Positions 1-62,879 are shown, counted from the first letter of the stretch. The stretch is DNA of 62,879 nt from an uncultured Gammaproteobacteria bacterium (GCA_929200535.1 CAKMZV010000008.1:1-62879), one strand, 5' to 3'. Notes: generated from the sequence alone by a model not told the origin. Program-made: numbers and translations.

Positions 1-284
1 TCCCTCTCCCTGAGGGAGAGGGCTGGGGTGAGGGGGGTTATTAATGGTTAATTGTCAATGGTTAGTTGTCAATGGTTAATTGTTAATGGTTAAAAAAATC
101 TGTGTAATCTGTGGATAATAATCTGTGAAGTCTGTGGATTTTTACTTATTTTTACTTAAATGTGCTATAATGATTTTAATTAACTGTATAGTGTGTGTTA
201 TTTGGAATAAAAACGCCATTTTGCCTTTGATTTCTATTTTAATTTTTGAACCTTATTTTTTGAACTATATCAAACTATTCGCAT
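1..284. repeat. Dispersed repeats at left edge, no gene
   Basis: Positions 1-36 carry the CCCTCTCCCTGAGGGAGAGG motif followed by GCTGGGGTGAGGGG. Positions 40-95 are short degenerate tandem copies of TTAATGGTTAATTGT. Positions 97-140 hold variants of AATCTGTGTAATCTGTGGAT. The same three families recur at 61.86-62.88 kb. The rest is AT-rich, and no gene is seen before the lipoprotein start at 285. Confidence 0.75.
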
Positions 285-2051
285 ATGCATTTCTTTTCTA
301 AATTTCTCCCCTCCCTCGAATCATTTAAATTTCTTTTAATTGCCGTTTTTTTACCGCTTCTCGTTGCTTGTGGTGGAAGCTCATCAGATAGCCCAACGCC
401 TACTCCGAGTGACCCTACTCCAGATGAAAAAATTGTTAACCCCCTCGAAAGTATTAAGCTAACAGCGGATAGCACCTCACAAATAACGGTATCGTGGACG
501 AGCAATGGGGCAAGCTCCTATGAAATTTATCGCCACACAAGCAACAGCACTGCAGGCTTAACAGCTATTGCCACGACAACAAACGTCTCCTATAAAGATA
601 CAGGTCTAACGGCTGATACGATGTATTACTACTGGGTAAAAGCCTGTAATGCAAATTTAGAAGGAGTAAAATCTTGCTCTGATTTTTCACCATTTTCCTC
701 AAAAGCTACCTTTGCTTTAACTCCGATTGTTCCAACAACTTTTAGCTTAACAATTGAAGTTGATAGCACCTCGCAACTTACGGTCTCGTGGGGTAGTGTT
801 ACTGGAGCAGAGTATTATGAAATTTACCGCAACATAAGCGATAGCAATACAAGTTTAACAGCCATTGCCACGCAAACCAACACCTCCTATGAAGATACAG
901 GTCTAACGGTTGATACGACCTATTACTATTGGGTAAAAGCATGTAAGGAAAATTTAGACGGAGTAAAAGCCTGCTCTGATTTTTCAACAGGCAGATTCGA
1001 AACCACTCCCCTAAGTGCCCCACAAGGTCTTAGCCTAAGTGCGGATAGCGTCTCACAACTTACGGTATCGTGGGATAGTGTTACTGGAGCAGAGTATTAT
1101 GAAATTTACCGCAACACCAGTAATACAAATACAACCTTAACAGCCTTTTTCAGCCCGATGGCAAGTAGTGGCACTACCTATATCGATAGCGGACTTATTT
1201 CAAACACCCAATATTACTATTGGCTTAAGGCATGCAAAACAGGGAATGATTGTTCTGTATTTTCAGAAATGGCATCCACAAAAACACAGATAATCATTGA
1301 GAAAATCAACGACACTGGTATTACTTGGAGTGGAAATTACCCATCAGGAAACTCAACTGGCACAAGTTGCTCACCGACAGGCTTTGCCACAGACACCACC
1401 AAGCAAGATTGTCATCAAGGCAGAGATGCCGAAGCCGTTGATGGCAAGCTGACTAAAGTAGGCGGCGGAAATGCAGGTTTTGATTTTACTAAACTGGGTA
1501 GTACCGGCACAATCTTAGCCATCCAAGGTGAAAGTTGGTCAAGCACTGGCACAGAAGCAGCAGGCACACAATGGAGCTGTGTCAAAGATAATCACACCGG
1601 TTTAATTTGGGAAGTGAAAACCGATAATGGCTTGCATGGTAAAGATGATCGGTATAACTGGTATAATACTGATTCCGCCAGTAATGGTGGTGCGGTGGGC
1701 GATGCCGATGATGATGGCAATGTTTGCGAGGGTTATCAAAGTGGCGACTCGGCGACTTATTGCAACACCCAAGCCTTTGTGGCAAGAGTTAATCAAGCCA
1801 CACTGTGTGGGGCAAGTGACTGGAGAATGCCTACTCGGCAAGAATTCCTTTCGATTACGCATTTTGGTCGCTTCAAACCCAGCATTGATAGCCACTATTT
1901 TCCGAATACGGTATCAGACTGGTTTTGGTCCTCCGTGCCCTATGCCAATAGTAGCGTCAATGCGTGGGCTGTCAGTTTCGGCTACGGCTATGATCGCAAC
2001 GCCAGTCACGTCAGCGATTATCGTGTTCGCTTGGTGCGTGCGAGCCAGTAA
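285..2051 (+). CDS. Lipoprotein with three FN3 repeats and a C-terminal DUF1566/Lcl_C domain; likely DGR target
   Basis: This 588-residue protein is probably exported and anchored to the outer membrane. A hydrophobic signal segment ends in LLVAC, so Cys29 is a likely lipidation site, followed by a Ser/Thr/Pro-rich linker. Three fibronectin type III-like repeats follow (about residues 52-145, 146-243 and 244-338). Each has a TVSW strand and a Y-E-I-Y-R motif, and repeats 2 and 3 are almost identical in DNA, which suggests recent duplication or gene conversion. Residues about 345-588 form a DUF1566 (Lcl_C) domain with a C-type-lectin-like fold: DWRMPTRQEF, then WSS, then a terminal VRLVRASQ. 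DUF1566-type lectin folds are known scaffolds of diversity-generating retroelement variable proteins, and the last 41 codons look like such a variable region. A related gene follows 39 bp downstream. The ligand is unknown; surface binding or adhesion is inferred. Confidence 0.8.
   Translation: MHFFSKFLPSLESFKFLLIAVFLPLLVACGGSSSDSPTPTPSDPTPDEKIVNPLESIKLTADSTSQITVSWTSNGASSYEIYRHTSNSTAGLTAIATTTNVSYKDTGLTADTMYYYWVKACNANLEGVKSCSDFSPFSSKATFALTPIVPTTFSLTIEVDSTSQLTVSWGSVTGAEYYEIYRNISDSNTSLTAIATQTNTSYEDTGLTVDTTYYYWVKACKENLDGVKACSDFSTGRFETTPLSAPQGLSLSADSVSQLTVSWDSVTGAEYYEIYRNTSNTNTTLTAFFSPMASSGTTYIDSGLISNTQYYYWLKACKTGNDCSVFSEMASTKTQIIIEKINDTGITWSGNYPSGNSTGTSCSPTGFATDTTKQDCHQGRDAEAVDGKLTKVGGGNAGFDFTKLGSTGTILAIQGESWSSTGTEAAGTQWSCVKDNHTGLIWEVKTDNGLHGKDDRYNWYNTDSASNGGAVGDADDDGNVCEGYQSGDSATYCNTQAFVARVNQATLCGASDWRMPTRQEFLSITHFGRFKPSIDSHYFPNTVSDWFWSSVPYANSSVNAWAVSFGYGYDRNASHVSDYRVRLVRASQ
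1926..2048 (+). other. Putative DGR variable region, copy A
   Basis: The last 41 codons before the stop align without gaps to 2520-2642. In the 21 codons from 1977 to the VRLVR motif, the third base is the same in 19, yet 16 codons differ at position 1 or 2. Nearly all variable codons end in C or T, as expected from adenine mutagenesis of AAY codons in a template repeat. The tail GTTCGCTTGGTGCGT is identical in both copies and could be the initiation-of-mutagenic-homology segment. No template repeat or reverse transcriptase is in this window. Confidence 0.7.
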
Positions 2052-2090
2052 CTTTTTCAATTTACTCAATAATTTATCCAAAATAAAACA

Positions 2091-2645
2091 ATGAAAATAG
2101 TAACGAATCAAAACAAACATAAAAAAAAGGTCATAGGTTTAATGGTGCTCTTATTTGTGATGCCTCTATCTAATCTCATCGCCCAAACGATCAACTCGAA
2201 CATGATTAACCAATGGCCAGATAAGCGCTACACCGTGCATAATGACGGCACAGCGACCGATGTTCGAACTGGCTTAATGTGGAAAGTTTGTAGTGAGGGA
2301 CAAACTTGGAGTGAAAGCAGTGGCACGACGACTTGCTCGGACTCAGCTGGCACCTATACTTGGAAAGCAGCCTTAGAAATTGTGAATAATCACACTTTTG
2401 CTGAACATAATGATTGGCGAGTACCTAATCGTAGTGAACTCAACTCACTGGTGGCATTAAATCGGTATGTGCCATCGATTAACTTAAACATTTTTCCGGC
2501 TACGCCATCAAGGAGCTATTGGTCCTCCTCGCCCTTTGCTTCCAATAGCAAAAATACGTGGATTATCTATTTCAACTTCAGCGGTGATGGCGCCAGCGAC
2601 CGCAGCACCGACCGTGCTGTTCGCTTGGTGCGTACGAGCCAGTAG
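2091..2645 (+). CDS. Secreted DUF1566/Lcl_C protein; second likely DGR target
   Basis: The 184-residue protein has a basic start and a hydrophobic segment (about residues 14-31) ending in NLIAQ, consistent with a signal peptide. No lipobox is clear. The mature part is a single DUF1566 domain: W-x-D-K-R-Y-T near residue 45, LMWKVCSEG, DWRVPNRSEL, YWSSSPF and a terminal VRLVRTSQ. It lacks the FN3 repeats of its upstream neighbour but is paralogous to that protein's C-terminal domain. It starts 39 bp after that gene, so the two are probably co-transcribed. The last 41 codons form the second putative variable region. The ligand is unknown. Confidence 0.75.
   Translation: MKIVTNQNKHKKKVIGLMVLLFVMPLSNLIAQTINSNMINQWPDKRYTVHNDGTATDVRTGLMWKVCSEGQTWSESSGTTTCSDSAGTYTWKAALEIVNNHTFAEHNDWRVPNRSELNSLVALNRYVPSINLNIFPATPSRSYWSSSPFASNSKNTWIIYFNFSGDGASDRSTDRAVRLVRTSQ
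2520..2642 (+). other. Putative DGR variable region, copy B
   Basis: This is the counterpart of 1926-2048, with the same length from the WSS codons to the stop. Codon pairs such as GGC/AAC, TAC/TTC, CGC/GGC, CAC/CGC and GTC/AGC keep the third base while changing positions 1 and 2. This is unlike ordinary divergence, where third positions change first. Confidence 0.7.
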
Positions 2646-2674
2646 TGGATTAGCTCTAAGCCAGAATTTTTTGT

Positions 2675-4618
2675 TTAAATCTCTAAATCAACTTTGTCCA
2701 TCGCTTTAGTGCAGCAGGCTAAAACGTAGCCTTGGTCAATTTCTTGTTGGCTAATACCGCCACTATGTACCATATGAGTTTCGCCACTGTTGACTTTGAC
2801 TCTGCAGGTGCCACAAACACCAACAGAGCAGGCACTGGGTATGGCGATGTTAGCACGTTTGGCAGCAGTTAGTAAGGTTTCTATTTGAGTGGCTTCAATT
2901 TCTTTTTTGGACTTAGCAAAGCTGATAAATGTTTTTTTATCTGAAATCGTGGTGCTGTAGTCTTGGGGTTGTTCGTTAGCTTCAATGGATGAAAATTGTT
3001 CTTCGTGATATTTGTTCATATCGTATCCAGAGTCAATTAGGGCATCTCGTACCGCTTGCATAAAAGGGGCAGGACCACAGCAATAAACGGCTCTGTCCAT
3101 ATAGTCGCTTGCCGCTAAACCAAGTATCAGTTTGTTAAAGCGTCCACGATAGCCAGTCCATAGATTTTGTGCGTCTTCTTCACATACCCAGGTTACTCTA
3201 ATATCTTCACTTCGATAGGCAATGTTTTCCAGTTCTTTTTTAAATAGAATATCTTGTGGTGTTTGCACACAGCTGATAAAGTTAATGTCCATATCACTGC
3301 CGTGATCGTACATCCAACGAGTCATTGAAATCATTGGGGTAATCCCAGAGCCGGCTGAGATAAATAAGTATTTTTCAGCAGGTTTGTCAAAAAAAGAGAA
3401 GTGCCCTGTCGGTCCAAATGCTCTTAGTCGAGAGCCAACAGTTATATTTTCAAACATCCAACGGGTGCCAAAACTTTCCGCTTGTGCTTTTGCCGTGACT
3501 GAAATGGAGAGAGGGCGAGAAGGGCTTGAGGATAGGGTGTAAGTTCTTAGTGTAGGTTCTTCTGTGGCAGTGGGGAGTTCTAAAGTAATAAATTGACCAG
3601 GCTTATAGGTGAATAGGCGTGGTGGGTCGCTTTGAAAGGTAAAGGTTTTTACATTGGTGCTTTCATCTATTATCATTGTGCAAATTAAGTCGTCTATTTC
3701 TGAAGACCAAATATGACTGTCTGCAATCGCCAAGCGAATATTTTTTGCTTCAGTTAGATCACTTGGTTTATCTTCAAATTTTGCTATTTGTTCTATAAGC
3801 TCTTGGTTTTCTAATTTCTTTTCTTTATTGCTAAAGAGTTTATCTTCGTTAAAGAAAGTCGATGAGTCATAGTCAATCGATAGAGCATTTAATAACTCTT
3901 TGGCAACTTCTTCATTAACAGAGCCATATTTGGCAAAAATTTTCACCGTTAGTCTTATCCTGTCAAGGGCTATTGGGTTAGACATTAGTACCACTTCTAT
4001 GTCAGAGCAATCAAGAAGGTAACAGTTTGTTGCTAATAAGGTTTGTGTGTTTATATCTAATAAAGGTAGGTCGTTTAAAATCCTTAGTCGCCTATTCAAA
4101 GGCTCACTTTCTGACGGTTGGTCTTCTAAAACGTTAGTAATGACAAGTGATGAGTGGATACTTTCTTCAGTAAAGTTAGAGCCTAAAGGTACTAATGTCT
4201 CATCTTGTGATAGATTGATAAAAATATGCCCGTTATCAATGCTTAAAGGGTATTGCTTTAGTTTAAAGTCTTTACAATTAATTTCTTCCATCATCGAATG
4301 GGCATATTTTAATTGTCCGCTTAGGTCATAGGTCCATTGATGATAGGGGCAAACCAAATTGCTGCCGTGTCCCCGTTCTGTTTGGCAAATTTTTGAACCT
4401 CGATGACGACAAGTATTGCTTAAAGCAATAATCTCATCATTATCATCTTTTAATATGATAATAGGGTAGTCAATTATTTGGATTGTGAAAAAATCGCCAT
4501 TATTGTTGAGTTCATCACTGTGCCCAACGTAAATCCATTGGTTGTACCATCTTTTTATGTTTTCGATTTTGTTTTGGTTAGAAAAACGTATCGACTTTTT
4601 AGACTGTTGATTAGCCAT
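2675..4618 (-). CDS. Rieske domain fused to FAD/NAD(P)H reductase and plant-type ferredoxin
   Basis: This 647-residue protein should move electrons from NAD(P)H to an oxygenase. Residues 25-140 are a Rieske [2Fe-2S] domain with all ligands: C70-x-H72 (CRHRG) and C90-x-x-H93 (CPYHQW). Residues about 145-285 look like a decayed oxygenase catalytic domain: DRIRLTVK resembles the C-terminal core of GbcA-type oxygenases, but the His/His/Asp iron site is absent. Residues about 300-540 are a ferredoxin-reductase module (RTYTLSS flavin motif at 358-364, GSGITPM at 423, CCGP at 513). Residues about 565-647 are a plant-type ferredoxin with C597, C602, C605 and C635. The reductase part resembles GbcB, the glycine betaine monooxygenase reductase, which normally has no Rieske domain. 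The gene lies 27 bp downstream of an oxygenase lacking its own Rieske ligands, so the two probably form one enzyme. The substrate (glycine betaine or another methylated amine) is inferred. Confidence 0.85.
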   Translation of the reverse strand: MANQQSKKSIRFSNQNKIENIKRWYNQWIYVGHSDELNNNGDFFTIQIIDYPIIILKDDNDEIIALSNTCRHRGSKICQTERGHGSNLVCPYHQWTYDLSGQLKYAHSMMEEINCKDFKLKQYPLSIDNGHIFINLSQDETLVPLGSNFTEESIHSSLVITNVLEDQPSESEPLNRRLRILNDLPLLDINTQTLLATNCYLLDCSDIEVVLMSNPIALDRIRLTVKIFAKYGSVNEEVAKELLNALSIDYDSSTFFNEDKLFSNKEKKLENQELIEQIAKFEDKPSDLTEAKNIRLAIADSHIWSSEIDDLICTMIIDESTNVKTFTFQSDPPRLFTYKPGQFITLELPTATEEPTLRTYTLSSSPSRPLSISVTAKAQAESFGTRWMFENITVGSRLRAFGPTGHFSFFDKPAEKYLFISAGSGITPMISMTRWMYDHGSDMDINFISCVQTPQDILFKKELENIAYRSEDIRVTWVCEEDAQNLWTGYRGRFNKLILGLAASDYMDRAVYCCGPAPFMQAVRDALIDSGYDMNKYHEEQFSSIEANEQPQDYSTTISDKKTFISFAKSKKEIEATQIETLLTAAKRANIAIPSACSVGVCGTCRVKVNSGETHMVHSGGISQQEIDQGYVLACCTKAMDKVDLEI

Positions 4619-4645
4619 AATTTAGTTTGGAATTGTGGGAGTTAC

Positions 4646-5803
4646 TTATTTAGTAGGTAGCCGTTTTTGTAAGGTGTTGGAGTACCAATCAACAAATTGA
4701 GCTACTCCAGTTTCATATTCGGCTGAGTAGGGACCTGGTAAATAATCTGGAGAATTAATGCCCAGTTGGTTTTGCTCAACTAAATGTCGGTCTTGCAGAT
4801 TGGTTTGGTCCCAGACATATCTTAGTCTTTCTATGGTGTAATCTTTTCCTTCAATGGCATCTTTATTTATCATCCATTTAGTGGTTAGTAGTGTCTTTTG
4901 TGCAGTAAGAGGAATGAGGCGAAAAGAGATTACTTGATCACCAAGAAAGTGATTCCAAGAGCTTGGATAATGAAAATATAATAATGATCCAATATCAGGG
5001 TCTTCAGCGTGACAAACACGTTTTTTGACTGCTGCTTTTCCATCCATTGTAAAGCTGGTAAAGCCATTGAGTAAAGGTACTCGGGTAACTCGATAAGTTC
5101 CATCTTCAGACATAAGAAAACGACTGGGCATATTCATTGCCTCACATTTTTCCCAGCAGTCTCGTAATATTTTTGGTGTTTTTTCTGAGGGAATACCAGT
5201 AACACTAGGGTCTTCTGGAAAGGTAATAATTAGCTCTGGATGGTTGCTTGAACAATGATAACATTCTCGATTATTTTCCATAACCAATTTCCAGTTGCCT
5301 TGCTCAATAATGGTAGAGCTTGAGGCAATTTTAAGTTTGTCCAGATTGTAAGGGGCTATATAATCTGAAACGTCTTTTTCCAATGGGGCAATATCATCGG
5401 GTTTTTTGGCGAGAGAAATAAACAAGTAGTAGCACACATTTTTACAATGAATCGGCGTTAGTTTTTGTGTGACTCTCTTGGGTAATTTAACTGAGCCGTT
5501 GATTTGTTCTTTTAAGGTATGTTTAATAACGGAATTTTTAATATTTCGTAAATGAAAGGCTTGAATGTCTTCTTCTTTATCAGACATTCTGATAACAACA
5601 ATAGGATATTCTCCAAGCGTAAAGGTGAAGTAATCCCCCACCTTAGGTACTTCACACGGATGCCCTGCAAATACCCAAGATTTATACCAAATGTGCTTCA
5701 TATCACTGGCGAAAAATTTCTCATCTTTATAAAAAGGGCGAGCCAAACTGTAGCCTTTTTTTTGTTCCTTAAGTATATTTAAAAGTGAACCCTTTGTTGT
5801 CAT
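4646..5803 (-). CDS. GbcA-like oxygenase catalytic subunit lacking Rieske ligands
   Basis: This 385-residue protein resembles the alpha subunit of glycine betaine monooxygenase (GbcA) and related quaternary-amine Rieske oxygenases. The N-terminal part keeps the family framework (W-x-x-A-G-H-x-C-E-x-P at 43-53, PIVVIR at 67-72). The CxH...CxxH cluster motif is absent: after QAFHL (81-85) about 20 residues are missing, and the next recognisable strand is PIHCKNVCYYLFISL (117-131). The catalytic domain is intact: E176, H183 and H188 in the ENNRECYHCSSNH stretch, and D338 in NLQD, match the bridging acidic residue and the 2-His-1-carboxylate iron site. The frame is continuous, so this is not a sequencing frameshift. 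The downstream partner supplies a Rieske domain. Transcription of the pair presumably starts in the AT-rich stretch 5804-6054. Confidence 0.85.
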   Translation of the reverse strand: MTTKGSLLNILKEQKKGYSLARPFYKDEKFFASDMKHIWYKSWVFAGHPCEVPKVGDYFTFTLGEYPIVVIRMSDKEEDIQAFHLRNIKNSVIKHTLKEQINGSVKLPKRVTQKLTPIHCKNVCYYLFISLAKKPDDIAPLEKDVSDYIAPYNLDKLKIASSSTIIEQGNWKLVMENNRECYHCSSNHPELIITFPEDPSVTGIPSEKTPKILRDCWEKCEAMNMPSRFLMSEDGTYRVTRVPLLNGFTSFTMDGKAAVKKRVCHAEDPDIGSLLYFHYPSSWNHFLGDQVISFRLIPLTAQKTLLTTKWMINKDAIEGKDYTIERLRYVWDQTNLQDRHLVEQNQLGINSPDYLPGPYSAEYETGVAQFVDWYSNTLQKRLPTK

Positions 5804-6054
5804 GATGTTGTCTGTGTATAGGTTGAAAAATATTTTTACAATCTGAATAATTGTAGTTGTTAATGTTGTGTTTTTGTGAGTTAAAATATAAAAATTTTTT
5901 GCTTAAAATAAGTTACCAATTGTAGAGTTATTAAACGACTCTTTTGCATAAAAATGTAAAAAGGTGGAAAATTAACTATATCAAGATTAAATAAATGAAA
6001 TTAAAGCTAAAAATTTAGGGCATTTTTATCGCTTTAAAAATTAATTTTGTGAGT

Positions 6055-6213
6055 GAGACCTTTGCACAAAAGATATGACAAGTAAAAAAGCAAAAAATTG
6101 CCCTGATTTTCGTTGTGAAACTTGCGAAGACGGACGTATTGGCTGCGTTTCACGCCTCAATCAGAACAATTTTTTATCTTTTTTCTTTTGCCATACTTTT
6201 ATGCAAAGGTCTC
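6055..6213 (+). mobile_element. MITE family A, copy 1 (159 bp)
   Basis: A non-coding element with inverted ends GAGACCTTTGCAC... and ...TGCAAAGGTCTC. Near-identical full copies lie at 41809 and 56629, and shrunken remnants at 15120 and 36352. The interior contains GCGAAGACGGACGTATTGG, also present in MITE family B at 36838. The ends resemble those of IS5-family elements from memory; this is not verified. Only a short non-coding ORF-like stretch is present, so it would need a transposase in trans. Confidence 0.75.
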
Positions 6214-6251
6214 ATATGGTATAAAAAATTAGAAAAATTAGAAAAATTAAA

Positions 6252-6770
6252 ATGCAAAAACCACACCAATTATCGATTCAATCAAAGTCATTATTTTTAC
6301 AAACTTTTGAAGCATTATATGAACATTCTCCTTGGGTGATTGAGCGTGTCTTTGAAAAAGTTTGTAGCGAGGATAAGTATGATGATTTACAAACCTTTCA
6401 TCATTTATTAAGTAGTACGATGCTATCAGCCGATGATGAGTTGAAAATGGCGTTGATTCTTGCTCATCCACGCCTTGCTGGAAAAAAAGCACAACAGAAC
6501 GAATTGACTGATTTTTCAACAGAGGAACAAAAATCAGCTGGATTAAGTGCCTGCTCGGATGAGGAGTTAGCTTATATTACAAACTTGAATGAGCAATATT
6601 ACAAACGTTTTAACTTTGATTTTATTATGGCAGTTAAGGGTAAAAGTAAAGAGGCTATCTTCAAGGCTTTTGAGCAAAGGCTTTCTAATGAAAGAGAGCA
6701 AGAGATTAGCACGGCTTTAGAGCAAATTAATCAAATCGCTTGGTTACGTATTCAAGCCTTATATGAATAG
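6252..6770 (+). CDS. uraD: OHCU decarboxylase (ureide pathway)
   Basis: The 172-residue protein matches 2-oxo-4-hydroxy-4-carboxy-5-ureidoimidazoline decarboxylase. This enzyme completes the conversion of urate oxidation products to S-allantoin. Family signs are the HPRLAGK motif (about residues 75-81), LNEQYYKRFNFDFIMAVKGKS and the closing NEREQEISTALEQINQIAWLRI helix. Length is typical. No uricase, transthyretin-like hydroxyisourate hydrolase or allantoinase gene is nearby, so pathway partners must be elsewhere. It is a lone gene 38 bp after a MITE. The chosen ATG is the first in frame after the TATGG-rich leader; no strong ribosome-binding site is visible. Confidence 0.85.
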   Translation: MQKPHQLSIQSKSLFLQTFEALYEHSPWVIERVFEKVCSEDKYDDLQTFHHLLSSTMLSADDELKMALILAHPRLAGKKAQQNELTDFSTEEQKSAGLSACSDEELAYITNLNEQYYKRFNFDFIMAVKGKSKEAIFKAFEQRLSNEREQEISTALEQINQIAWLRIQALYE

Positions 6771-7025
6771 GAAGGGCAGCTCTTTAGGTTGAGATAGCGT
6801 TTTTTACATAATTTGTAGGTGAAAATAGGGGGGTGTGTTAATAATTTTGCAGTATAATTTCTTGTTGGTGCTATTGTTTTTATGAGTCAGAATGGGACTA
6901 TTTTTTATATTTTTATAAAGGCTTTCGTTAAAGTTGAACTAAAGTGAAAGTTAAAGTGGAAGCACGAAGAAGGTCTGATATGTTCTAACCATTTGGTTAG
7001 CTTTCTGTTTATTATAAATTTAAAT

Positions 7026-7110
7026 GGTGGGATTCCCGAGCGGTCAAAGGGGGCAGACTGTAAATCTGTTGGCGCAGCCTTCGAAGGTTCGAATCCTTCT
7101 CCCACCACCA
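7026..7110 (+). tRNA. tRNA-Tyr (GTA)
   Basis: Acceptor arms GGTGGGA/TCCCACC pair, with encoded CCA at 7108-7110. The anticodon GTA is at 7060-7062. The long variable arm of class II tRNAs (Tyr) is present, as is a GGTTCGAATCC T-arm. It is first of three tRNAs upstream of tuf, the usual proteobacterial tRNA-tufB arrangement. Confidence 0.95.
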
Positions 7111-7230
7111 TACCTTTGTTAGCATAGCTCTTTTAACCAATCTAATTTAATGGGTGAAGAGAATTTGTTATGATACTGGTGGGATAAGGTGCAAAGAAAG
7201 TTATATAATGATTAAAAGTATTGCTTTTTA

Positions 7231-7305
7231 GCGAGCGTCGTATAGTGGCTATTACCCCGGCCTTCCAAGCCGGAGACGTGGGTTCGATCCCCATCGCTCG
7301 CTCCA
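7231..7305 (+). tRNA. tRNA-Gly (TCC)
   Basis: GCGAGCG pairs with CGCTCGC. The anticodon TCC (7264-7266) sits in loop CTTCCAA closed by CCGGC/GCCGG. The T-arm is GGGTTCGATCCCC and CCA is encoded. Confidence 0.95.
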
Positions 7306-7308
7306 TTG

Positions 7309-7383
7309 GCTCATGTAGCTCAGGGGTAGAGCACTTCCTTGGTAAGGAAGAGGCCACGGGTTCAAATCCCGTCATGAGCTCCA
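7309..7383 (+). tRNA. tRNA-Thr (GGT)
   Basis: GCTCATG pairs with CATGAGC. The anticodon GGT is at 7341-7343 between CTTCC/GGAAG stems. The T-arm is CGGGTTCAAATCCCG and CCA is encoded. It starts 3 bp after tRNA-Gly, so both belong to one transcript. Confidence 0.95.
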
Positions 7384-7448
7384 TCTGATAAGTGTTTTAT
7401 TTAATGTTTTGTTTTTTGTAGCAATTTGTAAGTTTTAGGAGAAATTTT

Positions 7449-8639
7449 ATGTCAAAAGAAAAATTTGAGCGGACTAAACCGCATATAAATGTAGGAACTA
7501 TTGGACACGTTGATCATGGTAAAACTACCTTGACAGCGGCTTTGACTATTTATTCGGCAAAGAAATTTGGCGGTGAGTCTAAGGCGTATGATCAGATTGA
7601 TAATGCCCCTGAAGAGAAAGCACGTGGTATCACTATTGCAACAGCCCACGTTGAATACGAAACAGATTCAAGGCATTATGCCCACGTTGATTGCCCAGGG
7701 CACGCAGACTATGTGAAAAATATGATTACAGGTGCGGCTCAAATGGATGGTGCAATTTTGGTATGTTCTGCTGCTGATGGTCCTATGCCTCAAACGCGTG
7801 AGCATATTCTTTTAGCTCGTCAGGTTGGTGTTCCATATATTATCGTTTTCTTAAATAAAGCGGATATGGTTGATGATGCTGAACTTTTAGAGTTAGTTGA
7901 AATGGAAGTAAGAGAATTGCTTAATCAATATGATTTCCCAGGTGATGATACTCCTATTGTGATGGGATCTGCTCTTAAAGCGGTTGAAGGTGATACAAGT
8001 GAAATTGGTGAGCCTGCGGTTCAAAAACTTCTTGATCATTTGGATAGCTATATTCCTGAGCCTAAACGTGATATCGAAAAATCTTTCTTAATGCCTATTG
8101 AAGATGTGTTTTCAATTCAAGGGCGTGGAACTGTTGTTACAGGTAGAGTTGAAAGTGGTGTTGTCTCTACTGGTGATGAAGTTGAGATTGTTGGTATTCG
8201 TGAAACATCTATGACCACGGTAACTGGTGTAGAGATGTTCAGAAAATTACTTGATCGTGGTGAAGCTGGTGATAACGTTGGTGTTTTATTAAGAGGCACT
8301 AAGCGTGAGGAAGTTGAACGTGGTCAGGTTCTTGCTCAAAAAGGTACGGTAAAACCACACACTAAATTTGAATGTGAGGTTTATATTCTAAGTAAAGAAG
8401 AAGGTGGACGTCATACACCATTTTTCTCTAACTATCGCCCACAGTTCTATTTTAGAACTACTGATGTAACTGGTGCGACTGAGTTACCATCTGGCACAGA
8501 AATGGTTATGCCTGGTGATAATATCAAGATGGTTGTTGAGCTTATCAATCCTATTGCCTTGTCTGAAGGTTTGCGTTTTGCAATCCGTGAAGGTGGTAGA
8601 ACAGTTGGTGCTGGTGTTGTTGCTAAAATTATTGCTTAA
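7449..8639 (+). CDS. tuf: Elongation factor Tu
   Basis: EF-Tu, 396 residues, delivers aminoacyl-tRNA to the ribosome as a GTP complex. It shows the P-loop [10 protein letters not shown] (about 18-27), effector RGITI, DCPGH switch II, NKADM base-recognition motif and the terminal [12 protein letters not shown] block. Length and start ([16 protein letters not shown]) are normal, with AGGAG about 8 bp before the ATG. It follows the Tyr-Gly-Thr tRNA genes, the conserved tRNA-tufB order, though the usual thrU and the downstream tRNA-Trp-secE-nusG are absent. Two hairpins follow the stop. Its GC content is somewhat above the accessory genes. Confidence 0.97.
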
Positions 8640-8670
8640 ATTTGCTTAGAAAACAAAAACACAATACTTT

Positions 8671-8728
8671 TGAAGCATAGCTTTTGCTATGCTTCAATGA
8701 TCAAAAGGAGCTTCGGCTCCTTTTTTTT
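8671..8728 (+). terminator. Double hairpin terminator after tuf
   Basis: The first hairpin is TGAAGCATAGC/GCTATGCTTCA (8671-8696). The second, AAAGGAGC-TTCG-GCTCC with a UUCG-type loop, is followed by eight T residues (8704-8728), a standard intrinsic terminator. Confidence 0.85.
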
Positions 8729-8819
8729 ATGTTTTACAACGGTCTTAGTTTTCGTTTAATAAGTTAAAATTAGTTACTCAGAAGTTTCTTTGTAATTCCT
8801 TATTTTTATCTGTCGTTAT

Positions 8820-11426
8820 ATGTCTTTTTTAACTGCTAATCAAATCCGTAATAAATTTATTAATTATTTTCAAAAAAATGATCATAGGGCGGTGCATTCT
8901 GCTTCTTTGGTGCCATTTTCTGAGGATAAGTCTTTGCTATTTACCAACTCGGGTATGGTGCCTTTTAAGAATCTTTTTTTGGGGTATGAGAAGAGGGATT
9001 ATCAGCGAGCGGTGAGTATTCAGCGGTGTTTGCGTGCAGGGGGCAAGCATAATGATTTGGATAATGTTGGTTATACCGCAAGGCATCATACTTTTTTTGA
9101 GATGTTGGGTAATTTTAGCTTTGGGGATTATTTTAAGGAAAAGGCGATTCATTTGGCTTGGGAGTTTTTAACCAAAGAGCTTGAGTTACCAGAAGAAAAA
9201 TTATGGATTACGGTGCATCATAGCGATGATGAGGCGGAGAATATTTGGCATACGCAAATTGGGGTGCCAAAAGAGAAAATTATTCGTTGTGGGGATGAGG
9301 ATAATTTTTGGTCAATGGGTAGTACGGGACCTTGCGGTCCTTGCTCGGAAATTTTTTATGATCATGGTGAGGATGTTGAGGGTGGTCCTCCAGGTTCGCC
9401 CGATGAGGATGGGGATCGTTATGTGGAAATTTGGAATTTGGTTTTTATGCAGTTTAATCGGGATGCTGAGGGGAATTTAACGCCCCTGCCAAAGCCCTCA
9501 GTTGATACCGGGATGGGTTTGGAGAGAATAGCTACCGTATTGCAGAAAAAACTGAATAATTATGATACGGATGAGTTAGCAATTTTAGTCTCAACGGCTC
9601 AATCACTAACCGATTTTGAGGATAAGGAAAATCCTTCTTTTAAGGTCTTGGCGGATCATATAAGGGCTTGTGCTTTTTTAATTGCGGATGGGGTATTGCC
9701 CTCAAATGAAGGTAGGGGGTATGTATTACGAAGAATTATCCGCCGTGCTATTCGCCATGGACAGAAAGTTGGGATTGAAAAATCGCCTTTTTTTGATTTG
9801 TTATTAGCTCCTTTAGTCGAATGTATGGGGGAGAATTATCCAGAGCTTAAAAAAGCTGAGGAGTTGATTAGAGATACTTTGAGAAGAGAGGAGTTGCGTT
9901 TTAGCGAGACTTTGAAAAAAGGTTTGGCTCTTTTTCAGCAAAAAATCACAGAGTCTGAAAATATCAAACAAGGTAAAAATGTGGATGGAGAGTTGATTTT
10001 CTATCTTTATGATACCTTTGGTTTTCCTGTTGATTTAACCGCTGATGTCGCACGTGAAATGAATTTAGGAATGGATTACGAGGGCTTTGAGCAGGCGATG
10101 GAACAACAAAAGCAACGTGCTCGCAAGGCGATGCAATTTGACCAAGCTGAGGTGAGTTTGTCGATTGACCCAATTGATAATTTTGTTGCTTATGAGCATA
10201 CCAGTTGTGAGACAAAGATTTATGCTATTTATCGTTCTGATGGGCAGAGCATTAATACAGTTGAAAATAAGGAGCGGGTTTTTGTTGTGTTAGAAAAATG
10301 TCCTTTTTATAGTGAATCTGGTGGGCAGGTGAGTGATACTGGAATGCTAAAATCCTCTAAAGGGGAATTTGCTGTGAATGCAATGAATAAGCAAGGTAGT
10401 ACCTATATTTGTTGTGGGGAATTATTAGATGGCTGTTTGTCGGTAAATGATGAGGTGCAGGCACAAGTGGATGTTGCAAGGCGAGGGCGTATTGAAAAAA
10501 ACCATTCAGGCACACATTTGTTGCATCATGCGTTGCGTAATCAACTCGGTACTGGTGTTGAGCAAAGAGGTTCTTTAGTGGATGAGAGTAAGCTACGTTT
10601 TGATTTTTCTCATTCAGAAAAAATACCACCTGAGACCTTACTTTCTATTGAGGGTGAAATTAACCAAATGATTATGGAGAATCATCAAGTAGAAACTCAA
10701 GTTTTACCTATTGATGAGGCGAAAAAAATTGGCGCAATGGCGTTATTTGGGGAGAAGTATGGGGATGAGGTAAGAGTGGTAAAAATTGGTAATTCGGTGG
10801 AGTTGTGTGGTGGTACGCACGTTGCTTATTCAGGCAATATTGGTTTAATCAAAGTCGTTAGTGAAAGTAGCGTTTCTACCGGGATTCGACGGATTGAGGC
10901 TTTGAGTGGAGAGGCGGCATTGTCGTATCATAATCAGCGTAGTAATCTTATTGAGCAGTTAAGCCTATTATGTAAAGTTCCAGAGACGGAATTGCCAAAA
11001 TATGTTGGTGGATTGTTGGATAAACAGAAAAAACTCAAAACTCAAATAGATGGTTTAGAAAATACTTTAAATGCGAATAAGAGTGCCAGTATTGAGGTGC
11101 AAAAAATAGGGAAGTTTAATGTGATTGTGCAGCAGTTTGATGATCTGGAAGCTAATAAAGTACGCCAAAGAATTGATGAGTATAAACAAAAGGTACAGAG
11201 TGGTATTGTTATTGTGGCAACAAGTTCAAAAAATAAAGGGCAGTTGGCTTGTGGTGTTACCAAGGATTTATTGCCTGTCATAAAAGCCAATGATTTGGTC
11301 AATCGCCTTGCTACTTATGCTGATGGTAAAGGGGGAGGACGTGAAGATATGGCAATGGCGAGTGCCGCTCCTGATAAAATTTCTTTTGCTTTTGAGCAAA
11401 TAGAAAAAATATTGTCTGATTATTAA
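8820..11426 (+). CDS. alaS: Alanyl-tRNA synthetase
   Basis: AlaRS, 868 residues, charges tRNA-Ala and edits mischarged Ser/Gly. The N-terminal class II catalytic core is visible (FTNSGMVPFK, RHHTFFEMLGNFSFGDYFK, VDTGMGLERI). The editing domain carries NHSGTHLLHHAL and CGGTHV zinc-type motifs, and the C-terminal C-Ala domain ends in a GGKGGGRED...A block. Full length for the family. dnaE starts 18 bp downstream, so the pair is probably one operon. Typically alaS neighbours recA/recX or csrA in gammaproteobacteria; the alaS-dnaE order here is less common. Confidence 0.97.
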   Translation: MSFLTANQIRNKFINYFQKNDHRAVHSASLVPFSEDKSLLFTNSGMVPFKNLFLGYEKRDYQRAVSIQRCLRAGGKHNDLDNVGYTARHHTFFEMLGNFSFGDYFKEKAIHLAWEFLTKELELPEEKLWITVHHSDDEAENIWHTQIGVPKEKIIRCGDEDNFWSMGSTGPCGPCSEIFYDHGEDVEGGPPGSPDEDGDRYVEIWNLVFMQFNRDAEGNLTPLPKPSVDTGMGLERIATVLQKKLNNYDTDELAILVSTAQSLTDFEDKENPSFKVLADHIRACAFLIADGVLPSNEGRGYVLRRIIRRAIRHGQKVGIEKSPFFDLLLAPLVECMGENYPELKKAEELIRDTLRREELRFSETLKKGLALFQQKITESENIKQGKNVDGELIFYLYDTFGFPVDLTADVAREMNLGMDYEGFEQAMEQQKQRARKAMQFDQAEVSLSIDPIDNFVAYEHTSCETKIYAIYRSDGQSINTVENKERVFVVLEKCPFYSESGGQVSDTGMLKSSKGEFAVNAMNKQGSTYICCGELLDGCLSVNDEVQAQVDVARRGRIEKNHSGTHLLHHALRNQLGTGVEQRGSLVDESKLRFDFSHSEKIPPETLLSIEGEINQMIMENHQVETQVLPIDEAKKIGAMALFGEKYGDEVRVVKIGNSVELCGGTHVAYSGNIGLIKVVSESSVSTGIRRIEALSGEAALSYHNQRSNLIEQLSLLCKVPETELPKYVGGLLDKQKKLKTQIDGLENTLNANKSASIEVQKIGKFNVIVQQFDDLEANKVRQRIDEYKQKVQSGIVIVATSSKNKGQLACGVTKDLLPVIKANDLVNRLATYADGKGGGREDMAMASAAPDKISFAFEQIEKILSDY

Positions 11427-11444
11427 AGGCTACCTTTATTTCAT

Positions 11445-14400
11445 ATGTGCAGTGATTTCGTCCATCTTCGAGTGCATAGTGAATATTCGCTAAAAGATTC
11501 GATTATTCGAATTGATTCTAAAAATAGAGCTAATCTTATTACGGCGTGTAAAGATAGCCAGCAGTCCGCTGTGGCTATCACCGACGAGGTTAATTTATTT
11601 TCTGCCGTTACTTTTTATAAATACGCAACGAAAAATAAGATAAAGCCAATTATCGGTGCGGAGTTGTGGGTTAAAAAAGATACACGATTATTTTTAATGC
11701 CTTTTCTGGCAATGAATAATAAGGGGTATAAGCAGCTTTGTACATTGATTAGTTCTTCGTGGATTAACCCTAAGATTAATGAGTTGGCAGTGATTGATTT
11801 TAGTGAGTTAGCTGGTAATTCCAGTGATCTAATTGCTTTATGTGGGGGGCTTGGTGGTGCTATTTCTTCTTTTGCTCTTAAGGAGGAGGTTATGCTTTCA
11901 GAGGAAGTTGATAGTTGGTTATCATTATTTGAGGGGCGTTTTTACTTGGAGATTCATCGTGTTGGTATTGATAAGGAGGAGCTTTGGATCAAAAATGCCG
12001 TTGCTTTAAGCCAACAGTATAACATTCCTCTCGTTGCCACAAACAAAGCTTGTTTTTTAGAGCCCTTAGATTTTCATGCACACGAAGCAAGGGTGAGTAT
12101 CAATCGTCGTACCACTGTTGGTAGTGATGAGTTAGAGGGGTTATACACGAATCAACAATACTTTCGTTCAACCACAGAGATGGTTGAGTTGTTTGCTGAT
12201 TTGCCTGTTGCGTTGGAAAACACGGTGTTAATTGCCAAACGTTGTAATGTGGAGGGTATTCTCGGTGAGGTTAAGATGCCTGATTTTGATATTGAAGGGG
12301 ATGATCTGCTCGGTTATTTTAAAAGAGTCACTCAGGAGGGTTTAGAGGCAAGATTAAAAGACTTGAAAATTTCTGAGCCCGAGAAAATTAAAATTTATCA
12401 AGATCGTTTAGTTCAAGAAATCAATGTGATTAGTACGATGAATTATATTGGTTATTTTTTGATCGTTGCTGATTTTATTCGATGGGCAAAAGAGCAAGCA
12501 ATACCCGTAGGACCTGGGCGTGGTTCTGGAGCCGCTTCTCTCGTTGCGTATTCACTGAAAATTACCGATATTGATCCGATAGAGTTTGATTTAATTTTTG
12601 AGCGGTTTCTTAATAACGATAGAAAATCAATGCCTGATTTTGATATTGATTTTTGTGTTGAGGGGCGAGATCGTGTTATTGATTATGTGGTTGATAAATA
12701 TGGTGCTTCTCAAGTAGCACAAATTATTACTTTTGGGACTTTATCAGCAAGGGCTGTCGTGCGTGATGTCGCACGAGTGCTTGCAATGCCTTATTCCGTG
12801 GGTGATATGATTTCTAAGTTAATTCCTGATGAGTTGGAAATTACCATAGAGCAGGCTTTTGTTCTCTCTAAAGAGTTTAAAAGTGCTTATAACACCGACG
12901 AGGAAGTGGCAGAGGTCGTGGATATGTCAATTCAGTTAGAAGGATTAGTTCGCAATGTGGGTAAGCATGCTGGCGGCATTGTGATTGCTCCAAGTAATAT
13001 TGAGGATTATTGCCCAATATATGTTCATCCAGAAAATCAAAGCAGAGTTACGCAATTTCATAAGGATGCGCTTGAGGATATTGGTTTAGTGAAATTTGAC
13101 TTTTTGGGTTTAAAAAACTTAACGACTATTGACTATGCGGTGAAGTTAATTAATTCAATGGCACAGAAGGGCGGTGAGGAGGGTAAAAGTAGCACGCCAT
13201 TTTCCATAGACAATATTCCTTATGACGACCCCAATGTTTATAAGATGTTTTCACGGGGAGATACAATGGGTATATTTCAGGTAGAGTCTCCTGCTCTTAC
13301 TCGTTATATAATGATGTTAAAACCCACCAATTTAATACACCTTACGGATATGCTTGCTCTATACCGCCCGGGTCCTCTTGGGGCAGGAATGGTGGATACC
13401 TATATGAAACACCATCAAGGTGAGAAACGTGAAGATTTACCACATCCAGATTTACATTCTATTTTGGATAGCACTGAGGGAGTGATTATTTACCAAGAAC
13501 AAGTGATGAAAATAGCTCAGAAGTTAGCGAATTTTTCACTTGGGCAGGCGGATGTTTTAAGGCAAGCAATGGGTAAAAAAGATCAACAAAAAATGGAGCA
13601 GTTAAAAGTTACCTTTATTAATAATGCAGAAAAAAATAATATTAATGTCAATGTTGCTGAGCACATTTATTCCGATATGAGTAAATTTGCGGAGTATGGT
13701 TTTAATAAGGCGCATTCTGTTTCTTATGCGGTAGTCACTTATCAAACAGCATACCTTAAATATTATTATCCAACCGCTTATATGGCAGCTTTGATGAGTT
13801 TAGATTCTGGCTCTCAAGAAAGGTTATTTGACTTAAAAAAAACCAGTGAACGCTTGAGGGTGAAGTTAAGTATTGCCGATATTAATACGTCTGAGCATCA
13901 ATTTGTGCCTGTGGGTAAAAATAATATTTGCTGGTCTTTAGCTGCTATTAAAGGGGTAGGGAGGCTGGTGTCTGAACAGATAACCTTAGAGCGTTATGAA
14001 AATGGTAACTATAAAGATTTTTTTGATTTTTGTAGGCGCGTTGGTAAGCGTGAAAAAAGTGGCAGTAACAAGGGTTTATTAAGTAAGCGTGTTTTAGAAA
14101 TGTTGATTTATGCTGGAGTTTTTGATAGACTCCATTCTCAAAGAGAGTTGCTTCTAGCTAATATTGAGCGTGGAATAAACTATACTCGGCAAGTTGCTCT
14201 TGATGAAGCAATGGGGCAGGGAGATTTGTTTTCTACAGTATCAACGGATGTACAAACTCCGAGTTATTTGCCTACGAATGATAAGTTGCACATTTTACAA
14301 CTCTTAAGTTATGAGAAAAAAATCATTGGTATTTATTTAGATAAAAGTCCCTATAAAATATTTTATAAAGAGGTCAAAAATTATGGGGTTTATTCTATTG

Positions 14401-15116
14401 AGGATTTCTTAAAAATTAGAGAGGGTTATGTTCAGGATAAATCCCAAAGAAAAAATTATGTGGTGCTTGGAGAGATTGAGAAATTTCGTGTCAAGCGTAC
14501 AATGAAGAAGGATAGAAAGCAAAAAGGAAAACATACACAGAGTACGAACGTTGCAAAGGATGTTGCTGATACCTCTACAGATAAAAACAAAGAAAAATTA
14601 TCGTCAATTGTTGAAATTCTTTTAGGAGATGGTAAAGAAAATCTCGAGTGTGTTATTTACAATGAAGAATTACAAAACGATGTTATGGAAAAAAAATGGC
14701 TGTCTAAACAAAAACTTTTAGTTTTTACAGGCATAATAAAATACGATAAAGTTACCGATAGTAATGCTTTAGAGGTAACAAATGTTTGGTCAATTGAAGA
14801 GATGAGAAATAATTTACTTGAAAAAATTGTTCTACGCACTAATAGACAAAATGTTTTTTCTCTACAAGAAAAATTTGATGCAATTATGGCACAAACAAAA
14901 AGCATTGAAGAACAGGAGGCAGCAGAGGAAGTTTCAGATATATTTGGTTCTTCAACTAAGATAACGGAAGTGCCTGTTGAGGTAAGAATAAACACTGAAC
15001 AAGGTGAAGTTACTTTTGGTTCAGCGAATAGCATCCCATTTAATAACTTGAATCTTTCTTTATTGCTTGCCGAGGATGGTTTAGGTATTGAGATGGCAAG
15101 AAAAGGCAGCATATAA
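11445..15116 (+). CDS. dnaE: DNA polymerase III alpha subunit
   Basis: The replicative polymerase subunit, 1223 residues. The N-terminal PHP domain (FVHLRVHSEYSLKD) is followed by the palm with GPGRGSGAASLVAYSL (the PGRGS nucleotide-binding loop) and PDFDIDF at about 397-403, which carries two catalytic Asps. The third Asp is in VKFDFLGLKNLT near residue 550. The fingers (YRPGPLGAGMV, EYGFNKAHSVSYAVVTYQTAYLK) and the HhH/OB region follow. A Lys/Thr-rich insertion around residues 1020-1050 precedes the OB fold. Length is close to the family's usual ~1160, slightly longer because of that insertion. It lies 18 bp after alaS. The stop abuts a MITE remnant. Confidence 0.96.
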   Translation: MCSDFVHLRVHSEYSLKDSIIRIDSKNRANLITACKDSQQSAVAITDEVNLFSAVTFYKYATKNKIKPIIGAELWVKKDTRLFLMPFLAMNNKGYKQLCTLISSSWINPKINELAVIDFSELAGNSSDLIALCGGLGGAISSFALKEEVMLSEEVDSWLSLFEGRFYLEIHRVGIDKEELWIKNAVALSQQYNIPLVATNKACFLEPLDFHAHEARVSINRRTTVGSDELEGLYTNQQYFRSTTEMVELFADLPVALENTVLIAKRCNVEGILGEVKMPDFDIEGDDLLGYFKRVTQEGLEARLKDLKISEPEKIKIYQDRLVQEINVISTMNYIGYFLIVADFIRWAKEQAIPVGPGRGSGAASLVAYSLKITDIDPIEFDLIFERFLNNDRKSMPDFDIDFCVEGRDRVIDYVVDKYGASQVAQIITFGTLSARAVVRDVARVLAMPYSVGDMISKLIPDELEITIEQAFVLSKEFKSAYNTDEEVAEVVDMSIQLEGLVRNVGKHAGGIVIAPSNIEDYCPIYVHPENQSRVTQFHKDALEDIGLVKFDFLGLKNLTTIDYAVKLINSMAQKGGEEGKSSTPFSIDNIPYDDPNVYKMFSRGDTMGIFQVESPALTRYIMMLKPTNLIHLTDMLALYRPGPLGAGMVDTYMKHHQGEKREDLPHPDLHSILDSTEGVIIYQEQVMKIAQKLANFSLGQADVLRQAMGKKDQQKMEQLKVTFINNAEKNNINVNVAEHIYSDMSKFAEYGFNKAHSVSYAVVTYQTAYLKYYYPTAYMAALMSLDSGSQERLFDLKKTSERLRVKLSIADINTSEHQFVPVGKNNICWSLAAIKGVGRLVSEQITLERYENGNYKDFFDFCRRVGKREKSGSNKGLLSKRVLEMLIYAGVFDRLHSQRELLLANIERGINYTRQVALDEAMGQGDLFSTVSTDVQTPSYLPTNDKLHILQLLSYEKKIIGIYLDKSPYKIFYKEVKNYGVYSIEDFLKIREGYVQDKSQRKNYVVLGEIEKFRVKRTMKKDRKQKGKHTQSTNVAKDVADTSTDKNKEKLSSIVEILLGDGKENLECVIYNEELQNDVMEKKWLSKQKLLVFTGIIKYDKVTDSNALEVTNVWSIEEMRNNLLEKIVLRTNRQNVFSLQEKFDAIMAQTKSIEEQEAAEEVSDIFGSSTKITEVPVEVRINTEQGEVTFGSANSIPFNNLNLSLLLAEDGLGIEMARKGSI

Positions 15117-15119
15117 GAT

Positions 15120-15152
15120 GAGACCTTGTCATATCTTTTGTGCAAAGGTCTC
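15120..15152 (-). mobile_element. MITE family A remnant (internal deletion)
   Basis: GAGAC joins directly to CTTGTCATATCTTTTGTGC and AAAGGTCTC, the reverse complement of the left end of the full element at 6055. Only about 33 bp remain. It lies 4 bp after the dnaE stop and is palindromic at its ends. Confidence 0.65.
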
Positions 15153-15258
15153 AAGATATAGAAAGATTTTGCAGACTTTCACGATAGCTATGTTTTACAA
15201 TTTATAAGGAAGGCTTAAGAAAGAACGCTTAAGTTTATTTATTTTTAAATATTTTATA

Positions 15259-15597
15259 ATGACCGAAGAAACTCCTTTAATATTTACTTCAGAAGCTGCT
15301 TTAAAAGTGAAAGAGCTTTTACAGCAAGAGGAAAACAAAGAACTAAAACTTCGAGTGTACATTACAGGAGGAGGTTGTTCTGGATTCCAATACGGCTTTA
15401 CTTTTGATGAAAATATTGTTGATGACGATTCCCAAGTAAAAACCGATGGTGTTTTATTGTTAATTGACTCAATGAGCATTCAGTATATGGTGGGAGCAAC
15501 TATCGATTACACAGAGGACTTGCAAGGTGCTCGTTTTGTAATTGATAACCCAAATGCTACAACCACTTGTGGTTGTGGCTCTTCTTTTTCAGTATAG
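15259..15597 (+). CDS. erpA: Iron-sulfur cluster insertion protein ErpA
   Basis: A 112-residue A-type carrier that receives Fe-S clusters and inserts them into target enzymes. The three conserved cysteines are present: GGGCSG (C40) and the C-terminal CGCGSSFSV pair. [13 protein letters not shown] at the start and [14 protein letters not shown] at the end are typical of ErpA rather than IscA. A free-standing gene, with the terminator-like region 15676-15730 after it. Fe-S supply is relevant to the Rieske and ferredoxin proteins of this genome, but no genetic link is visible. Confidence 0.93.
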
Positions 15598-15675
15598 GCA
15601 ATCTCGTCTTAAAACTGATAGAAGTAAATTAATCAAGGCTATACCTCTATTTAATAGAGACAAGCCCCTAAAATT

Positions 15676-15730
15676 TTAACAAAAAAAACAGCTAATTGAG
15701 GTTTTTTTTGTTAGGCTTTTTTTTATTATT
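15676..15730 (+). terminator. Intrinsic terminator after erpA
   Basis: TTAACAAAAAAAAC pairs with GTTTTTTTTGTTA across a short loop, followed by GGC and a run of ten T residues. Confidence 0.6.
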
Positions 15731-15750
15731 AAAAATAGAGTAGAAAAATT

Positions 15751-16893
15751 ATGGAATATATACCTGGGCTTGCTGGTGTGCCAGCAAAACACTCTAAAAT
15801 TTCAGATATAGATGGTGAAAAAGGAGTTTTATATTATAGAGGTTATTCTATTGAAGATATAGCTGAGAATAGTACGTTTGATGAAACGTGTTTTTTACTT
15901 TTTAATGGTGAACTTCCTAACAAAAATCAATTAACTGAGTTTAAGAAAAACATCTCTAAAGGGCGTGAAGTCCATCCTGATATTCTCGCTATGATGAGTC
16001 ATTTACCAAATAATGCCTCGCCGATGCACGTTTTGCAAATGAGTATTGCTTTATTAAGCGAGTTTTTCCCAGCTTTAACGGAGCAGGCAGAGGGGCAGTA
16101 TTCTCTTGAGCAACAACACAGTGCGGCAATAACAATTATTTCTCAAATAGCGACTTTGGCTGCGGCTTGGGAGCGTACGTATAATAATTCTTTACAGGGG
16201 TTTTCTGTTACAGATAAAGATTATGCTGCCAATTTTCTGTATATGCTTAATGGTAATGAAGATCCTTATATGATTGAGACATTAGATAAATGCTTGATTT
16301 TGCATGCAGAGCATACGATTAATGCCTCTACTTTTACAGCGATGGTCACGGCTTCAACTCTGGCAAACCCTTGTTCGGTTATAACGGCAGCCATTGCCTC
16401 GTTATCCGGTCCTTTGCACGGTGGTGCCAATCGAGCGGTAGTCAGTATGATTGAAGATATTGGCTCACCAGCGAATGTCGAAAAATATATTGATAGCCGT
16501 TTGAAAAATAAGGAAGTTATTTGGGGTATGGGGCATAGAGAATATAAAACAAAAGATCCTCGTGCAAAAATTTTAGAAAAAATGCTAATTAAACTATTAG
16601 GGCAAGAAAAAACAAGCTCAATTGAATTAGAAACCGCAAAAAAAGTTGAAGAAGTGTGTGAAGCACGGCTTGGTGAAAAAGGGATTTATCCTAATGTTGA
16701 TTTTTATTCAGGCATTCTTTACAAAGAAATGGGGATTCGCCCAGAATTATTTACACCGATTTTTGCCGTTTCAAGAACTGCCGGCTGGTTAGCCCATTAT
16801 ATTGAACAACTGCAAAATAACAAAATATTTCGCCCAACGCAAATTTATGATGGAGCTTCACCAAGAAAATATGTTTCTATGGAGCAACGTTAG
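15751..16893 (+). CDS. gltA: Citrate synthase
   Basis: A 380-residue short-form citrate synthase condensing acetyl-CoA and oxaloacetate. Catalytic residues are recognisable: His223 in GPLHGGANRAV, His262 in WGMGHREYK and Asp317 in NVDFYSG. Substrate-binding Arg residues lie near the C terminus. The length is closer to the small bacterial/archaeal or 2-methylcitrate synthase (PrpC) type than to the 427-residue E. coli GltA. No prpB, prpD or acn neighbours support a methylcitrate role, so citrate synthase is preferred. An aminotransferase follows 42 bp downstream. Confidence 0.88.
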   Translation: MEYIPGLAGVPAKHSKISDIDGEKGVLYYRGYSIEDIAENSTFDETCFLLFNGELPNKNQLTEFKKNISKGREVHPDILAMMSHLPNNASPMHVLQMSIALLSEFFPALTEQAEGQYSLEQQHSAAITIISQIATLAAAWERTYNNSLQGFSVTDKDYAANFLYMLNGNEDPYMIETLDKCLILHAEHTINASTFTAMVTASTLANPCSVITAAIASLSGPLHGGANRAVVSMIEDIGSPANVEKYIDSRLKNKEVIWGMGHREYKTKDPRAKILEKMLIKLLGQEKTSSIELETAKKVEEVCEARLGEKGIYPNVDFYSGILYKEMGIRPELFTPIFAVSRTAGWLAHYIEQLQNNKIFRPTQIYDGASPRKYVSMEQR

Positions 16894-16935
16894 AAGTAAC
16901 CAATATTTTTATCAACACCCCTGACCACTATTTTA

Positions 16936-18117
16936 ATGCACACAATGTTATCACAAAGAGTTAAACAAATTTCCCCCTCAATGACTATGGCAGTTTCTGC
17001 CAAAGCTGCTGAACTGAAAGCTGCGGGGGAAGATATTATTAGTTTTGGTGCTGGGGAGCCAGATTTTGCAACGCCTTTACATATTTGTGAAGCGGCATAT
17101 CAAGCAATGAAAGATGAGATTACTCACTATACCCAAGTAGGCGGGCTACCTCAACTTAAAGAATCAATTATTGCAAAGTTTCAACGTGAGAATAATCTTG
17201 CTTATACGGCTGATGAAATTGTCGTTAGTTGCGGAGCTAAACATAGTATTTATAATCTTTGCCAAGTGCTATTAAATCCAGGTGATGAGGCAATTATTCC
17301 AGCCCCTTATTGGGTTTCTTACCCAGATATTACTAAATTGGCAGAAGGCGTTCCGGTGATTGTCGAATGTGATGTAGAGCAAGATTTTAAAATAACAGCC
17401 GAAGATTTAGAAAAAGCCATCAGTCCAAAAACTAAGCTATTATTCCTCAATAGTCCAAGCAATCCAACGGGTCGGATATACTCCCCAAAAGAGCTTGAGC
17501 AATTAGCACAAGTATTGCGTAAGTATCCTAATGTGCACGTAATGAGCGATGATATTTATGAGCATCTTTGTTACACAGAGGCGGATTTTCAAAATATTCT
17601 TAATGTTGCACCTGATCTTAAAGACAGATGCACAATTGTTAATGGTGTCTCTAAAGCCTATGCGATGACTGGATGGAGAATTGGTTATTGCGCCTCCTCA
17701 AAAGAAATTATAGGAGCTATGCAAAAACTACAAGGACAATGTACATCAAACCCACCCTCCATTTCACAAATGGCAGCAGTGGCAGCACTTGATGGTGGTT
17801 TAGAATGCGTACAAGAAATGCGTTCTATCTTCCAACAAAGAAATCAAGTGATGAGTGAGCGATTATTGCAAATTGATGGAATTCATACCTCCCCAGCACA
17901 AGGAGCTTTCTATCAATTCGTTGATATAAGAGAGGCGATGAAAACAATAGGGATTGAAAACGATATCGAATACGCTAAGCACCTAATAGAAAAGGAAAAG
18001 GTAGCGATTGTCCCTGGTACATCATTCGGGCTAAACGGTTATATGCGCCTCTCTTTTGCGATTGCAACCGATCGCATTGAAGAGGGAATTGAACGTATTA
18101 GGAAATTTCATTCTTAA
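16936..18117 (+). CDS. Aspartate aminotransferase (class I PLP, AT-I gamma type)
   Basis: A 393-residue aminotransferase that probably interconverts aspartate/oxaloacetate and glutamate/2-oxoglutarate. Fold-type I signs: FGAGEPDF near the N terminus, SPSNPTG, DDIYEHL, the PLP lysine in NGVSKAYAMTGWRIG (about K240) and the substrate Arg in GYMRLSFA. An internal ATG three codons in (16945, MLSQRVKQ) may be the true start, since family members begin at that point. It sits next to citrate synthase, which uses the same oxaloacetate pool. Confidence 0.88.
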   Translation: MHTMLSQRVKQISPSMTMAVSAKAAELKAAGEDIISFGAGEPDFATPLHICEAAYQAMKDEITHYTQVGGLPQLKESIIAKFQRENNLAYTADEIVVSCGAKHSIYNLCQVLLNPGDEAIIPAPYWVSYPDITKLAEGVPVIVECDVEQDFKITAEDLEKAISPKTKLLFLNSPSNPTGRIYSPKELEQLAQVLRKYPNVHVMSDDIYEHLCYTEADFQNILNVAPDLKDRCTIVNGVSKAYAMTGWRIGYCASSKEIIGAMQKLQGQCTSNPPSISQMAAVAALDGGLECVQEMRSIFQQRNQVMSERLLQIDGIHTSPAQGAFYQFVDIREAMKTIGIENDIEYAKHLIEKEKVAIVPGTSFGLNGYMRLSFAIATDRIEEGIERIRKFHS

Positions 18118-18161
18118 TATATGAGACCTTTATACTAATAAACTTAAAAATAATTATTTAA

Positions 18162-20354
<2,193 letters not shown>

Positions 20355-20378
20355 TTTGAGAATCTAAAAATTTTTCAA

Positions 20379-20413
20379 CACTTGCCACCAGCCCTAATCC
20401 TGCGTGGCAAGTG
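20379..20413. terminator. Long inverted repeat after katG
   Basis: CACTTGCCAC and GTGGCAAGTG form a 10-bp perfect stem extended by TTTTT/AAAAA. A T-run is present only for minus-strand transcription, so it may act as a boundary rather than as a classic katG terminator. 20414-20590 also holds a copy of the TAAACATAAAAATCAAAAGT repeat. Confidence 0.4.
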
Positions 20414-20590
20414 AAAAATTGGGGATATTGATTGCCTAAATTAGCCTCAAAGCTAACTTTTTTCTTATTTACAACGACATACCAATTATTGTAAACATAA
20501 AAATCAAAAGTGACCAGAAACTTAAGAAATAGTTGTGTACTCAACAAGCCTATAAATGTTATTATTTAATCTATGAGGGAATAGATACTT

Positions 20591-22684
20591 ATGCTGAATC
20601 GTGAAGAAATTAATAATATTTATCTTGATTATGGATTTGAGATAAGGAAGCAAAATATAGATAATATTGCTGTTTTTTCAATTAGGAGCGGTCACTTTTT
20701 AAATGCTGATATTGTTAAATTAACAGATGATGCAGATAGCGAGTCTGCATATAAACAATTTAAGGGAGCTGGTTATGCGTGCACTGTAAGAGGCTATAAA
20801 AATATTTCAGAAGCAGCATTAATCTTATTCAAAGGTTTTTTTGGAGTAGATGGAGCACATAAGCGTCATAGCAGAGACTATTCAGAGTTTACAAAATCAT
20901 TAGTAGAAAAGTATTCAAATAATGCAACCTATACATATATTGAGTCAGACTATTCAATTAATGGAAAGGATGGGGAAAAGAAGGTAGTAAATGAAATTAT
21001 AGAAAGGCTAAGTAGTGATTATCCTATTCTTTTTTTGATTGAAGCAGCTGCGGGTTTTGGAAAGACATGTACATCATATGAATTACTAAATGGTCTAATT
21101 GCTTCAGAAAAAAATAAGGTTCCATTATTTACTGAATTATCAAGAAATAGGCAGGCTAAGTTATTTAAATATGTTCTTCTTGATGAAATTGATAGATCAT
21201 TTCCACAACTTAACTCGCCATTAGTGAAAAAAGAAATACAGAATGGTAATGTTCCAGTCATTCTAGATGGATTTGATGAGTTGTTACATCATAGTGGAGA
21301 GCGCTCTGGATATGAGAATGTAGAGCCTATGATGGAAACAATAAGTGAATTATTAAAAGGTAAATCAAAAATAGTTTTAACGACTAGAAGAACAGCAATT
21401 TTTGATGGAGATGATTTTCATGAATGGATGGACTCTCATGAAAAAAAATTTGAAATTATAAGAATTAGATTAAAAGAACCTACTGCTGAACATTGGTTAA
21501 CTAAGGAGAGGCTTGAGGAACTAGAGAAAAATAATTTCCCAATAAAAAAATTGTTAAATCCTGTGTTACTTGAATATCTTAAATGTATATCACAACGTGA
21601 ATTCGGAAAGGCAGTCCGTAATCTGGACTCCCTTGTTGATATATACTATAAATCTATGCTAGAAAGAGAGCGTATAAGGCAAGATCTTCGAATATTGCCA
21701 AAAAATCAGTATAGAGTCATGAAATCTATAGCTCAGGACATGATTGAATTTAACTATACTACAGAAAACAAAGATTATATTTTAGATTTAATTATTTCGA
21801 ATAACAAACTATTATTGCAAGAAGCAAGAAATAACTACCCGAGTGATCAGAGACCCACTATTGATGAATTGGCAAATAAATTAGCTAGTCATGCATTTCT
21901 TGACAGAAAAAATGATGAAAAGGGTATTTGTTTTGTAAATGAATTTATTCTAGGTAATTTTTGTGCTGAATGTATCTTAGAAGATGCAAACTTAGAATGG
22001 GCAGGTGATCAAAGATTTATTGAGCCATGTATTGTTTCATATTCATCAAGAAGCTTAACTAGCAGGAATAGATTATGGTCTGCACTTAAATTCAGAATGG
22101 AATTTGTAAATGTGGAACAAAGGGTATCGTACTCTATCGCACTGACAGATTCATTATCCATAGATATTAATAATGAAAGTATTTCAGAAATAACCATAAG
22201 AGATATAAGACTTGGTGAATTTTCAAAAATAGATCAATCTGTATTTATAAATTGTGTATTTATAGGGGTTTCTTTTTTGGTTGAGAATTTGATAGGTGTT
22301 ACGTTTGTTGATTGCCGTTTGTATGATTGTAATATAGTTGGTGATATAGGTCATTCTATTAATTTTATCAGTTGTATTGATAATAATGATGTTATAGAAA
22401 GTGCAAGTATAGTTGAATTTAAAGAAAAAATAATAAATCAAAAAACAGAATGTGAAATATATATTCTTGAAGAATTCTGGCCAAAAGGTATAGAAACATT
22501 TCACAAACATAAATCAATAAAAAAAATATGCGCAAAAAATAATAATTTTAATAGCTACGAAATTCTATCAACTTTGGAACGTCTTAAAAAAACTGGAATA
22601 CTTAAGGTTTCAAAAAAAATAAGCTTTGTTGAGTTGAATTTAGATAAAATTTGTGAAATAAAAAACATATTAGGTCGTGATTAA
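20591..22684 (+). CDS. NACHT-type STAND NTPase, possible defence sensor
   Basis: A 697-residue protein. Residues 1-135 form an N-terminal domain I do not recognise. A NACHT NTPase core follows: Walker A EAAAGFGKT (G155-T159), Walker B VILDGFDELL (D226, D229, E230) with the small-residue/DE pattern typical of NACHT, and a sensor segment IVLTTRR near 262. The region to about 520 looks helical. Residues about 540-620 contain pentapeptide-like or beta-solenoid strands (FINCVFIGVSFLVENL, FVDCRLYDCNI). The gene is very AT-rich. Its stop overlaps the start of the RelA/SpoT-domain gene (TAATG), implying translational coupling and a joint function. Known bacterial NACHT proteins act in anti-phage immunity; that role is inferred here. 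It could instead be a regulatory ATPase. Confidence 0.8.
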   Translation: MLNREEINNIYLDYGFEIRKQNIDNIAVFSIRSGHFLNADIVKLTDDADSESAYKQFKGAGYACTVRGYKNISEAALILFKGFFGVDGAHKRHSRDYSEFTKSLVEKYSNNATYTYIESDYSINGKDGEKKVVNEIIERLSSDYPILFLIEAAAGFGKTCTSYELLNGLIASEKNKVPLFTELSRNRQAKLFKYVLLDEIDRSFPQLNSPLVKKEIQNGNVPVILDGFDELLHHSGERSGYENVEPMMETISELLKGKSKIVLTTRRTAIFDGDDFHEWMDSHEKKFEIIRIRLKEPTAEHWLTKERLEELEKNNFPIKKLLNPVLLEYLKCISQREFGKAVRNLDSLVDIYYKSMLERERIRQDLRILPKNQYRVMKSIAQDMIEFNYTTENKDYILDLIISNNKLLLQEARNNYPSDQRPTIDELANKLASHAFLDRKNDEKGICFVNEFILGNFCAECILEDANLEWAGDQRFIEPCIVSYSSRSLTSRNRLWSALKFRMEFVNVEQRVSYSIALTDSLSIDINNESISEITIRDIRLGEFSKIDQSVFINCVFIGVSFLVENLIGVTFVDCRLYDCNIVGDIGHSINFISCIDNNDVIESASIVEFKEKIINQKTECEIYILEEFWPKGIETFHKHKSIKKICAKNNNFNSYEILSTLERLKKTGILKVSKKISFVELNLDKICEIKNILGRD

Positions 22685-23562
22685 TGTTGGAACAGAGTGA
22701 TATTCGTATAAACAATCAGATACATAAGTCAATTGAGGAGGAGCTTTCTAAGTTGGGTTTATTATTTAGAGTATTCTCTAGAATAAAATCACCTGCTTCC
22801 TTGAAGGCAAAAGAACTACGAGGTGGCAACAAGTATAGTGGAGTAAAAAAAATACAGGATTATTTTGGCCATAGAGTGGTTTTGTATTTTCCTGATGATA
22901 TTAAAATAGCAAAGAAAGTTCTTGTAAAGAGGTATGAATATGATTCTAAATCGTCGACGATTGATATTCCAGAGAAAAATGCATTTAATGCAACTAGATA
23001 CAATTTAATATTTAAAATACCAACAGAATATATTAAGGAAAGTATAACCTTAGATAATGAAAAGGAGTTAATTGATAGCACACTTGAAGTTCAAATAAGA
23101 ACTGTACTATCGGAAGGATGGCATGAGGTAGAACATGATATGAGATATAAATGCCAAGAAGACTGGGATGAAAATGATGATTTGAATCGAGCTTTAAATG
23201 GTGTGTTTGCAACACTAGAAACATCAGAGTGGAGTATGTTAAAGTTGTTTGAAGAATTGTCTTATCGACACTATAAGAAAAACGAATGGTCTCCTATGCT
23301 GAGAACAAAATTCAGACTTAGAATGGATGGTGAATTATCTAATTCACTCTTAGACATCCTTAATGGAGATCAAGATATTGGTAAAAGTATATTTAGAGTT
23401 GACCGAAAAAAATTTATAGAAATATTGTTATCAAACGAAATTGAGTTGCCAATAAATATGGATAATATTGTTTATCTCTGTAACCATTATTTTGTCCACT
23501 CTCCAAAAATTAAAGAACTTACTCCATCTCCAGTTCTTGAGGAGATACTCAAATCTCTGTAA
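22684..23562 (+). CDS. RelA/SpoT-domain nucleotidyltransferase, likely effector of the NACHT gene
   Basis: A 292-residue protein with a (p)ppGpp-synthetase-like domain in residues 10-165. The R33-x-K35-S36 motif, D59 and R64 in DYFGHRVVLYF, the EVQIRT strand (E135-T140) and the W-H-E-V-E-H...YK signature (146-156) match RelA/SpoT folds. The usual G-Y-x-x-x-H segment is altered (NATRYNLIF), so the product may be non-standard. No hydrolase, TGS or ACT domain is present, as in small alarmone synthetases and toxSAS effectors. Residues 165-292 are of unknown function. The gene is coupled to the NACHT gene by a 1-bp overlap. A 79-bp tandem duplication spans its 3' end and changes the last residues. 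Confidence 0.8.
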   Translation: MLEQSDIRINNQIHKSIEEELSKLGLLFRVFSRIKSPASLKAKELRGGNKYSGVKKIQDYFGHRVVLYFPDDIKIAKKVLVKRYEYDSKSSTIDIPEKNAFNATRYNLIFKIPTEYIKESITLDNEKELIDSTLEVQIRTVLSEGWHEVEHDMRYKCQEDWDENDDLNRALNGVFATLETSEWSMLKLFEELSYRHYKKNEWSPMLRTKFRLRMDGELSNSLLDILNGDQDIGKSIFRVDRKKFIEILLSNEIELPINMDNIVYLCNHYFVHSPKIKELTPSPVLEEILKSL

Positions 23563-23633
23563 CCATTATTTTGTCCACTCTCCAAAAATTACAGAACTTA
23601 CTCCATCTCCAGTTTTTGAGGAGATACTCAAAA
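23476..23633 (+). repeat. 79-bp tandem duplication over the 3' end of the RelA/SpoT-domain gene
   Basis: CTCTGTAACCATTATTTTGT starts at 23476 and again at 23555, and the copies match for about 79 bp with three or four differences. Because 79 is not a multiple of three, the first copy now ends in ...ILKSL. The original end was probably ...ILKNVR, as read from the second copy (23625-23643). Confidence 0.9.
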
Positions 23634-23735
23634 ACGTTAGGTAATAGAATATATGATAATTTAAATTCATTCAGTCTAGTGTTATTGCCGTTAGTGTTTG
23701 AAATATTATACTTTCAAATATAAGAATAAAAGTTA

Positions 23736-23852
23736 AGGGTATAGGCTACTTTTTATGATATTCATGTTTTATTATAAAAATAACTTACAATGCCCTTTAG
23801 TCTAAGAGGGGGAGACTCAAGATAAAATCTATGAAAAAAATAACCTGTCCCC
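23736..23852. repeat. REP/MITE-like inverted repeat element, copy 1
   Basis: The left end GGGTATAGGCTACTTTTTAT is mirrored by the right end AAAAAATAACCTGTCCCC. A second full copy is at 28911, a half copy near 34190 and a short variant at 48632. A conserved tail CATTATCCTTTTC and the TAAACATAAAAATCAAAAG repeat follow at 23853-23912. This fills most of the gene-free stretch 23634-23928. Confidence 0.65.
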
Positions 23853-23928
23853 ATTATCCTTTTCTTTTTTGCAACTGCATACCAAATTATTGTAAACATA
23901 AAAATCAAAAGTAACTTATATTATTACT

Positions 23929-24732
23929 ATGATTAAAAAAACTTTAAGAAAAATACTACCTGTATCTATTAAAAATCAAATAGGTATGATATTAGAAATG
24001 GCTATCAAAAAAAGAATAATAAAGCGAAACTATTCTGGTTTTCCACTTTTTGTACACCTTGAAGACCGTACAGGGTACGAGTGGTATAACAATGATTGGG
24101 ATCTTTTACCAGAAATTGAGTTGTTGAAAAAAGGAAAATTATGTTCAGGTGCAAAAGTTTTTGATTGTGGAGCTCATCAAGGAATTCTTGCTTCTATTCT
24201 TGCTAATATAACCAGTGAAAAGGGACAAGTAATAGCAGTAGAAGCAAATCCTCATAATTTTGATTTGGCAGTGAAAAATCGCGATATTAATGCGCTTTCT
24301 CAACTTGAAATTATTAATAAAGCAGTTGGAGAAAAAGAAGGCGAGGTGTCATTTATCAACCGTTCAAACGGAAGAATAAAATTAAAAAATATAAATGAAA
24401 AAGGAATCAAAATCCCGTGTACTACAGTCGACCAACTAAGTAAAGAGTTTGGAACGCCTGATGTTATATTCATTGATGTAGAGGGGTACGAGGTTAACGT
24501 ATTGAAGGGTGCAAAGCGCACACTAGAGTCTCGCCCAGATTGTTTTATAGAAGTACATGTAGGTTGTGGACTTGAAAATTTTGGATATACTGCTCAGGAT
24601 GTGTTAGATTTCTTGCATAAGTATAAATATCAAATTTTTGTAAAACCTCAAAAAGAAAAGGAATTTAAGTTATTAGAAAAAAATAGCGAATGTCCGAAAG
24701 AGCATTTTTACCTTGTTGCATTATCAGTATAA
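23929..24732 (+). CDS. FkbM-family methyltransferase
   Basis: A 267-residue SAM-dependent methyltransferase. Residues 75-220 show the FkbM pattern: VFDCGAHQGILASILAN (SAM-binding loop), VIAVEANPHNF, the VDQL turn after the CTT strand, FIDVEGYEVNVLKGA and a CFIEVH strand. The family O-methylates sugars and natural products; the substrate here is unknown. No glycan cluster surrounds it. It is the first cassette-like gene of the array: its stop codon lies inside the 5' core of the attC at 24727. No second attC is seen upstream, so it could be the chromosomal edge of the array. Confidence 0.8.
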   Translation: MIKKTLRKILPVSIKNQIGMILEMAIKKRIIKRNYSGFPLFVHLEDRTGYEWYNNDWDLLPEIELLKKGKLCSGAKVFDCGAHQGILASILANITSEKGQVIAVEANPHNFDLAVKNRDINALSQLEIINKAVGEKEGEVSFINRSNGRIKLKNINEKGIKIPCTTVDQLSKEFGTPDVIFIDVEGYEVNVLKGAKRTLESRPDCFIEVHVGCGLENFGYTAQDVLDFLHKYKYQIFVKPQKEKEFKLLEKNSECPKEHFYLVALSV

Positions 24733-24768
24733 CAAAGCACTCCAACGGACTGCCTAAAGGCAGCCGCA
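24727..24768 (+). other. attC, 5' half only
   Basis: GTATAAC followed by AAAGCACTCCAACGGACTGC matches the left half of the array's attC sites. The right half is replaced by the middle of a DUF6980-like gene. Confidence 0.6.
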
Positions 24769-24968
24769 TTCCGGAATTCGATGAGTACGGAATAATAATT
24801 CACGATGGCGGCTCGGCGGTTAGTGAAATAAAGTTTTGTCCATGGTGCTGTCATACGCTTCCAGAATCAAAGCGAGATGCATGGTTTGACGCACTAGAAG
24901 ACTTAGGGTTTTATGACCCTTCTGAGCAAGATATACCAAAGGAGTTTAATAGAGATGCTTGGCATTGA
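24768..24968 (+). pseudogene. 5'-truncated DUF6980-like gene fused to a half attC
   Basis: The readable segment IPEFDEYGIIIHDGGSAVSE, then FCPWC, LPESKRD, WFDALEDLG and DIPKEFNRDAWH, matches the C-terminal two thirds of the small DUF6980 proteins as I recall them. The normal N-terminal CC motif and start are missing. An open frame extends upstream to 24690, but that part is translated attC and FkbM sequence, so the gene is judged a remnant. A complete attC of a different type follows at 24972. Confidence 0.6.
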
Positions 24969-24971
24969 AAC

Positions 24972-25043
24972 ACCTAACAAGTCAAGAGGCAGTCGCCACG
25001 TCGTGGATGGACATGCTGCACGCCGCTACTTGAAGCGTTAGGT
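24972..25043 (+). other. attC site
   Basis: Core ACCTAAC at the left and GTTAGGT at the right, with an imperfect palindrome between (GGCAGTCGCC... and GCCGCTACTTGAAGC). Its sequence differs from the main attC type of the array, so this cassette came from another source. Confidence 0.65.
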
Positions 25044-25050
25044 TTGTGAG

Positions 25051-26124
25051 ATGAGTCTCGTAGCATTTGATGAATCTGGAAACACTGGTGTCGATCTTCT
25101 AAACCAGCAACAACGAGTATTCGTGCTTGCGTCAAGTGATTTATCAACACGAGAGTCAGAAGAGCTTTTATCGGTAGTTCTAACACACCAAGCTAGTGAA
25201 GCTAAGTTCTCCAAACTAAAAAAAAGTGTTGCAGGCAGACGCAGGATAATTAAGTTTCTTAAAAGCACTGCCAAATTTGCAGATAGAATAAAAACTTCGT
25301 TCTTTCACAAGGAATATATGGTCGTTACAAAGATCGTAGATCTGATTATTGAGACAATGGCGTACAGGGATGGGATAGATCTATATAAAGACGGTGCCAA
25401 TATCGCAACAGCAAACATGCATTATTACTGTATGTCTACTTACTGCGGAAATGAAAGAACGCGTGAGATGTACGAAAAATTTGTCGAGATGGTTAGATTT
25501 CAAAGCATTTCGTCGATAAATAATTTCTTTTATGCCATGAGGCAATTGCATGGAAGTTGTATTGACAAATCGTATAGAGATTCCCTTACTCCGATTTTAG
25601 CTAGTAAAGAGATAATTCAAGAAATACTAGAAAGCAGTGGCAAAAACTACTTAGACCCAGCAATTCCTGCGTTCTTTCAACATTGCGCGCATTGGGGTGA
25701 CAAATTTGAAGAGCACTTCGATGTTTTACATGATGATTCAAAACCGTTGTTTCAGGAAAAGGAGACATTGGAGCTTTTTATGTCTAAAGACTTAACTCAT
25801 CAAATTGTGGGATATGATCGTAGAAAATACGGATTACCGTTGAAAGCGAATGGCGTTTTTTTTGGTAATTCTAAAAAAGATTCACGCTTGCAAGTGGTAG
25901 ATTTGGTTGCAAGTAGCTCTGGCTATTGGGCGCATAGGACAGCTGCTGGTGAAACAGATAATGATTTTTATAACGACTTAGAAGGAGCAGGTATTCAAAA
26001 ATTCGCTCTAAATTTATTATGGCCTACACCAAAAGTAACTCCTGAGGAGTTGGGTACCGACGGTGGTTATGGAGTTAATGCTGCGGATTACATGACGGAA
26101 CAATTAGCGAAACATCGAAAATAA
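25051..26124 (+). CDS. DUF3800 protein (RNase H-like fold)
   Basis: A 357-residue cassette protein. The N terminus carries the family's DESG motif (D7-E8-S9-G10) and the C-terminal half has HDDSKPL and DSRLQVVDLVAS, the acidic motifs of DUF3800. The fold is thought to be RNase H-like and many members neighbour defence or mobile genes; catalytic activity is unproven. It starts 8 bp after an attC 3' core, with TGAGATGAG just before the ATG, and ends next to a truncated attC. Less AT-rich than neighbouring cassettes. Confidence 0.75.
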   Translation: MSLVAFDESGNTGVDLLNQQQRVFVLASSDLSTRESEELLSVVLTHQASEAKFSKLKKSVAGRRRIIKFLKSTAKFADRIKTSFFHKEYMVVTKIVDLIIETMAYRDGIDLYKDGANIATANMHYYCMSTYCGNERTREMYEKFVEMVRFQSISSINNFFYAMRQLHGSCIDKSYRDSLTPILASKEIIQEILESSGKNYLDPAIPAFFQHCAHWGDKFEEHFDVLHDDSKPLFQEKETLELFMSKDLTHQIVGYDRRKYGLPLKANGVFFGNSKKDSRLQVVDLVASSSGYWAHRTAAGETDNDFYNDLEGAGIQKFALNLLWPTPKVTPEELGTDGGYGVNAADYMTEQLAKHRK

Positions 26125-26160
26125 ACCTAACAAACGCATGCAGTCGGCTCTTTCCACTCT
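26125..26160 (+). other. attC, truncated
   Basis: ACCTAAC core and AACGCATGCAGTCGGCTC remain, but no matching right half with a GTTRRRY core is found before the next gene. Probably a decayed junction. Confidence 0.45.
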
Positions 26161-26242
26161 CTATGCTCCTAATTTTTGGTGAGCAAGGCTTTAGGCAATA
26201 ATAAGCACTAAAATATATTTTAAAATTAAAAATGGTAAATTT

Positions 26243-27187
26243 ATGAAAGCAGTCGTTACATCAGATTATGGTTCGGTTGAAGTATTGAATATTGAAAATG
26301 TTGAAAAACCAACAATTGGCAAAAATGAAATTTTAATTTGTATTTATGCTTGTTCAGTTAATCCTATTGATTGGAAAATCAGAAAAGGATTACTCAAGGC
26401 AGTCAGTGGAAAGAAACCCCCAAAAATCCTTGGAGGAGATTTCTCTGGTATTGTAGATGAAGTCGGTGCAGAAATTAAGGATTTTAAAATAGGTGATGAA
26501 GTGTGGGGGCATATTAATGCGTTAAAAGGCGGAGCATATGCCGAATATATCAAAGTAAATACGAATAATATTTGCCTTAAACCTAAAAATTTTGATTTTA
26601 TACAGGCTGCTTCCATTCCATTAGCAGGATTAACAGCGTATCAGTCACTTGTTAATTATGGAAAAATTAAAGAAAACTCAACAGTACTGATTAATGGTTG
26701 TACTGGTGGTGTGGGAAGCATAGCAGTTCAAGTTGCAAAGTTTTTGGGGTGTCATGTTACAGGAGTATGCAGTGCTAAGAATGCTGAGTACGCAAGCAGT
26801 ATTGGTGTTGATGTGATTATTGATTATAAACAAGAAAATATTCTAAATTCTAATAAAACATTTGATAGCATATATGACTTTGTTGGCAATATGACATTCT
26901 CTGAGTCCAAAAAAATTATAAAAGAACAAGGTGCTTTTATAACGCTCAATCCAAGTTTTCCATTGCTAATTTTTGGTGGAATAATGAATTGCTTCCGTTC
27001 AAAAAAATACAAAGGAATGTTGGTTAAATCATCAAGTGACAATTTGAATAAGTTAAAGGATATGGTTGAATCAGAGGCATTGAAAGCGACTGTTGAGTCG
27101 GTTTTTCCATTGGAAAAAGTTCAGCAAGCACACACTCATAGTGAATCGGGTAGGGTAGTAGGTAAGGTCGTTATGTCTCTGAAATAG
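26243..27187 (+). CDS. Zinc-free medium-chain dehydrogenase/quinone oxidoreductase
   Basis: A 314-residue NAD(P)H-dependent oxidoreductase of the MDR superfamily. Residues 25-120 form the GroES-like domain (CSVNPIDWKIRKG, GGDFSGIVDEVG). The Rossmann domain has NGCTGGVGSIAVQVAKFLG (about 150-168). No structural-zinc cysteine cluster is seen, so it resembles quinone oxidoreductase/reticulon-4-interacting types. Short for the family but apparently complete, ending in GRVVGKVVMSLK. It is a cassette: its stop lies at the edge of the attC at 27190. Confidence 0.82.
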   Translation: MKAVVTSDYGSVEVLNIENVEKPTIGKNEILICIYACSVNPIDWKIRKGLLKAVSGKKPPKILGGDFSGIVDEVGAEIKDFKIGDEVWGHINALKGGAYAEYIKVNTNNICLKPKNFDFIQAASIPLAGLTAYQSLVNYGKIKENSTVLINGCTGGVGSIAVQVAKFLGCHVTGVCSAKNAEYASSIGVDVIIDYKQENILNSNKTFDSIYDFVGNMTFSESKKIIKEQGAFITLNPSFPLLIFGGIMNCFRSKKYKGMLVKSSSDNLNKLKDMVESEALKATVESVFPLEKVQQAHTHSESGRVVGKVVMSLK

Positions 27188-27189
27188 TC

Positions 27190-27244
27190 GCCTAACAAAT
27201 CATTCCAGCGGATGCTAACGCACCGCTGAGTTTGGACATTAGAT
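27190..27244 (+). other. attC site (main type)
   Basis: GCCTAAC core, CATTCCAGCGGATG arm, loop, CACCGCTGAGTTTGG arm, and ATTAGAT in place of the GTTRRRY core. CCAGCGG pairs with CCGCTG. Confidence 0.85.
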
Positions 27245-27257
27245 TGAAGGAAGTGTT

Positions 27258-27791
27258 ATGCGAACAATAATATTTTTAACAATTTTTTCATTTTTACTGC
27301 TATGGATCGGTTTGGCGGCTTTTTTGACCGGCTATATACCAGCTGAGTATCTTCCAGAAAATTTTAGACAACTTACTCTCCCTAAGAGTACCACAGATCT
27401 TGGTGATTCATTAACCATACTTGATGGGGTATTTACTTCTATAGCAATGGTTTTGGGTCTTATTGCAATCCTGCTTCAGGGCAAAGAGTTGAAAGAATCA
27501 ACAAGGGCTCAAACAGAGCAAGCACATTCGTTATCGATACAAATTAATCAACAAAACTCTTCAAATATTTTAGGTGCTTATGCTGCATGGTTACAGTTTT
27601 TATTAACAGAAGTGGAAAGACTTGAAGAGCAAATTGACAAGCTATTAAAAGAAGTAAAGACTGAAAAAATTGATGAAAAGAAAAACGAGAAATGGCAAAT
27701 AATAAAGAACTCGAGAGATCTTCAAATAAATTATCGAGACCAAACCAAAGAGACTGATAATAAAATACAAGAGTTATTAAATTCAATCTAA
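27258..27791 (+). CDS. Small membrane protein with coiled coil, unknown
   Basis: A 177-residue protein I do not recognise. Residues 1-24 are a hydrophobic segment and residues 55-72 a second one (IAMVLGLIAILLQ). Residues 72-177 are rich in Glu/Lys/Gln and look coiled-coil (LTEVERLEEQIDKLLKEVK). The topology suggests a membrane hairpin with a cytoplasmic helical domain. It starts 14 bp after an attC with GAAGGAAGTG as ribosome-binding site, so it is a normal cassette gene. No downstream attC is clear before the repeated leader at 27849. Confidence 0.7.
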   Translation: MRTIIFLTIFSFLLLWIGLAAFLTGYIPAEYLPENFRQLTLPKSTTDLGDSLTILDGVFTSIAMVLGLIAILLQGKELKESTRAQTEQAHSLSIQINQQNSSNILGAYAAWLQFLLTEVERLEEQIDKLLKEVKTEKIDEKKNEKWQIIKNSRDLQINYRDQTKETDNKIQELLNSI

Positions 27792-27848
27792 AATATGTTT
27801 TCAGCCGACATAAAAATCAAAAATAACTTATATTAAACTCATATACGC

Positions 27849-27877
27849 TCTTTAAAGCAAGATTGTTGTGGTATTAT
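27849..27877 (+). promoter_or_regulatory. Promoter-like leader repeat, copy 1
   Basis: TCTTTA and TATTAT are spaced by 17 bp (AAGCAAGATTGTTGTGG). The same spacer core recurs at 29136 and 32260, each upstream of a cassette gene, followed by a GGTTTAATAAATA tail. Confidence 0.5.
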
Positions 27878-27915
27878 TGGAGGTTTAATAAATACTTATG
27901 CCGTAAGGAAACATC

Positions 27916-28371
27916 ATGCCTAAACATGAAATAATTCGAGCTTCATTGAAGCAAATTTTCTCTGGGATAAAACAACTCAAAGAAGCCCTACCTTCCAAAG
28001 AATTTACTATTGATGGACGTTTGGTAGGTGATATTGGAGAAGCCATAGTTCAACGAGACTATGACATAACTTTATTTGAAGGCTTAGCCAAAGATTATGA
28101 TGGTCAAACGTCCTGCGGTAAAAAAGTTCAAATTAAAGCCACATTCAAAAACTCTCTAACTTTCAAGAAAATTTCTGATTATTATTTAGGTATAAAGATT
28201 TACGAAGATGGTTCATATGAAGAAATTTTTAATGGTCCTGGTAGCTTCATTGCCGAACAATATAGTCACAGAAAAGGGTTCGGAGAAAACTTGCTATCTT
28301 TTCCAAACAAAAAACTGATACAATTATCCTCAGATGTGCCAAGTACAGAACGAATCAAAAAATTGGCATAA
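27916..28371 (+). CDS. DUF6998-type putative restriction-endonuclease-like protein
   Basis: A 151-residue cassette protein. FTIDGRLVGDIGEAIVQRDYDI (residues 30-51) followed by DGQTSCGKKVQIKATFKNS gives an E...D...QIK arrangement like a PD-(D/E)XK nuclease core. This matches DUF6998 proteins as I recall them. No partner methylase is present. The ribosome-binding site AAGGAAAC precedes the ATG, and the stop lies inside the attC at 28366. Target and activity are unknown. Confidence 0.7.
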   Translation: MPKHEIIRASLKQIFSGIKQLKEALPSKEFTIDGRLVGDIGEAIVQRDYDITLFEGLAKDYDGQTSCGKKVQIKATFKNSLTFKKISDYYLGIKIYEDGSYEEIFNGPGSFIAEQYSHRKGFGENLLSFPNKKLIQLSSDVPSTERIKKLA

Positions 28372-28419
28372 CAAAGCACTCCAGCGGACGGTAAACCGCC
28401 GCTGAGCTAGGCGTTAGGC
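28366..28419 (+). other. attC site (main type)
   Basis: GCATAAC core, CACTCCAGCGGACGG arm paired with CCGCCGCTGAG, and GTTAGGC core. It is one of the best-preserved sites in the array. Confidence 0.9.
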
Positions 28420-28481
28420 AGTGAATGTGCCTCAAAGTCTTGACTATTTTTTTTAATTTTTTGGGTATTAGAGTTATTATT

Positions 28482-28874
28482 ATGAAAAGATTTTTTTTAT
28501 CAACCCTATCTATAATGTTTATGATATTATTAGTTGTTTCAAATTCTTTTGCAGGAACCTATGATTGTACTTTCACTCATAGAAATACTCAAAATGGTCT
28601 TGAAAAAGAAAAACTGAAACTCACATTTGCTATCAGCGAAATAGATGATAAGGCTCACGTAATTGGCAATACAGGCACTCCTTCTGAGGTTTTTCATATT
28701 GATAAAGGTTTTGGAAAAACATTCATTGAAATAACAGATTTGGGCAATGTGATGACTACAACTATTGATAAAAAAATGAAAGCTGTTCATAGCAGAAATA
28801 CCGTTGGTTTTTCAGGAAAACTCATTCCTCAGCAATTTTATGGCTCGTGTACAAAAAGGCAGCTTAACAAATAA
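28482..28874 (+). CDS. Small secreted protein, unknown
   Basis: 130 residues from the ATG at 28482. That start is preferred over the upstream in-frame one because it begins directly with a signal peptide: MKRFF, a hydrophobic core, then NSFAG with cleavage after FA. The mature part is about 108 residues with two cysteines (TYDC, YGSC), possibly one disulfide. Periplasmic location is inferred; no domain is recognised. It follows an attC, and no attC lies directly after it; a GGGGTCAGAGTAAAATTAA motif and a REP-like element follow instead. Confidence 0.7.
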   Translation: MKRFFLSTLSIMFMILLVVSNSFAGTYDCTFTHRNTQNGLEKEKLKLTFAISEIDDKAHVIGNTGTPSEVFHIDKGFGKTFIEITDLGNVMTTTIDKKMKAVHSRNTVGFSGKLIPQQFYGSCTKRQLNK

Positions 28875-28910
28875 CTGGGGTCAGAGTAAAATTAAATCTA
28901 AAACAATTAA

Positions 28911-29033
28911 GGGGGATAGGTTACTTTTTATGGTATGATTTTTATTTTTTATTATCAAGAAGATAATAGTAATACTCTGTATCCCAAGAGGAGAAACTCA
29001 AGATGAAACCTATGAGAAAAGTAGCCTATCCCC
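28911..29033. repeat. REP/MITE-like inverted repeat element, copy 2
   Basis: GGGGGATAGGTTACTTTTTAT at the left and AGAAAAGTAGCCTATCCCC at the right are inverted. The interior resembles the copy at 23736 (GAGACTCAAGAT / GAAACTCAAGAT). The tail CATTATCCTTTTC plus TAAACATAAAAATCAAAA follows, as in copy 1. The gene-free stretch 28875-29205 is filled by this element and the leader repeat. Confidence 0.7.
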
Positions 29034-29135
29034 ATTATCCTTTTCTTATTTGCAAATGCATACCAATTATTGTAAACATAAAAATCAAAAACACCTTATA
29101 TTAAACTCATATATGCTCTTTAAAGCTAAATAAAT

Positions 29136-29164
29136 ATGTTAAAGCAAGATTATTGTGGTATTAT
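29136..29164 (+). promoter_or_regulatory. Promoter-like leader repeat, copy 2
   Basis: ATGTTA, a 17-bp spacer AAGCAAGATTATTGTGG, then TATTAT, followed by a GGTTTAATAAATAGTTA tail, about 40 bp before the HNH gene. Confidence 0.5.
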
Positions 29165-29205
29165 TGAAGGTTTAATAAATAGTTACACGCTCACATGGAG
29201 TAAAC

Positions 29206-29976
29206 ATGAAAATCGAGCCTAGAGATATTGAAGAAATATATGCATTGGCTATCAATGTTTACCATAAGAAAATCGAAAAAAATGAGGCTATTGAAAAAGC
29301 GGTTGAACTCAACCTAATGAGTAAGGGATCGGCTGCGGACTATATTCAGAACTTAAAATACTTACTTTCTGGTCATACCTATAATTCTGGTCATACCTAT
29401 AAGCGAACGATGAACTTGGCTGGCACAGAGTTTTTCTTGAGAAAAATACGTGATGACTTTGGGCAAAATGTGTTTGAGAGGGCTCTAAAAACATCCTATA
29501 AACACGTTAAATACTACAACGCATTAGGTCATGGCAAACAAGTACAAACCGAGCAATTACTTGACAAACTGAAAGAAGAGTTGTCACAAGAAAATTCTAT
29601 GGCAGTGTATCCTGACGAAGTCAATCTGAACCCCTTATTTGAAGGGGCAATCAAAAACGTCTCTATCAATGCATATGAAAGGAATGCCAAAGCTAGAAAG
29701 ATATGTATTGACTATCATAAACCTGTCTGTTGTGTTTGTTCTTTTGATTTTTCATCTCACTATGGTGAGATTGGAAAAAACTTCATCCATGTTCACCACA
29801 TTGTGGATTTATCACAAATCGATGGTGAGTATGAAGTAGACCCAATAAATGATTTATGCCCTGTGTGTCCAAATTGCCATGCAATGCTTCACACACAGCA
29901 ACCCGCTATGCATCCAAGTAAATTAAAAGCGATCATTCATAGCCACAATGCGCGTGTAACAAGTAAATCCAGGTGA
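29206..29976 (+). CDS. HNH endonuclease
   Basis: A 256-residue protein with a C-terminal HNH nuclease (about residues 165-235). CCVCSFDF and CPVCPNCHAMLH supply a CxxC...CxxC zinc site, and FIHVHHIVDLSQ carries the catalytic His pair. The N-terminal 150 residues are unknown and helical; they include the in-frame duplication SGHTYNSGHTYK at about 60-71. Similar architectures occur in McrA-like restriction enzymes cutting modified DNA; that role is inferred. The stop lies inside its attC (29954-30008), so the last eight codons double as recombination site. Confidence 0.82.
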   Translation: MKIEPRDIEEIYALAINVYHKKIEKNEAIEKAVELNLMSKGSAADYIQNLKYLLSGHTYNSGHTYKRTMNLAGTEFFLRKIRDDFGQNVFERALKTSYKHVKYYNALGHGKQVQTEQLLDKLKEELSQENSMAVYPDEVNLNPLFEGAIKNVSINAYERNAKARKICIDYHKPVCCVCSFDFSSHYGEIGKNFIHVHHIVDLSQIDGEYEVDPINDLCPVCPNCHAMLHTQQPAMHPSKLKAIIHSHNARVTSKSR

Positions 29977-30008
29977 CGCCTATGGCACACCTGATTTAGG
30001 CGTTATAT
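29954..30008 (+). other. attC site overlapping the HNH gene end
   Basis: GTGTAAC core, AAATCCAGGTG pairing with CACCTGATTTA, and right core GTTATAT. The arms differ from the main type. Confidence 0.65.
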
Positions 30009-30233
30009 GCGTGTAGTAACTTTGTTTTAGGGCAAGAGAACTTACGGTGAGTTTTTCGCTAAACTCGGTTGGGTGCATGCACTAATAAGCGTTGCCCTTT
30101 TTTAAGTAACTTTTTAGTCGGCAACGCTATTAATTTAGTTCAACCTGTGGTGTTGTAGCTCAAAAGTTCAGGGTGTGGTTTTTATATAACGGTGCCCTTA
30201 AATTCGTGTCGCATTTGTTGTAAAGTATGTGGC
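30009..30233 (+). other. Cassette without an open reading frame
   Basis: Between two attC sites lie 225 bp without a credible gene. AGGGCAA (30029) pairs with TTGCCCT (30092), which is followed by a T-run, enclosing GTGAGTTT/AAACTCGG and the palindrome GTGCATGCAC. It may encode a structured RNA ending at a terminator. Confidence 0.45.
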
Positions 30234-30330
30234 ATATAACAAGGCACTCAAACGGACTGCTAACAGTTGGCTCAGTTCGTTCCTCACTATTTTAGCCAAC
30301 TGTAATCAGCCGTTTAGTGCGGCGTTATAT
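30234..30330 (+). other. attC site (long type)
   Basis: ATATAAC core, AAGGCACTCAAACGGACTGC arm, inner stem ACAGTTGGCT / AGCCAACTGT, CAGCCGTTTAGTGCGGC arm and GTTATAT core. About 97 bp, like Vibrio-type repeats. Confidence 0.85.
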
Positions 30331-30355
30331 TTTAAAATCAATAATGGAGTCATAA

Positions 30356-30658
30356 ATGAAAAAAAAATTAATTGTCAGTATACTTCTTCTAGGGTTATCT
30401 GCGTGTTCAACTGTAACCATTGCCCCGCAAGGAGAAAGAAAGCTTGTGAACACGCCTACCTATGAAGAATCTAAACCTTTTTATTTGTGGGGTTTGGCAG
30501 GAGAGCATCATGTAAATGTCTTGGAAATTTGTAACAACAAAGAACCATTACAAATGCAATCACAGCAAACTTTTTTTGATGGATTGTTAAACTTTATTAC
30601 ATTGGGAATATATTCCCCACACACTGCAAAAGTATGGTGTCCTGAGGAGAAATCATAA
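30356..30658 (+). CDS. Bor-like lipoprotein
   Basis: A 100-residue lipoprotein. The signal peptide ends in GLSAC (lipidated Cys17). The C-terminal part, QQTFFDGLLNFITLGIYSPH followed by AKVWC, strongly resembles phage lambda Bor and its relative Iss (QQTF-x-x-GLL-x-FITLGIYTP). Bor/Iss proteins are outer-membrane lipoproteins linked to serum survival in E. coli. Here the role is open, perhaps surface protection. It is first in a two-gene cassette: its stop overlaps the next start (TAATG). Confidence 0.78.
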   Translation: MKKKLIVSILLLGLSACSTVTIAPQGERKLVNTPTYEESKPFYLWGLAGEHHVNVLEICNNKEPLQMQSQQTFFDGLLNFITLGIYSPHTAKVWCPEEKS

Positions 30659-30960
30659 TGGTTAAAAATAAATTATTAAGTATCTTTGCTGTTATTTTAA
30701 TTTCTGGGTGTTCAACTATACACTTTGATAAAGGAGAGCAAGCCCAAGTAAACCAAAAATCTCAATTATGGCACCATAATTTTGTATTTGCTTTAATTGA
30801 AGGCTCACCTGTAGTAAACCCAACAAAAGAGTGTGCAGGTACCCCTTGGTCGTCTGTAACAACAGAGTTAACATTTATCAATGGACTCTCCGGCTTTGTA
30901 GTTAACACTTTAGCAGGGCCAATTTGGTATCCAAAAACGGTTGAAATATCGTGTAAATAA
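30658..30960 (+). CDS. Second Bor-like lipoprotein of the cassette
   Basis: A 100-residue lipoprotein with lipobox LISGC and a single Cys-anchored mature domain. TELTFINGLSGFVVNTLAGPIWYPK followed by VEISC mirrors the Bor-type C-terminal block of its neighbour, so the two are diverged paralogues. Coupled translation with the upstream gene is likely. The stop lies 2 bp before the attC core at 30962. Two-gene cassettes are less common than single-gene ones. Confidence 0.72.
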   Translation: MVKNKLLSIFAVILISGCSTIHFDKGEQAQVNQKSQLWHHNFVFALIEGSPVVNPTKECAGTPWSSVTTELTFINGLSGFVVNTLAGPIWYPKTVEISCK

Positions 30961-30961
30961 A

Positions 30962-31054
30962 ATATAACAAGGCGCTCAAACGGAAAAAATACAGTTGGCT
31001 CGCGCTCCGCGCATTATAGCCAGCTATATTTTTCCGCTTAGCTTAGCGTTAGCT
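30962..31054 (+). other. attC site (long type)
   Basis: ATATAAC core, AAGGCGCTCAAACGGAAAAAT arm, inner stem TACAGTTGGCT/AGCCAGCTATA, ATTTTTCCGCTTAGC arm and GTTAGCT core. Confidence 0.85.
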
Positions 31055-31082
31055 TCGTATAATATACGTAGGAGAAATAATA

Positions 31083-31280
31083 ATGAATATACATCCAGAG
31101 TATATAGTTGATGAAAAATCAAATAAAAAAGCTGTTGTGATTACATATAATGAGTGGAAAAAGTTATTGGAAGCATTAGAGGAATTAGAAGATATTAAAG
31201 CGTATGATTTAGCAAAATCATTAAATGACGAGAGTATCTCATTTGACAAGGTAGTAAATGAAATAGAGGCAGGTATTTAA
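31083..31280 (+). CDS. Antitoxin, Phd/YefM- or RelB-like
   Basis: A 65-residue acidic protein. MNIHPEYIVDEKSNKKAVVITYNEWKKLLEALEELED is typical of small antitoxins that pair with RelE/ParE toxins, with a short N-terminal beta part and a long acidic helix. A frameshifted RelE-like gene starts at the TTG 2 bp after its stop. It closely resembles the antitoxin at 48322 in layout (MNLHPQLI...FEEYQAL). Probably autoregulatory DNA binding, inferred. Confidence 0.72.
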   Translation: MNIHPEYIVDEKSNKKAVVITYNEWKKLLEALEELEDIKAYDLAKSLNDESISFDKVVNEIEAGI

Positions 31281-31281
31281 A

Positions 31282-31544
31282 TTGAAATACAGGCTTGAAA
31301 TTAAACAAAGAGCAAAAAATCACTGAAGAAACTAAAGCGTAAAGATCAACAGAATATTATAGAGGCAATACAAAATTTAGCAAATGTACCAAGACCAAAA
31401 GGAAGTAAAAAATTATTAGGTCGAGATGCGTGGCGGATTAGAATTGGTAGTTATAGAGTCTTGTATGAAATCTATGATGATAGATTACTAATACTTGTAA
31501 TTAGTGTTGGTCACCGTAAAGAGATATACCACAGAAAAAGCTAA
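31282..31544 (+). pseudogene. RelE/ParE-family toxin, frameshifted
   Basis: From TTG 31282 the frame reads KYRLEIKQRAKN and stops at 31324. From 31320 another frame continues SLKKLKRKDQQNIIEAIQNL, then RPKGSKKLLG, WRIRIGSYRVLYEIYDD and VGHRKEIYHRKS to the stop at 31542-31544. Together they make a complete RelE-type toxin of about 87 residues. One base is missing in the A-run at 31313-31318 (GCAAAAAAT), where related toxins read AKKSLKKL. Either the toxin is dead, or the A6 run is used for slippage. Confidence 0.78.
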
Positions 31545-31595
31545 CAATTCATTCCAGCCGACCGCTAAAGCGTCGGCTGAATTTGAGCATTAGGC
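31539..31595 (+). other. attC site
   Basis: AGCTAAC core (containing the toxin stop), ATTCCAGCCGACCGC arm paired with GCGTCGGCTGAAT, and ATTAGGC right core. Confidence 0.82.
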
Positions 31596-31621
31596 ATCCA
31601 ATTAATTTACGAGTAGATTTT

Positions 31622-32179
31622 ATGAGTAAACAAGTACTACCTGATAATTTACCTATACCCAAAGATGATGGTGCATGTGATCATCTTGAAGGAACACTTT
31701 TTCCTTCGCTAACTTTTGAGTCCACTAACGGCTTTGTTACATTGTCGGAGTTGCCTGAAACAGTAGTGTTGTATATCTATCCTCGTTCTTCAGCCGATGC
31801 TGTAGATCCAGTCGGCTGGGATGATATTCCGGGTGCACGCGGTTGCTCCCCGCAGGGCTGTGCTTTTAGGGACCATCAATCTGAACTATTAGCTCTTAAT
31901 GCTCGTGTGTTTGGGCTTGCAACTCAAGATATTCCATATTTGCAAGGTGAAGTTGAAAGGCTACATTTGCCGTTTCCTCTCATCAGCGATAGTAATCTTC
32001 AGCTAAATGAAAAATTGAATATCCCTTTCTTAGAAATGAAAATAGTTGGAACTCGCTTTTATAAACGCCTAACTTTAATAATTTGTGAAGGGCGCATTGT
32101 TAAGGTGTTTTATCCAGTCTTTCCACCTGACAAAAATGCTGAAGAGGTTATTGCATGGCTTAAAAATAATCATGCATAA
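31622..32179 (+). CDS. Peroxiredoxin, BCP/PrxQ-like
   Basis: A 185-residue protein from the ATG at 31622; the upstream in-frame ATG lies inside the attC. A thioredoxin-fold peroxidase: VVLYIYPRSS, then ARGCSPQGCAFRDH with peroxidatic and resolving cysteines (about C75 and C79), then VFGLATQDIPYLQGEV and LPFPLISDSNLQL. The GCSPQGC spacing matches the GCTxEAC motif of BCP/PrxQ peroxiredoxins. It would reduce peroxides with thioredoxin. A metabolically useful cassette in an array mostly of nucleases. The stop lies inside the attC at 32174. Confidence 0.8.
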   Translation: MSKQVLPDNLPIPKDDGACDHLEGTLFPSLTFESTNGFVTLSELPETVVLYIYPRSSADAVDPVGWDDIPGARGCSPQGCAFRDHQSELLALNARVFGLATQDIPYLQGEVERLHLPFPLISDSNLQLNEKLNIPFLEMKIVGTRFYKRLTLIICEGRIVKVFYPVFPPDKNAEEVIAWLKNNHA

Positions 32180-32228
32180 CAAACCACTCCAGCGGACGCT
32201 TACGTGCCACTGAGTTTGGTCGTCAGGT
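32174..32228 (+). other. attC site (main type)
   Basis: GCATAAC core, CACTCCAGCGGACGC arm paired with GTGCCACTGAGTTTGG, and right core GTCAGGT (C for T at one position). Confidence 0.85.
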
Positions 32229-32259
32229 TTTTAATACGCTCTTTAAAGTTAAAGAAATA

Positions 32260-32288
32260 TTGTTAAAGCAAGATTATTATGGTATAAA
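32260..32288 (+). promoter_or_regulatory. Promoter-like leader repeat, copy 3
   Basis: TTGTTA, a 17-bp spacer AAGCAAGATTATTATGG, then TATAAA. This is the best sigma70-like match of the repeated leader, 60 bp before the nuclease gene. Confidence 0.6.
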
Positions 32289-32348
32289 TAAGGGGTTCGG
32301 GACTGCCGCTTATCCGCAATCCCGTTATGTGCACAAAAGGAGATATTG

Positions 32349-33251
32349 ATGGATAAAGTTAAATTAATCCAACCTGAGAAAATCAATTTGAAAAATCATC
32401 CGCTCTTAAACGAGAGTTGGTTGCAAGAAGTTATAGCAAAAAATCCAGAAATATTAGGATTGGGCGATTTAGTTCTAAAAGATAAAGAACGAAAACAACC
32501 TCGCGCTGGTCGTTTGGACATTCTATTGCAAGACGCAGACATCAACAAGAGATATGAAGTTGAAATTCAATTAGGTAAAACAGACGAAAGCCATATAATC
32601 AGAACAATAGAATATTGGGATATAGAAAGAAAAAGATATCCACAATATGAACACTGTGCTGTTATAGTCGCGGAACAAATAACAAGCAGATTTTTAAATG
32701 TAATTAGTTTATTCAATGGGAATATCCCATTAATTGCGATTCAGTTAACAGCATATAAAAATGGAGAGGAATTTTTTCTGACATTTAATACTATCCTTGA
32801 CGAAATGAGCTTAGGACTAGTTGAGGAAGACGAAGAAGTTAATGCAATAGCTAATAGGCATTATTGGGAAAACAGGGGAACAGCCGAGACTGTAAAAATT
32901 GTAGATGAAGTGCTTACAATTATTACAAAGCTTATTCCTGGATATGAGTTGAAGTATAATAAATTTTATATTGGACTAGCCCAAAATGGTAGTGCTGATA
33001 ATTTTATAATATTTCGAGCTAAAAAAAGCTTTATGAGAATGGAAATTCGGCTTGACCATTCTGATGATCTGGAAAGAGAGATAGAAGAAAAAGGACTTGA
33101 TTTGATGGATTATGACAAACGAGATCGTAGATATAGAATTAAACTATCAATGAACGATATAGAAAAGCATCGAGGGTTTATTGCTAAGTTAATTAGAAAT
33201 GCAAAAGGGATTGAATCAGAGACTAAAGAAAATGATGAAGAAAACACATAA
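32349..33251 (+). CDS. PD-(D/E)XK nuclease-like cassette protein
   Basis: 300 residues from ATG 32349, chosen over the adjacent TTG because AAGGAG lies 8 bp upstream. PRAGRLDILLQD followed by RYEVEIQLGKTDESHIIRTIEYW gives the D...ExQ core of a PD-(D/E)XK nuclease. The C-terminal 110 residues (YELKYNKFYIGLAQNGSADNF, then RMEIRLDHSDDLEREIEEKG) resemble the DUF5655-type domain of the cassette at 42197. Likely acts on nucleic acid; target unknown. Directly before it lies a short imperfect repeat (ACTGCCGCTTATCCGCAATC). Confidence 0.72.
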   Translation: MDKVKLIQPEKINLKNHPLLNESWLQEVIAKNPEILGLGDLVLKDKERKQPRAGRLDILLQDADINKRYEVEIQLGKTDESHIIRTIEYWDIERKRYPQYEHCAVIVAEQITSRFLNVISLFNGNIPLIAIQLTAYKNGEEFFLTFNTILDEMSLGLVEEDEEVNAIANRHYWENRGTAETVKIVDEVLTIITKLIPGYELKYNKFYIGLAQNGSADNFIIFRAKKSFMRMEIRLDHSDDLEREIEEKGLDLMDYDKRDRRYRIKLSMNDIEKHRGFIAKLIRNAKGIESETKENDEENT

Positions 33252-33300
33252 CCAAGCACTCCAACGGATGCTAATGTGCCACTGAGTTTGAATCTAAGGA
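33246..33300 (+). other. attC site, decayed right core
   Basis: ACATAAC core, GCACTCCAACGGATGC arm paired with GTGCCACTGAGTTTG, but TCTAAGG replaces GTTRRRY. It is probably a poor recombination substrate. Confidence 0.7.
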
Positions 33301-33313
33301 GGAATTAAAAGCT

Positions 33314-33973
33314 ATGCTCGAATCTGATGTATTTAATAGGAGATCTACAGATAGCAAACTGATAAGCCCAGCATTTTACAACGTGACTATAGGGCTATGT
33401 TTGTTTTGGGGCTTTTTTGTAAATTGGTTATTAGTAGTAAATATAGACCCTGAATTTCTTAGGGCTATAAATCTTTGGGTGTTTTTTATCGGCTATTTTG
33501 CATCCTGCTTTTTTGGTGTCTATCTATTCAATTCATCAAAAAAACCAATTATTAGTTTTATAGGGTACAACTTTGTAGTGGTACCTTTTGGCTTAATTGT
33601 GAATATGGTTGTGTCTCAGTATGATGAATCGTTAGTAATTGAAGCTATCCGCATAACTGCTGGTGTCACACTGATTATGCTGATATTGGGTTCAATGTAC
33701 CCAAAGTTTTTCCAAAAAATTTCAGGAGCATTAACCATAGCGTTGGTTGCTGTGTTAATTATCGAGTTGTTTCAAGTATTTGTTTTAGGTATCCATCACG
33801 ACTGGATTGATTGGGCTGTAGCAGTGATATTTTGTGGATATATTGGCTACGACTGGGGAAGAGCGAATCAAATTCCGAAAACTCTGGATAATGCTGTAGA
33901 TAGTGCAGCAGCTCTATATATGGATATCATTAACTTGTTTTTGAGAATCCTAAGAATACTCGGTAGAAAGTAA
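33314..33973 (+). CDS. Bax inhibitor-1 (BI-1/YccA)-like membrane protein
   Basis: A 219-residue inner-membrane protein with about seven hydrophobic segments. The end, IGYDWGRANQIPKT then SAAALYMDIINLFLRILRILG, matches the C-terminal signature of the BI-1/US12 family (YD...A-LY-D-INLF--LL-ILG). Family members modulate FtsH (E. coli YccA) or leak calcium and protons. The role here is unknown. It is a cassette gene with GGAGGAATTAAAAGCT before the ATG. A decayed attC-like sequence follows. Confidence 0.75.
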   Translation: MLESDVFNRRSTDSKLISPAFYNVTIGLCLFWGFFVNWLLVVNIDPEFLRAINLWVFFIGYFASCFFGVYLFNSSKKPIISFIGYNFVVVPFGLIVNMVVSQYDESLVIEAIRITAGVTLIMLILGSMYPKFFQKISGALTIALVAVLIIELFQVFVLGIHHDWIDWAVAVIFCGYIGYDWGRANQIPKTLDNAVDSAAALYMDIINLFLRILRILGRK

Positions 33974-33980
33974 TACAGTC

Positions 33981-34040
33981 ATATAATAAGCGTATGTTGT
34001 CGGACTGGTTTTCCGCTGTGCTCAAAACCAGCCGCCCTTA
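33981..34040 (+). other. Decayed attC-like sequence
   Basis: ATATAATAAGCGTATGTTGT, then GGACTGGTTTT with matching AAAACCAGCC around TTCCGCTGTGCTC. No right core follows; an isolated GTTAGAG at 34169 could be the displaced right core, with a transposase remnant between. Confidence 0.4.
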
Positions 34041-34046
34041 TTAAAA

Positions 34047-34136
34047 ATGAATGCTATTTGGTTACATAGAAGCAAACTTTTAAGAGCTGATTTAATTAAA
34101 ACAGCACAAGACTGGCAATATGGGGAATTAACATAG
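34047..34136 (+). pseudogene. RAYT/IS200-like transposase C-terminal remnant
   Basis: A 29-codon frame reads SKLLRADLIKTAQDWQYGEL, which resembles the C-terminal block of REP-associated tyrosine transposases (R-A-x-L-x-x-x-A-x-D-W-x-x-x-S-L). A half REP-like element (AAAAAAGTAGCCTGTCC) follows at 34191. The catalytic part is absent. Confidence 0.5.
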
Positions 34137-34282
34137 CAAAAAAGTGTAATTTGTTATCAATATTAAACGTTAGAGGGAGAGCAAAAAATTATGAAAAAAG
34201 TAGCCTGTCCGCATTATCCTTTGCAAAAAAGCAAATGGGTAAGAATCCCATTAGATGTTTTTCTTTCCCTTGGAGCAAAATG

Positions 34283-34591
34283 ATGAATGAAGAAACTTTA
34301 AAAGACAAATTAAAGTCTATTGGAAAAGCTGTTTTTGTAGAATGCTTTTCTGTATTTAAATCTTATGCTAACAGCCAAATATCCAGAGAAGACTGTATTG
34401 AAGAATTAATGCAAAAATACCCAGATAAAAAAGAATCTGGTTGTAAAATTTGTTGTAGCCAAGCAAAATTAATTTTTGAAGCAAATATGCAATGCAAAGC
34501 AATTGGTATAATTTGTGATAATTGGGGGGAGAAAAGATTGTCAGATGAAACTATTGAACAAGCAATGCTATTGTTGCAAGATTGCCCCTAA
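34283..34591 (+). CDS. Small cytosolic protein, unknown
   Basis: 102 residues from ATG 34283 (GGAG 7 bp upstream); an ATG 3 bp earlier is possible. The open frame extending upstream to 34151 is repeat DNA. The protein has seven cysteines, including CKICC and CKAIGIIC, and a helical acidic C terminus (SDETIEQAMLLLQDC). The Cys pattern might bind a metal; no family is recognised. The stop lies inside the attC at 34586. Confidence 0.6.
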   Translation: MNEETLKDKLKSIGKAVFVECFSVFKSYANSQISREDCIEELMQKYPDKKESGCKICCSQAKLIFEANMQCKAIGIICDNWGEKRLSDETIEQAMLLLQDCP

Positions 34592-34642
34592 CAAATCATT
34601 TCAGCCGGCCGCTTACGCATTGGCTGAGTTCAAGCGTTAGAT
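34586..34642 (+). other. attC site
   Basis: CCCTAAC core, CATTTCAGCCGGCCGC arm paired with GCATTGGCTGAGTT, and GTTAGAT core. Confidence 0.82.
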
Positions 34643-34698
34643 GTATTCCTCCCTTTTGTTTACTATGGAAAATCACCGCAAGATACGAATTAGCTATA

Positions 34699-35571
34699 AT
34701 GATGAAAATAAATGATTTGTTGCTTTGTATATTCGTTACTGCCATTTGGGGAGCAAATTTTTCTGTTATTAGAGTTGGGTTAAATGAAATGTCGCCGCTC
34801 GTTTTAACAACATTAAGATTTATGTTATGTGCACTTCCTTTGGTTTTTTTTGTAAAAAAACCAAAGGCTTATTCAGGTGTTGTCTTACATGGCGTAATAT
34901 TTGGTGTGGGGCTTTGGGGAATGGTTCATATAGGTATGCAGATAGGAATTAGCCCTGGTTTATCTTCACTTTTTTTACAATTTAGTGCTTTCTTTTCAGT
35001 GCTTTGGGGCGTGTTATTTTTTAAAGAGAAGTTAAACACGATTCAACTTGTTGGTTTTTTTATTGCTTTGTTAGGGCTTGTCTTTATATTATTTAACTCG
35101 CAAGATAAAATGGTGATATTAGGAGGTGGTTTAGTATTATTCGCTGCATTATCTTGGAGTGTATGCAATGTCATTATTAAGAAAAAGAATGTTAAAAATT
35201 TATTATCCTTTATGATTCATTCTAGTTTGTATTCCGCCATTTCTTTGGGGTTACTCACTATTTTTCTAAAGGGGTATGATTTCTCCGATCTTGTCTTAAA
35301 TCATTTAAATTTTTACAGTGTATTTTCCATTACATTTCAAGCATATATAACAACACTTTTTGGTTATTGGGTATGGAATAGTTTAGTATTAAAGTACGAC
35401 TTATCAAAAATAGCACCTTTTTCATTGTTTGTTCCAATTTTTGGTGTTTTAACATCAGTTTTGGTATTAGGTGAATACGTTAATAAAGTTAAAATTTTAG
35501 GGATGTGTATTTTATTTTTGGGTTTAGTGATTTTTATATTTAACAATAAATTTACTCAAAAAAATGAGTGA
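34699..35571 (+). CDS. EamA/DMT-family transporter
   Basis: 290 residues from ATG 34699; the open frame continues upstream into the attC, which is not plausible as protein. Ten hydrophobic segments in two EamA repeats: FVTAIWGANFSVIRVGL at the start is the typical first helix, and WVWNSLVLKYDLSKIAPFSLFVPIFGVL is the second-repeat signature. Related to drug/metabolite exporters and to E. coli EamA (O-acetylserine/cysteine export). The substrate is unknown. It is a full-length transporter carried as a cassette, followed 14 bp later by attC. Confidence 0.85.
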   Translation: MMKINDLLLCIFVTAIWGANFSVIRVGLNEMSPLVLTTLRFMLCALPLVFFVKKPKAYSGVVLHGVIFGVGLWGMVHIGMQIGISPGLSSLFLQFSAFFSVLWGVLFFKEKLNTIQLVGFFIALLGLVFILFNSQDKMVILGGGLVLFAALSWSVCNVIIKKKNVKNLLSFMIHSSLYSAISLGLLTIFLKGYDFSDLVLNHLNFYSVFSITFQAYITTLFGYWVWNSLVLKYDLSKIAPFSLFVPIFGVLTSVLVLGEYVNKVKILGMCILFLGLVIFIFNNKFTQKNE

Positions 35572-35584
35572 TAACTTAAATAAC

Positions 35585-35641
35585 ACCTAACAAAACACTC
35601 CAGCGGACGGCTAACGTCGCCACTGGGTTTAATCGTTAGGC
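35585..35641 (+). other. attC site (main type)
   Basis: ACCTAAC core, CACTCCAGCGGACGG arm paired with CGTCGCCACTGGGTTT, and GTTAGGC core. Confidence 0.88.
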
Positions 35642-35655
35642 GTTAAGAGTAAAAC

Positions 35656-36297
35656 ATGAGCATCGAGAAAGATTTAGAGATCATTGAGAATTTCCAAGGA
35701 GAATCACTGACGAGGAGTCTTTCTATTATTGAGAGTGAAATTTGCGGTATTTCTTCAGATAACTTAGAAGATTTTTGTGTATCCTTCGGTGTAAATGATG
35801 AATTAATTCAATCTGTGAGAGCCGTTAAGAAAGTTGCAGGCCAAATTAATGTTATCCTGCATGCGTCAGGGATAATTAACTCTTTGCCTACCCTTCTGAA
35901 AAAAGGTGAAATTATTGAGAGTGTTTCTTTAGGTGCAGGAAATACAGGTCGTAGATTCGATTTAGAAACAAATCTCCAAGTTGCAGAATTCAAGTTCATT
36001 GATTGGCAAGGTAGCGCTGATACTATTAGACAAAATGGACTCTTCAAGGATTTCCATAACCTTGCCGAGTATGAAACCTCGAAAAAGAAAAAGTTATACG
36101 TCTTAGGCACAGAATACCCACTAAAGTTCTTTAAGGGTGGTCGGTCTTTGACCAGTGTTCTTTCTAAACAGCCTAAAATCTTGTCCTCAATTCAGCAGAA
36201 ATACGGTGAAAGTGTCTCTAAAACCAGAGACTATTACGAGCTCCACAAAAACTCTGTGCAAATTATAGACATCAGTAGTCATCTATCACGTGCCTAA
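35656..36297 (+). CDS. Cassette protein with possible nuclease core, unknown
   Basis: A 213-residue protein starting 14 bp after an attC. I do not recognise a named family. GNTGRRFDLETNLQVAEFKFIDWQG (about residues 97-121) has the D...EFK spacing of PD-(D/E)XK enzymes. The rest is mixed alpha/beta with a Lys-rich patch (ETSKKKKLYVLG). A DNA-acting role is a guess, in keeping with the other nuclease cassettes. The stop is inside the attC at 36292. Confidence 0.62.
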   Translation: MSIEKDLEIIENFQGESLTRSLSIIESEICGISSDNLEDFCVSFGVNDELIQSVRAVKKVAGQINVILHASGIINSLPTLLKKGEIIESVSLGAGNTGRRFDLETNLQVAEFKFIDWQGSADTIRQNGLFKDFHNLAEYETSKKKKLYVLGTEYPLKFFKGGRSLTSVLSKQPKILSSIQQKYGESVSKTRDYYELHKNSVQIIDISSHLSRA

Positions 36298-36346
36298 CAA
36301 GAAATTCCAGCTAACGTTTATGGTGCAGCTGAATTGGGCGTTATGC
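36292..36346 (+). other. attC site
   Basis: GCCTAAC core, AAATTCCAGCTAACG arm paired with GTGCAGCTGAATTGG, and GTTATGC core. It is the last attC before the DMSP block. Confidence 0.82.
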
Positions 36347-36351
36347 ACCAA

Positions 36352-36372
36352 GAGACCTTTTGCAAAGGTCTC
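36352..36372. mobile_element. MITE family A remnant, both ends fused
   Basis: GAGACCTTTTGCAAAGGTCTC is a 21-bp palindrome made of the two terminal repeats of the element at 6055 with the interior gone. It joins an attC right end to a piece of the ParB-like cassette. Confidence 0.65.
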
Positions 36373-36560
36373 AAATTATTTCAGAAAACGGGCAAGGATA
36401 TAATGATACGAGTCCATAAACATATATCTGATTTTTAATAATCACCTAAAATAGGCTGGTGTAAGAAGAGTCCAACAAGTGGAGAACGGTTGTGGCTATG
36501 GAGGGGGGCAAAAGATACTTTCTATGCTATAATTAAAGAGAGCCTCGGGGTTGCGACTGT
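36373..36560 (+). pseudogene. Degenerate copy of the ParB-like/UDG junction at 43380
   Basis: 36373-36482 matches 43380-43489 with about five differences in 110 bp. It covers the last 23 codons of the ParB-like gene and the spacer. It then continues with sequence resembling 43664-43730 of the uracil-DNA glycosylase gene (AAGTGGAGAACG, then CAAAAGATACTTTCTATG). The intervening 175 bp are deleted at an AAGTG direct repeat. Neither gene is functional here. 36561-36837 holds nothing I can identify. Confidence 0.7.
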
Positions 36561-36837
36561 TTCGCGAAATCGGGGGAAAGATTTTGTATTGTGTGTATTG
36601 CATTTGGTATTGTATACACATCTGATGCCATATTTTCTCCATATCATGTCTGCCGTCCCTCGGCTCATCTTAAATTCTACTACATTTTTCAATTTATATC
36701 CATTCTCTATTCAGTAAGTAATGCAGTTTTGTATTATTTTATTGAAAAGTGATAACGATATTGTGGTTTTTTCTCTCTATAATGCTCCCCAAAGTAAGCT
36801 TTAGCTTTTTTACGTGTTGTATCTTTTTGTAAGACTT

Positions 36838-36999
36838 AAGACTATTGCATTAGGCTATGGAAAGAGTCGCACTTGAAAAAAATCCCATAATCGGTGTTGT
36901 CAATTTTGTTAAGACGGACGTATTGACTGCAATTGACGCCTTGATTATGAAATTTTTTTCTGCCTGCTTGTCCTCCCATAACCTAATGCAATAGTCTTG
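36838..36999. mobile_element. MITE family B (162 bp)
   Basis: Terminal inverted repeats AAGACTATTGCATTAGGCTA and its mirror ending GCAATAGTCTT, 22 of 23 bp identical. A 5-bp GACTT repeat flanks both sides as a likely target duplication. The interior AAGACGGACGTATTGACTGC resembles the interior of family A, so both may descend from the same transposon family. Confidence 0.75.
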
Positions 37000-37001
37000 A
37001 C

Positions 37002-37814
37002 TTAGAGATTGGCAGAATAGCTTGCTAATTTTTTCAGTGCGCCAGCATAGTTGCCAAAGGCGTAGCAATGCAAACCATTTGGCTTGATATTGGCTTGTTT
37101 CATTTCTTGAATGAGTGAGTCGCTATCATAGGTGCTGAGCATTTTATAGACATTGTGTTTTTTAACAAAACTCATTGCATTTTTAACACCTGAAATAGCG
37201 GTGAGTTTGAGTAATTGAGGTATTTTGCAAGGAGCCACAAAGCTGATAGCAAAATTGATATGCTGATTGTCAAATACAGTATTTTGTTGGATTATCGGTT
37301 GTGCCTCTAAGCAAATTTGTGAAAATCCGTTACAGTGTATCCCTTGTTCATTTGCCCATTTTATTTTTTCATTGAGAATGCTTATTCCTTCCTCTGCCTC
37401 AATATGTGGATGCCCTTCAGGAAAGACGGCAAAAGCAATTTTATCTACAGGGGCGGCATTATTATTTTCCCATTGTTCTTTGAGAAATTGAAGAACACTT
37501 TCAAAACGTTGTGGTTTATTATTATCACCGCCAAGTAGAAGTACCGATTTTGTTTGTGTATTAAGAAATTGATTGATATGATCTAAGTTGTCTTCGGTGT
37601 TAAGATTTCGCACTCCAAGGTGTGGCATTACGGTAAAGCCATTTTCAATAAGTTCGTTACTGGCATTAATAACTGTGGTATAGGGTTTGCCATTCACGTG
37701 GGGTATAAGAATTGTTAAATCATTTTTATTGAGTGAATCTTTAAAGTCGCTTTTTTGATAGGCGTTTATGAAGGCATCAACCTGGGATGCTAATACTTCG
37801 ATAGATAGTTGCAT
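37002..37814 (-). CDS. Methylenetetrahydrofolate reductase-like protein
   Basis: A 270-residue TIM-barrel protein of the MetF type. FTVMPHLGVRNLN, VLLLGGDNNKP, FAVFPEGHP, PCKIPQLLKLTAISGVKNAMSF and LHCYAFGN follow the order of MTHFR strands. It lacks some classical MetF residues, as do the methyl-THF-handling paralogues near DMSP or methylamine genes. It is last in an operon with dmdA; its start overlaps the stop of the upstream ligase by 1 bp (TAATG). It probably oxidises the 5-methyl-THF that DmdA forms, feeding one-carbon metabolism (inference from context). Confidence 0.78.
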   Translation of the reverse strand: MQLSIEVLASQVDAFINAYQKSDFKDSLNKNDLTILIPHVNGKPYTTVINASNELIENGFTVMPHLGVRNLNTEDNLDHINQFLNTQTKSVLLLGGDNNKPQRFESVLQFLKEQWENNNAAPVDKIAFAVFPEGHPHIEAEEGISILNEKIKWANEQGIHCNGFSQICLEAQPIIQQNTVFDNQHINFAISFVAPCKIPQLLKLTAISGVKNAMSFVKKHNVYKMLSTYDSDSLIQEMKQANIKPNGLHCYAFGNYAGALKKLASYSANL

Positions 37815-39454
37815 TATTTAATAGAGGATCTAAGTTTGAATTTTTGAATTTTACCGGTGGCTGTTTTGGGAAGTTCTTCAAATTTAACAGCTTTAGGTAT
37901 TTTGAAAGAGGATAGATGTTGGCGACAAAAATCTTGAATTTCTTGTAATGATGGCGGTGCGTTTTCAAAATTTTTTTTCAACTCAATAAAGGCAGCTGGA
38001 ATTTCACCCCATTTATCATCTTCTTGAGCAACCACAGCGGCGTATGCCACGGCAGGATGCTTGTATAGAATGCCTTCAACTTCCACTGAAGAGATATTCT
38101 CTCCGCCAGAGATGATAATATCTTTAAGGCGATCTTTAACTTTTAGGTAGCTATCTTCTTGCCAAACTGCAATATCTTCACTGTGAAACCATCCGCCATT
38201 AAATGCCTCTTGGGTTGCTTTTTTATTTTTATAGTAGCCTTTCATCACAGTGTTTCCCCGAATAACAATTTCACCGTTTTGCTCTTGTTGTGAGGGCGAG
38301 TAGGGGATTAGATTTCCATTTTTATCCATCAGCCCAATCTCTTCATTCATTGGGAAAGACATTCCTTGCCAACTTTGAATTTCTGCTTGTTCATTGGTAG
38401 TTAGCTTATCCCATTTTTGACGCCATAAGCAATGGCTAATATGTCCATAGGTTTCAGTGAGTCCATAGACTTGCATTACTTGGAAATTCATTGCTGCCAT
38501 ACTGGCAAGAATAGGAGCTGGTGGCGGTGCGCCAGCAGTCATTACTTTAACTTGGTAATCAAGGTGTTTTATTTTTATTTTTTCATTCTCGTCGGCATTC
38601 ACTAACATACCAAGAATAATAGGAGCACCACCAAAATGAGTGATTTTATGTTGAGCAATATGGTTAAAAATGAGTTCGGTGCTGATATTACGTACGCAGA
38701 CAAAGGTGCCTCCAAGAAGCGCTATTGTCCAAATATATCCCCAACCATTACAGTGAAATAAGGGAACGGTATAAAGATATTTTGGGTGCATAGGCATTTG
38801 CCAAGCCGCCACGCTCCCCATTGACATCAGATAGCTCCCTCGATGATGATAAACGACGCCTTTAGGTTTTCCTGAGGTACCAGAAGTGTAGTTTAGTGCA
38901 ATGGCTTGCCATTCATCTTCGGGCATTTGCCATAAATAATCCGATTCTCCTTGGGCAATAAAGGTTTCATATTCCATATCGCCTAAGTGAGAGCTTATAT
39001 TTTCGTGTAGGTCATCGATCCGTATGACTGTGATGGAGAGATTATTTTGTTCAATGGCATTGGTTGCCATTTCAATAAATTGTGCATCAACGAGAAGTAG
39101 CTTGCAGTCGGAATGTTGCAGTATATACCCGATGGTATTATTATCTAAACGCATATTGATGGTGTTCAATACGGCACCAGCCATAGCGACACCATAATGT
39201 GCTTCAATAAGTGCTGGAGTATTTGGAGATAGTGCGGAAACGGTATCGCCTATTTTAATACCTTGTTTATGTAGGGCGTGTGCTAATTGACAGCTACGTT
39301 GGTAGGTTTGTTTCCAAGTAAATTTTTGCTTATGATATATGACTGAAGTCATATCAGAAAAGTAAGTCGCCGCTCTTTTGATAAAGGAGATTGGCGATAA
39401 GGCAATATGATTTGCAGGGGTTTTATCTAATTCTTGGTAGTGAATATGTGACAT
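37814..39454 (-). CDS. dmdB: Acyl-CoA ligase, likely methylmercaptopropionate-CoA ligase
   Basis: A 546-residue AMP-forming ligase. The P-loop-like YTSGTSGKPKGV is at 189-200; GLTETYGH (A5), GWFHSEDIAV (A7), KDIIISGGENISSVEVE (A8) and the catalytic Lys in TATGKIQKF near the C terminus are all present. The size and opening resemble DmdB-type ligases, which activate 3-methylmercaptopropionate, the product of DMSP demethylation. Lying 14 bp after dmdA supports this; by sequence alone it could serve another medium-chain acid. Confidence 0.82.
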   Translation of the reverse strand: MSHIHYQELDKTPANHIALSPISFIKRAATYFSDMTSVIYHKQKFTWKQTYQRSCQLAHALHKQGIKIGDTVSALSPNTPALIEAHYGVAMAGAVLNTINMRLDNNTIGYILQHSDCKLLLVDAQFIEMATNAIEQNNLSITVIRIDDLHENISSHLGDMEYETFIAQGESDYLWQMPEDEWQAIALNYTSGTSGKPKGVVYHHRGSYLMSMGSVAAWQMPMHPKYLYTVPLFHCNGWGYIWTIALLGGTFVCVRNISTELIFNHIAQHKITHFGGAPIILGMLVNADENEKIKIKHLDYQVKVMTAGAPPPAPILASMAAMNFQVMQVYGLTETYGHISHCLWRQKWDKLTTNEQAEIQSWQGMSFPMNEEIGLMDKNGNLIPYSPSQQEQNGEIVIRGNTVMKGYYKNKKATQEAFNGGWFHSEDIAVWQEDSYLKVKDRLKDIIISGGENISSVEVEGILYKHPAVAYAAVVAQEDDKWGEIPAAFIELKKNFENAPPSLQEIQDFCRQHLSSFKIPKAVKFEELPKTATGKIQKFKLRSSIK

Positions 39455-39468
39455 ATTGCGTACTATTT

Positions 39469-40599
39469 CTAATTAAATGATTTTTCACAAACAGTAGATT
39501 GGCGTTCTCCGTCTGGGCAGTGTACAGTCAATGTTGTACCCGCTTGCCAATAGGGTTGATGAATCATAGCCAGCGCGACATTGGTATTAAAGTCAGGTGA
39601 CCAAATCGCAGAGCTTACTTGCCCAACAACTTTGTCTTCCTTTGTTATCACCCAAGGATCACGACAAGCAGGGACAGCACCTCCATCAATGGAGAGACTT
39701 TTAATTTGTTGTTGGAATTTATCTTCTCTACGTTTTTTTAGGGCAGTACCGCCAATACATTCAGCAAAAATGGTTTCATCACAAAAATGTTGTAAGCCAC
39801 ATTCATCAGGAGTATTATCAGAGGTCATATCATTGCCATAGGAAAGTAGCCCACTTTCGACACGCTCAATATAGTTGGGTCCACCAGCACGAATATCAAA
39901 TTTTTTGCCTGCTTCCATTAAGGCATCCCAAAGTTGTTCGCCGATATTTCCTTCTTTTTTATCACTCTGTACATAAATTTCAAAACCGCCTTGTTTGGAA
40001 TAACCCGAACGGGAAATTAAAAAGGATTCGTTTTTAAACTTAAAAAATTTTGCTGAAAAAAAAGGCATTTTATTAATCTCACTGCCAAAGATATTTTCCA
40101 TTACAGCAAAGGATTTTGGTCCTTGTACGGCAAGAGGGTAAATCGGAGGTTCATAAACTTTGACATCTAACTTTAAAGCAACAGCAATCCCCTTTATCCA
40201 AAAAAGTAAGTCAGAATCAGCAATGGAAATCCAGTAATGCGTATCGGAAAACTTGATACATACTGGGTCATTAAGCATTCCCCCAGTATCATCAACGATA
40301 GGGATATACATACAACGGTCAGTGCGTTGATTAGATAAATTACGAGGCGTTATTTTTTGTACTAAAGTGGCAGCCTCTTTGCCCTCTATAGCAATTTGTC
40401 TTTCGCAACTAACATCCCATAGTTGGACGTTTTTTTTCAGATGTTGGCAATCACTGACAACATCTTTTAAGACCGTCGGTAAAAGCATACGATTATAAAC
40501 CGTATAGGCTTGAATGCCAGCTTCTGCAACTTTGCGACTAAAAGGCGTGGAACGTAGGCGCCGAGTAATTGATAATAAAGGAGCAGGGGCTTTATTCAT
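39469..40599 (-). CDS. dmdA: DMSP demethylase (GcvT family)
   Basis: A 376-residue tetrahydrofolate-dependent aminomethyltransferase fold. It transfers a methyl group from dimethylsulfoniopropionate to THF, giving 3-methylmercaptopropionate. The start SITRRLRSTPFSRKVAEAG and TVYNRMLLPT, WDVSCERQIAI, TPRNL, YIPIVDDTGGMLNDPV, RSGYSKQGGFEIYV and SYGNDMTSDNTPDECGL match bacterial DmdA sequences as I remember them, rather than GcvT or dimethylglycine dehydrogenases. Neighbours fit the pathway: acyl-CoA dehydrogenase, CoA ligase and an MTHFR-like gene in one operon. It overlaps the upstream dehydrogenase by 4 bp (ATGA). Confidence 0.88.
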   Translation of the reverse strand: MNKAPAPLLSITRRLRSTPFSRKVAEAGIQAYTVYNRMLLPTVLKDVVSDCQHLKKNVQLWDVSCERQIAIEGKEAATLVQKITPRNLSNQRTDRCMYIPIVDDTGGMLNDPVCIKFSDTHYWISIADSDLLFWIKGIAVALKLDVKVYEPPIYPLAVQGPKSFAVMENIFGSEINKMPFFSAKFFKFKNESFLISRSGYSKQGGFEIYVQSDKKEGNIGEQLWDALMEAGKKFDIRAGGPNYIERVESGLLSYGNDMTSDNTPDECGLQHFCDETIFAECIGGTALKKRREDKFQQQIKSLSIDGGAVPACRDPWVITKEDKVVGQVSSAIWSPDFNTNVALAMIHQPYWQAGTTLTVHCPDGERQSTVCEKSFN

Positions 40600-41768
40600 T
40601 TTTCACCAAAACCTTTGGGTATTGTAATTGGCTCTAAGGACTCCGCTCTTTTTTGCAAAGCACGCCCAATGACTACACGCTGAATTTCAGTTGTGCCATC
40701 GACAATCTTTAACATTTGAGCTAAACGTGATAAGCGATCCAAACCATACTCTTTGAGTAACCCCATACCACCAAGCACTTGAGTGCAGACATTGGCAGCT
40801 TTTAATGCCGCATCTGGGACAAAGAGTTTAGCTTTAGCCGCAAGCAAACTTCCCTCAGGAGTGCCTAAGGCATTGGCAGCTTTTTTATAGATTAGGCGCG
40901 AAAGTTCTAAGTTGGTATCAACCTCTCCAAGCATCCATTGAATGCCATCTAATTGCAGATTAGTTTTAGAAAACATTTTGCGATCTCGTGCGTACCTTAA
41001 TGCCGTATCAAGGGCAGTTTGCATCAGTCCACAACACCCTGAGGCAATCGACACTCGTGCAATATCAATTGCCATTAAGGATCCTTGAAGTCCCATACCG
41101 ACAGGCAAAATAATATTCTCCTTTGGGATAGTAACATTCTCAATATACATTTCAGACATAGGTAAAAAACTATAGGATGGCGTTTGATACATCGGTCCAA
41201 AACTAAGTCCTTTGCTGTTCTTGGGTATGGCAAACATCGCCATATCCTTATGCCCTTTTTGTTCACTGGTTTTGGCGACAACCAAATAAACATCCGCAAC
41301 ATCAGCAAGAGATACCCATGCTTTAGCGCCATTAAGCGTGTACGTGCCATCTGAATTTTCTTTGGCAGTAGTGTACATATTGACAGGATCTGAGCCTGAT
41401 TGAGGTTCGGTCAATGCAAAATTTGCTAACTTCTTGCCAGCGATAAGATCGCGTGCCCACTCCCCCTTAAATTCATCCGTCGCATAACCACAAATCGCAT
41501 AAGAGCAAATATTATGCATTGATAGCGCAAAGGCATAAGCACCATCTGCCAAACCTAATTGCTCATAAACTTGAATCCCCTCGCCAAGAGACAAGCCTTG
41601 ACCGCCCAGTTCTTCAGGGCAATACAATCCCAATAAACCCACTTCTCCAGCCTTTTGAGAGGCATCAAGCGGCCATTTTACTTGCTCAACCCATTGATCA
41701 ACATTTGGTTTGATGACGTTCATAGCATGTTGATTTGCTACTTCAAGAATAGAGTTTAAATTTGACAT
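40596..41768 (-). CDS. Acyl-CoA dehydrogenase in DMSP operon
   Basis: A 390-residue FAD-dependent acyl-CoA dehydrogenase. FALTEPQSGSDP (flavin-binding), YTLNGAKAWVSLADVAD, the helical C-terminal domain and IVDGTTEIQRVVIG are present. An Asp stands where the medium-chain enzymes have the catalytic Glu (YEGT), so the base may lie elsewhere, as in LCAD/IVD types. The known methylmercaptopropionyl-CoA dehydrogenase DmdC is about 590 residues, so this smaller enzyme is not orthologous to it. By position, first in the operon, it may do that step or handle a later intermediate. Confidence 0.8.
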   Translation of the reverse strand: MSNLNSILEVANQHAMNVIKPNVDQWVEQVKWPLDASQKAGEVGLLGLYCPEELGGQGLSLGEGIQVYEQLGLADGAYAFALSMHNICSYAICGYATDEFKGEWARDLIAGKKLANFALTEPQSGSDPVNMYTTAKENSDGTYTLNGAKAWVSLADVADVYLVVAKTSEQKGHKDMAMFAIPKNSKGLSFGPMYQTPSYSFLPMSEMYIENVTIPKENIILPVGMGLQGSLMAIDIARVSIASGCCGLMQTALDTALRYARDRKMFSKTNLQLDGIQWMLGEVDTNLELSRLIYKKAANALGTPEGSLLAAKAKLFVPDAALKAANVCTQVLGGMGLLKEYGLDRLSRLAQMLKIVDGTTEIQRVVIGRALQKRAESLEPITIPKGFGEK

Positions 41769-41808
41769 AAAATGATGATAAATAAATTGGCTTAGGTTTA
41801 AAAAGTAT

Positions 41809-41967
41809 GAGACCTTTGCATAAAAGATATGACAAGTAAAAAAGCAAAAAATTGCCCTGATTTTCGTTGTGAAACTTGCGAAGACGGACGTATTGGCTAC
41901 GTTTCACGCCTCAATCAGAACAATTTTTTATCTTTTTTCTTTTGTCATACTTTCATGCAAAGGTCTC
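41809..41967 (+). mobile_element. MITE family A, copy 2 (159 bp)
   Basis: Nearly identical to 6055-6213 (a few substitutions, same length), with ends GAGACCTTTGCATAAAAG and CATGCAAAGGTCTC. It lies just upstream of the DMSP operon, while a remnant of the same element lies at its far side (36352). 41968-42196 has no gene, only a diverged leader repeat (ACTATGTTACAATTGAGGG). Confidence 0.8.
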
Positions 41968-42196
41968 AATATTTATTTTGGGTTGATAACAATTTTCCTT
42001 ATTTACAACAAATAAATCAATAGGTTAGGGGATTGAAATGATAAAAAAATAGTGATAATCCAACAGTTGCACTCTGCTCATTCTTACGCTCCTGCGCGGG
42101 AACGGCAAAAACCCAAGAGACCTAAGAAGCGAAATATTACTATGTTACAATTGAGGGTTTAATCAATAGTTAGTATAGTAGCTTATTCTAAATCCT

Positions 42197-43105
42197 ATGA
42201 GTTTATTTAAAATTTCAGAAAAACTAGAATTAATCCCTGAAAAGCCGTTCAAATTAGAAAAGGAAATTCAGGCATTAACAGAACATAATATCCATAAGAT
42301 ATTAGGTTTGACTTTTGTTCAAACTGAATTTTCTATTGATAAATTTCGTATTGATACGTTAGCATTTGATAAAGAAAGCAAATCTTTTGTCATTATTGAA
42401 TATAAAAAGAATAAAAGTTTTAGTGTTATTGATCAAGGTTATGCTTACTTGTCATTAATGCTTAATAATAAAGCTGACTTTATTCTTGAGTTTAATGAAT
42501 GTTTAGATAAATCCTTAAAAAAAGCAGATGTTGATTGGTCTCAATCTAGGGTATTATTTGTATCACCACAGTTCACTCCTTATCAAAGACAAGCTATTAA
42601 CTTTAGGGACTTACCTATTGAGTTGTGGGAAGTAAAAAGATTTTCTAATAATATCGTTTCTTATCAACAAGTAGAAACGCAAGGAGCAAAGGAAAGTGTA
42701 AAGTCTATATCAAACACTAGCTCAGACAGTGAAGTATTGCAAGAAGTAAAAGTTTATACTGAAGAAGATCATCTCAACAAAGTGGAAGATGGAATAAGCA
42801 GTCTGTATACTGACTTTAGAGATGCAATACTAAATTTAGGTGATATTGTAGTTAAGCCTAAAAAATTATACGTGGCGTTTATTTCAAATACTAACATTGT
42901 TGATATTAGCATACAAAGAAAAAAGTTAAAGATGTGGATTAATCTACGTAGAGGGCAATTAGAAGATTCTAAAAATTTGACTAGAGATGTGTCAAAAACA
43001 GGGCATTGGGGAAATGGAGATTATGAATTGATTGTTAATTCGGATAATGATTTAGAATATATTTTAAGTTTAGTGAAACAGTCTTTAATTTACAATGCCA
43101 AATAA
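42197..43105 (+). CDS. PD-(D/E)XK nuclease-like protein with DUF5655 domain
   Basis: A 302-residue cassette protein. Residues 1-160 have a nuclease-like core: FRIDTLAFDKESKSFVIIEYKKN gives D...ExK. A Ser/Glu-rich linker follows. The C-terminal 110 residues (YTDFRDAILNLGD, KPKKLYVAFISNTNIVDI, KMWINLRRGQ, GHWGNGDYELIVNSDNDLEYI) are typical of DUF5655. Its relative at 32349 shares this two-part plan. The domain recurs near restriction and defence genes; the target is unknown. It is followed 4 bp later by attC. Confidence 0.78.
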   Translation: MSLFKISEKLELIPEKPFKLEKEIQALTEHNIHKILGLTFVQTEFSIDKFRIDTLAFDKESKSFVIIEYKKNKSFSVIDQGYAYLSLMLNNKADFILEFNECLDKSLKKADVDWSQSRVLFVSPQFTPYQRQAINFRDLPIELWEVKRFSNNIVSYQQVETQGAKESVKSISNTSSDSEVLQEVKVYTEEDHLNKVEDGISSLYTDFRDAILNLGDIVVKPKKLYVAFISNTNIVDISIQRKKLKMWINLRRGQLEDSKNLTRDVSKTGHWGNGDYELIVNSDNDLEYILSLVKQSLIYNAK

Positions 43106-43108
43106 AAT

Positions 43109-43164
43109 CGCTAACAAAACACTCCAGAGGACGGTAAACCGTCGCTGACTTTTAGTCGTTATAT
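43109..43164 (+). other. attC site (main type)
   Basis: CGCTAAC core, CACTCCAGAGGACGG arm paired with CCGTCGCTGACTTTT, and GTTATAT core. Confidence 0.82.
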
Positions 43165-43181
43165 TTTAAAGAGTAACAATT

Positions 43182-43448
43182 ATGTGTCAAACAATACCAG
43201 TTAGTGAGCTTGTTAAACTTCCAATAAATTGGGTAAGGGGAGATGACGAAAGACTGAATACAATTTTTAAATCACTCAAGCATAGCCAATCAATTAATGA
43301 ACCCATTCAATTATTAAATTGTGGATGTGGAAAAACCTATATGCTTCAAGATGGAGGTCACCGAATCACTGCCGCATATAAATTATTTCAGAAAACGGGC
43401 AAGGATATAATGATACGAGTCCATAAACATATATCCGATTTTCAATAA
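43182..43448 (+). CDS. Small ParB/Srx-like domain protein
   Basis: An 88-residue protein made of one ParB N-terminal-like fold. IPVSELVKLPINWVRGDDERLN, SINEPIQLL and LQDGGHRITAAYKLF match the pattern of ParB/sulfiredoxin domains (the GGHR loop binds nucleotide). In isolation such domains are found in nucleases, CTPases and kinases; no activity can be assigned. It is a cassette gene after attC 43109. Its 3' end is duplicated at 36373. No attC lies between it and the uracil-DNA glycosylase gene. Confidence 0.68.
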   Translation: MCQTIPVSELVKLPINWVRGDDERLNTIFKSLKHSQSINEPIQLLNCGCGKTYMLQDGGHRITAAYKLFQKTGKDIMIRVHKHISDFQ

Positions 43449-43489
43449 TCACTTAAAATAGGCTGGTGTAAGAATAGTCCAATAAGTGT

Positions 43490-44077
43490 ATGACACCTTT
43501 TACTACACTCATTAAAGAAGTTCGTTCTTGTACTATTTGTGCTCCTCATCTACCTAATGGAGTACGCCCTGTGATGCAAATTTCCCCTCAAGCAAAAATT
43601 CTAATTGCCGCTCAGGCACCGGGCAGAAAAGTACATAAATCAGGCATACCGTTTGACGATGCAAGTGGAGAACGTCTGCGATCATGGATGGGTGTTTCAA
43701 AAGATATTTTTTATGATGAAAAACAAATTGCCATTTTACCAATGGGGTTTTGTTATCCAGGAACGGGCAAAACAGGGGATTTACCCCCTCGTCCTGAATG
43801 TGCTCCAATATGGCGAGAAAAACTTTTAGGGCAACTTAAACAGTTACGTCTTACGCTTATAATTGGTCAATATGCGAAGGCATATCATTTGCCTGAAATA
43901 AAGTTATCACTGACCGACACAGTTAAATCATGGCGAGATTACTTTCCAAATGCGATACCTTTGCCACATCCCAGTCCAAGAAATAATATCTGGTTAAAGA
44001 AAAATCCTTGGTTTGAAGAGGAAGTTGTTCCAGCACTTCGTAGACAAGTTAAGGAATTGCTATTTTTTGCTGAGTAA
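43490..44077 (+). CDS. Uracil-DNA glycosylase superfamily protein
   Basis: A 195-residue protein of the UDG fold. Residues 1-35 hold the CTICAPHLPNGVRPV opening of the bacterial UDG-like family, then ILIAAQAPGRKVHKSGIPFDDASGERLRSWMG (catalytic loop region), MGFCYPGTG, TLIIGQYAKAYHL and LPHPSPRNNIWLKKNPWF (the DNA-minor-groove HPSP loop). This resembles the family often named YqgF-unrelated UDG-like or family-5-like proteins; the normal Fe-S cysteines of families 4/5 are not obvious. Probable base-excision repair role. Confidence 0.8.
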   Translation: MTPFTTLIKEVRSCTICAPHLPNGVRPVMQISPQAKILIAAQAPGRKVHKSGIPFDDASGERLRSWMGVSKDIFYDEKQIAILPMGFCYPGTGKTGDLPPRPECAPIWREKLLGQLKQLRLTLIIGQYAKAYHLPEIKLSLTDTVKSWRDYFPNAIPLPHPSPRNNIWLKKNPWFEEEVVPALRRQVKELLFFAE

Positions 44078-44262
44078 AAGAATTGTAAGATAAGAGGATA
44101 TGATATATGCTCATTGGAATAGGAGTTGTTGCCTTTAGAGGACTCAATATTTGCTTTTTTTTCAACAATGAAATTGTGTCACGTTTTGAAGTATAATCTG
44201 CTAATAAGTGCGTTCATAAATTCGCGCCTATTAGACTTCCATAAATCATAATAAAAATTTAT

Positions 44263-44955
44263 ATGAAAAATTTAACTTTTAAAGTAATCTTTGCTTTATT
44301 TCTTCCTGTTTTTGCAAATGCGGCAGACAATAGTGGTAGATGGTCATTAGGGTTTATACAAAGTAAAGCTAATCTTAGTACGAATGAAGTTACGACTTTT
44401 TACGGAGGATTCAATGATGGGTTAACTTACAAAACCTCCTCTTTTTCTGACAGTGGGTTGAGTGTAGGGTATAAAAACAAGATAAATAAATCTTGGCTGT
44501 CTCAGGAGTGGTTTTGGGAAACAAATTTGTTTTTGGGATCTAACTCTAACAGTGAAAAAAAGACTCTTGTATCCAATTTATCGTGTACTGACGATTTTTT
44601 TAGTGGTCCTTTTGCTTCAACTATTTCTTGTGATTTAATATCAGAACAAAGCTCGCTATCTTGGGTTTTAAATTTACTTACAAGATATAACTTACCAGCT
44701 TCTTGGAAACTTTTGTATGGTGGAGGTTTCGGGTATTATCGAATTGATCAAAAATTGCTCCTTTCTGCATCAGGTCATGAAGACTCAGAATTTGAGACCA
44801 AAAGCGAAAGTTCAATATCCCCACAAGGCAGGTTAGGACTATTATATAAAAATATAGAAATAACTTATTCATTCACTCCTAACGTAGGTGGTTCCGATAC
44901 TGGTTCAGGTCATTATCAGCAACTTGGAATTTTTTATGTTTTTGGAAGTGAATAG
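44263..44955 (+). CDS. Outer-membrane beta-barrel-like protein
   Basis: A 230-residue protein with a signal peptide (MKNLTFKVIFALFLPVFANA, cleavage before ADNS). The mature part has many alternating aromatic/hydrophobic strands (SLSWVLNLLTRYNLPASWKLLYGGGFGYYR, LGLLYKNIEITYSFTPNVGG) and ends in FYVFGSE, consistent with a small eight-strand OmpA/OmpW-like barrel. There are two cysteines in a loop. It is a cassette with a damaged attC 29 bp after its stop; no attC is seen directly upstream (44078-44262 is empty). Confidence 0.68.
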   Translation: MKNLTFKVIFALFLPVFANAADNSGRWSLGFIQSKANLSTNEVTTFYGGFNDGLTYKTSSFSDSGLSVGYKNKINKSWLSQEWFWETNLFLGSNSNSEKKTLVSNLSCTDDFFSGPFASTISCDLISEQSSLSWVLNLLTRYNLPASWKLLYGGGFGYYRIDQKLLLSASGHEDSEFETKSESSISPQGRLGLLYKNIEITYSFTPNVGGSDTGSGHYQQLGIFYVFGSE

Positions 44956-44983
44956 AGAAAAAATGTACTATACACACTATTTT

Positions 44984-45038
44984 GTCTAGTAAAACACTCC
45001 AGTGGACGTCGTACCGCTACTGAGTTTGGACGTTAGGC
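44984..45038 (+). other. attC site with damaged left core
   Basis: GTCTAGTAAAAC replaces the normal RYYYAAC core. ACTCCAGTGGACG pairs with CCGCTACTGAGTTTGG, and GTTAGGC closes the site. Confidence 0.75.
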
Positions 45039-45067
45039 TTCAAAACAACAATCAAGGAGAGATATTA

Positions 45068-45370
45068 ATGGAAAAATGGGCAGATTACTTAATTTCAGCA
45101 GTTAGATACGATTCTGATCATCAGCATATAACCCACCTAAAAGTTCATGAGGATAAAGGCGATAAAGTAGGTGACGGAAAAGCATATTCAAGGCAAGCAG
45201 TGGTTGATGCTATCAATAGTGGAAACACCTTTGTAACTATATATAAAGATGATGGTAAGTGGCAGAAAGGGCAAAAAGTTATAGTTATCAAAGTTAATGG
45301 AGTCAGCTATCTTAAAACGATGGATAACAATAAGGAAGAAGATAATCTTGAAAATCTCCCTGAATTTTAA
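45068..45370 (+). CDS. DUF3892 protein
   Basis: 100 residues from ATG 45068, with AAGGAGAG 7-8 bp upstream. The upstream in-frame ATG lies inside the attC. WADYLISAVRYDSDHQHITHLKVHED followed by YSRQAVVDAINSGNTFVTIYKD and KVIVIKVNGVSYLKT is the DUF3892 pattern. The function of this family is unknown. It ends 8 bp before the next attC. Confidence 0.78.
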   Translation: MEKWADYLISAVRYDSDHQHITHLKVHEDKGDKVGDGKAYSRQAVVDAINSGNTFVTIYKDDGKWQKGQKVIVIKVNGVSYLKTMDNNKEEDNLENLPEF

Positions 45371-45378
45371 AAACCAAA

Positions 45379-45424
45379 GCTTAACAAAACACTCCAGCGG
45401 ATGGTAAATAATTGTCGCTGAAAT
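45379..45424 (+). other. attC, right end truncated
   Basis: GCTTAAC core, CACTCCAGCGGATGG arm and TGTCGCTGAAAT remain. The GTTRRRY core is missing and the next gene's ATG follows immediately, so the right edge was lost. Confidence 0.65.
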
Positions 45425-45652
45425 ATGAAAAATAAACTTCTGCTTTCAGGGTTGTTTTTTATGTTGATTCGTGTTGTTTTCGGATTTATAGAAAATACGT
45501 TTTATCAATATATCGATGAAGATGGTTTGCTCCATGAAAGTTTTTTTATGCCCTTGGGATTCATATTTGTAGCAATTGGGTTATTGCTTATATTTGTTTT
45601 TTCAGCAATGAAATTAGCTAACTTTGCTCGCAAAAAATCCCATGAAAGATAA
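45425..45652 (+). CDS. Small two-helix membrane protein, unknown
   Basis: A 75-residue protein with hydrophobic segments at about 4-20 and 37-60 (LGFIFVAIGLLLIFVFSAM) and a basic tail (FARKKSHER). No family is recognised. It starts within 13 bp of the attC-arm remnant and lacks its own clear ribosome-binding site, so expression is uncertain. The repeated tail GGGCTTAATAAAATAGTTAG follows at 45690. Confidence 0.5.
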   Translation: MKNKLLLSGLFFMLIRVVFGFIENTFYQYIDEDGLLHESFFMPLGFIFVAIGLLLIFVFSAMKLANFARKKSHER

Positions 45653-45731
45653 CAATTGAGACATTGAGAAGAAAAATACTACTATGTTAAAATTGAGGGC
45701 TTAATAAAATAGTTAGGCTAAGAATCAGATA

Positions 45732-46148
45732 ATGGAAACGGAAATTAAGCAATGGATCACATTCATCGAGAGCATATTAGTTCTTAAAATTGAACCTATC
45801 GAGTTCGAGTGCGTTGTAGATCGAAAGCACACCCATAAATTCAAATCTGGTAAATGGCATATCTACTCTTTTTGGCTTTGTGAAAACAATAAAGCTCTAA
45901 AAATTGGTGTGGCAGGACCCAATAGTGCTGCTAGGTTCGATAGCCAACATTACAATGAGAATTCTTCTAATTCAAATCTAGCTAAATCACTTCTAAAAGA
46001 AAAGATGTGTAGTGATGAAGATGCAAAATCCTGGATTAGAAGCAACACCTATAGAATAAATATTGTTTTTGACAATTTTAGCAAGCCACTAGCACACGCA
46101 CTGGAGGCTCATTTGCATGTTTTGTTTGAGCCATATTTTGAAAAATAA
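45732..46148 (+). CDS. GIY-YIG-like nuclease family protein
   Basis: A 138-residue protein. GKWHIYSFWLCENNKALKIGVAGPNSAARFDSQHY (about residues 37-71) has the beta-strand, ALKIG and R of a GIY-YIG-like fold, and LAHALEAHLHVLFEPYFE provides the conserved late Glu. The canonical GIY and YIG tyrosines are changed (HIYSF, LKIG), so catalysis is uncertain. The same kind of protein is often found in integrons and mobile DNA. The stop abuts a half attC at 46149. Confidence 0.65.
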   Translation: METEIKQWITFIESILVLKIEPIEFECVVDRKHTHKFKSGKWHIYSFWLCENNKALKIGVAGPNSAARFDSQHYNENSSNSNLAKSLLKEKMCSDEDAKSWIRSNTYRINIVFDNFSKPLAHALEAHLHVLFEPYFEK

Positions 46149-46168
46149 GCCTAACAAAAACAAACAAG
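46149..46168 (+). other. attC left core only
   Basis: GCCTAAC then AAAAACAAACAAG; no arm or right core. A degenerate copy of the TTCCCACGCAGGAGCGTGGGAA hairpin lies at 46226-46248. This marks where non-cassette genes interrupt the array. Confidence 0.5.
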
Positions 46169-46280
46169 ATGCCCAGCCATAAAGTGCTGTTCTGGGACAT
46201 ACTGAAAAGCTACCTTATTGCTTATTCCCACACAGAAGCATGGGAACAAGCTATTGTGATATGAAGAATAGAAACAAACA

Positions 46281-47243
46281 ATGATACATACTAAACTAAC
46301 AGAACGTTTTTCACTTAAACATCCGATTATTTCAGCCCCTATGGCTTTTGCTGCGACGGGGAAACTTGCGTCTGCTGTGTCGGATGCTGGTGGTTTGGGT
46401 TTGATTGGTGGGGGTTATGGAAATTTGGAATGGATAAAACAACAGTTTTCTATGGTTGATCCCTCTCAAGTTGGTTGTGGGCTTATTACTTGGAAAATAG
46501 AGGATAATCTTGGAGTTTTAGAAGAGGTATTAAATTTAAAGCCTCGTGCGTTCTTTTTATCGTTTGGAAATCCTAAGGTTTATGCCAAGCAAATTAAAGA
46601 TAGCAATATCCCTCTGATTTGTCAGGTACAAACGTTAGAAGATGCTCGCAATGCCTTAGCGTGTGGTGCAGATATTATCGTTGCCCAAGGTTGTGAGGCA
46701 GGAGGGCATGGTGAGAAACGTTCTACCTTAACTTTGGTGCCTGAAGTTGCCGATTTAATTGCGAACCAATATCCACAAGTGCTACTTTGTGCCGCTGGAG
46801 GCATTGCGGATGGCAGAGGACTTGCGGCGGCTTTGATGTTGGGGGCAGATGGAGTGGTAATAGGTTCACGCTTTTGGGCATCAAAAGAAGCAAATGTTTT
46901 TCCGGATATGCATAATGCGGCAGTAGCCTCTACGGGTGATAATACAATACGCACCAAAGTTATGGATATTGTGCGTCATATTGACTGGCCAGAGCGTTAT
47001 ACTGCGAGAGTATTAAAAAATGATTTTACCGATCGTTGGCATAATAATTTAGAACAGCTTATTGAGAACTCTGAAGTAGAAGCCCAGAAATGGCAACAAG
47101 CATGGGAAATAGGCGATCCTAAAAAAAGTAATACATTTGTTGGTGAGGCGGCTGGGATAATCAATGAAATTTGCAGTGTGGACACAATAATACATAATAT
47201 CAGCAATCAAGCAGAAAAATTACTTGGGCGACAATGGGAGTAG
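46281..47243 (+). CDS. Nitronate monooxygenase/2-nitropropane dioxygenase-like flavoprotein
   Basis: A 320-residue FMN TIM-barrel enzyme. HPIISAPMAFAATGKLASAVSDAGGLGLIGGG at the start, then VAQGCEAGGHGEKR (catalytic His and phosphate loop), LLCAAGGIADGRGLAAALMLGADGVVIGSRF (FMN-phosphate site) are the NMO/NPD signature. It oxidises alkyl nitronates such as propionate-3-nitronate, or acts as an enoyl reductase in relatives. It is not flanked by proper attC sites, so it probably belongs to a non-integron insert. ogt follows 48 bp later. Confidence 0.85.
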   Translation: MIHTKLTERFSLKHPIISAPMAFAATGKLASAVSDAGGLGLIGGGYGNLEWIKQQFSMVDPSQVGCGLITWKIEDNLGVLEEVLNLKPRAFFLSFGNPKVYAKQIKDSNIPLICQVQTLEDARNALACGADIIVAQGCEAGGHGEKRSTLTLVPEVADLIANQYPQVLLCAAGGIADGRGLAAALMLGADGVVIGSRFWASKEANVFPDMHNAAVASTGDNTIRTKVMDIVRHIDWPERYTARVLKNDFTDRWHNNLEQLIENSEVEAQKWQQAWEIGDPKKSNTFVGEAAGIINEICSVDTIIHNISNQAEKLLGRQWE

Positions 47244-47291
47244 TGATTTTTTCTTTATGTTCAAATTTGGGTAAATTGGAGGATATATAAA

Positions 47292-47801
47292 ATGAATCAA
47301 ATCAATATACAGTATTACAAAACTAAAATTGGGGAAATGATATTGGGTTCTTTTGAGGGCTCTCTTTGTTTGCTTGATTTCCGATATAGAAGGATGAGGG
47401 CAACGGTTGATAATAGAATTAAAAACGGTCTCAAAGCTAAATTTGTGGAACGAGAGGATGAGCTTTTGACAAAAACACGAACTCAACTTGATGAATATCT
47501 TAGCGGAAATAGAAGAGATTTTGATATTCCTTTATTAATGGTGGGAACCGATTTTCAAAAAAGTGTTTGGGAAGCACTAAGAAAAGTTCCCTATGGTTCT
47601 ACTTCAACCTATTTGCAATTAGCCAAAGATATCGATAATGAGAAGGCAGTTCGTGCCGTTGCCAATGCCAATGGAGCAAACTCTATGAGTGTCGTCATTC
47701 CTTGCCATCGTATTATTGGCAGTGATGGAGAACTTGTTGGTTATGGTGGCGGTTTACCAATAAAAAAACGCTTGTTAACGATAGAGACTGGAAAAAGTTG
47801 A
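47292..47801 (+). CDS. ogt: Methylated-DNA-protein-cysteine methyltransferase
   Basis: A 169-residue suicide repair enzyme that removes methyl groups from O6-methylguanine. The active-site Cys is in SVVIPCHRIIG (about residue 137), with the helix-turn-helix RAVANANGANSMS before it and the GYGGGLPIKKRLLTIE tail. The N-terminal domain (YKTKIGEMILGSFEGSLCLLDF) is complete. A partial copy of its 3' end with downstream flank is found at 48705-48900. Confidence 0.92.
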   Translation: MNQINIQYYKTKIGEMILGSFEGSLCLLDFRYRRMRATVDNRIKNGLKAKFVEREDELLTKTRTQLDEYLSGNRRDFDIPLLMVGTDFQKSVWEALRKVPYGSTSTYLQLAKDIDNEKAVRAVANANGANSMSVVIPCHRIIGSDGELVGYGGGLPIKKRLLTIETGKS

Positions 47802-48065
47802 ATTCAACGAGAGCTGGGTACTTTAACCTTTGGACAATAAAAAAATCAATCTTCACGAGATTGGCAGAAGTTAAAAATCATTTTATATGTCTGTATCCTC
47901 TAAGCCCCTGAATAATTATAGGAAATAAAATCAAAAATCAAGAATATTAAATAGAATACAAGATCAACAATCAAAAGAAATTTAAATACAAATGTTATTA
48001 CGGTATACTAGAGTGTTTAATAAATAGTTATGCAGGATAGCGGAAGAGATATATGTTGAAAAAAA
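47802..48065 (+). other. Gene-free stretch between ogt and the toxin gene
   Basis: 264 bp. The first 85 bp (GAATTCAACGAGAGCTGGGT onward) are duplicated at 48815-48900. A diverged leader repeat with TATACT at 48004 and GTGTTTAATAAATAGTTATG just after may drive the downstream toxin-antitoxin pair. No open frame is credible. Confidence 0.5.
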
Positions 48066-48317
48066 GTGTACGAAATTGAATTAATGCCAAAGGCAATAAA
48101 AGACTTGAATGGATTACAAAAGTTAGAGGCTAAAAAAATCATCAAAAAAATTCAAAAACTTGAAAATGGATTGATTGGTGATATTAAGAAACTCACAAAT
48201 TTCACTCCTGAATACAGGCTACGAACTGGAAATTATCGGGTGCTTTTTGAGATAGAAGAACAGAAAATTATAATTTATCGTATAAGACATCGAAAAAAAA
48301 TATATATACAGAGGTAA
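48066..48317 (+). CDS. RelE/ParE-family toxin
   Basis: An 83-residue protein starting with GTG at 48066. YEIELMPKAIKDLNGLQKLEAKKIIKKIQKLE, then IKKLTNFTPEYRLRTGNYRVLFEIEEQKIIIYRIRHRKKIY, is a complete RelE-type fold with the YRLRxGxYRVLF motif and the C-terminal RHRKKIY. Such toxins cleave mRNA in the ribosome. The antitoxin gene lies 4 bp downstream, i.e. toxin first, as in higBA-like order. It is intact, unlike the relative at 31282. Confidence 0.82.
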   Translation: MYEIELMPKAIKDLNGLQKLEAKKIIKKIQKLENGLIGDIKKLTNFTPEYRLRTGNYRVLFEIEEQKIIIYRIRHRKKIYIQR

Positions 48318-48321
48318 TTCT

Positions 48322-48516
48322 ATGAATTTACATCCACAACTTATTGAAAAATTTGGCAAAAAAGAATTTGTTGTACTCCCTTTTGAAGAATACCAAGCAT
48401 TAGTAGCTCTAATGGAAGAATATGAAGATTTGAAGGATCTAAGGGAAGCGAAAAAGGACGAAAGAGGTGAGAAAAGTATTCCACTTAAAAAAGTGGTTAC
48501 CGATCTTGGAATATAA
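48322..48516 (+). CDS. Antitoxin of the RelE-like toxin
   Basis: A 64-residue acidic protein: MNLHPQLIEKFGKKEFVVLPFEEYQALVALMEEYEDLKDLREAKKDERGEK shows the Phd/YefM-like start and toxin-binding helix. It shares layout with the antitoxin at 31083 but little identity. It ends 7 bp before an attC; toxin-antitoxin cassettes are known to stabilise large integrons. Confidence 0.78.
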   Translation: MNLHPQLIEKFGKKEFVVLPFEEYQALVALMEEYEDLKDLREAKKDERGEKSIPLKKVVTDLGI

Positions 48517-48523
48517 AAATAAC

Positions 48524-48626
48524 GCATAACAAGGTACTCCAGCGGACGGCTATCCTATCCTTCAACAGGCTCAGGAACCTTCGACAGGCTCAGGAACCAC
48601 GCCGCCGCTGAGTTTGGGCGTTAACA
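48524..48626 (+). other. attC site with repeat inserted in its loop
   Basis: GCATAAC core, CACTCCAGCGGACGG-type arm, then two tandem copies of CCTTC[AG]ACAGGCTCAGGAA in the apical loop, GCCGCCGCTGAGTTTGGG arm and GTTAACA core. Confidence 0.85.
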
Positions 48627-48631
48627 GTTAA

Positions 48632-48698
48632 GAGGACAGACTACTTTTTATTTATAGTAAAAAACGGAGGTATCCCTTAAAAAGTACCTTTTGTCTCC
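48632..48698. repeat. REP/MITE-like inverted repeat, short variant
   Basis: GAGGACAGACTACTTTTTAT and AAAAAGTACCTTTTGTCTCC are inverted around about 27 bp. Related to the elements at 23736 and 28911. Confidence 0.55.
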
Positions 48699-48704
48699 TT
48701 AAAT

Positions 48705-48900
48705 TCTAATCATTCCTTGCCATCGTATTATTGGAAACAATGGGGAGTTAGTTGGTTATAGTGGTGGCTTGCCCGTAAAAAAACGCTTGTTAAAGTTGGA
48801 GGGTGGAAAAAACTCAATTCAAAGAGAGCTGGGTACTTTAACCTTTGGATAATAATAAAATCAATCGCCACGAGATTGGCATAAGTTAAAAATCATTTTA
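48705..48900 (+). pseudogene. Duplicated 3' fragment of ogt with flank
   Basis: ATCATTCCTTGCCATCGTAT onward repeats 47695-47885, covering the CHRII active-site region, the ogt end and about 85 bp of downstream DNA, with scattered differences and stops. It lacks the first 135 codons, so it is not a gene. Confidence 0.85.
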
Positions 48901-48956
48901 ATGAAGAAAAAGATGGTTTTAGCAAAAAGGACAGTAACTAAAATAAAGAAAAAAAT

Positions 48957-49205
48957 ATGCCTGAAATAGCAAGGTTTTATGGAATCGTAATAAAATTGTT
49001 CTTTGGCGATCATCCGCCACCCCATTTCCATGTTGTCTATGGTGAACATGTTGGGCTGTTCAATATTGATACGCTTGAAATGATTGAAGGAGATTTACCA
49101 AATAGAGCAAAAAAATTGGTTATTGAATGGGCAATGATTCATAAAGACGAAATGAAAAATATGTGGGATGCTCAAGAATTTCATAAACTGCCACCATTGG
49201 AGTAA
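48957..49205 (+). CDS. DUF4160 protein
   Basis: An 82-residue protein: MPEIARFYGIVIKLFFGDHPPPHFHVVYGEHVGLFNIDTLEMIEGDLP is the DUF4160 signature with its HxPPHFH motif. Such genes are usually paired with DUF2442 genes, as here, 3 bp downstream. They behave like small toxin-antitoxin-type modules in genomic context, without proven activity. The His-rich loop suggests a metal site or nuclease-like function. Confidence 0.85.
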   Translation: MPEIARFYGIVIKLFFGDHPPPHFHVVYGEHVGLFNIDTLEMIEGDLPNRAKKLVIEWAMIHKDEMKNMWDAQEFHKLPPLE

Positions 49206-49208
49206 GCA

Positions 49209-49457
49209 ATGAATTATCCAAAAATAAATAATGTCCAAGCCATTGACGAACGAACATTGAAAGTTGAATTTGATAATCAGCAAGTTAAAAAATACGATAT
49301 TACGCCTTTGCTAAACAGAGAAATGTTCCAACCCTTAAAAAATCCTGCGTTATTCAAATCTGTACAAGTCGAGAAAGGAGGATATGCTGTTTCATGGAGC
49401 AAAGAGATAGATATAAGCGAATATGAATTGTGGTGTAATGGTGAGCCAGTAACATAA
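49209..49457 (+). CDS. DUF2442 protein
   Basis: An 82-residue partner of the DUF4160 gene: KINNVQAIDERTLKVEFDNQQVKKYDITPLLNREMFQPLKNPALFKSVQVEKGGYAVSWS is the DUF2442 pattern. Some DUF2442 proteins resemble NE0471-type DNA-binding folds and may act as antitoxins or repressors. Co-transcribed with the upstream gene (3-bp gap). The stop lies inside the attC at 49452. Confidence 0.85.
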   Translation: MNYPKINNVQAIDERTLKVEFDNQQVKKYDITPLLNREMFQPLKNPALFKSVQVEKGGYAVSWSKEIDISEYELWCNGEPVT

Positions 49458-49530
49458 CAAGGCACTCCAGCGGACGACTATTCTTCGACAGACTCAGGAA
49501 CCACACCGCCGCTGAGTTTGATCGTTAGGC
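49452..49530 (+). other. attC site with repeat in its loop
   Basis: ACATAAC core, GGCACTCCAGCGGACG arm, loop containing CTTCGACAGACTCAGGAACC, ACCGCCGCTGAGTTTG arm and GTTAGGC core. Confidence 0.88.
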
Positions 49531-49546
49531 AAATGAGAAGAAAATC

Positions 49547-50011
49547 ATGAATTTAAATCAATATAAAGCTAAGTCAGGTTATTTTATCCCAGTTTGGACA
49601 ATTGAAATTCAAACACCTATAGAAGATGTTGATAAAATTCTGGATGCCGTGATGGAAGTTTATCCTCTTAGCTATGGCAGATATAAAAGGAATGCCAGTA
49701 TATCGGCTCAAGGAATGGAAACCTCACAACCAGAGGAAGGGTCAACAACCACTAGACATGTAAAAGGATATAAGGCTGGCAATACTGAAACGTATCCAAT
49801 GGTCGAGCTGAAAATTTCAATTGAACGGGATATGGCAATTTTGGAAAAAGTTATGGATGCCATTCACTATGTTCACCATTACGAGGAACCGGTAATATTT
49901 TTGCGCGAAGATTGGGCAAGTAGGGCTGCCTACAATCCAGATAGTGAGAATCCGAATAGATGGTGGAATAATGGAAGAGGTATGCCGAATAAAATTGAAA
50001 AAATTACATAG
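49547..50011 (+). CDS. Cassette protein of unknown function, ferredoxin-like fold possible
   Basis: A 154-residue protein. SGYFIPVWTIEIQTPIEDVDKILDAVMEVYPLSYGRYKRNAS and, near the end, VHHYEEPVIFLREDWASRA give alternating strand-helix elements like CutA1/YqfO-type small folds; this is only a structural impression. It has typical cassette placement: ATG 17 bp after the attC, with GAGAAGAAAATC upstream, stop 7 bp before the next attC. Confidence 0.62.
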   Translation: MNLNQYKAKSGYFIPVWTIEIQTPIEDVDKILDAVMEVYPLSYGRYKRNASISAQGMETSQPEEGSTTTRHVKGYKAGNTETYPMVELKISIERDMAILEKVMDAIHYVHHYEEPVIFLREDWASRAAYNPDSENPNRWWNNGRGMPNKIEKIT

Positions 50012-50017
50012 TAATTT

Positions 50018-50096
50018 GTCTAACAAAACACTCCAGCTGACTGCTATCCTTCAACAGGCTCAGGAACCACGCCACCGTTGAGTTTGGGCGTTAGCA
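50018..50096 (+). other. attC site with repeat in its loop
   Basis: GTCTAAC core, CACTCCAGCTGACTGC arm, loop with CCTTCAACAGGCTCAGGAACC, ACGCCACCGTTGAGTTTGGG arm and GTTAGCA core. Confidence 0.85.
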
Positions 50097-50129
50097 GCTC
50101 AACATGACCAAAGTTGTTCCGATACTCAC

Positions 50130-51332
50130 ATGTTACAAAGGGTAAGACTTAGAAATACTATGAGCGGTTCGTTCGATATACAGAGGCACTATCAGGATTC
50201 GCTCGACAATGTCGATCAGGCGATAGGTGACTTCGCTGAGATTTACGAGGAAGCTTCAAGCGATAAGCGGATTCGTATTCGCCTGTCTCGTATAATCACC
50301 GAGATGCGTAAGCACCTCAACCACATCATGTCTTTTCTGGATCGCACAGACCAAGCCCATGCAAACTTTTCCAAAGGCGAACGTACTGGGTTCAACGCCC
50401 ATGACATAAAGCCACATGGCAGGGCCACTGACAAATACAACGCAAAGCAGATTGCATTCCTTGATCATCTCTACGAGGAGACCAAGACCACCGTTTCGTC
50501 CAGCGACGAAGAAATCTGTGATGCGTTGAGCATTCGTACTCAGCACGTCGATGTGGCCAAATCCCTGTTGGGAAACGCCAAAAGAATAGAACTGACGAAC
50601 ACAGACAATGGACGCATCATTGTTCGCTATAGTCCTTTCGATCAGCTTACACTTCCCAAGTCAAGAAAGCTATCAGGGGCCAAGAAGGCAGGGCTGCTGG
50701 GTTACCTTGAGCAGCATGTGGGTGAGCTGAAAGTCTATCTGGTTGATGTGGTTACTAACGCCAGAAACACCGAGGAACATGACACGCCAATCGAAGTAAC
50801 GATTGATCAAGTGCCTTACCTGCATGTCTCCACCACAGATGAACTTATTTGGCTCCTGCGTGTCGAAGCTGGTGGCACTATATCGCTCAGTGACTCATTG
50901 CTATATTTGGACCCTGCACCATCCGCTAATAGCTACCCAGCATACATCAAAAGTGTTCTCAAGTTTGGCGATGGCCGAGCAGGGAATGCTCATGGTGACA
51001 AGGAGCGATCACTGCCTGATGACCGTGTTAGGATCAATAGCAAAGGGTCGCTTTTTTTAGGTAACACAGCCATCGCAAGCGATGTTGTCTCTGGTCTGCT
51101 CGTAAGCCCTGACGCACTCATTGCAGCTACAAACGTTCATGTCATCATGGGGAATGAAGACATCCTCATTAAAGATGCTCAGAACACTGATGAGTTCCTT
51201 GCTGAACTGAATCCAAAGTCTGTGACGCTATATCGACTGACCATTGCAGGTATGGACGCTGAGGACATCTTGAATCACAGCAAATTCATACTTAAGGTGA
51301 GCAAGGCTTTTATGGACACCCTTCCCGAATAA
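50130..51332 (+). CDS. 400-residue cassette protein of unknown function, foreign base composition
   Basis: The protein is not recognised. Residues about 10-80 look helical and charged (FDIQRHYQDSLDNVDQAIGDF); a KYNAKQIAFLDHLYEETK segment could precede a small winged-helix-like unit; the C-terminal half is mixed alpha/beta. There is no signal peptide or membrane helix. GC content is clearly higher than in the neighbours (many GCC, GAC, CTG and ATC codons), marking a recent arrival from another lineage. The start is uncertain: ATG 50130 or ATG 50160. It is followed by an attC at 51456 after 120 bp without a gene. Confidence 0.7.
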   Translation: MLQRVRLRNTMSGSFDIQRHYQDSLDNVDQAIGDFAEIYEEASSDKRIRIRLSRIITEMRKHLNHIMSFLDRTDQAHANFSKGERTGFNAHDIKPHGRATDKYNAKQIAFLDHLYEETKTTVSSSDEEICDALSIRTQHVDVAKSLLGNAKRIELTNTDNGRIIVRYSPFDQLTLPKSRKLSGAKKAGLLGYLEQHVGELKVYLVDVVTNARNTEEHDTPIEVTIDQVPYLHVSTTDELIWLLRVEAGGTISLSDSLLYLDPAPSANSYPAYIKSVLKFGDGRAGNAHGDKERSLPDDRVRINSKGSLFLGNTAIASDVVSGLLVSPDALIAATNVHVIMGNEDILIKDAQNTDEFLAELNPKSVTLYRLTIAGMDAEDILNHSKFILKVSKAFMDTLPE

Positions 51333-51455
51333 GAATCTACATGATTGATGATGTTGATGTTCATGATTTCAGATTTTTCTGGTGCCCATTAGCGGAACTG
51401 CCAGCATGAGAATGGCATGAAATCTTCCATCGACATAGACACTTGCAGCAAAGGC

Positions 51456-51511
51456 TGCTAACAAGACAATCCAGCGGACGCCTTCGGTGTCGCTGAGTTT
51501 GGTCGTTAGCG
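51456..51511 (+). other. attC site, last of the array
   Basis: GCTAAC core (with preceding T), AATCCAGCGGACGC arm, short TTCG-type loop, GTGTCGCTGAGTTTGG arm and GTTAGCG core. Confidence 0.88.
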
Positions 51512-51555
51512 GCTAATTTAATTTGTTACTTTATCCTCACAGCCAAGAGTATTAT

Positions 51556-52746
51556 TTAGGTAATAATAGGTAATTCTTCTGGGGTACGCCAAGTAAGAAG
51601 TTCTGGATCTTCTTCGGTGATGGCGATGTTTTCTTCGTGTACCATTGTTTTTAGTTCTCCATTAAGGAGGAAAGTAATTGATGGTTCGATAGTCACTACC
51701 ATTCCAGATTCTAATTTGCTATTATCGTCATTCGTGAGGGAAAATCCTTCGGTGAGTTGCATTCCTAAGCCGTGCCCGAGGCGTCCGACACCACCTCCTT
51801 GAGTGGCACTGATTCCACTTTGTTCGATTATTTCTGCCATTGCTTGGTAGAGTGTTGTAGTGGTATTGCCTATGCGTGAGAGTGAAATTGCTTTTTCAGT
51901 GGCTTGATGGAGTATTTGGTGGGCTTTTTTGCTTATATCGGGGGCGTTTTGTACGGCGTAATTTCTATCAAAATCACAGTAGTAGCCATCGTAAATGGTG
52001 CCTGTGTCAATCATTAAAATATCTCCTGTTGTAAGCGTTCTATCGGTTGGACCGGTGATGATGCTTTGGTAGCCACCATAACCCGATGCCGCAACAAGGT
52101 AGGGGGTTTCATCAGCACCTTGGTTGATTAAATCATTACGCATTGTTTGACATATTTGCCGTTCGCTAAGATTGGGTTTAATGGTTTGGTAGAGGTTCTC
52201 AAAAGCTTGTGAAGTTATTTGACAACTACAGCGAATTTTATCAATTTCGTTGCTTGATTTTATGTTTTTGAGGCTGGTTAGTAGGGGCATTGCATCAACA
52301 ATGCTAATAGGTTTTATATTTTCTCTTAGCGTGGTAAAGTCATTGTTGGGCATTCTCAAGTGACTGGCAGCTCCAAGGGTCATTCCGAGGCGTGAGAATT
52401 TTGTGCAGTGTTTTTTTATTTGCTGGGTGAGTAGTGAAATTCCTTCATCTTCTGGGCAGGGGGATTGCCATATTTGAATATCGTCTATCCAAGTTTCTTC
52501 TAAGGCTTGTTGCCCGATAGAGGGAATAATGGCGATAGGTTTTTCATTGGCAGGCACAAGCACAAACCATGGGCGAGTTGGACTATGCCAAAATTGGCTG
52601 TGAAAGCCAGTGAAGTAGCGGAAATTAGGTTCGGTGGTGAGTAGGAGAGCATCTATTTTTGCTGCTCTCATTAGAGCTTGTGCTTTATTTACTCTTTGTT
52701 CATATTCGCTGGTGGGGAAGCCACGTGAGGGGAACTTTGGAGACAT
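51556..52746 (-). CDS. M24 metallopeptidase-family protein (Xaa-Pro dipeptidase-like)
   Basis: A 396-residue pita-bread-fold protein. The dinuclear metal ligands are visible: D247 (MIDTG), D258 (CDFD), H325 (GHGLG), E354 (IEPS) and E371 or E372 (MVHEEN). The N-terminal creatinase-like domain (residues 15-155) is complete. Relatives cleave Xaa-Pro peptides or amidino/cyclic compounds (creatine, ectoine). It is last in a three-gene operon with a diaminopropionate ammonia-lyase-like enzyme and a polyamine-type ABC ATPase, so the substrate is probably a small amide or dipeptide imported by that transporter (inference). Confidence 0.82.
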   Translation of the reverse strand: MSPKFPSRGFPTSEYEQRVNKAQALMRAAKIDALLLTTEPNFRYFTGFHSQFWHSPTRPWFVLVPANEKPIAIIPSIGQQALEETWIDDIQIWQSPCPEDEGISLLTQQIKKHCTKFSRLGMTLGAASHLRMPNNDFTTLRENIKPISIVDAMPLLTSLKNIKSSNEIDKIRCSCQITSQAFENLYQTIKPNLSERQICQTMRNDLINQGADETPYLVAASGYGGYQSIITGPTDRTLTTGDILMIDTGTIYDGYYCDFDRNYAVQNAPDISKKAHQILHQATEKAISLSRIGNTTTTLYQAMAEIIEQSGISATQGGGVGRLGHGLGMQLTEGFSLTNDDNSKLESGMVVTIEPSITFLLNGELKTMVHEENIAITEEDPELLTWRTPEELPIIT

Positions 52747-52748
52747 TG

Positions 52749-53981
52749 TTATGCCAATACTTGAGCTGCGGTTTTCCCTACTAATTGTTGATAGATTTCT
52801 GGATCGGTTGCGCCTTCTGTGCCGAGGATTAAAATATGGCTATTTTGATCAATCCCGAGAGATTGGCTCAGTTCCGCATTTTCAGTTGTTGCAATAAGTG
52901 CAGCAAGTCCAGCAACGGCAGATTCACCACCAACAATTGGATTTTTACTACAAGCATCTTTTGCTAAGGATTGCATTGTTGGGGCAATAAGGTTATCGTC
53001 AATAGCAAGAAAGTCGTTAGTTCCTTGTGAGAGAATATCCCAACCAATGGAGGAAACTTCACCACAGGATAAACCAGCCATAATGCTTTCTTCTTGGATA
53101 TCTACCAGAGTAGGGCGGTTATTCATTGCACTTTGAATAAGGCAATCGGCAAGTTTGGGTTCGACCACAATAAAACGTGGGCGTTTTTCACTTAGATGTA
53201 GCCATAAATAGGCACATATAGCCGCAGGTAAGCCACCGCATCCACCTTGTACAAAAATATGTGTTGGGCTTGATGAGGTTTGTGCTTGAAGCTGTTGCAG
53301 TGCTTCTTTAATCATTACGGTATAACCTGCCATTACAAACCGTGGTACTTCGGTATAGCCGGGGTAGCTGGTATCGGATACTAATATCCAACCATTGGCA
53401 CGAGATTTTTCAGCTTCTTGTACGGAATCTTCGTAATTTCCTTGTACGCGAATGACTTCTGCCCCAAAGGATTCCATTGCTGTTTTTCGCCCTTCGCTAA
53501 CTTCTTTGTGAATGTATATTTTGCAGGCACAACCAAAGGATTGACAACCCCAAGCAACAGAGCGACCATGATTGCCATCAGTGGCAGTGACGATGGTGAT
53601 GTTTTTTAGGTGTTCTTGATATTTGCCATTGCGAATATCTTGTAGAGTAACGATTTCGTTTAGTTGTTCTGTGAGTGTTTTTTGTAATTCAATTAAAACA
53701 GCGTATGCACCGCCAAGTGCTTTAAAACTTCCTAAGCCAAATCGTGTGCTTTCATCTTTATAGTCAATGCGGCTGACGTTGATGGTTTTGGTTAGATTAT
53801 CTAAGTTATGCAGAGGTGTTTCAGTGTAATTTTCCCATTGAGAAATTTCCTTAATTGCATCATCACATAGTGATGAGGAAATGATAGGATTAAGTGCTTC
53901 GGGATAGTTTTCTGCAGTGTAGTTTGGGTTGTGGAAATAATTAATTTTGGCTTTTGTGTAAAGCGAATCTATTGATTTCAT
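52749..53981 (-). CDS. dpaL: Diaminopropionate ammonia-lyase-like PLP enzyme
   Basis: A 410-residue fold-type II PLP enzyme. The PLP lysine is in STRFGLGSFKALGGAYA (about K87). TATDGNHGRSVAWG and VSDTSYPGYTEVPRFVMAGY match the two catalytic Asp regions of E. coli DpaL (YgeX), and FVQGGCGGLPAAICAYLW is the glycine-rich phosphate-binding loop. It would convert 2,3-diaminopropionate to pyruvate and ammonia. Two bp separate it from the M24 gene and eight from the ABC ATPase gene. By sequence alone, threonine dehydratase-type activity is less likely. Confidence 0.84.
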   Translation of the reverse strand: MKSIDSLYTKAKINYFHNPNYTAENYPEALNPIISSSLCDDAIKEISQWENYTETPLHNLDNLTKTINVSRIDYKDESTRFGLGSFKALGGAYAVLIELQKTLTEQLNEIVTLQDIRNGKYQEHLKNITIVTATDGNHGRSVAWGCQSFGCACKIYIHKEVSEGRKTAMESFGAEVIRVQGNYEDSVQEAEKSRANGWILVSDTSYPGYTEVPRFVMAGYTVMIKEALQQLQAQTSSSPTHIFVQGGCGGLPAAICAYLWLHLSEKRPRFIVVEPKLADCLIQSAMNNRPTLVDIQEESIMAGLSCGEVSSIGWDILSQGTNDFLAIDDNLIAPTMQSLAKDACSKNPIVGGESAVAGLAALIATTENAELSQSLGIDQNSHILILGTEGATDPEIYQQLVGKTAAQVLA

Positions 53982-53989
53982 AGTTTGTT

Positions 53990-55087
53990 TTATTTCTGGT
54001 TAAAAGCTCTACCATATTGAAAACCCCAACTGAGTGTTGCGGTATCCCCAATGCTAAATGTTTCCATTGAGCAAGAGTTAGGGATTTTAGCAATAACCTC
54101 ATCATTACCAGCAGCACTAAAACGCACTCGAATATGATCACCAAGATAAATAATCTCTTGTACTTTTGCATCTAAGTAGTTATAGTTTTGATTTTTTTCA
54201 GGTGAGTTGATACGTAATTTTTCTGGACGCACGGAAATAACCACCTGTTTTTGGCTATTTTCTAAATTCACTCCCAATGCTGTTATTTTTGTTTTATTGT
54301 CAGATAGTTGAATATTACAATAATCGCCTTCAACACTTTCAACAACGCCTTTAAATATATTATTTTCGCCAATGAAATCGGCTACAAAATATGTGTTAGG
54401 ATGTTCATAAATCTCATTAGGTCCAGAGTATTGTTGTACTTTGCCTTCATTAAAAACAGCAACTTTATCAGACATTGTCATTGCTTCAGATTGATCGTGA
54501 GTGACGTAAACAAAGGTTTTCTTAAGAGATTCATGAAGATGCTTTATTTCATATTGCATTTCTTCACGTAAATTTTTATCCAATGCCCCAAGGGGTTCAT
54601 CCATAAGAATTAAATCCGGCTCAAAAACTAAAGCTCTGGCAACGGCAATACGCTGTTTTTGCCCACCAGATAATTGCGAAATTTTACGACTTGCAAAGCC
54701 TTCTAAGCGCACCATTGCAAGGGCTTTCTCGACCTGTTCTTCAACTTTGTTTTTATCATATTTTCTTACTTCAAGCGGAAAAGCTAAATTTTGCTTGACT
54801 GTCATATGAGGGAAGAGGGCGTAGTTTTGAAATACCAAACCAAGATTACGTTTATTTGGAGGCGTGCTACTAATTGGCTTGCCATCAAGGTAAATCTCTC
54901 CATTTGTGACGGTCTCAAAGCCAGCAAGCATCATTAAACAGGTGGTTTTTCCAGATCCCGAAGGACCTAACATAGTGGTAAATTCTCCTCGTGCTATGTC
55001 AAGATTTAAGTTATCAACAACAAGTTCTTCTCCATCATAAGTCTTATCGACATTTTTAAAGCTTACGTGTACTTGTTTGTTTTCCAT
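53990..55087 (-). CDS. ABC transporter ATPase, polyamine/opine type
   Basis: A 365-residue PotA-like ATPase. Walker A GPSGSGKTT (about 40-48), Q-loop QNYALFPHMT, signature LSGGQKQRIAVARAL, Walker B LILMDEPLGALD and H-loop VTHDQSEAM are intact. The C-terminal TOBE domain (residues 280-360) is typical of the spermidine/putrescine family. It heads a minus-strand operon, divergent from the solute-binding protein and permease genes at 55439-58909, and together they make a complete importer. Confidence 0.9.
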   Translation of the reverse strand: MENKQVHVSFKNVDKTYDGEELVVDNLNLDIARGEFTTMLGPSGSGKTTCLMMLAGFETVTNGEIYLDGKPISSTPPNKRNLGLVFQNYALFPHMTVKQNLAFPLEVRKYDKNKVEEQVEKALAMVRLEGFASRKISQLSGGQKQRIAVARALVFEPDLILMDEPLGALDKNLREEMQYEIKHLHESLKKTFVYVTHDQSEAMTMSDKVAVFNEGKVQQYSGPNEIYEHPNTYFVADFIGENNIFKGVVESVEGDYCNIQLSDNKTKITALGVNLENSQKQVVISVRPEKLRINSPEKNQNYNYLDAKVQEIIYLGDHIRVRFSAAGNDEVIAKIPNSCSMETFSIGDTATLSWGFQYGRAFNQK

Positions 55088-55438
55088 TCTATTATTTTCC
55101 TTAAAGTTTTTTGGTTGGTCAGATTGTGTTTTTAGGTCTAAGGCGATTATCTAAGGCGACTAAGTGAGCCACTTTACTTTCTATAGTAATAGCAATGGAA
55201 AATTATAACACGAGTATTTTGTATTTTGAGATATATCCTTATTGTTGGAAAAATTATAGTTAGATTAAAGATTAAATGTTATGTTATAATTTTGAAGTCA
55301 TTAGTTATTTGAGTTTATGCTGGTATCAATTAGCAAGCATAGAGTCGAATATATGGTGAATTTATTTTTAAGCGGATATCAAAAGTTATTTTGGTATGCA
55401 AAATCATTTATATGTTTAACAATTTAAAAGAGGGTTAT

Positions 55439-56509
55439 ATGAAAAAATATATTCTTACCGCAGCCTTTGCGGTTGCACTTACTGGAGCAGCTCAAGCAGA
55501 AAGCTTGAATATTGTTTCATGGGGCGGTGCTTATACTGTCAGTCAAGATGAAGCTTATCACAAGCCTTGGACTAAAAAAACTGGCGTGAAAATTAATAAC
55601 ATAGACAAATCTAATAATGGACCTGCTGGTTTGCGTGCACAAGTTGCCGCTGGTAATGTTACTTGGGATTTAGTTGACGTTATTGAATACGCATCTGCTC
55701 AATTATGTGATGAAGGTCTTGTTGAAAAAATTGACTATGATAAAATTCTTGCTAAAGGTGTTGATGGTTCAAAACCTTCTAAAGATTTTATTGGTGGTTT
55801 AAATGGTTGCTTTATTCCAACAATTGTTTATTCAACAGTATTTGCTTATAACACTAAGGCTTTTTCTGGTAAAAAACCTTCTTCAGTTAAAGATTTCTTT
55901 AATTTGAAAAAATTCCCAGGACGTCGTGCTTTAGAAAAAAGACCTAATAATAATTTAGAATGGGCATTGCTTGCTGATGGTGTAGCACAAGATGACGTTT
56001 ATGATATGTTAGAAACTGAAGCAGGTGTTAAAAGAGCTTTTCGTAAGTTAGACACTATCAAGAGTTCAATTGTTTGGTGGAGTGCTGGAGCTCAACCACC
56101 ACAATTACTTGCGGATAAAGAAGTTTCTATGGCAACAGGCTACAACGGTCGTTTCTTTGCTGCACAAGTTAACGAAAAACAACCGATTAACATTATTTGG
56201 GATGCGCAAGCATTTGAATATGATGGTTGGGTTGTTCCTAAAGGTAAATTAAATAAAGTAAAAGATTACCTACATTTCGCTACTGATTCGCAACGTCTTG
56301 CTGATCAAGCTGGTTGGATTTCTTATGGACCTGCAAGAAAATCATCTGCTGCTTTGGTAGGCAAGCATGTGAAAACAGGTATTAGCATGAGCGAACATAT
56401 GCCAACAAGTCCAGAAAACTTTAAAACAGCTTTAGTTATTAATGCTGAGTTTTGGACTGACAATGGTCAAACGTTGACTGAGCGTTTTAACGCATGGTTA
56501 GCTAAGTAG
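55439..56509 (+). CDS. Periplasmic solute-binding protein, PotD/PotF-like
   Basis: 356 residues from ATG 55439, preceded by AGAGGG. The signal peptide MKKYILTAAFAVALTGAAQA is cleaved before ESLNIVSWGGAY. The SWGGAYTVSQ opening, GLRAQVAAGNVTWDLVD and YNTKAFSGKKPSS are characteristic of family 1 binding proteins for polyamines and opines. It delivers substrate to the permeases downstream. A MITE lies between it and the first permease gene, possibly altering operon expression. The region 55095-55438 holds the divergent control region, including TTATGTTATAATTTT near 55280. Confidence 0.86.
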   Translation: MKKYILTAAFAVALTGAAQAESLNIVSWGGAYTVSQDEAYHKPWTKKTGVKINNIDKSNNGPAGLRAQVAAGNVTWDLVDVIEYASAQLCDEGLVEKIDYDKILAKGVDGSKPSKDFIGGLNGCFIPTIVYSTVFAYNTKAFSGKKPSSVKDFFNLKKFPGRRALEKRPNNNLEWALLADGVAQDDVYDMLETEAGVKRAFRKLDTIKSSIVWWSAGAQPPQLLADKEVSMATGYNGRFFAAQVNEKQPINIIWDAQAFEYDGWVVPKGKLNKVKDYLHFATDSQRLADQAGWISYGPARKSSAALVGKHVKTGISMSEHMPTSPENFKTALVINAEFWTDNGQTLTERFNAWLAK

Positions 56510-56628
56510 TTTAGCATTAAGTGTGGTGTTAGCTTGTGATAAGTTGGCACCACCAAAAATACTGAGAGCAATACTGAGATTAAAGAAATAAATTATTATT
56601 TTTTTACTCGTATTGCTCTTTTTATATT

Positions 56629-56811
56629 GAGACCTTTGCACAAAAGATATGACAAGTAAAAAAGCAAAAAATCGCTCTGATTTTCGTTGTGAAATTTGCG
56701 AAGACGGATGTATTAGCGTAACCTGTGCTGAACTTGCTTCAGTATTTCCACGCCTCAATCAGAACGAATTTTTATCTTTTTTCTTTTGCCATACTTTTAT
56801 GCAAAGATTTC
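56629..56811 (+). mobile_element. MITE family A, copy 3, with nested insertion
   Basis: The same element as at 6055, but a segment containing TGCTGAACTTGCTTCAGTA is inserted in its middle. The right end has decayed (GATTTC for GGTCTC). The insert resembles the GCTGAAACAAGTTTCAGC hairpin repeat at 62216. It sits between the solute-binding protein and permease genes. Confidence 0.78.
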
Positions 56812-56842
56812 ATATTGACTAAAAAGTTCTTATATAACTATT

Positions 56843-58066
56843 ATGCTGGACACTGTTACTTTAAAAAAGGACTTACAACGTTCGGAAAAGAAGCTTAAAA
56901 TACGGGCGTTTTTGCTGGTTTTACCATTACTTGTTTTTGTCTGTTTTACGTTTTTAACGCCTGTTTTTTCATTGATGTTTCAAAGTGTTGAAAATTCAGA
57001 AATCCCGACTTTATTACCAAATACCGTACAAGAAATTGCTGATTGGAGTGGTCAAGAGGCACCTTCAGAAGCTGTTTTTGCAGCCTTAATTACCGATCTT
57101 ACTGCCGCAAAAAAACAAAACCAAATTGGAAAACTTGCACGAAGAATTAACTACAACTTAAGTGGTGCCCGAAGTGCACTCAAAAAAGTTGCTCGAAGGC
57201 TTGATCAACTCACTCCACCTTACAAAGAGAAGGTGATTAAGTTAAACAAAAAATGGGGTGATGTAAAAATTTGGAGAATTATACAACGTGAAAATAGCGT
57301 TATTACCTCCTCATACTATGTTGCTGCTATGGATATGCAGTACAACATAAAAACTGACGATGTTGAATTTAAATCAGAAGATGAGCGTATTTATCTCTCT
57401 CTCTTTGTCAAAACCTTATTAATTAGTTTAGCCGTTACACTACTGTGTTTAATGTTAGGTTATCCTGTCGCTTATTTATTGGCAGAGTTACCGCTTAAAT
57501 ACAGCAACTTATTAATGATTCTTGTGCTATTGCCATTTTGGAGCTCTCTATTAGTGCGAACGACCTCGTGGATTGTAATTTTACAATCCCAAGGAGTGCT
57601 TAATGATTTATTTATTTTCTTTGGCATTACCGAAGAAGGAGACCGCATTCGTATGGCATACAATATGACCGGCACCATTATTGCAATGACCCATATTTTA
57701 TTGCCATTCACTATTTTGCCTTTGTATAGCGTAATGAAAGGCATCCCCAAGTCCTATATGCAAGCGGCAAGCTCGCTTGGTGGCAGATGGTTATATTCTT
57801 TTGTGCGAGTCTATATGCCTCAAACCATACCCGGAATTAGTGCCGGTGCATTACTGGTATTTATTCTTTCTATCGGCTATTACATTACGCCAGCTTTGAT
57901 TGGCGGACAATCCGGACAATTGATTTCTAACCTAATTGCCTACCATATCCAACAATCTCTTAATTGGGGACTTGGTGCGGCTTTGAGCACGCTATTGCTT
58001 GCAAGTATCTTATTGCTATACTGGATTTATAACAAGATGGTTGGTATTGATAAATTAAAATTTTAA
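56843..58066 (+). CDS. ABC permease 1, PotB-like with long periplasmic insertion
   Basis: A 407-residue inner-membrane permease. Helix 1 (residues 20-45) is followed by a hydrophilic stretch of about 130 residues (KKQNQIGKLARRINYNLSGARSALKKVARRL...) before the remaining five helices. The EAA-type loop is AASSLGGRWLYSFVRVYMPQTIPG. The insertion is unusual compared with the ~285-residue E. coli PotB but occurs in some opine/polyamine-type permeases. It forms the channel with the next gene, 15 bp downstream. Confidence 0.86.
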   Translation: MLDTVTLKKDLQRSEKKLKIRAFLLVLPLLVFVCFTFLTPVFSLMFQSVENSEIPTLLPNTVQEIADWSGQEAPSEAVFAALITDLTAAKKQNQIGKLARRINYNLSGARSALKKVARRLDQLTPPYKEKVIKLNKKWGDVKIWRIIQRENSVITSSYYVAAMDMQYNIKTDDVEFKSEDERIYLSLFVKTLLISLAVTLLCLMLGYPVAYLLAELPLKYSNLLMILVLLPFWSSLLVRTTSWIVILQSQGVLNDLFIFFGITEEGDRIRMAYNMTGTIIAMTHILLPFTILPLYSVMKGIPKSYMQAASSLGGRWLYSFVRVYMPQTIPGISAGALLVFILSIGYYITPALIGGQSGQLISNLIAYHIQQSLNWGLGAALSTLLLASILLLYWIYNKMVGIDKLKF

Positions 58067-58081
58067 GAGTTAAGGAAAACA

Positions 58082-58909
58082 ATGCACTATTATTCTCATT
58101 CTCAGCGTCTTGCTCGATATAGCTATCTTTTTTTCTGCGGGGTGGTTTTCTTATTCCTAATTTTACCGATTCTTATTATCATCCCATTATCTTTTAATGT
58201 TGAGCCTTACTTTACCTTTACAGAAAAAATGCTCTCATTTGATCCGGATGGCTATTCTTTGCGTTGGTATCAAGATTTATTTAGTAGTGAGGAATGGATA
58301 AGAACCATTAAAAACAGCTTCTTTATCGCCTTTTTTGCAACGATTATTGCGACCTCTTTGGGAACTCTTGCCGCACTTGGACTTTCTCAATCCTATATGC
58401 CTTATAGCAAGACAATTATGAGCATTCTGATTTCTCCGCTGATTGTGCCAATTATTATTTCTGCGGTAGGGATGTTCTTCTTCTATGCAAAATTAGGCTT
58501 AACCAATACATTTCTCGGGGCTATCCTTGCACATGCCGTGCTGGGGACTCCCTTTGTCGTGATTACAGTAACCGCAGCCCTTAGTAATTTTGATTATGAC
58601 CTGATTAAAGCAGGAAAAAGCCTCGGTGCTTCAGCGTATACTATTTTTACTAAAATCACGATGCCTTTGGTATTACCCGGGGTGATTTCAGGGGCATTAT
58701 TCGCTTTTATTACCTCGTTTGATGAGGTGGTCGTTATTTTATTTATCGGAGGTTTTGAGCAAAAAACTGTGACCGTACAAATGTGGAGTGGCATTCGTGA
58801 ACAAATCAGCCCAACCATTCTTGCTGTAGCAACAATGTTTTTCCTCGTATCCGTGTTTATGCTGGTAACCTTAGAACTCCTAAGAAGACGAAGTGAAAAA
58901 CTCAGATAG
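58082..58909 (+). CDS. ABC permease 2, PotC-like
   Basis: A 275-residue permease with six hydrophobic segments. The EAA loop AGKSLGASAYTIFTKITMPLVLPG is complete and the topology follows PotC. It pairs with the upstream permease, the PotA-like ATPase at 53990 and the binding protein at 55439. Its TAG stop directly abuts the stop codon of the convergent dppC-like gene (58910), leaving no spacer, so no terminator separates them. Confidence 0.88.
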   Translation: MHYYSHSQRLARYSYLFFCGVVFLFLILPILIIIPLSFNVEPYFTFTEKMLSFDPDGYSLRWYQDLFSSEEWIRTIKNSFFIAFFATIIATSLGTLAALGLSQSYMPYSKTIMSILISPLIVPIIISAVGMFFFYAKLGLTNTFLGAILAHAVLGTPFVVITVTAALSNFDYDLIKAGKSLGASAYTIFTKITMPLVLPGVISGALFAFITSFDEVVVILFIGGFEQKTVTVQMWSGIREQISPTILAVATMFFLVSVFMLVTLELLRRRSEKLR

Positions 58910-59728
58910 TCAATTGAGGTGACTATATCGCCTTTGTAAACTATCCCCACAATAATTAATCGCTAATACTGTCGCCCACAGTGCAATGCTTGGAGCAAGC
59001 ACATAATGAGGAGAGGTGAGCATATATTGTGCTCCAATTCGTATCATTTGCCCCCAAGAAGGATCGGGCGGTTGCACCCCCAGACCAAGAAAAGATAAGC
59101 CTGCCTCGGCAAGAATGCTTCCAGCAAAAGCAAAGGTTGCCTCAACCAACAAAGGTGCCATTGTTAGAGGAAAAATATGGCGATAAAGTATAGCAGAGGT
59201 TTTTTGCCCTTGTGAAGTGGCAGCAACAACAAAATCTCGTTGCCGTAAGCTAAGAGTTTGAGCTCTTGTAATACGTGCAAAACCAACCCAGCCAACAGCA
59301 CACAAGGCAATAACTACATTGAATAATCCGGGACCAAGAATACCTGAAAGAATAATCGCAAGCAATAAACCGGGAAAAGCAAGAAAAACATCAATAATTC
59401 GCACCACGACCATATCCACCCAGCCACCAAAAAAAGCAGCAATCAAACCAATGGTTACACCAATAAGCATTGAAAAAAGCACCACCAGAATAGCAATAGT
59501 AAAAGCAGGAATAGCACCTTTGATAAGCCGAGAGAAAACACTTCTGCCAAGCTCATCATAGCCCAATATTCCCTCAATACCATTGGTGTTGAAAAAGTCT
59601 GGGGGTGAAAGAATATAGGCAAGAGTAATTTGTTTGGGATCTAATGAGACATTAAAAAACCAAACACTCAAGACAAGCAAGCTAAAAGCAAGAAAATAAT
59701 AAGTTATTGACGTTTTGCTAATATTCAT
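58910..59728 (-). CDS. Peptide/nickel-type ABC permease, DppC-like
   Basis: A 272-residue permease. YDELGRSVFSRLIKGA near residue 55 and the EAA loop AATSQGQKTSAILYRHIFPLTMAPLLVEATF are hallmarks of the DppC/OppC group. FLGLGVQPPDPSWGQMIR is the usual C-terminal motif. It is downstream of the DppB-like gene in the same operon. No DppA-type binding protein or DppD/F ATPases lie in the window, so the importer must be completed elsewhere. Confidence 0.9.
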   Translation of the reverse strand: MNISKTSITYYFLAFSLLVLSVWFFNVSLDPKQITLAYILSPPDFFNTNGIEGILGYDELGRSVFSRLIKGAIPAFTIAILVVLFSMLIGVTIGLIAAFFGGWVDMVVVRIIDVFLAFPGLLLAIILSGILGPGLFNVVIALCAVGWVGFARITRAQTLSLRQRDFVVAATSQGQKTSAILYRHIFPLTMAPLLVEATFAFAGSILAEAGLSFLGLGVQPPDPSWGQMIRIGAQYMLTSPHYVLAPSIALWATVLAINYCGDSLQRRYSHLN

Positions 59729-59739
59729 TTTGCTTTGAG

Positions 59740-60657
59740 CTATGATTGAATACGTGGGTCAATAATTGCATAGAGAATATCAATTAACATATTGATAATC
59801 ACGTAAGAAAGACTAATCACTAACAAGCAACCTTGTACGATAGGATAATCTCTTTGCTCAATACCCTCAATTAAGAGGCTCCCTAAACCTTGCCAATTAA
59901 AAACAATTTCGACAATTAAAGCCCCCCCAAGTAAAGTACCAAACTGCAATCCCCATACGGTAATCAGTGGTAATAGGGCATTGGGAATAATATGTGTTAT
60001 CCATATTCTACTTTGGCTTAAACCTTTAGACCTTGCGGTTGTGATAAAAATTTGCTCTTTAACTTCGATTAAGCTGGCACGGAAAACGCGCGCCAACATT
60101 GCTGCCATTGCTGTGCCAAGGGCGATAGTTGGTAAGACCCAAGAATGATCATATTGATGCCCAGCCGTTGGCAACCATTTTAGCCACAGTGAAAAAATAA
60201 GAATAAGTACAGGACCTAATACAAAATTAGGAATGGATAAACCTAAAACTGAAAATAACATTGCCACTCTATCAGGCAGACGAAAAGGATATCTGGCAGC
60301 AATAATACCAAGGGGTAGGGCAATGATTGAGGCAATTAACATACTCAATAATGCCAACTGAACCGTCGCTCCAATGCGTGAGGCAATAATTTCAGCAACG
60401 GGCTTGCGGCGATGTAAAGAATTCCCTAAATCGCCTTGTAAAAGGTTTTTAATATAGGTTTTATATTGAGTCGAAATAGGTTGATCTAAGCCCAGCGTAC
60501 GTCTTAAATTTTCCCTCTCGGATTGACTGCTGCGATCACCAAGCATTACCTCAACAGGATCGCCCGGAGCAAGATGCAAACTAAAAAACACAATCGTCAG
60601 CACCCCGATTACCACAATAATTAATGAGCCAATACGATTAAGCAAATAACCTATCAT
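59740..60657 (-). CDS. Peptide/nickel-type ABC permease, DppB-like
   Basis: 305 residues from the ATG at 60657; a TTG two codons upstream is in frame. LNRIGSLIIVVIGVLTIVFFSLHLAPGDPVEVMLGDR is the typical DppB opening and TTARSKGLSQSRIWITHIIPNALLP the EAA loop. The start overlaps the end of the L,D-transpeptidase gene by 20 bp, suggesting one transcript. Import of murein-derived peptides would fit such a neighbour, as an inference. Confidence 0.9.
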   Translation of the reverse strand: MIGYLLNRIGSLIIVVIGVLTIVFFSLHLAPGDPVEVMLGDRSSQSERENLRRTLGLDQPISTQYKTYIKNLLQGDLGNSLHRRKPVAEIIASRIGATVQLALLSMLIASIIALPLGIIAARYPFRLPDRVAMLFSVLGLSIPNFVLGPVLILIFSLWLKWLPTAGHQYDHSWVLPTIALGTAMAAMLARVFRASLIEVKEQIFITTARSKGLSQSRIWITHIIPNALLPLITVWGLQFGTLLGGALIVEIVFNWQGLGSLLIEGIEQRDYPIVQGCLLVISLSYVIINMLIDILYAIIDPRIQS

Positions 60658-61171
60658 TAGCAAAGTTTCCTGTTTCAGAAATAATCACAATATCCCCTAT
60701 ACTCACAAGATTATAAAGTTCAATAATATCGTGATTACGCATACGAATACACCCTCTCGAGCCGGGAATATCAAAACAAACATCATCGGGTGAACCATGA
60801 ATATAAATATAACGTTCAAATGTATCCACCTTCTTGCCTTGAGAGTTTATTCCTTTATTTACCCCTTCTTGGGTGCCACTAAGGCGTATGATACGGGTGA
60901 GAATATAATCTCTTGAAGGATTAGTTTTTATCATTCCCGATTGATAAATCTCCCCTGTAGGAACTCGCCCAACAAATAATGTATTCACTTCACTATTAGC
61001 ACCAATTTTATCGGCAATCGTATGTACTCCTCGGGGAGTGCACTCGCTATTTTCAACTTCACCCACACCATTTTTTGCCGTGTTAATAGCATACCTTTTT
61101 ATCTCTTGAGGATAGTTTTTTTTCTCAAGTACAAGCGTTTGCTCAATAATAGATATTTTTAGTATATACAA
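60638..61171 (-). CDS. L,D-transpeptidase (YkuD domain)
   Basis: A 177-residue protein. IYIHGSPDDVCFDIPGSRGCIRMRNHDIIELY holds the YkuD motif HG...S-R-G-C-I-R-M, with the catalytic Cys near residue 140. No clear signal peptide is present at the chosen start, though LKISIIEQTLVLEKK resembles the family's substrate-side strand, so the protein may be a cytoplasmic-starting or mis-started form of the ErfK/YbiS group. It would make or modify peptidoglycan cross-links. It precedes peptide permease genes. Confidence 0.85.
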   Translation of the reverse strand: MYILKISIIEQTLVLEKKNYPQEIKRYAINTAKNGVGEVENSECTPRGVHTIADKIGANSEVNTLFVGRVPTGEIYQSGMIKTNPSRDYILTRIIRLSGTQEGVNKGINSQGKKVDTFERYIYIHGSPDDVCFDIPGSRGCIRMRNHDIIELYNLVSIGDIVIISETGNFANDRLFA

Positions 61172-61182
61172 TGTTGATTACT

Positions 61183-61617
61183 TTAAAGAGAATAGCTTGC
61201 CGAACATTTGCGAGTTTCTTCAATATCTACCTGATAAATCTCAATATCCGAGTTATTAAATTGCTCTGGAGCAACCACCTCAACAAGATGTTTCGCCAAA
61301 TTCTCAGCTGTTGGATTAAAAGGCACCACTGCAATTGAAGTTTTATCTAATTGCTGTAAAGAAAGAAGCATCGGATCCTCATTCCAAATAAGCATACGGT
61401 GATCCCAATGACTCTCTAACCACTCACATAATTTCGAATTAATAATTGAAAAATCCACCACTCTACCCACATCATCCAAACTCTTATTCAGCTTATTTCG
61501 ACAATGAAAATGAATGCGATAATTATGCCCATGCAAAAAACGACACTTATGTTCATGCCCAACAACTCGATGCCCACAACTAATATCATGATAACGAGAA
61601 ACTTTAAAAGAAGTCAT
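61183..61617 (-). CDS. queD: 6-carboxy-5,6,7,8-tetrahydropterin synthase (QueD)
   Basis: A 144-residue T-fold enzyme that converts dihydroneopterin triphosphate to 6-carboxytetrahydropterin in queuosine and preQ0 synthesis. The zinc ligands are His16 (SCGHR region) and the two His of RFLHGHNY. The catalytic Cys is in HKCRFLHGH (about C25). DVGRVVDF, LESHWDHRMLIW and IEETRKC complete the signature. Other queuosine genes are not nearby. The L,D-transpeptidase gene follows 11 bp downstream. Confidence 0.92.
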   Translation of the reverse strand: MTSFKVSRYHDISCGHRVVGHEHKCRFLHGHNYRIHFHCRNKLNKSLDDVGRVVDFSIINSKLCEWLESHWDHRMLIWNEDPMLLSLQQLDKTSIAVVPFNPTAENLAKHLVEVVAPEQFNNSDIEIYQVDIEETRKCSASYSL

Positions 61618-61715
61618 TGTGATTGCTTTATTGTATTGAGAGTTTATGACATTGGTTTGGAGAGAATGAGATAGGTATTTTGATTCTGGTTTCGTACTAC
61701 TTTCATTTTAGTACG

Positions 61716-61792
61716 TGGTCGGAGTGGAGAGATTCGAACTCCCGACCCACTGCTCCCAAAGCAGTTGCGCTACCAGGCTGCGCTACACTCCG
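61716..61792 (-). tRNA. tRNA-Pro (TGG)
   Basis: On the minus strand CGGAGTG pairs with CACTCCG. The anticodon TGG lies in loop TTTGGGA (61756-61758 complement). The GGAGTTCGAATCTCC T-arm is present and CCA is encoded. Confidence 0.95.
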
Positions 61793-61859
61793 ATTTTTCA
61801 TTGAAACTACTTTTATTGTGAAAAATATGTTTTACCCTATAAATTATAAACGAGAAAGG

Positions 61860-62879
61860 AGGGAAATAATTGTTAATGGTTAATTGTTAATGGTTAAAAT
61901 AATCCACAGATTACGCAGATTAACACAGATTAAGTATGACAGAAAGAGGTAGGACATTGTTCAGTAGGGGCAGACCTACGTGTCTGCCCACATGCGAGGA
62001 CGCATGTGATAGGCATTTGCGATAGGCGTTCCCACGCAGAAGCACAAATAAGCTCCCTCTCCCTGAGGGAGAGGGCTGGGGTGAGGGGGGCAGATTTAAT
62101 GTTCAAAAAAGTAATTATTGTTCACTGTGATATTGATAAGCCCCCATTTGTCATTCTGAGGCTTGCCCTCAGAATCTCTTGCGAGAAATCAGTATTGTGC
62201 TATAGGATGCTGAGATGCTGAAACAAGTTTCAGCATGACAGAAAAAGGAATGACATTGTTCAGTAGGGGCAGACCTATGTGTCTGTGTCTGCCCGCATGC
62301 GAGGACGCATGCAGTATGCATTCCCACGCAAGAGCGTGGGAACGAGTAAACCCCCTCTCCCTGAGGGAGAGGGCTGGGGTGAGGGGGGTACTAATGGTTA
62401 ATTGTTAATTGTCAATGGTTAATGATTAGTGGTTAATGGTTCAGCACAATCAAGCTCCCTCTCCCTCAGGGAGAGGGAGCTTATTTGTGCTCCTACGTGG
62501 GAATGAGTCAATGGTTAGTTGTTAATGGTTAGTTGTTAATGGTTAGTTGTTAATGGTTAATTGTTAATGGTTAATTGTCAATGGTTAATGGTTCCCACGC
62601 AGGAGCGTGGGAACGAGTAAACCCCCTCTCCCTGAGGGAGAGGGCTGGGGGGGGTTACTAATGGTTAATGTTTAGTGGTTAATTGTTAATGATTAGTGGT
62701 TAATGGTAAAAATAATCCACAGATTACGCAGATGAACACAGATAAGGATGATAGAAAGAGGAATGACATTGTTCAGTAGGGGCAGACCTACGTGTCTGCC
62801 CACATGCGAAGACGCATGCGATAGGCATTCCCACGCAGGAGCGTGGGAACGAGTAAACCCCCTCTCCCTGAGGGAGAGG
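61860..62879. repeat. Dispersed-repeat cluster at right edge, no gene
   Basis: Five families interleave. (a) CCCTCTCCCTGAGGGAGAGG at 62053, 62350, 62456 (partial), 62621 and 62858. (b) GTTAATTGTTAATGGTTA tandem stretches, densest at 62390-62430 and 62500-62590. (c) CAGTAGGGGCAGACCTA[CT]GTGT blocks with GCATGCGAGGACGCATGCG-type palindromes at 61958, 62259 and 62774. (d) TTCCCACGCAGGAGCGTGGGAA hairpins at 62028 (part), 62319, 62592 and 62828. (e) CCACAGATTACGCAGAT at 61903 and 62716. A GCTGAAACAAGTTTCAGC hairpin is at 62216. Short frames here are repeat translations. Confidence 0.85.

Follow-up and report, generated by a model that had tools for sequence, protein, structure and literature searches.

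Can two adjacent genes, each with half of the anatomy of a Rieske oxygenase (RO), together encode one working enzyme? The question is raised by a locus from an uncultured Gammaproteobacteria bacterium (GCA_929200535.1, CAKMZV010000008.1:1-62879; this whole stretch of 62,879 nucleotides is called the window below). Electrons in ROs pass between subunits, and therefore the two metal sites could in principle be carried by separate chains. The distance from Rieske centre to iron in CntA is 44 A inside one subunit but 12.2 A between neighbouring subunits, where E205 forms the bridge. A sequence-only reading of the locus had proposed that reciprocal loss of the two sites in neighbouring genes is mechanistically sensible, and the action in trans of the CntA sites across the subunit interface bears this out.

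Both open reading frames (ORFs) lie exactly where that reading had placed them, and comprise the following features.

4646..5803, minus strand: gene 1, 385 aa, GbcA-type quaternary-ammonium RO without a Rieske cluster
5552..5803, minus strand: gene 1 residues 1-84, conserved remainder of the Rieske base domain (its N-terminal half)
5414..5551, minus strand: gene 1 residues 85-130, region where the cluster was once bound, with ligand loop 1 deleted and loop 2 substituted
4649..5413, minus strand: gene 1 residues 131-385, catalytic domain with the mononuclear iron site (E180 bridge; H183, H188, D338; C181/C184)
2675..4618, minus strand: gene 2, 647 aa, fusion of Rieske domain, linker and FAD/NAD-ferredoxin modules
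4202..4549, minus strand: gene 2 residues 24-139, GbcA-type Rieske domain (ligands C70, H72, C90, H93)
3719..4201, minus strand: gene 2 residues 140-300, 161-residue linker, possibly a catalytic-domain remnant
2678..3718, minus strand: gene 2 residues 301-647, GbcB-type reductase (FAD, NAD and plant-type 2Fe-2S, C597-x5-C-x2-C..C)

The two ORFs are intact, share the same frame and are spaced by 27 nt. Two in-frame TAA codons lie between them, at the end of gene 1 and ahead of gene 2. A single-chain RO carries reductase, Rieske centre and iron on one polypeptide, and what was found here is two ORFs. The earlier description of the enzyme as self-sufficient was too strong, since two polypeptides are still required and stop codons separate the ORFs; according to a 2025 review, self-sufficient ROs have yet to be identified in nature (PMC12445004).

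The gene pair is flanked upstream by uraD and downstream by a DUF1566-like ORF, and no GST-like (NdmE) ORF occurs among its neighbours at the locus. Directly downstream, at 285-2645 and on the strand opposite gene 2, there are two ORFs with DUF1566/Lcl-like C-termini, a label assigned by eye from the pattern YWSSSPFA..AVRLVRTSQ. A promoter and terminator scan gave matches that were not above those in shuffled sequences. The interval between uraD and gene 1 holds, at 6054-6214, a MITE-like element about 161 bp long whose GAGACCTTTGCA ends are inverted. A second GAGACCTTTGCA end pair, with equal spacing, is found at 41809-41967 (within 41808-41968), and lone ends occur at 15141, 36361 and 56629. 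In total, the window contains seven matches to these ends, against 0.29 expected.

Anatomy of the two half-enzymes

Gene 1 has a mononuclear iron site and no Rieske ligands, a feature of split ROs. Pfam detects the RO catalytic domain alone (Ring_hydroxyl_A, 107 bits, residues 156-379), and the nearest NCBIfam name is GbcA. An AF2 model of gene 1 alone is predicted with a pLDDT of 89.4 and a pTM of 0.89, and is unconfident at residues 98-105, the former site of the cluster loops. The iron ligands named in the sequence-only reading (H183, H188 and D338) are present, but the bridging acidic residue is E180 rather than E176. E180 sits in the motif E-C-Y-H-C, which matches E205-C206..C209 of CntA. 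Loss of all four Rieske ligands had also been claimed; both cysteines and the first histidine are indeed gone, while the alignment places one histidine on the histidine of CPYH. Gene 1 thus has the Group V feature of a betaine-demethylase-clade catalytic domain with an iron-adjacent cysteine pair (E-C-x-H-C), and departs from the Group V rule that Rieske and iron sites are on one chain.

Gene 2 has the complementary split-RO feature: it adjoins an oxygenase gene and joins a Rieske domain to a reductase of the flavin/NAD/plant-ferredoxin kind. Pfam identifies Rieske (69 bits), FAD_binding_6, NAD_binding_1 and Fer2 domains, the modules named in the initial reading, and all their motifs are intact. 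The nearest NCBIfam names are GbcA for the first 140 residues, where the match is under the equivalog cut-off, and GbcB for the last 350. The Rieske domain aligns with GbcA at an hhalign E of 1e-33, and the reductase shares at most 54% identity with GbcBs. When residues 1-305 were modelled, pLDDT was mostly above 90 in the Rieske domain and the linker was mostly unconfident.

This linker had been described as a decayed catalytic domain, but the comparisons did not bear that out. No match to the RO catalytic domain was obtained by hhalign, by Smith-Waterman pairwise alignment (200 shuffles) or by HMM (1000 shuffles), and with Foldseek on the model included, homology was not established. The linker model contains a low-confidence beta-hairpin and helix (strands at 199-229, then a helix to 245; pLDDT 57-75). 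These three predicted strands and helix (199-245) look like the final strands of the RO catalytic domain, and weak HMM matches of the gene 2 linker and of the NdmD linker land on the same C-terminal hairpin. That the linker might be a catalytic-domain remnant is a guess from these models. Its 161 residues are unexplained, and count as a point against the split-enzyme reading.

Reciprocal conservation and a proposed electron path

Conservation in the two genes was compared with a reference set of 32 GbcA-type sequences, obtained by translating public genomes, in which a column was taken as invariant when at least 97% conserved. The catalytic domain has 43 such columns, of which gene 1 keeps 42 and gene 2 none (0/43). 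The pattern is reversed in the 15 invariant cluster-binding Rieske columns, where gene 1 keeps four, the histidine aligned with that of CPYH among them, and gene 2 all 15. Identity values follow the same partition. In its catalytic domain, gene 1 is on average 47% identical to GbcAs, which are 50% identical to one another, and its N-terminal Rieske base (GbcA positions 18-82) has a mean identity of 43%, compared with 45% among GbcAs. In its former cluster region, however, gene 1 is only 21% identical to GbcAs, whereas GbcAs share 67% among themselves and the cluster region of gene 2 is 62% identical to theirs.

Cluster loss in gene 1 is not a recent deletion, because loop 2 is substituted rather than merely cut while the iron site is unchanged. 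The catalytic domain has stayed close to GbcA while the cluster region diverged, and therefore the catalytic site remained under selection for a long time after cluster loss. Such reciprocal conservation favours a single working enzyme made of two proteins. The heteromeric enzyme arising by reciprocal loss that the sequence-only reading had put forward is well supported by the conservation pattern, and by the finding of no other suitable reductase in the genome.

Taken together, gene 1 and gene 2 quite probably form one split Rieske oxygenase, whose Rieske centre would be supplied in trans. In the proposed path, NADH would reduce the FAD of gene 2, from which electrons would pass to the plant-type 2Fe-2S centre and onward to the Rieske centre of the same chain. 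The Rieske domain of gene 2 would dock on gene 1 where the Rieske domain of a neighbouring subunit normally sits. Electrons would then move from this centre through E180 of gene 1 to the iron bound by H183, H188 and D338, where O2 would be activated and a methyl group would leave the substrate as formaldehyde. Two further points count against this reading. The half of the Rieske base domain retained in gene 1 could hinder docking, but NdmC retains the equivalent and yet works. NdmCDE needs a GST-like subunit, and no GST gene adjoins the pair. Even so, the well-conserved pair is probably a functional split RO.

Substrate, electron supply and competing readings

The most likely substrate is a quaternary amine, glycine betaine foremost, an assignment held with less confidence than the trans-Rieske mechanism. 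It is uncertain because the NCBIfam scores fall below both the GbcA and the GbcB equivalog cut-offs: gene 1 reaches 390 bits against a cut-off of 670 (NF058607), and gene 2 reaches 364 bits against 500 (NF058606). Proline betaine (stachydrine) or some other quaternary amine might instead be the substrate of the same split enzyme, a less likely reading that overlaps with the preferred one. The closest folds to gene 1 are 3n0q and the stachydrine demethylase structures 4qur and 3vca; the two demethylase structures score 346 bits each, against 356 for the best structure, a putative RO. The sub-threshold GbcA score also favours stachydrine, but is explained in part by the missing Rieske region. 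Genome content points the other way, as dimethylglycine- and sarcosine-oxidising-type proteins suit glycine betaine. Two SoxA-type proteins and two FAD + GCV_T (dimethylglycine-dehydrogenase-like) proteins were found, together with a TMAO demethylase and one BCCT transporter, a gene content with which demethylation of glycine betaine would be in keeping.

The window also carries a DmdABC-like DMSP demethylation cluster at 37814-41768, in which a DmdA-like GCV_T protein (39469-40599) adjoins an acyl-CoA dehydrogenase and an ORF resembling acyl-CoA ligases. The TMAO demethylase is located outside this cluster, elsewhere in the genome.

The genome is a 1.97 Mb draft in 50 contigs, scored as 100% complete with 0.1% contamination, and is the sole member of its order in the genome collection compared. 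Three Rieske domains were found in it: one in gene 2, one in a distant RO encoded on contig C17, and one in a frame of 200 aa on contig C9 that would appear to be a cytochrome bc1 subunit. One GbcB-like protein and one FAD_binding_6 protein were detected, and both are gene 2. Other Fer2 proteins found were a 111-aa ferredoxin-like frame, XdhA (NCBIfam) and one long frame that looks like NuoG. No alternative reductase for gene 1 or for the C17 RO was found in the genome.

The C17 RO (L002:1332-2471) is complete but distant, with 379 aa and 185 bits to the GbcA model, and lies between anmK-like and U32-peptidase-like genes with no dedicated reductase. The sole candidate reductase found for it is gene 2. 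As a spare gbcA, the C17 RO was rejected, since a long branch (3.98) separates its catalytic domain from GbcA. A separate complete gbcA, which would have weakened the case for the pair, is thus absent, the only other complete RO being this distant one.

This arrangement allows for a different electron supply, in which gene 1 would draw on the Rieske centre of the C17 RO in a mixed oligomer, or on peroxide, and gene 2 would merely be the reductase of C17. In its favour, a peroxide shunt is known for CntA (PMC10952381), and the genome yielded no further RO besides C17 and no candidate reductase besides gene 2. Nevertheless, a reductase that served C17 only would need no Rieske domain of its own, and the one in gene 2 is GbcA-type, as the C17 catalytic domain is not. 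Furthermore, gene 1 and gene 2 are adjacent and co-directional, like gbcA and gbcB. This alternative is accordingly considered improbable.

Slightly less credible still is that the locus is a decaying gbcAB operon whose open frames are leftovers without function. The small size of the genome speaks for it, and such loss does occur: a 1.5 Mb genome of the same class contains a lone 207-aa GbcA catalytic-domain remnant (L106:1489-2112), a case of probable true decay. That remnant has lost one iron histidine (NNK for NHP), whereas gene 1 and gene 2 preserve nearly all invariant columns of their respective domains. Under random mutation at 0.05 changes per site, gene 1 stays open in about 3% of runs and gene 2 in about 1%, and the frames are intact over 3.1 kb despite dead regions that have diverged far past the level at which drift would close them.

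An ordinary gbcA misassembled in this single draft assembly of 50 contigs is very improbable, as the replaced cluster region is diverged in-frame coding sequence with no junction of known pieces, gene 2 is a single open frame with a unique linker, and the genome scores well for completeness and contamination.

Descent, rarity and known systems

In alphaproteobacterial loci, gbcB directly follows gbcA in the same direction, and the window pair has the same order. Gene 1 falls in the clade to which the alphaproteobacterial GbcAs belong (support 95). NdmC groups with NdmA and NdmB (support 99), apart from gene 1, and the pairwise similarity between the catalytic domains of gene 1 and NdmC is at the level of shuffled sequences. 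For the Rieske domain of gene 2, a sister relationship to that of NdmD was rejected (AU p 0.0016) and a placement with alphaproteobacterial GbcAs was not (AU p 0.30), while the free tree weakly groups it with gammaproteobacterial GbcAs. Common ancestry with NdmCDE to the exclusion of GbcA is contradicted by the trees for both gene 1 and the gene 2 Rieske domain. Under the proposed origin, an alphaproteobacterial-type gbcA-gbcB operon would have given rise to the pair when a copy of gbcA, or its Rieske part, fused to gbcB; thereafter, the cluster would have disappeared from gene 1 and the iron site from the fused copy.

The pair appears isolated among the genomes searched. From the best 80 relatives listed in a genome-collection scan, 77 were extracted, and all 77 carry C-x-H..C-x2-H. 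The sequence-only reading had noted that Rieske-bearing homologues in close relatives would make this a one-off deletion: relatives at 34-45% identity do keep the motif, but no close relative was found. It had also suggested looking for the same gene pair elsewhere, and no second example came to light. A second Rieske-GbcB fusion was found in none of 369 Gammaproteobacteria-level class genomes, 399 genomes of the phylum and 385 genomes of the class with the closest GbcB match (approximately 1,150 genomes across the phylum in total, some counted twice). Split pairs were likewise absent from viral contigs, and from the matches listed in the genome-collection scan.

Several candidates were discarded. 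Long GbcB frames elsewhere are fused to molybdopterin-oxidoreductase-like or MOSC-like domains, or are chance frames, and have no Rieske domain. One genome has gbcA in two frames, the result of a frameshift with an intact Rieske domain. Two genomes of the same phylum (L173 and L174) carry a GbcB-type reductase at the C-terminus of a molybdopterin-oxidoreductase-like protein, in open frames of 1287-1315 aa.

The pair had been thought to be unlike any described enzyme, but the same split is seen in NdmC/NdmD of caffeine metabolism, and a two-chain RO is also found in Micromonas. In caffeine-degrading bacteria, NdmC, NdmD and NdmE constitute the 7-methylxanthine N7-demethylase (PMC4408171, PMC10380055). 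It was presented as the first RO in nature to carry its Rieske domain on the reductase, and requires NdmE as a GST-like third subunit. In the ndm cluster of the Paraburkholderia caffeinilytica plasmid NZ_CP031468.1, NdmC has no cysteine in residues 1-90, retains D-x2-H-x4-H, and keeps an apparent part of the Rieske N-terminal region. NdmC and gene 1 are therefore alike in lacking Rieske ligands while keeping part of this region. NdmD and gene 2 share the order of Rieske domain, linker (about 150 aa in NdmD), flavin/NAD modules and plant ferredoxin, and in both systems the two genes adjoin. In contrast, the gene 2 reductase is 23% identical to NdmD and about 50% identical to GbcB, the window pair has no adjoining GST gene, and the substrate class differs. 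By sequence, the pair is of NdmC/NdmD architecture, but is not a member of the NdmCDE family by descent. The Rieske-on-reductase split seems to have arisen twice, with the window pair as an independent, convergent case in the quaternary-ammonium branch.

The components themselves resemble those of GbcA/GbcB and stachydrine demethylase (Group V), to which the catalytic domain of gene 1 and the reductase of gene 2 are each up to about 54% identical; the gene 2 Rieske domain is up to about 45% identical to that of GbcA. The difference is that GbcA has both metal sites on one chain and GbcB lacks a Rieske domain, whereas here the Rieske domain is on the GbcB-type chain. CntA/CntB offers a likeness in the route of electrons, from reductase to Rieske centre to bridging glutamate to the iron of the neighbour, and CntA also has the iron-adjacent E-C-x-x-C motif. 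It differs as a complete RO on one chain, with 15% identity to gene 1 over the fold. The chlorophyllide a oxygenase (CAO) of Micromonas is reported to be an RO on two polypeptide chains, but is eukaryotic and has another substrate, and the source cited for it mentions no reductase fusion (PMC9615114).

If the split-enzyme reading is true, a second unrelated split would mark an accessible evolutionary route, and the pair would provide a two-gene, possibly GST-free model for docking and in-trans electron transfer. Natural reductase-Rieske fusions are also useful as engineering templates. NdmD supplies, in addition to NdmC, ROs that have their own Rieske centre. The chances are about even that gene 2 does likewise, as one Rieske-reductase chain for both the cluster-less gene 1 and the C17 RO, in a convergent, GST-free system of the quaternary-ammonium branch and in a genome where no other such reductase was found.
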